A stretch of DNA of 34,567 nucleotides from NCBI GenBank assembly GCA_017462065.1, contig JAFTRV010000088.1, positions 1 through 34,567 of the forward strand, given 5' to 3'. Position numbers and translations under genes: made by a program. This document shows positions 1-34,567 of the stretch, in pieces. The stretch is from Bacteroidaceae bacterium. Its GTDB lineage: Bacteria > Bacteroidota > Bacteroidia > Bacteroidales > Bacteroidaceae. The notes beneath the pieces are model-generated. The model did no database searches and was not told the origin of the DNA. It saw only the letters and a program-made list of their open reading frames with translations. The stretch's first letter is position 1, and each line of letters opens with the position of its first letter.

Positions 1-109
1 CTCGCTACTCGGCAAAGAAAGCAAGCACTCTTTGCTCTCGTTAGCAGCGTCGGTTGCGGTTTTGAAGCCTGCACAAGCCTTGAACTTTGCTTTTTATTCA
101 CCCCCGACG

Positions 110-147
110 ACAAGAGGGTGACTTTTGGGTCACCCTCTTGTTTTTTT
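110..147 (+). terminator. Intrinsic terminator of an upstream gene outside the window
   Basis: A perfect 13-bp stem, ACAAGAGGGTGAC (110-122) with its complement (129-141), has a 6-nt loop and runs into seven T (141-147). It should end a forward transcript entering from the left and separate it from miaA. Confidence 0.88.
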
Positions 148-173
148 GCGGCATGGCGATTTTCCGTCTATTG

Positions 174-205
174 CTTGCTAATGCGGGCAACTTGCACTAA
201 CTTAG
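174..205 (+). promoter_or_regulatory. Putative Bacteroidota-type promoter of miaA
   Basis: CTTG at 174-177 is followed after 20 nt by TAACTTAG (198-205), one base away from the TAnnTTTG -7 consensus. Transcription would start near 212, giving a leader of about 18 nt before the ATG at 230. Confidence 0.42.
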
Positions 206-229
206 CGAACGGTTTCAAAAGGTTATACA

Positions 230-1162
230 ATGCCGGTACGTAAGGAAAAATATGACATGCTGTCCGTGGTCGGCCCTACGGCTTGCGGTAAGACATCGCT
301 GGCCGTGAGTCTTGCTCTGGCTATCGACGGAACGGAAATAATCAGTGCCGACAGCAGGCAGGTGTATCGTGGAATGGACATTGGAACGGGCAAGGACCTC
401 GCCGAGTATGCACGTGACGGCAGGGTGGTGCCTTCGCATTTGCTCGATATCGTCGATGCGGGTGAGAAGTACAATCTTTTTGAGTTCCAGCGTGACTTCC
501 TTGCTGCCTATGATAACATAAAGCAACGTGGAGCCTATCCTGTAATGTGTGGAGGCAGCGGTATGTATGTAGAATCTGTTTTGAAGGGATATCGTCTTTT
601 GCCTGTGCCCGAGAACACGACGTTGCGTCAGGAGCTTGAACAGAAGAGCCTTGAGGAGCTTACAGAAATGCTCTCCAGGTACAAGAAACTTCATAACAAC
701 ACCGATACGGACACGAAAAAACGTGCGATACGTGCGATTGAAATAGAAGAGTTCTATCTGAATACTCCTGTTCAGGAGCGGTCGTTCCCTCAAATAAACA
801 GCCTCACGATAGGGCTTTCCGTGGAGAGGGATGTGCGTCGCGACAGAATAAGCCGTCGTCTGCGCGAGCGTCTTGAAAACGGAATGGTTGATGAGGTCAA
901 GGGGTTGCTCGACAGCGGAATTTCGGCTGAACAGCTGATTTATTATGGCCTTGAATATAAGTTTCTGACCCTTTATCTTACAGGCGCCCTTAGCTACGAT
1001 GATATGGTGAAAGGGCTCGAGATAGCTATTCATCAGTTCGCCAAAAGGCAGATGACATGGTTCAGGGGAATGGAGAAGCGTGGCGTCGAAATACATTGGG
1101 TCGATGCCTCATTGCCTCACGATGAACTTGTGGAACATATAAAACGGTTGCTGTATGATTGA
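230..1162 (+). CDS. miaA: tRNA dimethylallyltransferase MiaA
   Basis: A 310-residue cytoplasmic enzyme that transfers a dimethylallyl group to N6 of A37 in tRNAs reading UNN codons. The family signature is clear: P-loop GPTACGKT at residues 15-22, then SADSRQVYRGMDIGTGKD (39-56), which contains the substrate-binding Asp and Ser, and a basic tRNA-contacting region with RRDRISRRLRERLE. Length is normal for the family. The ATG at 230 is the first in frame after the putative promoter; a second ATG at 257 lies just before the P-loop strand and is a possible alternative. The 3' end overlaps the next gene by 8 nt, so the two are probably translationally coupled. A second tRNA-A37 enzyme, MtaB, is encoded further on in this window, but that enzyme acts on t6A-type tRNAs and is not the partner of MiaA. 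Confidence 0.96.
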   Translation: MPVRKEKYDMLSVVGPTACGKTSLAVSLALAIDGTEIISADSRQVYRGMDIGTGKDLAEYARDGRVVPSHLLDIVDAGEKYNLFEFQRDFLAAYDNIKQRGAYPVMCGGSGMYVESVLKGYRLLPVPENTTLRQELEQKSLEELTEMLSRYKKLHNNTDTDTKKRAIRAIEIEEFYLNTPVQERSFPQINSLTIGLSVERDVRRDRISRRLRERLENGMVDEVKGLLDSGISAEQLIYYGLEYKFLTLYLTGALSYDDMVKGLEIAIHQFAKRQMTWFRGMEKRGVEIHWVDASLPHDELVEHIKRLLYD

Positions 1163-2099
1163 TGTCCGCAATGTGAACAGAAACCGCTGGGGAATAATAT
1201 ATTCTCCTAAAATAGGTGCAATAAGGCCTATGAAGCGCTGGAAAGAGATACGTGAATATCTTGTCTCCAAAGGCGTTGAGTATGACTTTATCGAGTCGGA
1301 GAATTATGGCTCGGCAGAGCGTCTGGCACGCATGTTCGCCGACAATGGCTATGAGATTGTCGTTGTTGTCGGCGGTGACGGCGTGCTGCAGGATGCGCTT
1401 AACGGAATAATGTCATCGCCGCGCAGGGCCAATGTCTCTTTGGGTATAATACCGAACGGCTTTTCTAACGATTTTGCCCGCTATTGGGGCATGCCGTCAA
1501 ACGACTATAAGTCGGCGATAGACTGTATAATCGCCAAGCGTGTGCGTAAGGTCGATGTAGGCTGTTGCAAATACAATGTGGAGCAAGGCGAGGTCAGACG
1601 CTATTTCCTGAATATACTCAATGCCGGCCTTTCGGCCCACATAGTAGAGCTTGCCGACAAGAAAAAACCGATGTTCCCCAAATTGGTGTATCCGCTTATC
1701 GGACTCTTTCATATGCTTTTTCGCCGACAGAATTTCCACATGCGTTTTACCCTTAACTGTCAAGTGATTGACAAAAAGTTCATGATGCTTTGCATAGGAA
1801 ATTCGTCAGGATATGGTCTCACGCCGAGCGCAGTGCCGTATAATGGTTGGCTCGACGTGTCTGCGATAAGAATGTCCAAGTTCTTCGGTATGCTCGAAGG
1901 GCTGCTGATGCTGGCGCACCGCAGAATCCTTAACTATGAGCTGGTAACCCCTTTCCGTACTCAGGAAATAGTGATTGAGTCGTTGGGCGGAGCCGTTGTC
2001 GTAATAGACGGGCGTCCGTTCAAGCCCTCTTTTCCGATGACGGTTACGGTGGAACCCGAAATATTGAATTTCATTATTCCGTCAAAACTGAAAAAATGA
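1155..2099 (+). CDS. Diacylglycerol kinase-family lipid kinase (YegS/BmrU-like)
   Basis: A 314-residue protein of the diacylglycerol kinase catalytic superfamily, which phosphorylates lipid hydroxyls such as diacylglycerol or related membrane lipids using ATP. The nucleotide-binding GGDG motif is at residues 73-76 inside VVVVGGDGVLQDALNGI, followed by the IPNGFSNDFAR segment; the family commonly has GTxNDFAR here, so the GT to GF change is a small departure. The C-terminal half is the usual beta-rich domain ending in VIDGRPF. No signal peptide or membrane segment is seen, so it is probably a soluble or peripheral enzyme. It overlaps miaA by 8 nt and is its operon partner. The lipid substrate cannot be told from sequence. 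Confidence 0.88.
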   Translation: MIDVRNVNRNRWGIIYSPKIGAIRPMKRWKEIREYLVSKGVEYDFIESENYGSAERLARMFADNGYEIVVVVGGDGVLQDALNGIMSSPRRANVSLGIIPNGFSNDFARYWGMPSNDYKSAIDCIIAKRVRKVDVGCCKYNVEQGEVRRYFLNILNAGLSAHIVELADKKKPMFPKLVYPLIGLFHMLFRRQNFHMRFTLNCQVIDKKFMMLCIGNSSGYGLTPSAVPYNGWLDVSAIRMSKFFGMLEGLLMLAHRRILNYELVTPFRTQEIVIESLGGAVVVIDGRPFKPSFPMTVTVEPEILNFIIPSKLKK

Positions 2100-2180
2100 C
2101 TACGAGGGAGGCTTGTCTGCGTCTCTTGCTGCGTTTTTGCCTCTTTTCTGTAGGCTTTTTGCCGCTTTTTTTTATTAAAT

Positions 2181-2214
2181 CCGCTTTTTTTACATTTTTT
2201 AAAAAAAATAGCGG
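2181..2214 (+). terminator. AT-rich hairpin, possible terminator after the lipid kinase
   Basis: CCGC (2181-2184) pairs with GCGG (2211-2214), and between them a T-tract faces an A-tract with an unpaired base. There is no T-run after the stem, so it is weak as an intrinsic terminator. It lies in the 196-nt gap before the debranching gene, which also has TTTG at 2249-2252 and AT-rich sequence that could form a promoter, though I could not fit the consensus spacing. Confidence 0.35.
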
Positions 2215-2295
2215 TGCTTCCTTGTAATTCAATATTATAATTATTACATTTGGAGGTGTGATAAATAATTTGGTTTAATATATAAATTGTACGAG

Positions 2296-4248
2296 ATGAG
2301 TTATTTGCGATTCGAAAAAACGCTGATGACGAACTTGGAAGAGTCGTTGCAAAAGGAAATTTTGAGGACAAACCGTTCGGGAGCTTACCATTGCTCGACA
2401 ATCGTCGATTGCAATACCCGTAAGTATCACGGCCTGCTGGTTGTGCCCATTCCGCAACTTGATGACGAGAACCATGTGTTGTTGTCGTCACTCGATGAGA
2501 CAGTCGTGCTTCATGGCGCTGAGTTTAACTTGGGATTACACAAGTACAACGCCGACAACTTCAGTCCTCGAGGCAACAAGTATATCCGAGAGTTTGCCTG
2601 GGAGCGTGTGCCGACCACAATCTACAACGTGGGCGGCGTTTGGCTTAAAAAGGAAAAAGCCTTTGTGCATCACGAGAACAGAATCCTTATTCGTTACACT
2701 CTTTTAAAGGCTAACACAGCTGTTACGTTGCGTCTGCGTCCATTCTGCGCTTTCCGCAGTGTCCGTGAATATACTCACGAGAACAATATCGCTGACCGTA
2801 GCTACAAAGAGGTAGAGAACGGTATAAGCATGCGTATGTATGCCGACTATCCAGACCTCTACATGCAGTTGAATAAGAAGAACGATTTCGTATATCGTCC
2901 CGACTGGTATCGTGGCATAGAGTATGTAAAAGAGCTTGAACGTGGCTACGATTTCAACGAGGACCTCTATGTTCCCGGCTATTTCGAGGTTAAGATGAAG
3001 GCCGGCGAGAGCATCGTCTTCTCGGGCGGCGTTTCACCTATCACCACACGTACCATGAAGGCCGCTTTCGAGCACGAAGAGGCTATACGTGACCCTCGTG
3101 ACAACTTCATGCACTGCATGAAGTGCGCAGGCAACCAGTTCTTCAATGTTCAGGGCGAGCACACGTACATCCTTGCCGGTTATCCCTGGTTCAAATGCCG
3201 TGCCCGCGACCTCTTCGTGTCGCTCCCGGGTCTGGCGCTTTCACAAGGACATGTCGATGAGTTCGAGAGAGTGATGAGAACAGCCCGCATAGCGATTGAG
3301 GATTTCATGGCAGGAAGGCCAATCAGTTGCAAAATATATGAGATGGAGCATCCCGACGTGCTTCTTTGGGCTATCTGGACACTCCAGCAGTATGCAAAAG
3401 AGTGCAGCATAGAGGCTTGCCGTGACAAGTATGGTGACCTTCTCATGAATATATACGAGTATATACGCAACAACAGACACAGCAATCTGCGTGTAACACA
3501 GAACGGCCTTCTTTCGACATACGGAAAGGACAAGGCTGTGACATGGATGAACTCTACGGCGAACGGCCGTCCTGTCGTTCCTCGTACAGGATATGTTGTC
3601 GAGATAAACGCATTGTGGTACAACGCCCTCAAGTTTATCGAGGAGATGGCTGTGCTTACCAACAATCACGACGTTCAGAACTCGCTCGTACGTCTTATCC
3701 CGCTTGTAGGCAAGGCGTTCACAGAGGTGTTCCTGAATGAGCATGGCTACCTCTACGACTTCGTAGACGGCGACTATGTGGACTGGAGCGTTAGGCCTAA
3801 TATGATTTTCGCAGTGGCGCTCGACTATTCACCGCTCGATCCCAAGCAGCGCAAGAAGGTGCTTGACACCGTGACTAAGGAGCTTCTTACTCCTCGCGGC
3901 TTGCGTTCTCTTTCACCGAAGAGCGTAGGTTACAACCCGAACTATGTAGGCCCGCAGATACAGCGTGACTATGCATATCATCAGGGTACGGCTTGGCCTT
4001 GGTTGGGCGGCTTCTATTATGAGGCTTACCTTAAGACATACAAGATGAGCGGCGTTTCGTTCGTTCAGCGTCAGATGATTGGCTTCGAGGACGAAATAGT
4101 GCAGCACTGCGTAGGCTCAATACCAGAGGTGTTCGACGGTAACCCGCCATTCAAGGGACGTGGAGCCGTAGCCTTCGCAATGAACGTGGCTGCAATCCTC
4201 AGGACAAGCCAGATACTAAAACAGTATGAATCTAAAATGGAGGGATAA
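2296..4248 (+). CDS. Glycogen debranching enzyme (GDE_N plus GDE_C, GH133-like)
   Basis: A 650-residue protein related to the bacterial/archaeal amylo-alpha-1,6-glucosidases that hydrolyse branch points of glycogen. The N-terminal GDE_N beta domain (about residues 10-270) contains TNRSGAYHCSTI and RKYHGLLVV; the C-terminal (alpha/alpha)6 GDE_C domain contains ILAGYPWF, VSLPGLAL, VEINALWYNAL and YHQGTAWPWLGG. No signal peptide, so cytoplasmic. I chose the ATG at 2296 rather than an upstream in-frame TTG. One oddity: the motif usually read as TWMD is TWMN here (N419), where I recall the general acid Asp in this fold, so activity may be altered. It stands 5 nt before the GT4 gene and begins the glucan cluster. 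Confidence 0.9.
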   Translation: MSYLRFEKTLMTNLEESLQKEILRTNRSGAYHCSTIVDCNTRKYHGLLVVPIPQLDDENHVLLSSLDETVVLHGAEFNLGLHKYNADNFSPRGNKYIREFAWERVPTTIYNVGGVWLKKEKAFVHHENRILIRYTLLKANTAVTLRLRPFCAFRSVREYTHENNIADRSYKEVENGISMRMYADYPDLYMQLNKKNDFVYRPDWYRGIEYVKELERGYDFNEDLYVPGYFEVKMKAGESIVFSGGVSPITTRTMKAAFEHEEAIRDPRDNFMHCMKCAGNQFFNVQGEHTYILAGYPWFKCRARDLFVSLPGLALSQGHVDEFERVMRTARIAIEDFMAGRPISCKIYEMEHPDVLLWAIWTLQQYAKECSIEACRDKYGDLLMNIYEYIRNNRHSNLRVTQNGLLSTYGKDKAVTWMNSTANGRPVVPRTGYVVEINALWYNALKFIEEMAVLTNNHDVQNSLVRLIPLVGKAFTEVFLNEHGYLYDFVDGDYVDWSVRPNMIFAVALDYSPLDPKQRKKVLDTVTKELLTPRGLRSLSPKSVGYNPNYVGPQIQRDYAYHQGTAWPWLGGFYYEAYLKTYKMSGVSFVQRQMIGFEDEIVQHCVGSIPEVFDGNPPFKGRGAVAFAMNVAAILRTSQILKQYESKMEG

Positions 4249-4253
4249 GAGAT

Positions 4254-5516
4254 ATGAAAGTATTAATGTTCGGTTGGGAGTTCCCCCCTCATATTTCGGG
4301 CGGACTCGGTACTGCAAGTTACGGACTTACAAAAGGTTTCGTTCAGCAGGGCGATGTTGAAATCAAGTTCTGTATCCCCAAACCATATGGCGACGAGGAT
4401 AACAGCTTCCTCAGAATAGTCGCAATGAACTCTGTGCCTATCGTGTGGAAGGACGTTAATCATGACTACGTGAACTCACGCATTGGCAATGTAATGACTC
4501 CCGAGGAGTATTATCGTTACAGAGAGCATATATACAGCGACTTCAGCTATATGCATACCAACGACCTCGGCTGTATGGAGTTCGCAGGCGGTTACCCCGA
4601 CAATCTTCACGACGAGATAAACAACTACTCGATCATTGCTGGCGTAGTAGCCCGTACAGAGGAGTTTGACATAATCCACTCACACGACTGGCTGACATAT
4701 CCGGCTGGCATTCACGCTAAGCAGGTTTCGGGCAAGAAGCTCGTTATACACGTGCATGCTACCGACTTCGACCGCAGCCGCGGTAACGTGAACCCGACAG
4801 TCTACGCAATAGAGAAGAACGGTATGGACAATGCTGACCACATCTTCTGCGTGAGCGAACTGACACGCCGTACTGTCATCGAGAAGTATCATCAGCACCC
4901 AAGCAAGGTTTCTACGTTGCACAATGCTGTTACTCCGTTGTCACCCGATATTCTGGCTATTGAGCCTAAGAAGATACCTAACGAGAAAGTGGTGACTTTC
5001 CTCGGCCGTATCACAATGCAGAAGGGCCCTGAATATTTCGTTGAGGCAGCAGCGCAGGTTCTCAAGAAGACAAAGAACATACGTTTCTGCATGGCGGGCA
5101 GCGGTGACATGATGAACGACATGATACGCCTTGTCGCTCAGCGAGGCATTTCGGACCGTTTCCACTTCCCGGGCTTCATGAGAGGACGTCAGGTTTACGA
5201 GTGCCTTAAGGCGAGCGACGTATATATCATGCCTTCGGTAAGTGAGCCTTTCGGTATCTCTCCGCTTGAGGCTATGCAGTGTGACGTGCCTACTATAATA
5301 TCCAAGCAGTCCGGTTGCGCCGAGATTCTCGACAAGTGTATCAAGACGGACTATTGGGATATAAACGCTATGGCCGACGCTATTTATTCAATATGTAACA
5401 ACGAGTCGCTCTACGAATACCTCAAGGTTGAGGGACGCAAGGAGGTAGACAGCATTACATGGGAGGACGTAGCGTTGAGGCTTCGCAAAATGTATGAGAA
5501 AGTATTGGGTTGGTAA
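4254..5516 (+). CDS. GT4-family glycosyltransferase, probable glycogen (glucan) synthase
   Basis: A 420-residue GT-B glycosyltransferase with two Rossmann domains. The N-terminal GWEFPPHISGGLGTASYGL resembles the glycine-rich nucleotide-sugar site of glycogen synthases and related GT4 enzymes; IIHSHDWLTYPA follows in the first domain. The C-terminal domain begins at VVTFLGRITMQKGPEYFVEA and carries the E-x7-E motif SEPFGISPLE with E331 and E339. No signal peptide, so it should act in the cytoplasm. Its place between debranching enzyme (5-nt gap) and GH57 protein (20-nt gap) points to alpha-glucan synthesis, and it may supply the synthase activity that the separate GT5-like half-protein nearby seems to lack. 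The sugar donor (UDP- or ADP-glucose) cannot be decided from sequence. Confidence 0.88.
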   Translation: MKVLMFGWEFPPHISGGLGTASYGLTKGFVQQGDVEIKFCIPKPYGDEDNSFLRIVAMNSVPIVWKDVNHDYVNSRIGNVMTPEEYYRYREHIYSDFSYMHTNDLGCMEFAGGYPDNLHDEINNYSIIAGVVARTEEFDIIHSHDWLTYPAGIHAKQVSGKKLVIHVHATDFDRSRGNVNPTVYAIEKNGMDNADHIFCVSELTRRTVIEKYHQHPSKVSTLHNAVTPLSPDILAIEPKKIPNEKVVTFLGRITMQKGPEYFVEAAAQVLKKTKNIRFCMAGSGDMMNDMIRLVAQRGISDRFHFPGFMRGRQVYECLKASDVYIMPSVSEPFGISPLEAMQCDVPTIISKQSGCAEILDKCIKTDYWDINAMADAIYSICNNESLYEYLKVEGRKEVDSITWEDVALRLRKMYEKVLGW

Positions 5517-5536
5517 TAATAAAAAGAATATAAGAT

Positions 5537-6976
5537 ATGAGAACAATTTGTTTCTATTTTGAATTACATCAGATCAGACAGTTGAAACGCTACCGTTTCT
5601 TCGATATCGGTACTGATCACTACTATTACGATGACTATGCCAACGAGAGCATGACATTCGAGTTGGCCGAAAAATCGTATGTACCTGCTCTTCAGGCATT
5701 GCTGGAGATGATTCGCGAGAGCAATGGCGCATTCAAGGTGGCATTCTCGGTTTCAGGCGTAGGCCTTGAGATGCTGGAGCTGTATGCTCCTCAGGTTATC
5801 GAGCTGTTGCACGAAATCAACAAGACCGGTTGCTGCGAATTCCTTTGTGAGCCTTATTCGCACGGTCTCTCTTCATTGGCTTCGAAAGAGGTGTTCATGG
5901 AGGAGGTTATGCGTCAGAACCGCAAGATTAAGGAGCTGTTCGGCAAAAAACCGAAAGTGCTGCGTAACTCAGGCCTTATCTACTCTGACGAAATCGGTGA
6001 AATGGCTTCGCAGATGGGCTTCAAAGGTATGCTCTCAGAGGGTGCAAAGCACATTCTTGCATGGAAGAGCCCTCACTTTGTATACAACTGCGCCCTGGCT
6101 TCTAACTTGAAGCTTCTGTTGCGTGACTACAAGCTGTCCGACGATATCTCATTGCGTTTCTCTAATCCTGAGTGGAGCGAGTATCCTCTCTTCGCCGAGA
6201 AATACATTGACTGGATATCTCAGTTCCCCGAGGACGAGCAGGTGTTCAATATCTTCATGAACCTTTCCGCTATCGGTATGGCTCAGCCGTTGTCTTCTAA
6301 TATCCTTGACTTCATGAAGGCATTGCCGGCTTGCGCCGCAGCAAAGGGAATCTCATTCTCTACGCCGTCTGAGGTTATCGACAATCATAAGTCTGTAGGT
6401 CCTCTCGAAGTGCCTTATCCGCTCTCATGGATGGACGAAGAGCGTGACGCAAGCTCATGGTTGGGCAACGCTTTGCAGCGTGAGGCTTTCGACAAGCTCT
6501 ACAGCGTCGCTGAACGTATCATGCTTACCGACGACAAGAAGCTGAAGCAGGACTTCGACTACCTGCAGGCTGCCGAGAATCTCCGTTTCATGACTACAAA
6601 GCAGAACGGTATCATTACGGAGCGTTGCATCTATGAGTCGCCTTACGATGCGTTCACAAACTATATGAACATCCTCGGCGACTTCCTCGCTCGCGTACGT
6701 GCCCAGTACCCTGAGATGGATAATGAAGAGCTTGGCTCACTGCAACAGATGATTGACAACCAGGAGGTTGAGATTATCCAGCTCGAGGCTGAGGTTGAGC
6801 AGCTTAAGGCGAAGTTGTCCGCTAAGGCAAAGAAGGCAGCGAAGAAAGAAGAGGTTGCCGAGAAGCCTGTCGTAGAGGAGAAACCCAAGAAAGCAGTCAA
6901 GAAAGTTGCGAAGAAAGAGGTCATAGCAGAAGAGAAACCTAAGAAAGTTGCGAAGAAAGCTGCTAAAAAGGCATAA
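5537..6976 (+). CDS. GH57 alpha-amylase-like protein with coiled coil and lysine-rich tail
   Basis: A 479-residue cytoplasmic protein of the GH57 alpha-amylase-like group. Conserved blocks are CEFLCEPYSHGLSSLA (100-115), KVLRNSGLIYSDEIG (140-154) and RDYKLSDDISLRFS (196-209). In active archaeal GH57 amylases the third block, as I recall it, reads RNTELIY, and its Glu is the nucleophile; here the position is Gly146, so classical hydrolysis is unlikely and a glucan-binding or regulatory role should be considered. Bacteroides homologues are reported to carry Ser there. After the catalytic-like domain comes an acidic coiled-coil stretch (about 395-430) and then about 50 residues of Lys/Ala/Glu/Pro repeats with units like EEKPKKVAKKAAKK, resembling histone H1 tails. 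It ends the GDE-GT4-GH57 cluster at a strong palindrome. Confidence 0.88.
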   Translation: MRTICFYFELHQIRQLKRYRFFDIGTDHYYYDDYANESMTFELAEKSYVPALQALLEMIRESNGAFKVAFSVSGVGLEMLELYAPQVIELLHEINKTGCCEFLCEPYSHGLSSLASKEVFMEEVMRQNRKIKELFGKKPKVLRNSGLIYSDEIGEMASQMGFKGMLSEGAKHILAWKSPHFVYNCALASNLKLLLRDYKLSDDISLRFSNPEWSEYPLFAEKYIDWISQFPEDEQVFNIFMNLSAIGMAQPLSSNILDFMKALPACAAAKGISFSTPSEVIDNHKSVGPLEVPYPLSWMDEERDASSWLGNALQREAFDKLYSVAERIMLTDDKKLKQDFDYLQAAENLRFMTTKQNGIITERCIYESPYDAFTNYMNILGDFLARVRAQYPEMDNEELGSLQQMIDNQEVEIIQLEAEVEQLKAKLSAKAKKAAKKEEVAEKPVVEEKPKKAVKKVAKKEVIAEEKPKKVAKKAAKKA

Positions 6977-6990
6977 TCCCATAGACCTTA

Positions 6991-7036
6991 TATAAAGACA
7001 GAGAGGCCAACCGCGGTTGGCCTCTCTGTCTTTATA
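6991..7036. terminator. 46-nt perfect palindrome, bidirectional terminator
   Basis: The sequence is identical to its reverse complement over 46 nt, centred on CCGCGG, with TATAAAGA / TCTTTATA flanks. It lies between the convergent GH57 and DUF4270 genes, 14 nt after the GH57 stop and 35 nt from the DUF4270 stop, so it most likely ends both transcripts. Confidence 0.85.
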
Positions 7037-7071
7037 TCCGCATCAGTGCAATGCTTGTTTTTGCAAGTATG

Positions 7072-8469
7072 TTATTCGCTGAATTTGCTCGATATTATCT
7101 CGATAGGAATCTCATATGAATCGCCTCCACGAAGCTTTACGCTTGTCCTGTCCGTGTTGTGCGTTATTTTCACGACATTGTCGTTGGAGTCGGTCGTGAT
7201 GTTTACAGGAATAAGCACGACCTTGTTCCAGTCCGGATGTTTCTTCTCCCAATCAGGGTCGGCCTTGACGCCTTCGGTGTATTCGTCATAGCAGTATCTC
7301 AGCATGTTCGCTATGTTGCCGAACGTATACTTGTTGGTACTGCTTGAATAGGCAGACAGATACGACGTCTTGTTGTCTGCGACTTCGTTCTTTAGGAAGA
7401 AACGATAAAGCTCGCTCTTTCTTATCATCAACAACATCGTCGGCGGGGTAGCGCTATCGTTGTATCGTGTGAATGCGATCTTTGCGGTGTTTATGGTGTT
7501 GCTTGTCTCTATAGCTTCGAGGACTGGCAGCTCAACCTCCGTGAAGAGTCCCGCAGGCGTCTTTATATATGTATGCTGCTTCTCTTCGGCAAGCTCCTTC
7601 AGCCCGCTGTTGTCGAACTTGTTTGTCTGCAGCACCTCTTTTCCTGAATAGAACGGGGCCGACAATGTCTGTATTGAGTCGAGCTGGCCGCTTGAGCTCT
7701 TGATATAGCGTTGAAAACCTATGTCAAGGCGTGTGCGGTAAATCTTGATAATAGTGCCGTCGCCGTGAGAGCACTTAACGTATATGCCTTTGAATATCTC
7801 CTTGATGAATACCTCGGAGTTCGCAAAGTATTTTCTTCCGACATTGTTGCCTTCGCTGTCGGCTTCGTAGAATTTCTTTATGAATCTCTTGCCTATGCTG
7901 TTCGGGAGCGTAATCTCTACATGACGTGTATAGTCTCCGTTGAGAATTGTATCGTGTTGCGTGAAGTCAAGGACGTTGAACGTCTTGGTGGCAAGCGGCT
8001 CTTTGCCCGCTTCGTAAAAGTCCTCGGGTATCAGGTTGGTATAGTATGGCTTTCCCTCGACAAGCGTGTTGTCAAGCTCGTATATCTCACAGCTCATCGC
8101 ATTCAGTGAATCGCCGTAGTAATCGTCAAAATAGAAACGTAGCTTTGTGTATAGGGCGGTATCGCCTATGACACCCTCTTCGGGAAAGATGAAGTTCTCG
8201 GTGCAACCGAACTGTGTGATGAAGCTCGAGTTAAATATGGTGCCTGACTCTTCGTCGGTGTACTGTCCAAGATAAACATCGCTCGTATTGGCCAGAATGG
8301 AGTCGTTCGCCATGATTGTCCTGCTTTTAGCGTAGCAAGTGTCAGTCTGGGCCTTTACAATATCTTTGTCGGGGACAATGCTGCTGCCGATGCCACCTGT
8401 GGTGTCATCGCACTGTGTGAAGAAGAACAGCGCTGCTGTCGCCAATAAAAAAGATGAGATTCTTTTCAT
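7072..8469 (-). CDS. DUF4270 family lipoprotein
   Basis: A 465-residue predicted lipoprotein. The N-terminus from the ATG at 8469 is a lipoprotein signal peptide (MKRISSFLLATAALFFFTQC) with the acylated Cys at residue 20 followed by DD; residues encoded upstream of this ATG in the same frame are not signal-like, so I place the start here. The body (SIVPDKDIVKAQTDTCYAKS, then beta-rich segments with TRYNDSA and PVNITTDSNDN) matches DUF4270, a family found in Bacteroidota and lacking a known function. It is probably exposed on an outer membrane face. It is downstream of the GT5-like gene on the same strand (93-nt gap) and convergent with the glucan cluster; as I recall, this neighbourhood is conserved in Bacteroides, which hints at a functional link that the sequence does not explain. 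Confidence 0.85.
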   Translation of the reverse strand: MKRISSFLLATAALFFFTQCDDTTGGIGSSIVPDKDIVKAQTDTCYAKSRTIMANDSILANTSDVYLGQYTDEESGTIFNSSFITQFGCTENFIFPEEGVIGDTALYTKLRFYFDDYYGDSLNAMSCEIYELDNTLVEGKPYYTNLIPEDFYEAGKEPLATKTFNVLDFTQHDTILNGDYTRHVEITLPNSIGKRFIKKFYEADSEGNNVGRKYFANSEVFIKEIFKGIYVKCSHGDGTIIKIYRTRLDIGFQRYIKSSSGQLDSIQTLSAPFYSGKEVLQTNKFDNSGLKELAEEKQHTYIKTPAGLFTEVELPVLEAIETSNTINTAKIAFTRYNDSATPPTMLLMIRKSELYRFFLKNEVADNKTSYLSAYSSSTNKYTFGNIANMLRYCYDEYTEGVKADPDWEKKHPDWNKVVLIPVNITTDSNDNVVKITHNTDRTSVKLRGGDSYEIPIEIISSKFSE

Positions 8470-8520
8470 CTGTTTTTTATATAAGATTATTTTATAGATG
8501 TTAATCGTTTCCCTATTTAT

Positions 8521-8562
8521 CAATCAAGCAACCTCACAAAGGTGATGTTGCTTGATTGTTTT
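8521..8562 (+). terminator. Hairpin with T-run on the plus strand between two minus-strand genes
   Basis: CAATCAAGCAAC (8521-8532) pairs perfectly with GTTGCTTGATTG (8547-8558), with an inner TCAC/GTGA stem. The T-run lies on the plus-strand side; on the minus strand the stem is preceded by A and followed by no T-run. It lies 1-42 nt after the GT5-like stop codon, so it may attenuate read-through into DUF4270, stabilise the upstream mRNA's 3' end, or stop antisense transcription. Confidence 0.6.
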
Positions 8563-9372
8563 TTATGCGAGCAGTGAGTTATAGAACCCGTAGCAGTTGT
8601 CTGCGAACTCCTCCGGTGCCTGTTTCGGCAATATCGCTTTCCCTTGCGACTTTGCATATTCTATAAGTTCCTGCGGAACGTTGTCTCCATTGATTATCAC
8701 TCCGTCGCAATTCCTTATGGCGAGCTTAGCCAAGTCAATGTATTCTACTTTTTCGGGAAGCTCGCCAAGAATATCTGCGTTCATGTCTTTGCAAAGCAAC
8801 TTTCGGGTGAATTCTGCGTCAAGAGGCTCTGAATATTTCTCGTCAAAGAGCGATATGATAACCTTTGAATCACGGAACGAAGGCTCCTCTTTGTATGCGG
8901 TCTTTGCGTAGAGCGGAGCAAGTGCCGCCATCCAGCCGTTGCAGTGGATAATCTCAGGGCACCAACGCTGTTTCTTTATCGCTTCCATAACGCCTAAATT
9001 GAAGAATATCATGCGCTCGTCGTTGTCGCTGTACTCTTTGCCATCAGCATCTGCGGCCTTCAGGCGGTTGTGGAAATAGTCCTCGTTGTCAATGAAGTAT
9101 ACCTGCATCCTCGCCGACTGCAATGATGCCACTTTTATGATAAGCGGGTGGTCTGTATCGTCAATGATGAGGTTCATGCCCGAAAGGCGGATGACCTCAT
9201 GCAGGTTGTTGCGTCTTGTGTTTATAGTACCCCAAAGCGGAGTGAAAATCCTTATCTCCTTGACACGGTCCTGTATCGCTTGCGGCAGTTCTTGACTGAA
9301 GGTTCCTATCTCCGATGCAGGAACAAAAGGTGTAATTTCCTGAGTAATAAATAAAATCTTTTCTGCTTCCAT
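8563..9372 (-). CDS. Starch/glycogen synthase catalytic-domain (GT5-like) half-protein
   Basis: A 269-residue protein matching only the N-terminal GT5 half of glycogen synthase (KILFITQEITPFVP, VIRLSGMNLIIDDTDHPLII, MQVYFIDNEDYF, IIHCNGWMAALAPLY). Full GlgA enzymes are near 480 residues and have a second GT-B domain plus an N-terminal KTGGL motif that binds ADP-glucose. Here both are missing: the text around residues 17-30 reads PASEIGTFSQELP with no KTGGL, and the protein ends after the first domain. From memory, Bacteroides homologues share this short form, so it is not a recent truncation. It is unlikely to be a glycogen synthase by itself; a binding or regulatory role is possible. It has a strong promoter of its own and leads the transcript that includes DUF4270. 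Confidence 0.82.
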   Translation of the reverse strand: MEAEKILFITQEITPFVPASEIGTFSQELPQAIQDRVKEIRIFTPLWGTINTRRNNLHEVIRLSGMNLIIDDTDHPLIIKVASLQSARMQVYFIDNEDYFHNRLKAADADGKEYSDNDERMIFFNLGVMEAIKKQRWCPEIIHCNGWMAALAPLYAKTAYKEEPSFRDSKVIISLFDEKYSEPLDAEFTRKLLCKDMNADILGELPEKVEYIDLAKLAIRNCDGVIINGDNVPQELIEYAKSQGKAILPKQAPEEFADNCYGFYNSLLA

Positions 9373-9406
9373 CTCTTCTTAACGCACAGATGTGGTCTGT
9401 ACGTTA

Positions 9407-9438
9407 CAAAGTTACTAAAAAAATAGCAGATAGACAAA
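9407..9438 (-). promoter_or_regulatory. Bacteroidota-type promoter of the GT5-like gene
   Basis: On the minus strand TTTG (9438-9435) is followed after 20 nt by TAACTTTG (9414-9407), an exact TAnnTTTG. The predicted transcript starts near 9400 and the ATG is at 9372. Confidence 0.7.
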
Positions 9439-9521
9439 CTAAACCTCTTTTTTAAAGCATTTTATAACAAAATGTTGCCGTTTTGCAAACATTAACACGC
9501 TTTTTATGAGAGCGTGCGCAC

Positions 9522-9547
9522 AGGTGAGGATGCAAGGTGAGGATGCA
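9522..9547 (+). repeat. Perfect 13-nt tandem duplication
   Basis: AGGTGAGGATGCA occurs twice back to back (9522-9534 and 9535-9547). It lies just after a small stem, CACGCT (9496-9501) with AGCGTG (9511-9516), in the 286-nt divergent gap between the GT5-like gene and panC. The copies lie upstream of the panC promoter. Confidence 0.9.
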
Positions 9548-9602
9548 AGCTTAGAGGTGCCAAGAATATAAAAATAAATTTTTACTTCTCATTCGTTTGC
9601 AC

Positions 9603-9610
9603 TATCTTTG
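9603..9610 (+). promoter_or_regulatory. -7 element of the panC promoter
   Basis: TATCTTTG followed by C, an exact TAnnTTTG box. The -33 region, about 20 nt upstream, is a T-tract and not a clear TTTG. Transcription would start near 9617, 42 nt before the panC ATG. Confidence 0.65.
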
Positions 9611-9658
9611 CAGGCGTTTGAAAGATATTCCCGTTTCGGGAGTTGAAATTTGTTTGAA

Positions 9659-10507
9659 ATGAAAGTAGTAACTACGAAAAACGGACTTAAGTCTATTCTT
9701 GACACATTCAGGGGCGAGGGCAGGAGCATAGGCCTTGTGCCGACAATGGGCGCATTGCATGAGGGGCATGCTTCGCTTGTAAGAAGGTCGGTCAGGGAGA
9801 ATGACGTGACAGTCGTAAGCGTATTTGTCAATCCTACTCAGTTCAACGACAAGAACGACCTTAAAAACTATCCGAGGACGCTCGAGGCCGACTGCGTTCT
9901 GCTTGGCAAGGAGGGAGCTTCGGTAGTGTTCGCGCCCTCTGTGGAGGAAATGTACCCCGAAGAGGATACCCGTGTTTTCTCATTCGCACCGCTTGATACG
10001 GTCATGGAAGGCGCATGCAGGCCGGGGCATTTCAACGGCGTGGCGCAGATTGTCAGCAAGCTGTTCTATGCAGTAGAGCCCGACAGGGCTTACTTCGGCG
10101 AGAAGGATTTCCAGCAGTTGGCTATAATACGTGAAATGGTGCGACAGTTGGAGCTGCCGCTTCAGATAGTTCCCTGCCCGATAGTACGTGAGGCCGACGG
10201 CCTGGCCATGAGCAGCAGGAACACTTTGCTCTCGGCCGAAGAGAGAGAGCGTGCCTTGACAATTTCCCGTACGCTTTTCAGCAGCCTCGATTATGCAAAG
10301 TCGAATGCGCTTGACGCCACAATGGCTTTTGTCGAAGATGCCATAAATGCGACTCCCGGGCTTGAGCTTGAATATTACAGAATTGTTGATGGCAATACCC
10401 TCCAGGATATCAGCAGCTGGGACGAAAGCGAGTATGTTGTGGGCTGCATCGCTCTTTTCTGCGGAAAGGTACGTCTGATAGATAATATTGTATATAAGAA
10501 TAACTGA
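9659..10507 (+). CDS. panC: Pantothenate synthetase PanC (pantoate--beta-alanine ligase)
   Basis: A 282-residue cytoplasmic enzyme that condenses pantoate with beta-alanine using ATP, the last step of pantothenate (vitamin B5) synthesis. The HIGH-type motif is in [18 protein letters not shown], with H34 and H37; further signatures are [34 protein letters not shown] and the KMSKS-like MSSRNTLLS. Length is typical. I use the ATG at 9659; a TTG three codons earlier in the same frame would add only MFE. The stop codon is 1 nt before the panD ATG, so the two genes, which supply both the ligase and its beta-alanine substrate, are one operon. Confidence 0.97.
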
Positions 10508-10508
10508 T

Positions 10509-10853
10509 ATGTTGTTGCAGGTATTAAAGTCTAAGATTCATTGCGCTACCGTAACCGAAGCCAATCTTCAGTATATGGGTAGCATTACAATAGATGAGGC
10601 TCTCATGGAGGCTACGGGAATGATTGAGGGCGAAATGGTACATGTTGTCAATAACAGCAACGGAGAACGCATTGTCACTTATATTATAAAAGGTGAGCGA
10701 GGCTCAGGCGTCATCTGCCTGAATGGAGCCGCGGCGCATAAGTTCCAGCCGGGGGATGTCGCAATTATTATGGCGTATGCGATAATGACTCCCGAAGAGG
10801 CTCGTTCCTTTGCTCCTAAAGTGGTTATTCCTGACAAGCATAACAGAATTTAA
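10509..10853 (+). CDS. panD: Aspartate 1-decarboxylase PanD
   Basis: A 114-residue pyruvoyl enzyme that decarboxylates L-aspartate to beta-alanine for PanC. It is made as a proenzyme that cleaves itself between Gly24 and Ser25, and with the ATG at 10509 the sequence reads [14 protein letters not shown] with exactly G24-S25, which supports this start over an in-frame ATG 21 nt upstream. [21 protein letters not shown] is the usual C-terminal block. It follows panC with a 1-nt gap and ends at a strong hairpin shared with the convergent TamB gene. Confidence 0.97.
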
Positions 10854-10858
10854 ATATG

Positions 10859-10902
10859 ATATAACGGACGACGGCAGCTTTCGCTGCCGTCGTCCGTTAT
10901 AT
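10859..10902. terminator. Bidirectional terminator between panD and the TamB gene
   Basis: A perfect 20-bp stem (10859-10878 with 10883-10902) closes on the 4-nt loop TTTC. The gap between the two convergent stop codons is 49 nt, and the hairpin fills it. Confidence 0.87.
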
Positions 10903-13900
10903 TTACCTCTTTCCCTTCTTTTCTTTTTTCGTTTTCTTGTTCTTTTTATCTTTTTTCCACCATAGCCAACGGTTGAAGTCATGACGAAGTATAATGCCGG
11001 CTCCTTGTGTCGTCAGGTTAGTCTTTGAAAAGTAGCGGTCATTCGTCTTGCTGTATGCCCTGAGGCTCACCGTTCCTGTCTTGTTTAGCAGCCACTGAAG
11101 CTCGAAGTCGCCAATGAAGTTCCTGTTCGCAATTGGGTTTTCACGGTATCCGAAGTTGCCGTTTATAAGCAGTCGGTCGTTCAGCAGTCGGCCTTCGAGC
11201 ATTCCCTCTACCTCCATGCTGTTCCAGCCCCTTTCGCTTGTGGATATATTGCCCGAAATGTTCCAGTTTCCGTTGTCGATAATCTGTCCCAACATATTGT
11301 TCAGCTGTCCTGAAAGCGTATTTGAAATCAGCGACTCCATGGCTGTCGTGCTTTGGGTATTCGTCGCAAGAGGGTTGTTGTAGTCGTATGTGTAGAACTT
11401 GCCGATACCCAAAAGATATATGAACTGCATGTTCTTCTGGTCGGGTGTGCTTGTCGCGCTCGCAAGCATCTCTTTCTCCTCCTCGCTGCCTTCGGGCAGT
11501 TCGAGGTCGAAGCTGAGCACGGGCGATTCAAGCGTTCCGGTAATGTTCATAAGGCAGTTTACCTTGACGCTCTTCCTCTTTGTACTCTCTGTAGTAAGAG
11601 CGTTAAGGGATGCCGATGGTACAAGGTATTTGGTCTTCAGGTCAAGGGTCGCATGGTACGGGTCGCCATTGAATAGCAGCGTGCTTCCTTTGCTTATGGT
11701 AAACTCCTTAGTAAATATGTCCTGCACCGTTATTTTGTACGTTCCTCTGTCAAGGTCAAGGTTTCCTTTCATTGAAAAGCCCTCTTTCTCGTCGTAAATG
11801 GCATTTATTGTACCCTTTCCGTACAGGTCGATGTAGTCGTCGCTTTTCAAGTTGGTATATACTTTTACCTGCATTGCCTCGTTGATGTCAAGCAGAAAGT
11901 CAAGGTTGAGCTTGCTGTCGGCTACGTTGGCTGTGCTTCTTCTCTCGGTGGTTCCTGTTCCGCTCTCGATTTCCTTGCTGCTGTCCTTGAATGTGACGAA
12001 GCTGTTGTCCCTGACACCGCCCAGGTCGCTTGAATTGTATACTATACGTGAGTTGGGGTTGTTGCTGACCTCCGCTTTAAGGTAAATGCCCTTTTCGTTC
12101 GTGTTCAGGTTTACGTTTCCTGTCGCATATACCGTTCCGTACAATGGCAACGTGTCGAAATTGTTCGTGTCGTAAACAAGCAGGTTGTCGGCACGGGCGT
12201 TGAGGTTGCACGACCACTTGCCTAAATGCTGGTGCGTCACCTCGCCGCTAAGCCATCCTTTGTTCCCTCGCCTGTCGGTGACTAATGCCTCGTTGAATGA
12301 GAGCCTGCCGCTTGTGAAATAGAGCGAGTCGCCGTGGAAATTATACTTTACGTTCGTATGCAGCAGTCGTGCGCCGCAGTTAAGAGCTATGGCGCCTTTC
12401 AAGTCAATCTTTCTCCAGCCTCCAAGCAAGGACACGTTGCCGCTCGCAGTGCCGTCTATGTCCCTCAAGAACGAGCCTGTTAGCCTGTTTATGAACGATG
12501 CGTTCAGCTCGTCAGCCTTTATATCGAGGTGTATTGTGTCATTCGCTTGTGACAGGAAACCATTGACATTAGTGCATTTCCCGTTGTCATTGATTATGTC
12601 AGCTCCAAGCGTTATGGCTTTCCTGCTGTTGTCCCAACCAATGCTTAGGCCTGTTCTCCCGAGGTATCCGTTGTCAATCTTGAAACTGTCCACATTGAAC
12701 GTGCCGTTTATGCTCGGCGCTGACATAAGGCCCGAAATTTCTGCCTCTCCGGTAGCTTTGCCGGTGAATTGGAGTATTCTGAATCTGACCAGGTCGAGAA
12801 TGGTGGATACTTCGAGATTGTTAGCCTTAACGTGAAGAATGTCGCTTTCCTTCTTTCCGATATGTCCGTCAAGATGCAGGTACTGTGATGCATTGTAAAG
12901 GTGAAGTCCCTCAATGCTTATCTTTTCTGTGTTGCCCGAAATCTTTCCGCCCGAAATATACCATACGCTGTCTTTGTGTACTATGCTGTCCGGTGAGAGC
13001 ATGGCGTTAATCGACAGAATATCGCATGTGTCCCTGTTCAGCATTGCCTCTAAGCGCAACCGCCCTTTTGTACTCCTCTTCTCCTTGTTGTTGTGCCACA
13101 GGAATGAGTTCTTAATGGTATCTCTCGACATACTGCTGTTCATCATGATCTTCATCTCGCTGCTTTCGTTGTCGTTCTTTCTATTCTTTGCGGGAAGCGA
13201 TACCAATGCGTTGAGTGTAATGCGTTCGTTGTCTGACTTCGTGTTTATCTCAAAGGTGTTGTATTTGCTTTTGTTTATGACAATGTCATTGAACTTGCCG
13301 TTGAGAGAGATAATTCCCTTTTCATCGTGGCATGTTCCTTGAATTGACGATGGCTTGTTGATTACCGCCGGCAGGTCGAGCAGACGGCTTATGAAGCGGC
13401 TGTCGTATAGCTCGCAATTTAAAATGTAGTTGTTCTTGTAGCCGGTCGTCCTTTTCTTTAGATTTAAAGAGGGTGCATGCGTCGCTGCGATGTTGTAGAA
13501 ACTGTTGAGAATCGCTGTATATTCGAAATCTCCGATGACGCTGCATTTTATAAAGTCCGAATTCAGCATCATCAGCCTTTGGTCGCCGTCACGACTGTCG
13601 CAGAAGTGCAGGTTTCTTATTGTGCTTGTTCCTGCTTCGTCCTGCATCGTTATGTTCTGCAGTTTGGCGTTAAGCATGCTTATTCTGTTGTCGTGCATGC
13701 TGAGCTCGCCGTCAAGGTTGAACGAGAATTTCTTTTCTCCCAGCTCGTCCATTCCGAATCTGAACGGAATTAAGGAGTCGGCATCTAAAGAGAGAATTAT
13801 CCTCTCTTCGTCGGCCTTGTCATATCCTAAGCTCATGTTGGCCTTGACTGCAGGGTCGTCAATCTTAATGCTCGCAAGAAATCTCTCTTCTGCAGTGTTG

Positions 13901-15270
13901 ATGGAGCCGTCAATGCTGACCGGCGCGAAAGTGTATTGGCCTGTCTGGAAATCTATTATCTCGCTGCTGAACCTGGCGGCAAGGCTTTCGTTGCTTATAT
14001 TTCCGCCGATGTTCGCTTGCAAAGAGCAATTCATAGGCATGCCCAAGTCGGCAATATTGCCGATGTCTACTCCGTCGCCGCTTGCCGACACCTTGAAACT
14101 GCCGTCCTTGTCAATATCAGCGTCGGCCGATACTATTCCGTTTATAGTCTCTAATGTGAAGCTTCCGCTTAGCTTGTCTGTATCAACCCCGGCTTCTCCC
14201 GACAAAGAGCAGTCGCCGATCTTTTCGGCCAATCCCATTCCTGCTGAGGGTATGAAAGATTCCGCAAGCTCGATGCTCTTGCGGTCAAGATTAAGTTGCC
14301 TTATATAAAGATTGACGTTTCTTAAGGAGTCATAAGGGTTGCTTGCGGTAACGACGGCTTTCAGTGAGGCGTTATAGTCAATGAGACCGGCCTGTATTGC
14401 GGCGCGCGACATTGTGCTGTCGGAATGGCCGTTAATGCTGAAAGAGAATGCCGGAAGCAGCTCTGGCAGTCCGGGATACAGCGGGGTGAAGTCGGCGAGC
14501 GTTATGTGCTCGCTCTCGAGGTTGCCCGAGAATTCAAGCGCCTTTATATTCTTCTTGTCATAAGAGACTGTTAATGAGTCTGAAACAAAACGGCTTCCGG
14601 GCAGGTATGCCTCCAGGTCCCTTACTCTTATTTTCCCATTGACGGCATCTATTCTTGTCTTCAGCTTCCTTAGTTCAAGGCCGCTCCTTTCAGTTCCTGC
14701 AATAGCCCGTACCAGCAGGTCGAACTCCTCTTTGAGCAGTTTCTTCAAAGAGACGTTGCATCGTATTCTGTCCACTGCGATATGTGACTTGTCAAGCACG
14801 CCTGCTTCTGCTGCAGGGGCGTCGTTTATGTCATACGTGAATTTTCCGTCATATACGAGCAACTGGTTTATCCGCAAACTGAATTTGGGCTCTTTTTCTT
14901 CGTCGCTCTTGAGCTTGTCCAATAAGAACTGTATGTTAAGCGGCGACTCTTCGGTGTCCTTGTAAATTTTTATTCTCGGGGCTGCTATGTTCAGTGTGTT
15001 TACCTGTATCCTGTTCTTTAGCAGCTTGAAAGGGGATATGTGGGCTGTTACTTTGTCGGCAACGATTATGGTGTCGCCTTTCTGGTCGAATATCGCAACG
15101 TCGCTGAGGATAATCTCGTCGATGTGGCTTATTCTTAAAGCGCCTGCGTGTATCGGCGTCTCCAGAAACGCTCCGGCTTTCTCGGCAACGGCAGACGCAA
15201 AAAGGCGTTGTACGGAATCAATCCTTAAAGTCATTGATAAAGCGTATATCGCTGCTATTATCGCAGACAA
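10903..15270 (-). CDS. tamB: TamB-like translocation/assembly module protein (DUF490)
   Basis: A protein of about 1455 residues, inner-membrane anchored at the N-terminus and otherwise periplasmic, of the AsmA/TamB class that bridges inner and outer membrane and is linked to outer-membrane protein or lipid transport. Long beta-rich repeats fill the body (SGNLESEHITLADFTPLYPG, EAEISGLMSAPSINGTFNVD), and the C-terminal DUF490 domain has GSTLLFNGDPYHATLDLKTKY and LSFDLELPEGSEEEKEML. It ends in a very basic tail (KKDKKNKKTKKEKKGKR). The start is a problem: no ATG or GTG fits. TTG at 15270 is the only standard alternative, but it cuts the signal anchor; ATA at 15300 would give IKPLKYIVVTLSAII, a complete anchor, with a TAA five codons further upstream. 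A non-standard start or a mutated ATG is likely. Confidence 0.87.
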   Translation of the reverse strand: MSAIIAAIYALSMTLRIDSVQRLFASAVAEKAGAFLETPIHAGALRISHIDEIILSDVAIFDQKGDTIIVADKVTAHISPFKLLKNRIQVNTLNIAAPRIKIYKDTEESPLNIQFLLDKLKSDEEKEPKFSLRINQLLVYDGKFTYDINDAPAAEAGVLDKSHIAVDRIRCNVSLKKLLKEEFDLLVRAIAGTERSGLELRKLKTRIDAVNGKIRVRDLEAYLPGSRFVSDSLTVSYDKKNIKALEFSGNLESEHITLADFTPLYPGLPELLPAFSFSINGHSDSTMSRAAIQAGLIDYNASLKAVVTASNPYDSLRNVNLYIRQLNLDRKSIELAESFIPSAGMGLAEKIGDCSLSGEAGVDTDKLSGSFTLETINGIVSADADIDKDGSFKVSASGDGVDIGNIADLGMPMNCSLQANIGGNISNESLAARFSSEIIDFQTGQYTFAPVSIDGSINTAEERFLASIKIDDPAVKANMSLGYDKADEERIILSLDADSLIPFRFGMDELGEKKFSFNLDGELSMHDNRISMLNAKLQNITMQDEAGTSTIRNLHFCDSRDGDQRLMMLNSDFIKCSVIGDFEYTAILNSFYNIAATHAPSLNLKKRTTGYKNNYILNCELYDSRFISRLLDLPAVINKPSSIQGTCHDEKGIISLNGKFNDIVINKSKYNTFEINTKSDNERITLNALVSLPAKNRKNDNESSEMKIMMNSSMSRDTIKNSFLWHNNKEKRSTKGRLRLEAMLNRDTCDILSINAMLSPDSIVHKDSVWYISGGKISGNTEKISIEGLHLYNASQYLHLDGHIGKKESDILHVKANNLEVSTILDLVRFRILQFTGKATGEAEISGLMSAPSINGTFNVDSFKIDNGYLGRTGLSIGWDNSRKAITLGADIINDNGKCTNVNGFLSQANDTIHLDIKADELNASFINRLTGSFLRDIDGTASGNVSLLGGWRKIDLKGAIALNCGARLLHTNVKYNFHGDSLYFTSGRLSFNEALVTDRRGNKGWLSGEVTHQHLGKWSCNLNARADNLLVYDTNNFDTLPLYGTVYATGNVNLNTNEKGIYLKAEVSNNPNSRIVYNSSDLGGVRDNSFVTFKDSSKEIESGTGTTERRSTANVADSKLNLDFLLDINEAMQVKVYTNLKSDDYIDLYGKGTINAIYDEKEGFSMKGNLDLDRGTYKITVQDIFTKEFTISKGSTLLFNGDPYHATLDLKTKYLVPSASLNALTTESTKRKSVKVNCLMNITGTLESPVLSFDLELPEGSEEEKEMLASATSTPDQKNMQFIYLLGIGKFYTYDYNNPLATNTQSTTAMESLISNTLSGQLNNMLGQIIDNGNWNISGNISTSERGWNSMEVEGMLEGRLLNDRLLINGNFGYRENPIANRNFIGDFELQWLLNKTGTVSLRAYSKTNDRYFSKTNLTTQGAGIILRHDFNRWLWWKKDKKNKKTKKEKKGKR

Positions 15271-15340
15271 CGTGACGACTATGTATTTTAAGGGTTTTAT
15301 ACGCTCGGTTTTTTAGAGGTTCGTGCTTCTGTATTTTTTG

Positions 15341-15348
15341 CGAAGATA
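15341..15348 (-). promoter_or_regulatory. -7 element upstream of the TamB gene
   Basis: On the minus strand TATCTTCG followed by CA, close to TAnnTTTG. It would start transcription near 15335, about 35 nt before the ATA at 15300 and 65 nt before the TTG at 15270. No TTTG box is seen at the usual distance. Confidence 0.5.
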
Positions 15349-15436
15349 CGAATTTTACTCGATATAATCGTCCGTTTTTTATTAAATAGTATTTGCAAGC
15401 CTCTAATTTTTCCTTTTATTTTTGGCTTTTTTATTG

Positions 15437-15444
15437 TAATTTTG
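15437..15444 (+). promoter_or_regulatory. -7 element upstream of the SLC13 permease gene
   Basis: TAATTTTG is an exact TAnnTTTG. The nearest TTTG (15421-15424) is only 12 nt upstream, shorter than usual. The leader of about 90 nt includes a 14-bp palindrome, CCCAATGCATTGGG (15465-15478), flanked by AGGC and GCCT. Confidence 0.5.
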
Positions 15445-15538
15445 TTTTCTGAACAAAAAAAGGCCCCAATGCATTGGGACGGGCGCCTGTTTTTGTTTAT
15501 CTTAATGTGTCCGATTAAAATAATTTGTTGATTGAAAT

Positions 15539-17392
15539 ATGATTGAGACTGTTGTTGTTCTTCTTTTGTCGGTGTGCTTTTTCATTAGCGGAAAGGTTCG
15601 TTCCGACATCGTCGCATTGTGCGCTTTGGTGGTTTTGCTGCTTCTTGGCATCCTGACGCCCGAAGAGGCTCTGTCGGGATTCTCTAATCCTGTCATCATA
15701 ATGATGATAGGGCTCTTCGTCGTAGGCGGAGCGATATTCCAGACTGGCCTTGCCAAGATGATAAGCTCAAAGCTTATGAAGCTGGCGGGGAAGAGCGAGA
15801 CACGCTTGTTCGTTCTTGTGATGCTCGTGACCTCGTTCATGGGAGCGTTCGTCAGCAACACGGGCACCGTCGCCATTATGATACCCATTGTGGTCAGCAT
15901 GGCAATGAGCGTGAAGATGAACCCCGGCCGCCTGCTTATGCCGTTGGCTTTCGCAAGCAGCATGAGCGGCATGATGACCCTGATCGGTACTCCTCCCAAC
16001 CTTGTGATAAACGAAGAACTTGTCTCTAACGGCTATCCCGGGCTCGGTTTCTTTACGTTCCTGCCGGTCGGTCTAATATGTGCCGCTGTGGGCACAGTGC
16101 TGCTGTTGCCATTGAGCAAAAAGTTCCTTTCCAAGCCCGGCGCATTGAGCGGAGCGAGCGCGAGCAGCGGAAAATCCCTCGTGGCGCTTGTGAAGGAGTA
16201 CGGCATTTCGAGCAATCTGCATCGTCTGCAGGTCAATCCAAAGTCTCTTGTGGTGGGTAAGATGATTGGCGAGCTCGATATACGCAAGAACTACAGCCTT
16301 AACATAATTGAGGTGCGTCACGTCGAACGCAACCAACGCAATCCGTTGTCAAAGAATATGGTGCAGCAGGCTGCCGACTCCGATACCGTGCTTCGCGCCG
16401 ACGATATATTGTATGTATCGGGCGATGCTACGATAGTCAAGGTCTTTGCCGAAAAATATAAGCTCAAGCTGCTGCCCGAAAACGATGGAAAGGATAGCAA
16501 AGCTCTCGACTTCTATGATATCGGCGTCGCCGAAATTGTAATCATGTCATCCTCTTCGGTAGTGAACAAGACTATCCGTGAAGTGGAGTTCCGTTCAAAG
16601 TACAACGTAAGCGTTCTCGGCATTTGCCGTAAGAACAAATATATACTGCAGGGCATTGCCGACGAAACGATACATACGGGCGACGTGCTGCTTGTCCAGG
16701 GTACCTGGGACAGGCTGTCAAGCCTCGAGAAGGAGAGCTCTGAGTGGATAGTGGTGGGCCGTCCTCTCGAAGAGGCCGCGAAGGTCACGCTCGACTACAA
16801 GGCTCCTGTCGCCGCAGTAATAATGCTCGGCATGATAGCGGTCATGGTCTTTGACTTCATTCCGGTCGCTCCTGTAACTGCAGTGCTGTTGGCGGCTCTG
16901 CTTATGGTGCTGACAGGCTGTTTCCGCAATGTCGAGGCTGCGTACAAAACTATAAATTGGGAAAGCATTGTTCTCATTGCCGCTATGATGCCTATGTCCG
17001 TGGCGTTGCAGAAGACGGGCGTTTCGTCCCTTATATCAAACGCCCTTGTATCGAGTCTCGGTGGCTACGGCCCTATGCTTCTGCTTGCGGGAATATATTT
17101 CACGACCTCTTTCATGACAATGTTCATAAGCAATACCGCAACCGCCGTCCTTATGGCGCCTATCGCCATGAACAGTGCCGTGCAGTTGGGCGTGAGCCCT
17201 GTGCCGATGCTCTTCGCCGTGACGCTGGGCGCGAGCCTTTGCTTTGCGTCGCCGTTCTCGACGCCGCCCAATGCGCTTGTGATGCCTGCGGGTCAGTACA
17301 AGTTCTCGGATTACGTCAAGGTCGGTCTGCCTTTGCAGATAATACTTGGAATCGTGATGATTCTTGTGCTGCCTCTGCTTTTCCCTTTCTAA
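15539..17392 (+). CDS. SLC13-family anion/dicarboxylate permease with two RCK_C (TrkA-C) domains
   Basis: A 617-residue inner-membrane transporter of the SLC13/ion-transporter superfamily. The first membrane half (about residues 1-195) has the repeat signature SNTGTVAIMIPIVVSMA and LIGTPPNLVINE; the second (about 415-617) repeats it with SNTATAVLMAPIAMNSA and ASPFSTPPNALVMPAG. These paired SNT and TPPN motifs form the substrate and sodium sites in this family. Between them lie two RCK_C-type cytosolic domains (about 234-315 and 325-405, with YVSGDATIVKVFAEKY and LLVQGTWDRLSSLEKE), which in related proteins bind small regulators such as nucleotides. Likely substrates are dicarboxylates, sulfate or similar anions; the sequence does not decide. 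It is probably a single-gene unit. Confidence 0.9.
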   Translation: MIETVVVLLLSVCFFISGKVRSDIVALCALVVLLLLGILTPEEALSGFSNPVIIMMIGLFVVGGAIFQTGLAKMISSKLMKLAGKSETRLFVLVMLVTSFMGAFVSNTGTVAIMIPIVVSMAMSVKMNPGRLLMPLAFASSMSGMMTLIGTPPNLVINEELVSNGYPGLGFFTFLPVGLICAAVGTVLLLPLSKKFLSKPGALSGASASSGKSLVALVKEYGISSNLHRLQVNPKSLVVGKMIGELDIRKNYSLNIIEVRHVERNQRNPLSKNMVQQAADSDTVLRADDILYVSGDATIVKVFAEKYKLKLLPENDGKDSKALDFYDIGVAEIVIMSSSSVVNKTIREVEFRSKYNVSVLGICRKNKYILQGIADETIHTGDVLLVQGTWDRLSSLEKESSEWIVVGRPLEEAAKVTLDYKAPVAAVIMLGMIAVMVFDFIPVAPVTAVLLAALLMVLTGCFRNVEAAYKTINWESIVLIAAMMPMSVALQKTGVSSLISNALVSSLGGYGPMLLLAGIYFTTSFMTMFISNTATAVLMAPIAMNSAVQLGVSPVPMLFAVTLGASLCFASPFSTPPNALVMPAGQYKFSDYVKVGLPLQIILGIVMILVLPLLFPF

Positions 17393-17421
17393 TGGGTTAA
17401 AAAAATAAAAAATCTGCCATA

Positions 17422-17455
17422 TTTGCCTGTTTTTGCTCTTTTATGCGTAATTTTG
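17422..17455 (+). promoter_or_regulatory. Promoter of the sigma-54 activator - secG operon
   Basis: TTTG (17422-17425) and, after 22 nt, TAATTTTG (17448-17455), an exact TAnnTTTG. The predicted start is near 17462, about 11 nt before the ATG at 17473. No -24/-12 sigma-54 promoter is visible here. Confidence 0.5.
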
Positions 17456-17472
17456 TCACAAAATATTAAGAG

Positions 17473-18702
17473 ATGAACACGACGGAGGTACAAAAGGTTA
17501 AGCAACAGTTCGGAATCATAGGCAATGACCCGGCTTTGATGAGGGCGATAGATACCGCAATACAGGTGGCTCATACCGACTTGACCGTACTCATAACGGG
17601 CGAGAGCGGTGTGGGCAAGGAGTTCTTTCCTAAAATAATTCACACCAACAGCGTGCGCAAGCATGGAAAGTATATAGCGGTGAACTGCGGCGCGATTCCT
17701 GAGGGTACGATCGATTCCGAGCTTTTCGGTCATGTGAAAGGAGCTTTTACCGGTGCTGTGAATGAGCGCAAGGGCTATTTCAGCGAAGCTAATGGCGGAA
17801 CGATATTCCTAGACGAGGTTGCGGAGCTGCCCATGTCTACCCAGGCCCGTCTGTTGCGTGTGCTTGAAAACGGCGAGTTCCTGCGTGTCGGCTCGTCCGA
17901 GGTCGAAAAGACCGATGTGCGCATTGTCTGTGCGACAAACGTCAATCTTGTCGAGGCCATTGCGGACGGCCGTTTCCGTGAGGACCTTTACTACAGGCTC
18001 AACACGGTTCCCGTAACGGTCCCTCCCTTGCGTAAGCGCGGCGAGGATGTGGTGCTGCTGTTCATGAAATTCTGCATGGATTTTGCGGCAAAGTACAAAG
18101 TGCCTAAGGTGCAGCTCGATGCCGGGGCAAAGTCCGCTCTTATGGACTATTCATGGCCGGGCAATATTCGCCAGCTTAAGAATATCGCCGAACAGGTCTC
18201 GATACTTGAGCTCAATCGTGACGTAAATGCCGACGTGCTCTCGCATTATCTCCCTAAGGAGCATAAGAACAATCTTCCGATGTTCGCGGGGCAGGCTGCC
18301 GACCGCAAGACGTTCGAGAGCGAACGAGAGATACTCTACAGCGTTCTCTTTGATATGAGACGTGACATAACGGAACTGAAAAAGCAGCTCGAGGCACTTC
18401 ATGCCTCACGCAAGGAGCATGAACATGATGTGTCGTACTATGCCGATGCCCGTGAAGTGCCGGTAGTACAGCATCCGGTGCAACCGGCGTATCATCTCCC
18501 GGTCCAGCAGGAACGTTTCGAGCCGTCGGCAAGTCTCATAGACGAGTATGTCGAAGAGACATTGTCGCTCGACGATGTCGAGAAAAAGACCATTCTGCTT
18601 GCTCTTGAAAGGAACAAAGGCAAGCGTCGGAATGCTGCGAAAGAACTGAATATCTCGGAACGTACGTTATACCGTAAAATAAAGGAGTATGGGATTGAAT
18701 AA
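17473..18702 (+). CDS. Sigma-54-dependent transcriptional activator (AAA+ and Fis-type HTH)
   Basis: A 409-residue bacterial enhancer-binding protein that opens sigma-54 (RpoN) promoters. The AAA+ domain starts at about residue 14: Walker A GESGVGKE (43-50), the sigma-54-contacting loop GAFTGA (90-95), Walker B GGTIFLDE (108-115), then RFREDLYYRL and SWPGNIRQLKNI. The C-terminal HTH (about 370-409) has GKRRNAAKELNISERTLYRK. There is no N-terminal receiver, PAS or GAF domain, so activity may be set by abundance or a separate partner. A Pro/Gln/His-rich linker (about 300-365) separates AAA+ from HTH. It leads an operon with LptE, a TPR protein and SecG, hence a probable tie to envelope biogenesis; its target promoters are not visible here. 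Confidence 0.94.
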   Translation: MNTTEVQKVKQQFGIIGNDPALMRAIDTAIQVAHTDLTVLITGESGVGKEFFPKIIHTNSVRKHGKYIAVNCGAIPEGTIDSELFGHVKGAFTGAVNERKGYFSEANGGTIFLDEVAELPMSTQARLLRVLENGEFLRVGSSEVEKTDVRIVCATNVNLVEAIADGRFREDLYYRLNTVPVTVPPLRKRGEDVVLLFMKFCMDFAAKYKVPKVQLDAGAKSALMDYSWPGNIRQLKNIAEQVSILELNRDVNADVLSHYLPKEHKNNLPMFAGQAADRKTFESEREILYSVLFDMRRDITELKKQLEALHASRKEHEHDVSYYADAREVPVVQHPVQPAYHLPVQQERFEPSASLIDEYVEETLSLDDVEKKTILLALERNKGKRRNAAKELNISERTLYRKIKEYGIE

Positions 18703-18703
18703 A

Positions 18704-19204
18704 ATGAAATACGTTCTTCCTGCGTTTGTGGTTTTTGCGTTGGTGGCTTGTACGGTTAGTTACAAGTTTACAGGCGCGTCGATTGACTACACAAAGGTCA
18801 AGACTGTCTCGTTGGCTCAGTTCCAGAACAGGGCCGCATATCAGTGGGCGCCAATGGCGACTCTTTTCAATGAGGCGCTCAATGACGCTTTCGTGCAGCA
18901 GACAAAGCTTCAGCAAGTTGCCCGTGGCGGCGACTTGCAGCTCGACGGCGAGATTACGGCGTACGACCAGTTCAACAAGTCGATATCATCATCGGGCTAC
19001 TCCTCCCTTGTGCAGTTGAAGATGACTGTGAACGTGCGTTTTACCAATAACACGAACCACGAAGAAGACTTTGAACGCCAGTTCAGCGCCACAAGGGATT
19101 TCGATGCTTCGCAGTCGCTCGATTCGGTACAGGAAGACCTCGTGACCCAAATGATTAAGGAGATTGTCGATGCGATATTCAATGCGGCGGTAGCGAACTG
19201 GTAA
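18704..19204 (+). CDS. lptE: LptE-family LPS assembly lipoprotein (Bacteroidota type)
   Basis: A 166-residue outer-membrane lipoprotein thought to be the plug/partner of LptD in LPS transport. It has a short signal peptide with lipobox LVAC and acylated Cys16 (MKYVLPAFVVFALVAC), then VSYKFTGASIDYTKVKTVSL, which resembles the Bacteroidota LptE signature, and ARGGDLQLDGEITAY. I start at the ATG at 18704, 1 nt after the activator's stop; an in-frame ATG at 18689 preceded by AGGAG would add five residues (MGLNK) and overlap the previous gene, so it is the alternative. It overlaps the next gene by 1 nt. The function is inferred from family and context; sequence similarity to proteobacterial LptE is low. 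Confidence 0.85.
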   Translation: MKYVLPAFVVFALVACTVSYKFTGASIDYTKVKTVSLAQFQNRAAYQWAPMATLFNEALNDAFVQQTKLQQVARGGDLQLDGEITAYDQFNKSISSSGYSSLVQLKMTVNVRFTNNTNHEEDFERQFSATRDFDASQSLDSVQEDLVTQMIKEIVDAIFNAAVANW

Positions 19205-19923
19205 TGCCTATGGAAAATCTTGCGGTCTACATATCACGTCCCGAAAAGCTCAATAGAGATACTCTTTACGAGCTTCGCATGCTTGTACGCAAGTATCCCA
19301 ACTTCGACGTCGCCCGTCTTTTGCTGTTGAAGAATCTCTATCTGCTTCACGACATTGAGTTCGGCCGTGAGATGCGTAAGGCTGCCCTTTATCTTAAAAG
19401 CCGTTGGCCTCTTTTCGAACTGATGTCGGGCTACGGAGACGGCAATGCGGAAGAAGCCGTTGCTGACAATCTATCCGTAGACAGGACAATGTCCTTGATT
19501 GACGCCTTTTTGGATACCTTACCGCAGGAGACAATCTCGTTCGAGGCCGAAGGCGCTGCCGCCGTTGATTACGCATCGGCTTATCTGAAAGGCGGCGACG
19601 AAAACGGAACAGCCGTTCCTGCATTGCGAGGCCAAGATATCATCGACGAGTTCCTTGCGGGGGGCAACGAACGCATACTCCTTGATTTTGGGGGCGAGAA
19701 CGAGGGCGTTTTGCCGTCTGTCGCCGAAAAAGACGAGGAGCCTGTCGCGGAAAACTCCTTTTTTACCGAAACGCTTGCGAATATTTACATCAAGCAGGGT
19801 AAATATGAGAAAGCTCTTGAAATTATTAAGCGATTATGTTTGGAATATCCGAATAAAAATCGTTACTTTGCAGACCAAATAAGATTTTTGGAAAAAATAA
19901 TAAAATATACAAAAAGAAAATAA
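19204..19923 (+). CDS. TPR-containing protein of unknown role in the lptE-secG operon
   Basis: A 239-residue soluble protein without signal peptide. The N-terminal 80 residues are helical (LRMLVRKYPNFDVARLLLLK), the middle is acidic, and the C-terminus (about 185-235) is one clear TPR-like repeat, TLANIYIKQGKYEKALEIIK, followed by LCLEYPNKNRYFADQI. The ATG shares a base with the lptE stop (TAATG), and an ATG two codons later is a minor alternative. The gene sits 1 nt before secG. I do not recognise a specific function; position suggests a cytoplasmic helper in envelope biogenesis or export. Confidence 0.8.
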   Translation: MPMENLAVYISRPEKLNRDTLYELRMLVRKYPNFDVARLLLLKNLYLLHDIEFGREMRKAALYLKSRWPLFELMSGYGDGNAEEAVADNLSVDRTMSLIDAFLDTLPQETISFEAEGAAAVDYASAYLKGGDENGTAVPALRGQDIIDEFLAGGNERILLDFGGENEGVLPSVAEKDEEPVAENSFFTETLANIYIKQGKYEKALEIIKRLCLEYPNKNRYFADQIRFLEKIIKYTKRK

Positions 19924-19924
19924 T

Positions 19925-20233
19925 ATGTATTTGCTTTGTGTTTCACTTATCGTATTAGTAGCGGTGTTGATGTGTTTGATAGTTCTTATCCAGAACTCAA
20001 AGGGTGGTGGCCTGGCTGCAGGCTTTGCATCATCAAACCAGATTATGGGCGTTAGAAAGACTACCGATTTCCTTGAGAAGGCGACATGGACACTTGCAGC
20101 TCTCATGGTTGTAATCAGTGTCGTTGCTGCATATTCACTTCCTTCAAGAAAGGTTGTCGATTCATTCGACGCAAGCGAGGTTTATGAGACTTCTGCTCCT
20201 GCGGCAGAGACTCCTGCCCTTCCTGTAGAATAA
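19925..20233 (+). CDS. secG: Preprotein translocase subunit SecG
   Basis: A 102-residue inner-membrane subunit of the SecYEG channel that aids SecA-driven protein export. Two membrane helices (about 2-24 and 53-71) flank the conserved loop VLIQNSKGGGLAAGF. The C-terminal tail after SLPSR is acidic and Ala/Pro-rich, which is common in Bacteroidota SecG. The start is 1 nt after the previous stop, and a terminator follows, so secG closes the operon. Confidence 0.95.
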   Translation: MYLLCVSLIVLVAVLMCLIVLIQNSKGGGLAAGFASSNQIMGVRKTTDFLEKATWTLAALMVVISVVAAYSLPSRKVVDSFDASEVYETSAPAAETPALPVE

Positions 20234-20258
20234 TTGTCGAAGCCCAGCTACAGCATAC

Positions 20259-20285
20259 AAGCCGGCCTTCAGGTCGGCTTTTTCT
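20259..20285 (+). terminator. Intrinsic terminator after secG
   Basis: AAGCCGGCC (20259-20267) pairs with GGTCGGCTT (20272-20280), with one G-T pair and loop TTCA, and runs into a T-rich tract ending near 20283. Confidence 0.85.
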
Positions 20286-20359
20286 GTTTGTAAATACGCT
20301 TTTACAGCTTTTGTAATGCAACTATTTCCTGAAAAATATATAAGATGACATTTTTTTGT

Positions 20360-20367
20360 TATCTTCG
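20360..20367 (+). promoter_or_regulatory. -7 element upstream of the GH2 gene
   Basis: TATCTTCG followed by CA, one base from TAnnTTTG. No TTTG lies at the usual distance upstream. The leader to the ATG at 20410 would be about 36 nt and is very AT-rich. Confidence 0.5.
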
Positions 20368-20397
20368 CATTTATAAGACGTTTGCATTGGTATATAA

Positions 20398-24684
<4,287 letters not shown>

Positions 24685-24704
24685 TTTCTTAGGTGAAAAT
24701 ATTG

Positions 24705-24746
24705 CCGGCGTAAGGTGTTGGTTTTTACACTTTACGCCGGTTTTTT
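24705..24746 (+). terminator. Intrinsic terminator after the GH2 gene
   Basis: CCGGCGTAAGGTG (24705-24717) pairs with CACTTTACGCCGG (24728-24740), with one G-T pair and a 10-nt loop, followed by TTTTTT (24741-24746). Confidence 0.9.
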
Positions 24747-24853
24747 CTCTTCTTAGGCGTGAAAAATGCAGCTGTTCGTAGAAATTTCATCAAATATTCA
24801 ATTTTTTTGTCAAAAAAATCTTGAAAAAAGGTTAATATGTAAATTAAAAGTAA

Positions 24854-24861
24854 TATCTTTG
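24854..24861 (+). promoter_or_regulatory. -7 element of the small lipoprotein gene
   Basis: TATCTTTG followed by C, an exact TAnnTTTG box. GTTAA at 24831-24835 sits near the expected -33 distance but is not TTTG. The leader of about 65 nt carries short complementary segments TAGC (24881-24884) and GCTA (24891-24894). Confidence 0.62.
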
Positions 24862-24933
24862 CAAAAAATTTGAAAAGAGGTAGCCGAAACGCTATGACGG
24901 GAGTAGGCGAGACATTTAAACTTATATATTGTT

Positions 24934-25128
24934 ATGAAGAAATTTTTCTATGTAGCAGTTATGGCTCTTGCATTTGCAGCTTGCGCAAACAAGGAGACTA
25001 AGGAAATTGTTGCAACAGATGTAGTTCCTGCAGCTGCAACTGAGGTAATCCCTGTAGCTGTACCTGGTCCTGAGAACACAGGTGACGTAGCAACATCAGT
25101 AGCTACTGAGGGTATTCCTGCAAAGTAA
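24934..25128 (+). CDS. Small predicted lipoprotein, 64 residues, unknown function
   Basis: A lipoprotein signal peptide (MKKFFYVAVMALAFAAC) with Cys17 is followed by a 47-residue low-complexity mature part rich in Ala, Val, Thr and Pro (PAAATEVIPVAVPGPEN). There are no domain motifs, and the mature part is too short for an enzyme. Evidence that it is real: an exact -7 box, signal peptide plus lipobox, and a strong terminator directly after the stop. Such small abundant lipoproteins are common in Bacteroidota and may act as envelope spacers or surface components, but that is inference. I do not recognise the family. Confidence 0.8.
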   Translation: MKKFFYVAVMALAFAACANKETKEIVATDVVPAAATEVIPVAVPGPENTGDVATSVATEGIPAK

Positions 25129-25141
25129 AAAACTAACAATT

Positions 25142-25212
25142 AAGAAGTTTAGAAGATTGTCAATCTCGTAGTCTGCAAAGACTCGGATTGACACCTATAC
25201 TTCTTTTTTTTG
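25142..25212 (+). terminator. Nested hairpin terminator with GCAA tetraloop after the small lipoprotein
   Basis: The outer stem AAGAAGT (25142-25148) pairs with ACTTCTT (25199-25205) and leads into a T-run. Inside, GTCAATC (25159-25165) pairs with GATTGAC (25186-25192), CG with CG, and AGTCT (25170-25174) with AGACT (25179-25183), closed by the GNRA-type loop GCAA. Confidence 0.82.
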
Positions 25213-25236
25213 CGACTTCTACCCGCAAGGGGTTTG

Positions 25237-25283
25237 ACATAAAAGCAGACAAGTTACTTTTTGTAGCTTGTCTGTTTTTATGT
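25237..25283. terminator. Second long hairpin upstream of mtaB
   Basis: ACATAAAAGCAGACAAG (25237-25253) pairs with CTTGTCTGTTTTTATGT (25267-25283) over 17 bp with one G-T pair, plus an inner TAC/GTA. It has an A-tract on one arm and a T-tract on the other and lacks a clear T-run after it. No gene lies between it and the first terminator, so it may end read-through or a short unannotated RNA. Confidence 0.6.
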
Positions 25284-25332
25284 GTTGTATGAAAATCTGT
25301 TCCCTCTGTTTCCTTATTTCGAAAAAAGGTAC

Positions 25333-25340
25333 TAATTTCG
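25333..25340 (+). promoter_or_regulatory. -7 element of the mtaB operon
   Basis: TAATTTCG followed by CA, one base from TAnnTTTG. Transcription would start near 25347, about 14 nt before the mtaB ATG at 25361. Confidence 0.48.
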
Positions 25341-25360
25341 CAACGATTAATATCCCGTAA

Positions 25361-26692
25361 ATGATAGACAAGGCTATATTTAAAGATAGAAAGGCAGTAT
25401 ATTATACGCTCGGCTGCAAGCTCAACTTCTCGGAAACGGCTACAATTGAACGTCAGCTGCAAGAGGCGGGCATAAGAACTGCCAAGCGTGGCGAAAAGGC
25501 GGATATCTGCATCGTGAACAGCTGTGCAGTCACTCAGGAGGCCGAAAAGAAGTGCCGTCAGGTAATACACAAGCTTGTACGCCAGAATCCCGGGGCGTTT
25601 GTCGTCATCACGGGCTGTTACGCCCAATTGTCGGCCGAAAAGCTCTCTAAGGAGCTCGGTGTCGATGTCGTTCTTGGCATAGACAAAAAGGGCGATATCC
25701 TGCAATATCTCGGCAATCTTGAAAAACACGAAAGCGGCGAGTGGTACACTCAGCCGGCGAAGGATGTCCGCAACTTTGTCCATTCGTGCTCTCGCGGCGA
25801 CCGTACAAGGTATTTCCTTAAGGTGCAGGACGGCTGTGACTATTTCTGTACCTACTGCACGATACCTTTTGCGCGTGGGCGTAGCCGTAACCCGCATATA
25901 TCGGAGCTTGTAGAGCAGGCCTCTAAGGCGGCGGCCGAGGGAGGCAAGGAGATAGTCATCACGGGCGTCAATATCGGAGACTTCGGCAAGAGTACGGGTG
26001 AGAGCTTCGTGTCGCTCGTGAATTCCCTCGATGAAATCGACGGAATTTATCGTTACCGCATATCGTCTATCGAGCCTAACCTTATCACCGACGAAATAAT
26101 CGACTATGTGGCTGGCTCACGCAGCTTCATGCCGCATTTCCATATACCTCTCCAGGCTGGAAGCGACGAGGTGCTAAAGCTTATGCATCGCCGCTACGAC
26201 ACCTCTTTCTTCGCTCAAAAGATAGCAAAGGTGCGTGAAGTCATGCCCGACGCCTTTATTGGCGTCGATGTCATTGTGGGCACACGTGGCGAGAGCGAGG
26301 AACTGTTCGAGCGGGCCTACGAGTTCATCAAGGGGCTCGACATCTCTCAGCTGCATGTATTCAGCTATTCCGAGCGTCCCGGCACAAGGGCCCTTAAGAT
26401 AGACGGCGCTGTCGCTCCTGCCGAAAAGCATCGTCGCAGCCAGCTGCTCATAGCTCTCTCCGAAGAGAAGCGCATTGCGTTCTACAGCCGTTTCTGCGGG
26501 AAAGAGGCTGTCGTCCTCTTCGAGAAGCCCCGTTCGGGCATGCCTGTGTCGGGTTTCACCGAAAATTACATAAGGGTAGAGACTGTCCCGTCTGCCGAAC
26601 TTGTCAATAGGCTCGTCCGTGTAAGGCTGGGAGGCTTCAATGAAGATAAATCGGCGCTTGTCGTTGATGAGGTTTTAGGTTTTGCCGACTGA
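25361..26692 (+). CDS. mtaB: tRNA (N6-threonylcarbamoyladenosine(37)-C2)-methylthiotransferase MtaB
   Basis: A 443-residue radical-SAM enzyme that adds a methylthio group to t6A37 of tRNAs reading ANN codons. The N-terminal UPF0004 domain starts with YYTLGCKLNFSET and has Cys19, Cys55 (VNSC) and Cys86 (TGC) for the auxiliary Fe-S cluster; the radical-SAM cluster is C159-x3-C163-x2-C166 in GCDYFCTYCTIP. HIPLQAGSDEVLKLMHRRY and SYSERPGTRAL are family blocks, and a TRAM-like domain ends the protein. LGCKLNFSET separates MtaB from MiaB, which usually reads GCQMN. The ATG at 25361 has a -7 box just upstream. The GT2 gene follows after 4 nt, and the three genes to 28422 look like one transcript. 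Confidence 0.94.
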   Translation: MIDKAIFKDRKAVYYTLGCKLNFSETATIERQLQEAGIRTAKRGEKADICIVNSCAVTQEAEKKCRQVIHKLVRQNPGAFVVITGCYAQLSAEKLSKELGVDVVLGIDKKGDILQYLGNLEKHESGEWYTQPAKDVRNFVHSCSRGDRTRYFLKVQDGCDYFCTYCTIPFARGRSRNPHISELVEQASKAAAEGGKEIVITGVNIGDFGKSTGESFVSLVNSLDEIDGIYRYRISSIEPNLITDEIIDYVAGSRSFMPHFHIPLQAGSDEVLKLMHRRYDTSFFAQKIAKVREVMPDAFIGVDVIVGTRGESEELFERAYEFIKGLDISQLHVFSYSERPGTRALKIDGAVAPAEKHRRSQLLIALSEEKRIAFYSRFCGKEAVVLFEKPRSGMPVSGFTENYIRVETVPSAELVNRLVRVRLGGFNEDKSALVVDEVLGFAD

Positions 26693-26696
26693 TAAG

Positions 26697-27713
26697 ATGA
26701 AAAGGGTAGCAGTTGTCATATTGAACTATAATGGCGTGTCGATGCTTGAGAAATTCCTGCCGACAGTAATCGCCTGTTCCCCCGAAGCCGACATTTACGT
26801 TGCCGACAACGCATCGGACGACAGCTCCGTCGCTTTCGTAAGGCAGGCCTTTCCTCAGGTTAGGCTCATTCTGCTCGACAGGAACTACGGCTTTGCGGGC
26901 GGTTACAATATGGCTCTCAAAGAGGTCAGTTCCGAATATTATATACTGTTGAATTCCGACGTCGAGGTCACCGAAGGCTGGATAGCCCCCATGCTTGCGT
27001 TTATGGACAACGAACCCGGAGTCGCCGCATGTCAGCCTAAGCTGCTCGACTACAAGGACAAGGAGTATTTCGAGTATGCAGGCGCGTCGGGCGGCTTTAT
27101 CGACCGGTATGGCTATCCTTATTGCCGAGGGCGTCTCTTCGGCACTGTTGAGCGTGACAATGGGCAGTACGACACGCCCGTTCCTGTCTTTTGGGCTACG
27201 GGAGCGGCGATGATGATACGCAGCAAGGAGTTCTGGGGCGTCGGGGCTTTTGACGGGCGTTTCTTCGCTCATATGGAAGAGGTGGACCTCTGCTGGCGTC
27301 TTGCGGCTCGTGGCGGCAGCATCTATTGCTTGCCGTCAAGCAGGGTCTATCATGTCGGCGGAGCCACCCTTGACAAGAGCAACCCTCGAAAGACATACCT
27401 TAACTTCCGCAATAACCTTTTGCTGCTCTATAAGAATTTGCCCGCTCGTGAGCTGCGTCATGTTATGCGTGTACGCCGTTTCCTCGATTATGTTGCGGCG
27501 GTGAAGTTTCTTCTGTCGGGCAGTGCCGGCGACTTCAAGGCCGTTCTAAAGGCCCGTCGTGATTACAAGCGAATGCGAAAAGAGTATGGCGACGCGCGTC
27601 GCGAGAACCTTGCGTCTACTGTCAAGTACGATATCGTGGGGAAATCAAAATTCTCGTTGCTGTGGCAATACTACGCTTGCGGCAAGAGGCATTTCAATAA
27701 ACTGAAGCAATAA
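26697..27713 (+). CDS. GT2-family glycosyltransferase (rhamnosyltransferase-like)
   Basis: A 338-residue GT-A glycosyltransferase. It starts with KRVAVVILNYNG, followed by VADNASDDSS, the donor-site run LLDRNYGFAGGYNMAL, LLNSDVEV with the metal-binding DxD-like Asp, and FFAHMEEVDLCWRL with the acidic pair typical of rhamnosyl-type GT2 enzymes. The C-terminal 90 residues are basic and helical (KARRDYKRMRKEYGDARR), perhaps membrane-surface binding; no transmembrane helix is clear. The ATG at 26697 is preferred over an in-frame TTG at 26682 inside mtaB. It likely adds a sugar to a surface polysaccharide, but its sugar and acceptor are unknown and no other surface-glycan genes lie nearby. Confidence 0.9.
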   Translation: MKRVAVVILNYNGVSMLEKFLPTVIACSPEADIYVADNASDDSSVAFVRQAFPQVRLILLDRNYGFAGGYNMALKEVSSEYYILLNSDVEVTEGWIAPMLAFMDNEPGVAACQPKLLDYKDKEYFEYAGASGGFIDRYGYPYCRGRLFGTVERDNGQYDTPVPVFWATGAAMMIRSKEFWGVGAFDGRFFAHMEEVDLCWRLAARGGSIYCLPSSRVYHVGGATLDKSNPRKTYLNFRNNLLLLYKNLPARELRHVMRVRRFLDYVAAVKFLLSGSAGDFKAVLKARRDYKRMRKEYGDARRENLASTVKYDIVGKSKFSLLWQYYACGKRHFNKLKQ

Positions 27714-27717
27714 TTAT

Positions 27718-28422
27718 ATGGAAGCAGCGCTATACCTCATTCCTGTGACATTGGGCGATACTCCTCTCAGCAATGTCCTGCCGCAGTACAACAGCGAGAT
27801 AATATCCGGCATACGCCATTTTATCGTAGAGGACGTGCGTTCGGCGCGCCGTTTCCTGCGTAAGGCCGACCCTCAGTTCGACATTGACGGCTCGCAGTTC
27901 TACGAACTCAACAAGCACACCTCGCCCGCTGATGTCGCCGGCTATCTTAAGCCGTTGCTGTCGGGGCTTCCTATGGGTGTCATATCCGAGGCAGGCTGTC
28001 CTGCCGTAGCCGACCCTGGGGCGGACGTTGTCGCCATAGCTCAACGCAAGGGGCTTAAGGTCGTTCCGCTTGTGGGCCCGTCAAGCATAATACTGTCGGT
28101 AATGGCTTCAGGCTTTAACGGTCAGAGCTTCGCTTTCAACGGCTATTTGCCGATAAAGCCCGATGAAAGGGCGAAAAAACTGCGTCAGCTCGAGCAGCGT
28201 ATATACAACGAGGACCAGACACAGCTCTTCATCGAAACGCCTTACCGCAACGGCAAGATGCTCGAGGATATATTGGGCAACTGTCGTCCGCAGACAAAGC
28301 TCTGCGTTGCCGCCAATCTTACATGTCCTGATGAATATGTGCGTACCATGAGCGTGAAAGAGTGGAAAGGCAAGCTGCCCGACCTCTCAAAGATACCCTG
28401 CATCTTCCTGCTTTTCAAATAA
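27718..28422 (+). CDS. RsmI-family SAM-dependent methyltransferase (tetrapyrrole methylase fold)
   Basis: A 234-residue protein of the family of RsmI, which 2'-O-methylates C1402 of 16S rRNA. Blocks seen are LYLIPVTLGDTPLSNVLP, FIVEDVRSARRFLR, MGVISEAGCPAVADPGADVV, VVPLVGPSSIILSVMASGFNG and QLFIETPYRNGKMLEDI. It is about 50 residues shorter than E. coli RsmI (about 286), which has a C-terminal extension missing here. Bacteroidota often encode both a full RsmI and this short form, so I do not give the rsmI symbol. It starts 4 nt after the GT2 stop and ends 12 nt from the convergent uvrB; the only feature in that gap is a tiny CGGC-ACA-GCCG stem. Confidence 0.85.
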   Translation: MEAALYLIPVTLGDTPLSNVLPQYNSEIISGIRHFIVEDVRSARRFLRKADPQFDIDGSQFYELNKHTSPADVAGYLKPLLSGLPMGVISEAGCPAVADPGADVVAIAQRKGLKVVPLVGPSSIILSVMASGFNGQSFAFNGYLPIKPDERAKKLRQLEQRIYNEDQTQLFIETPYRNGKMLEDILGNCRPQTKLCVAANLTCPDEYVRTMSVKEWKGKLPDLSKIPCIFLLFK

Positions 28423-28434
28423 GCGGCACAGCCG

Positions 28435-29160
28435 TCACTCCTTGCCTTTTAGCAGTTCCTGCAGCTTGAACATCTCGTCACGGTATTGCGCCGCCTCTAC
28501 GAACTCCATCTTCTCGGCAGCTGCCTGCATCAGCTGTCTTGTGCGTTCAATGCTCTTCTTGAGCTGTTCGGCCGTCATGTACTCGACAATCGGGTCGCAT
28601 GCGACAAGCGTCGTTCTCTCGTCGCTGTAAATCTTCGCATCCCTCTTATTCTCCTTATCTTTGCGTTCAAGCACAAGGGCGTTGCTTATCTCTTTCTTAA
28701 TCTGCGTAGGCGTGATGCCGTTCTCGCTGTTGTATCGCATCTGTTTCTCGCGGCGGCGGCTCGTCTCCTCCATTGTACGCCTCATGCTGTCGGTAATCTT
28801 GTCGGCATAGAATATCACAAGGCCGTTCACGTTTCGTGCCGCACGTCCTGCGGTCTGCGTGAGCGAGCGGCGGTCACGCAGGAATCCCTCATTGTCGGCG
28901 TTTAGTATGGCCACCAGCGACACTTCGGGCAGGTCCAGTCCCTCGCGCAGCAGGTTTACTCCTATGAGAACATCGTATACGCCTTCACGGAGGTCGGTCA
29001 TGATCTCGATTCTCTCAAGGGTGTCCACGTCGCTGTGTATGTAGTTGCATCTTACTCCGTGCTTTCTCAGGTATTCGGTAAGCTCCTCTGCCATGCGTTT
29101 CGTGAACGTGCTTACAAGCACGCGCTCCTCACGCTCCACTCGCAGCTGTATCTCCTCCAT
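28435..29160 (-). CDS. UvrB C-terminal fragment (as it would be called by ORF finders)
   Basis: This 241-residue frame starts at an internal ATG ([18 protein letters not shown]) and holds the helicase C-terminal domain: [20 protein letters not shown], motif [15 protein letters not shown], and the UVR coiled-coil [18 protein letters not shown]. The ATG is 24 codons after the TAG, and no promoter or ribosome site is seen before it, so independent translation is doubtful. Confidence 0.6.
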
Positions 29161-29232
29161 GAGGTCATCGACCTGGTTCGCCAGCGGGCGTACCTCTATT
29201 ACCGGGTCGAGCAGTCCTGTGGGGCGTATGAC

Positions 29233-30459
29233 CTACTCTACGACAACGCCCTCGCTCTTTTCAAGCTCGTAGTCGGCGGGAGTGGCGCTCACGTATATCG
29301 TCTGCGGGGTGAGCTCCTCGAACTCCCCGAACATCAGCGGACGGTTGTCGAACGCTGCCGGCAGGCGGAATCCGAACTCCACAAGGTTCTTCTTCCTTGC
29401 ACGGTCGCCGCCGTACATGGCGTGTATCTGCGGGACGCTCACGTGGCTCTCGTCGATTATAAGCAAAAAATCTTTCGGGAAGAAGTCGAGCAGGCAGTAG
29501 GGGCGTGTGCCTGCGGCCCTGCCGTCGAAATAGCGTGAATAGTTCTCTATACCGGAGCAATGGCCGAGCTCGCGCAGCATCTCAATGTCGTATGTGACAC
29601 GTTCGTGCAGCCTTTTCGCCTCTAACGGCTTGCCTATCTCCCTGAAGTATTCCTCTCTGTCGGCAAGGTCCTTCTCAATCTCGGCTATGGCCCTGTCGGT
29701 ACTCTCTTTAGTTGTCATGAAGAGGTTGGCAGGGTATATCTTGTAGTCGTCGAATGTCGTCAGCCTTGCCCCTGTCACGCTGTCAATCTCCTCGATGCTC
29801 TCGATGTCGTCGTCCCAGAACGTTATGCGCAGCACGTGGTCGCTGTATGCGAGGCTTACGTCTACCGTGTCGCCCTTTACTCGGAAATTGCCTCGTTCAA
29901 GGCTTATGTCGTTGCGTGTGTAGAGGCTTCCAACGAGCTTTCGCAGCAACACGTTGCGGTCAATCTTGTCTCCTACGGCAATCTCTATCACGTTGTTGTA
30001 GAAATCGCTGGGGTTGCCCATTCCGTATATGCACGAAACCGACGAAATCACTACTACGTCCTTTCTGCCCGAAAGCAGCGCCGACGTGGCAGCGAGCCTT
30101 AATTTGTCGATTTCATCGTTGATTGCAAGGTCCTTTTCTATGTACGTGTCGCTCGAAGGAATGTAGGCTTCGGGTTGGTAATAGTCGTAGTACGACACGT
30201 AGTATTCGACGGCGTTGTTCGGAAAGAACCCTTTGAACTCGTTGTAGAGCTGTGCGGCAAGAGTCTTGTTGTGGCTCAGTATCAGTGTCGGGCGGTTTAT
30301 CTCCTTTATCACGTTCGCCATAGTGAAGGTCTTTCCCGACCCTGTCACGCCAAGAAGAGTCTGTGCGGGAGTGCCGTTCTTGACACCCTCGACAAGCTGC
30401 GCAATAGCCTCGGGCTGGTCGCCCATAGGCTTGTAGTCCGAAACAAGCTCAAATTTCAT
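29233..30459 (-). CDS. UvrB N-terminal fragment ending at the amber codon
   Basis: This 408-residue product has the Q motif (YKPMGDQPEAI), Walker A GVTGSGKT (37-44), the DNA-gripping beta-hairpin region YYDYYQPEAYIPSSDTYIEKD, and motif II DESH (LLIIDESHVSVP). It keeps the ATP-binding half but lacks the second RecA-like domain needed for ATP hydrolysis and the UVR motif. Confidence 0.65.
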   Translation of the reverse strand: MKFELVSDYKPMGDQPEAIAQLVEGVKNGTPAQTLLGVTGSGKTFTMANVIKEINRPTLILSHNKTLAAQLYNEFKGFFPNNAVEYYVSYYDYYQPEAYIPSSDTYIEKDLAINDEIDKLRLAATSALLSGRKDVVVISSVSCIYGMGNPSDFYNNVIEIAVGDKIDRNVLLRKLVGSLYTRNDISLERGNFRVKGDTVDVSLAYSDHVLRITFWDDDIESIEEIDSVTGARLTTFDDYKIYPANLFMTTKESTDRAIAEIEKDLADREEYFREIGKPLEAKRLHERVTYDIEMLRELGHCSGIENYSRYFDGRAAGTRPYCLLDFFPKDFLLIIDESHVSVPQIHAMYGGDRARKKNLVEFGFRLPAAFDNRPLMFGEFEELTPQTIYVSATPADYELEKSEGVVVE

Positions 30460-30479
30460 ACATCAACGGTTTGCGGCTG

Positions 30480-30487
30480 CGAATATA
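30480..30487 (-). promoter_or_regulatory. -7 element of uvrB
   Basis: On the minus strand TATATTCG followed by CA, one base from TAnnTTTG. Transcription would start near 30473, about 14 nt before the ATG at 30459. This gives uvrB its own promoter in addition to read-through from the methyltransferase gene. Confidence 0.48.
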
Positions 30488-30520
30488 ATCATAAAGAGTG
30501 AATAATGCGGTATTGTTCTC

Positions 30521-31186
30521 TTACCAAATGAAAGGCAACAGCCTCCAGCGTACTTTCTTGCAGTATCCGCCATACCCGTCAAGCTCTTCGTGCAGAAGCT
30601 TCTCCTCGTCCTTTATGCGGCATGCGATTATCGCAATGTAGGGCAGCATGGCAAGTAATGCCGGCCATGAGCCTAAGACCAAAGGCATGGAAAGGAACAT
30701 TGTCACCGTAGCGGTATACATGGGGTGGCGTACAATGCCGTAAAGCCCTGTGCTTATTACTTTCTGCCCTTCGGCGACTTCTATCGTGCGTGACAGCCAT
30801 TCGTTCTCTCTTATGACCTCGGCATAAAGCCCGTAGGAAAGGATGAAAATGACGCTTGCCGTCCACACGGCTGCTGTCGGCATCTCGGACCAGCCGTAAC
30901 GAAAGTCAAGCCCGGCAATGATGAACGAAGCTACGAACAGCAGCCCCGATATTTTTACAATCATGCTCTGCTCCTTTCTGCTCTCTTTCGACTTCAGCCT
31001 TCTCTCGAGCGTCTGCGGAGCCCGTATGAGCAGTGCGGCTCCCAATAATGTCATAGGCGCGAACAGCAGTGCCATGAGCCTCCACGCTCCGGCATAGCAG
31101 AACGTGCCGGCAGGCAGGAACAATAGCAGGGCGAGAATGGCGGCCCCCGAAACAAGTTTAATGAGCGAATTTAATGCAAGTCTCAT
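30521..31186 (-). CDS. ICMT/PEMT-family membrane methyltransferase
   Basis: A 221-residue inner-membrane protein with about five hydrophobic helices (LVSGAAILALLLFLPAG, LMALLFAPMTLLGAALLI, ISGLLFVASFIIAGL, AVWTASVIFILSYGLYA, and a hairpin near the C-terminus). The SAM-binding signature of isoprenylcysteine/phospholipid methyltransferases is present: STGLYGIVRHPMYTATV, followed by KDEEKLLHEELDGYGGYCKKV. The substrate is unknown; bacterial members often methylate small lipids or other hydrophobic compounds. I place the start at the ATG at 31186, 18 residues into the longest frame, because a -7 box (31217-31210) lies downstream of the longer frame's start codon and because hydrophobic sequence follows directly. 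It precedes uvrB by 61 nt on the same strand. Confidence 0.85.
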   Translation of the reverse strand: MRLALNSLIKLVSGAAILALLLFLPAGTFCYAGAWRLMALLFAPMTLLGAALLIRAPQTLERRLKSKESRKEQSMIVKISGLLFVASFIIAGLDFRYGWSEMPTAAVWTASVIFILSYGLYAEVIRENEWLSRTIEVAEGQKVISTGLYGIVRHPMYTATVTMFLSMPLVLGSWPALLAMLPYIAIIACRIKDEEKLLHEELDGYGGYCKKVRWRLLPFIW

Positions 31187-31209
31187 AGCGTTCAGTCTTG
31201 GATATGACG

Positions 31210-31217
31210 CAAAGTTA
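31210..31217 (-). promoter_or_regulatory. -7 element of the ICMT/PEMT-family gene
   Basis: On the minus strand TAACTTTG followed by C, an exact TAnnTTTG box, 23 nt before the chosen ATG at 31186. The -33 region is T-rich without a clear TTTG. Confidence 0.62.
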
Positions 31218-31248
31218 ATTTTTATTGTCGTAAAAAGCATAAATATGC

Positions 31249-31278
31249 TTTGCGTTTCGCATGTTTTTGCTAAATTTG
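31249..31278 (+). promoter_or_regulatory. Bacteroidota-type promoter of the GH27-GH16 gene
   Basis: TTTG (31249-31252), 18 nt, then TAAATTTG (31271-31278): both boxes match the consensus. Transcription should start near 31285, 46 nt before the chosen ATG at 31331. It stands back-to-back with the divergent methyltransferase promoter. Confidence 0.72.
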
Positions 31279-31330
31279 TGCTAAACTGTAACTTATGGCG
31301 GTCCGGTTGCCGTCAGTTGAAATCAATCTT

Positions 31331-34192
31331 ATGAAAAAACTGCTTTATTTGTTCGCAGCATTGGTGTTGCCATTTGCCGCTCTTGCTGAGAATCCGCCTT
31401 TGATGGGCTGGAGCTCATGGAATACCTATGGTTTCCAGATAAACGACTCGGTCATAAAAGCCCAGGCCGACTTTATGGTGAAATTAGGCTTCAAGGATTG
31501 CGGCTACGACCATATCAACATCGACGACGGCTTCTTCGGCGGTCGTGACGCCGAGGGTCGTCTGCTCATTCACCCGGAGCGTTTCCCTAACGGCCTTCGT
31601 CCTCTGGTCGATTATATACACTCGCAAGGGCTCAAGGCGGGTATATATTCCGATGCAGGCCGCAATACATGCGCCTCTTATTGGGGGGAGCCAAAGGATG
31701 AGATAGGTATCGGCGTAGGTCTCTACGGTCACGATGCCGACGATCTTGGCTTCTATTTCAATGACCTCGGCTTTGATTTCATAAAGGTCGATTACTGCGG
31801 TGCCGATGCGAATAATAATGCCGATAAGCTTGACCTTGACGTGGAGCAACGCTACAAGGAGATTGCTGCCGCAATAAAGGCTACGGGCCGTACCGACGCT
31901 ACATGGAATATATGCCGTTGGGCGTTCCCCGGAACATGGGCGTGCGGGATTGCCGACTCTTGGCGTACCACTGAGGATATCTATCTCGATTGGGAGTCTA
32001 TAAAGAGCATTATCAATCAGAGCCTTTATCTTTCGGCGTATACCGGCTACGGGCACTACAACGACATGGACATGCTCGAGGTAGGCCGCGGGCTTACCGC
32101 CGAGGAGGACAAGACGCACTTCGGCATGTGGTGCATAATGAGCTCGCCGCTGCTTGTCGGCTGCGACCTCAATGATATAAAGGGTGATGCTTTGGCCCTT
32201 TTGCAGAACAAGGAACTCATCGCATTGAACCAGAACGCTCTTGGCTTGCAGGCATATGTCGCAGACGCTGTGAACGGTTGCTATGTTCTTGTGAAAGACG
32301 TGGATGAAAAGTACGGAAACAAACGTGCTGTGGCAGTGTATAACCCAACGAACAGCACAGTGACTGTCAATGTGGATTTCGGCAAGCTCGACCTTGCCGG
32401 CGACGTTCAGGTGCGTGACCTCTTCGAGAAGAGCGATATTGGTACAAGGAACGGCTCTATGAGCGTGACGGTCCCGGCTCACGGCACAAGAATCTATAAG
32501 CTTACGGCTGACGAGCGTGTTGAGCGTACCGTGTACGAGGCCGAAACGGCATGGCTTACGGAATATCAGGAACTGAAAAATCACGAGGCCCTCGGCGTGG
32601 GCAGTTATATTGCCGATGCGGCTTGCTCGGGCGGCATGAAGGTCGGTTGGGTGGGCGGCAAGGCCGGCAACGACGTTCAGTGGCGTAACGTATACAGCAA
32701 GAACGGCGGCGAGTACACCTTGCGTCTCTACTTCATAACCGGAGAGGACAGAACGGTGAAGATGTCAGTCAATGGTGGCGAGCCCATAGTGAAAAGCCTC
32801 AATGGCGGTAGTTGGAGCAGTGTGGCTTCGGCCGACTTTGTGGTGAGCTTGCAAAAAGGCGAGAATGTCGTACGCCTGTATTCCGACGAGGGCTATATGC
32901 CCGACATCGACAAGATGGAGCTTGTGAATGAGAAGCCTCTTTATATATACACTACGAACGGCAGCGTCGATGGTCCCGGAAATACGGCTTTGCCTAAACG
33001 TGTATCCGCATACGAGGATTTGGACGTTGTTCTCAGGGCGGCTCCGGGTCATGAGATCTCTAAGCTTGTCGTACGCCACGGAGCTAATCTGGGCGGCGAG
33101 CAGTTCGTCGATAATGTTCAGCAGTGGAGCGAAGAGACCATAGCTGTCACATCGAATAATGTAAGGATTGGGGGCAAGTACATCGACGGCGACGTCGCTC
33201 TGTACGCCGACTTCGTACCTCAAGAGGGCAGCGAATGGGAACTCGTCTTCAGCGATGAATTCAATGCGGCCGACAACAGCCAGCCTGTCGATGAAAGGTG
33301 GATGCGTTGCCAGCGTTACGGCTCTACATGGAACCGTTGGCTCAGCGATAGCAAGGAGGTTGTCTATCTGCAGGGCGGCGACCTTGTGACCCGTGCTGTC
33401 CCTAACCCTGACCAAGCGAAAGACCCTGTTCCTATGATAACGGGCGGTATAAAGAGCTATAATCGTTTCGGCTTTACGTACGGATATGTCGAGGCGCGCA
33501 TTCTCAGCAACCCCTGGACGGGACATTTCCCTGCGTTCTGGATGATGCCCGAGGACCAGAGCGCGGGCTGGCCAAGCTGCGGAGAGATTGACATCTGGGA
33601 GGCTATCGACACAAAGGCCGATACCTATCATACAGTTCACAGTCACTGGACATACGATTTGAAGAATACAAGCAATCCTAAATCAAGCTTTACATCGTCT
33701 GTCCCGTACGACCGTTATCACACTTACGGCCTTATGTGGGACGAGACGTCGCTTACATGGTATGTCGATGGCAAAGAGGTGGGCAGCTACAAGAAATCGA
33801 AAAACCAGTCCTATCTCGACAAGGGCCAATGGCCTTTTGACAAGCATTTCCATCTTATCCTCAATCAGAGTGTCGGCAACGGCTCTTGGGCGCAGGATGC
33901 CGACGTGACGCATACCTACGAGACTCGTTTCGACTGGGTTCGTGTTTATCAGAAAAAGGGCATGGAGAATACAGACGGCGTGCTTGGCGTGGTTGATGCG
34001 GTTGCCGGCAATGCAGTCGATGTTGAGGCTGTGGAGGGCGGCGTTGCTGTAGCTGTTCCTGCTCCGGCTGTTGTCGATGTGTACGACTTGCAGGGCCGCA
34101 AGGTCGCATCGTGCGAAGTTCAGGGCAGGCATCTGTTCGTACTTCAGCAAGGCATGTATATTGTAGCGGGCAATAAGGTTATAGTAAAGTGA
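31331..34192 (+). CDS. Secreted GH27 alpha-galactosidase / GH16 endo-glycanase fusion
   Basis: A 953-residue two-enzyme polypeptide. Signal peptide 1-19 (MKKLLYLFAALVLPFAALA) fixes the start at 31331 rather than the upstream ATG at 31295. GH27 (about 22-395) begins NPPLMGWSSWNTYGF, with nucleophile D154 in FIKVDYCG and probable acid/base D216 in SWRTTEDIY; it should remove alpha-galactose. Next is a CBM35/CBM6-like module (about 399-530), then a beta-rich linker (535-634). GH16 (about 635-872) has GHFPAFWMMP and the catalytic GEIDIWEAID with E752, D754 and E757, the E-x-D-x-x-E form seen in laminarinases, agarases and relatives. The last 60 residues (VVDVYDLQGRKVASCEV) resemble a type IX sorting tail. 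The combination suggests an alpha-galactose-decorated beta-glycan substrate, not identifiable from sequence. Confidence 0.92.
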   Translation: MKKLLYLFAALVLPFAALAENPPLMGWSSWNTYGFQINDSVIKAQADFMVKLGFKDCGYDHINIDDGFFGGRDAEGRLLIHPERFPNGLRPLVDYIHSQGLKAGIYSDAGRNTCASYWGEPKDEIGIGVGLYGHDADDLGFYFNDLGFDFIKVDYCGADANNNADKLDLDVEQRYKEIAAAIKATGRTDATWNICRWAFPGTWACGIADSWRTTEDIYLDWESIKSIINQSLYLSAYTGYGHYNDMDMLEVGRGLTAEEDKTHFGMWCIMSSPLLVGCDLNDIKGDALALLQNKELIALNQNALGLQAYVADAVNGCYVLVKDVDEKYGNKRAVAVYNPTNSTVTVNVDFGKLDLAGDVQVRDLFEKSDIGTRNGSMSVTVPAHGTRIYKLTADERVERTVYEAETAWLTEYQELKNHEALGVGSYIADAACSGGMKVGWVGGKAGNDVQWRNVYSKNGGEYTLRLYFITGEDRTVKMSVNGGEPIVKSLNGGSWSSVASADFVVSLQKGENVVRLYSDEGYMPDIDKMELVNEKPLYIYTTNGSVDGPGNTALPKRVSAYEDLDVVLRAAPGHEISKLVVRHGANLGGEQFVDNVQQWSEETIAVTSNNVRIGGKYIDGDVALYADFVPQEGSEWELVFSDEFNAADNSQPVDERWMRCQRYGSTWNRWLSDSKEVVYLQGGDLVTRAVPNPDQAKDPVPMITGGIKSYNRFGFTYGYVEARILSNPWTGHFPAFWMMPEDQSAGWPSCGEIDIWEAIDTKADTYHTVHSHWTYDLKNTSNPKSSFTSSVPYDRYHTYGLMWDETSLTWYVDGKEVGSYKKSKNQSYLDKGQWPFDKHFHLILNQSVGNGSWAQDADVTHTYETRFDWVRVYQKKGMENTDGVLGVVDAVAGNAVDVEAVEGGVAVAVPAPAVVDVYDLQGRKVASCEVQGRHLFVLQQGMYIVAGNKVIVK

Positions 34193-34193
34193 T

Positions 34194-34249
34194 AACGATT
34201 AACGTGTAACGATTAACGTTGAACGATTAACTCTAAACTTTTAACTTTG
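34194..34249 (+). repeat. Eight-unit period-7 AAC repeat, left block
   Basis: Starting 2 nt after the GH27-GH16 stop, every seventh base begins AAC: AACGATT, AACGTGT, AACGATT, AACGTTG, AACGATT, AACTCTA, AACTTTT, AACTTTG. The first three bases are invariant in all eight units, and the last four vary. Confidence 0.85.
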
Positions 34250-34251
34250 AC

Positions 34252-34323
34252 AACGTGCGTTAATCGCACCCCACGTGGCAACATCTTCGTCGTTGCTTCA
34301 CGTGACTATTTGCTGCGCACGTT
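34252..34323. repeat. Large imperfect inverted repeat between the AAC arrays
   Basis: AACGTGCG (34252-34259) pairs with CGCACGTT (34316-34323). Inside, CACGTG (34272-34277) plus GCAAC (34278-34282) pairs with GTTGC (34292-34296) and CACGTG (34299-34304) with a 2-nt bulge. No T-run follows, so it is not a standard terminator. Confidence 0.72.
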
Positions 34324-34340
34324 ATCGAAGCTAACGCTTT

Positions 34341-34383
34341 CAACCCTAAACTCTCAACCCTCAACTCTCAACTCTAAACTCTT
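34341..34383 (+). repeat. Six-unit period-7 AAC repeat, right block
   Basis: CAACCCT, AAACTCT, CAACCCT, CAACTCT, CAACTCT, AAACTCT: six heptads at 34341-34382 with AAC at positions 2-4 of each unit. The register differs from that of the left block. Confidence 0.85.
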
Positions 34384-34567
34384 TTTAAACATATTTCACC
34401 TTAATATACAATATTGTCCTAAATAATTTTTTCACATAACATATTCCACAAAGTATAAATACTTTGCGAAAACAGAGCCACGAGAACCCCTCCCTATGTA
34501 GTGACAGACATATCCGGAGGTGGGGTGAATGGTTCATTAAGCCACTTTTCGAGGTCTATTTTTGTAA

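What the first reader, a model, noticed from the sequence alone, without database searches (positions are those of the whole stretch)
29233..29235. Single in-frame amber codon at a conserved Gln in an otherwise intact uvrB
The sequence shows one continuous 675-codon frame interrupted only by TAG at codon 409, with typical UvrB sequence on both sides ([18 protein letters not shown]). E. coli UvrB, from memory, has Gln at this place, so CAG to TAG is a one-base change. No other decay is visible. Loss of UvrB would disable nucleotide excision repair in a free-living cell, so either the lesion is very recent, it is an assembly or sequencing variant, or the codon is read through.
Basis: partly seen in the sequence, partly recalled or inferred. 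Interest (0 to 1): 0.75.

Follow-up and report, generated by a model that had tools for sequence, protein, structure and literature searches.

The report
Lone amber stop in uvrB
A gut bacterium's draft genome shows one stop codon inside an otherwise normal DNA-repair gene, and a second of the same kind in a gene the cell should not live without, so either the draft carries single-letter errors or the cell sometimes reads this stop as glutamine.

Summary
On the minus strand, 28435-30459 is a 675-codon uvrB frame whose only internal stop is TAG at codon 409 (+ strand 29233-29235). All 98 other distinct UvrB genes aligned have Gln there. The window is contig C48 of a 2.08 Mb, 108-contig, 84% complete Bacteroidaceae-like draft genome with one uvrB; its uvrA, uvrC and RF1 genes are open. 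uvrB shows no clear decay.

New: a census of 70% of this genome found one other clear mid-gene stop. It too is TAG where relatives have Gln, in metG (methionyl-tRNA synthetase; essential, recalled), the only full copy held. So 'recent loss of UvrB' is no longer the most economical reading. Most likely the assembled letter in both genes is a consensus error or minority haplotype. The bold alternative is Gln-inserting amber suppression: two of two stops replacing Gln CAG is expected under it, and has a 0.4-18% chance otherwise. Against it: none of 30 tRNAs has a CUA anticodon (five isotypes are missing from the draft), TAG is not depleted as a terminator, RF1 is intact. Reads at the two sites would decide.

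The parts
28435..30459 (-). uvrB frame, 675 codons with the terminal stop, one internal TAG
   Evidence: read through, 996.2 bits to TIGR00631 (cut-off 750.1)
29233..29235 (-). in-frame TAG, codon 409
   Evidence: Gln in 98 of 98 other distinct relatives
29236..30459 (-). upstream part, 408 codons: first helicase lobe and UvrB_inter domain
28438..29232 (-). downstream part, 265 codons: Helicase_C, UvrB motif, UVR motif
28435..29160 (-). 241-aa open frame from the first ATG after the stop (codon 434); a possible but unproven re-initiation product
   Evidence: mechanical only
27718..28422 (+). convergent neighbour gene (looks like a SAM-dependent methyltransferase of the RsmI kind; name recalled, no family search run), used to test synteny

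Best explanation
The TAG is a single-letter state of this draft assembly and not a settled feature of the species: a consensus error, or one strain haplotype that the assembler chose. Dominant living cells most likely have a Gln codon here and make normal UvrB. Shown: the TAG is in the sequence, relatives have Gln, the gene is otherwise conserved, and the same kind of TAG sits in the only full metG held. Inferred: that the letter does not represent the working gene.
For: The genome is a fragmented draft: 108 contigs, 84.27% complete. uvrB has no other lesion, and its after/before branch-length ratio is 7th of 29 tips. The same genome carries a TAG in metG, one full copy held, expected to be essential (recalled), also without decay: 2 unique changes besides the stop against 1-8 in ten relatives. 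A true stop there without suppression should be lethal. In the homology comparison of 129 places I recognised no frameshift in a conserved gene of G000 (one 'FS?' row was set aside by eye as a shadow frame), which fits substitution errors better than gene decay. Two stops in 1.45 Mb would need only some tens to about a hundred wrong letters (own estimate).
Against: No reads were seen, so error is inferred and not shown. Both stops are CAG-to-TAG type changes at Gln codons: 0.4% by chance if all one-base changes are equally likely, 3% with transitions four times as likely, 18% if only GC-to-AT transitions occur. G000 has the most unique amino-acid changes in uvrB among 11 near relatives, 5 before and 8 after the stop, and T450S at a column otherwise invariant in 98, a weak sign of a real relaxed gene.
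Confidence: 0.45

Rival explanations
1. A real, very recent nonsense mutation truncates UvrB at residue 408, removing the second helicase lobe and the UVR motif, so that nucleotide excision repair fails in this strain. The metG TAG is then a separate error or variant.
For: One isolated stop, no other lesion; only copy; the unique-change count is the highest of 11; UvrB is not needed for growth in laboratory bacteria (recalled).
Against: It leaves the metG TAG unexplained. uvrA (two copies) and uvrC are open. None of 98 other distinct relatives has a stop.
Confidence: 0.25
2. UAG is partly read as Gln in this strain, by a suppressor tRNA not in the assembly or by strong near-cognate reading by tRNA-Gln(CUG), so both UvrB and MetG are made at full length while UAG still ends other genes.
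For: Two of two clear mid-gene stops are TAG at conserved Gln sites, one in a presumably essential gene, expected under Gln insertion and 0.4-18% otherwise. Neither gene shows clear decay. tRNA-Gln(CUG), near-cognate to UAG, is present; a passage of PMC5289835 states that tRNA-Gln misreads UAG in E. coli. The draft lacks Ala, Ile, Phe, Trp and Tyr tRNAs, so a suppressor tRNA could be missing too.
Against: None of 30 tRNAs found has a CUA anticodon. A tRNA-Gln(YUA) pattern matches 0 of 301 family genomes, its YUG control 257 of 301. TAG ends 67 of 694 long frames here and 19 of 167 in relatives, so it is not depleted. RF1 is open. The metG TAG is followed by U, a context tied to low read-through in yeast. 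No marked structure follows either stop. Only two sites were found in 70% of the genome.
Confidence: 0.2
3. UvrB is made in two pieces, by termination at 408 and re-initiation at ATG codon 434, and the halves work together.
For: The stop falls between the two helicase lobes; a 411-residue UvrB chain aligned to query 10-412 has a solved structure, 7egt (listing only).
Against: Re-initiation at codon 434 would drop the conserved [10 protein letters not shown] stretch; none of 98 other distinct relatives is split; it does not explain metG.
Confidence: 0.04

Closest known systems
UvrB of Bacteroidaceae (TIGR00631)
   Same: Length, domains and sequence; up to 91% identity to genus members
   Different: TAG instead of Gln at codon 409
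Single-base nonsense errors or strain variants in short-read draft genomes (kind recalled)
   Same: isolated substitution stops in conserved genes of a fragmented draft
   Different: both stops found are TAG at Gln codons, which random error would not favour this strongly
Gln-inserting amber suppression such as supE in E. coli (recalled)
   Same: TAG standing at Gln positions of genes without clear decay, one of them presumably essential
   Different: no CUA tRNA found in an incomplete assembly
TAG reassigned to Gln, as in some crAss-like phages of Bacteroidales (recalled; PMC7886860 seen as a search listing only)
   Same: TAG where Gln is expected
   Different: TAG still ends about a tenth of long frames and RF1 is open

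Membership tests
UvrB (TIGR00631) | whole-profile match over the family cut-off, when read through | tested here: met
   996.2 bits against 750.1
UvrB (TIGR00631) | uninterrupted open frame | tested here: not met
   TAG at codon 409
Amber suppression by a CUA tRNA | tRNA gene with anticodon CUA | tested here: inconclusive
   0 of 30 tRNA genes, but the draft is 84% complete and lacks five isotypes; tRNA-Gln(YUA) pattern 0 of 301 genomes with control 257 of 301
Amber suppression by a CUA tRNA | several conserved genes with TAG at the codon of one amino acid | tested here: inconclusive
   two genes, both at Gln, in 70% of the genome
Amber suppression by a CUA tRNA | full-length protein in the cell | not testable with these tools
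   needs proteomics
Full reassignment of TAG to Gln | TAG no longer used as terminator | tested here: not met
   67 of 694 long frames end in TAG, relatives 19 of 167
Full reassignment of TAG to Gln | release factor RF1 lost or altered | tested here: not met
   prfA open, 448.5 bits against 423.25; fine changes not examined
Pyrrolysine coding | pylS gene | tested here: not met
   one match of 22.6 bits, far below the cut-off of 178.15; assembly incomplete
Decaying pseudogene | further stops or frameshifts, relaxed constraint | tested here: not met
   no other lesion; after/before branch ratio 7th of 29; contrary weak sign: unique changes highest of 11

The most novel reading that the evidence does not exclude
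A wild gut Bacteroidaceae strain lives with natural glutamine-inserting amber suppression, so that TAG has drifted into conserved Gln codons of uvrB and even of its only methionyl-tRNA synthetase, while TAG still ends genes: an early stage on the way to stop-codon reassignment.
Probability: 0.18. Interest if true: 0.65.

Novelty: new member of a known kind. Interest (0 to 1): 0.3.

Why it matters
Taken alone it is an ordinary isolated nonsense letter. The pair uvrB plus metG makes a sharp and cheap test. If reads confirm TAG at both sites, a naturally amber-suppressing gut bacterium becomes the leading reading, which would bear on how stop codons get reassigned and on hosts of recoding phages. 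If not, it is a measured example of how single-letter slips in draft genomes imitate the loss of a DNA-repair gene.

Tried and rejected
Second uvrB copy that would make the stop harmless: one copy in the assembly held. Whole-pathway loss: uvrA twice and uvrC once, all open. Loss of uvrB elsewhere in the genus: 38 of 41 genomes have a main uvrB row. G022 (92% complete) has none, but its contig C69 ends 133 bases beyond the neighbour gene on the uvrB side, so a gap is likely; G006 and G035 are 63% and 61% complete. A stop in G021 metG: its copy is cut by the contig end. Programmed read-through structure: folds after the stops are not unusual (z 0.66 and -1.38). Pyrrolysine.

Census filters (repeated; 292 candidate stops in 1,454,361 bases): 220 were dropped because another frame scored better; 52 were set aside because a start codon lies within 12 codons after the stop; 20 remained. 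Of the 20, family searches on both sides were run for four (uvrB, metG, L225, L232); the other 16 I judged by eye to be gene ends or non-coding frames. The start rule could hide real interruptions that happen to have a Met, Val or Leu codon near, so I listed the 52: 48 have an ATG there, and by eye all look like the next gene or like short frames. The thresholds were changed between runs; metG was found, dropped out at the setting, and returned from then on. Interruptions nearer than 30 codons to a gene end would be missed. The homology comparison flagged 10 rows in G000: two each are uvrB and metG; the other six I set aside as shadow frames or mismatched ends, by inspection only. The six rows flagged in relatives were set aside the same way. 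Stretches of G015:C28 and G013:C35 were chosen because metG hits had named those contigs, so that comparison leans towards metG.

Papers: PMC13092985, PMC5289835 and PMC6785717 were read as found passages only; all others were seen as search listings with the start of the abstract. None of these four searches listed a paper on this case; none of them named uvrB or metG, so this says little about what is in print.

Full report
What is there. The minus strand of 28435-30459 encodes UvrB over 675 codons, terminal stop included, with one internal TAG at codon 409, + strand 29233-29235. Read through, the product scores 996.2 bits against TIGR00631 (cut-off 750.1); the two parts match profile positions 1-407 and 409-658. 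The stop lies between the part with the ResIII and UvrB_inter domains and the part with Helicase_C, UvrB and UVR. In the solved relative 2d7d the aligned residue is Gln.

Conservation. In 41 whole genomes, 38 have a main uvrB row; in the 37 other than G000 no main row contains a stop, some of them being partial or in two pieces. On 110 aligned rows (own, 29 loci, 80 loci), 99 are distinct by codons 90-673. Of these, 98 of 98 others have Gln at codon 409: 75 CAG, 23 CAA; none of the 98 has a stop in the aligned part.

The genome. The window is contig C48 of G000: 2,077,309 bases, 108 contigs, 84.27% complete, 1.3% contamination, with one uvrB. uvrA is present twice and uvrC once, all open. RF1 is open.

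Decay. dN/dS of G000 against seven relatives (an eighth pair was saturated) is 0.023-0.049 before and 0.061-0.099 after the stop. Among seven relatives themselves it is 0.017-0.048 before and 0.031-0.095 after, one pair saturated. The G000 values lie towards the upper end, and synonymous distances exceed 1 in most pairs, so these are rough. On a 29-tip protein tree the after/before branch ratio of G000 is 1.58 times the overall ratio, 7th of 29, and its branch after the stop is the fourth longest. Against an intact gene: G000 has 13 unique amino-acid changes besides the stop (5 before, 8 after) at columns invariant in ten near relatives, more than any of the ten, which have 0-5, and T450S at a column invariant over the 98 others. 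I read this as no clear decay.

A second amber. A codon-usage census of in-frame stops in 434,567 bases gave five candidates. Three are adjacent genes in one frame; the other two are uvrB and metG. Extended to 1,454,361 bases, 70% of the genome, it left 20 candidates without a near start codon. Of these, uvrB and metG are the only ones for which family matches on both sides were shown; family searches were run for four of the 20, and 16 were judged by eye. L232:17304-17306 (TAA) has no family match on either side and stays open. A further 52 with a near start were looked through by eye. An independent comparison of relatives' proteins with G000, 129 places, gave only uvrB and metG as conserved genes with a mid-gene stop, by inspection of 10 flagged rows.

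metG (G000:C83:1641-3683) has TAG at codon 161 of that span. The two parts match TIGR00398 positions 2-150 and 152-530. In 26 of 26 other aligned rows with a letter there the codon is Gln (18 CAG, 8 CAA; G002 and G032 give two rows each; one more row does not reach the site). The ten relatives, which include four not, also all have Gln. One full-length metG is held in G000; its second match is a 32% stretch of about 95 residues in another gene. metG has 2 unique changes besides the stop, against 1-8 in ten relatives. A control of 374,474 bases from five relatives gave no clear mid-gene stop, but at the G000 rate only about half a case would be expected there, so this shows no excess in G000.

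What this means. metG is expected to be essential (recalled), so two unrelated true null mutations are an uneconomical account. Either the assembled letters do not represent working genes, or UAG is partly read as Gln. Of all one-base routes to a stop in this codon usage (100 stretches, without the window), CAG to TAG takes 6% with equal rates, 17% with transitions four times as likely, and 42% if only GC-to-AT transitions occur; two of two by chance is therefore 0.4% to 18%. If suppression makes such changes near certain, this favours it by about 6 to 250 over random stops, against what I take to be a low prior for natural suppression.

Tests of suppression. Thirty tRNA genes were found. ARAGORN was run on 28 of the 30 loci, the other two overlapping them, and named all thirty genes: none has anticodon CUA, tRNA-Gln with UUG and with CUG are both present, and Ala, Ile, Phe, Trp and Tyr are absent. 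A pattern for tRNA-Gln with a YUA anticodon matched 0 of 301 genomes of the family; the control with YUG matched 257 of 301, twice in G000. TAG ends 67 of 694 long frames in G000 (100 stretches, without the window) and 19 of 167 in five relatives, so it is not depleted. PylS was not found above its cut-off. The bases after the stops are G (uvrB) and T (metG), and no marked structure follows either. Passages of PMC5289835 say that tRNA-Gln misreads UAG in E. coli and that UAG followed by U reads through little in yeast. So weak read-through is possible, but the metG context is not favourable.

Verdict. Observation confirmed. Most likely a consensus error or minority haplotype in a draft genome (0.45); a true recent uvrB null 0.25; amber suppression 0.2 (its bold form 0.18); a two-piece UvrB 0.04. 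Reads at the two sites would settle it.

Noticed in passing
L181:2121-2123 (G000:C83), inside metG L181:1641-3683: A second in-frame TAG at a conserved Gln, in the only full-length methionyl-tRNA synthetase gene held for this genome.
   Followed up: yes
L232:17304-17306 (G000:C65): TAA between two coding-like stretches of 245 and 96 codons without a near start codon and without Pfam matches; interrupted gene or two genes, not resolved.
   Followed up: partly
window 31295-34192: The 965-aa carbohydrate-active-looking protein aligns to a 1409-aa protein in G018 (L309) in two pieces, so the relative has about 460 more residues in the middle.
   Followed up: no
G002:C16:23068-25122, G002:C16:59113-61167 and G002:C13:178899-180953: Three full-length metG genes in one genus member (7% contamination), so extra metG copies may exist in the genus.
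   Followed up: no
G000:C2:15540-18293 and G000:C96:1470-4184: Two full-length, open uvrA genes in this genome.
   Followed up: no
L036:1501-1572 (G000:C96): By eye, tRNA-Gln(CUG) has an A-C mismatch in the anticodon-stem pair next to the loop; not checked in relatives or by folding.
   Followed up: no
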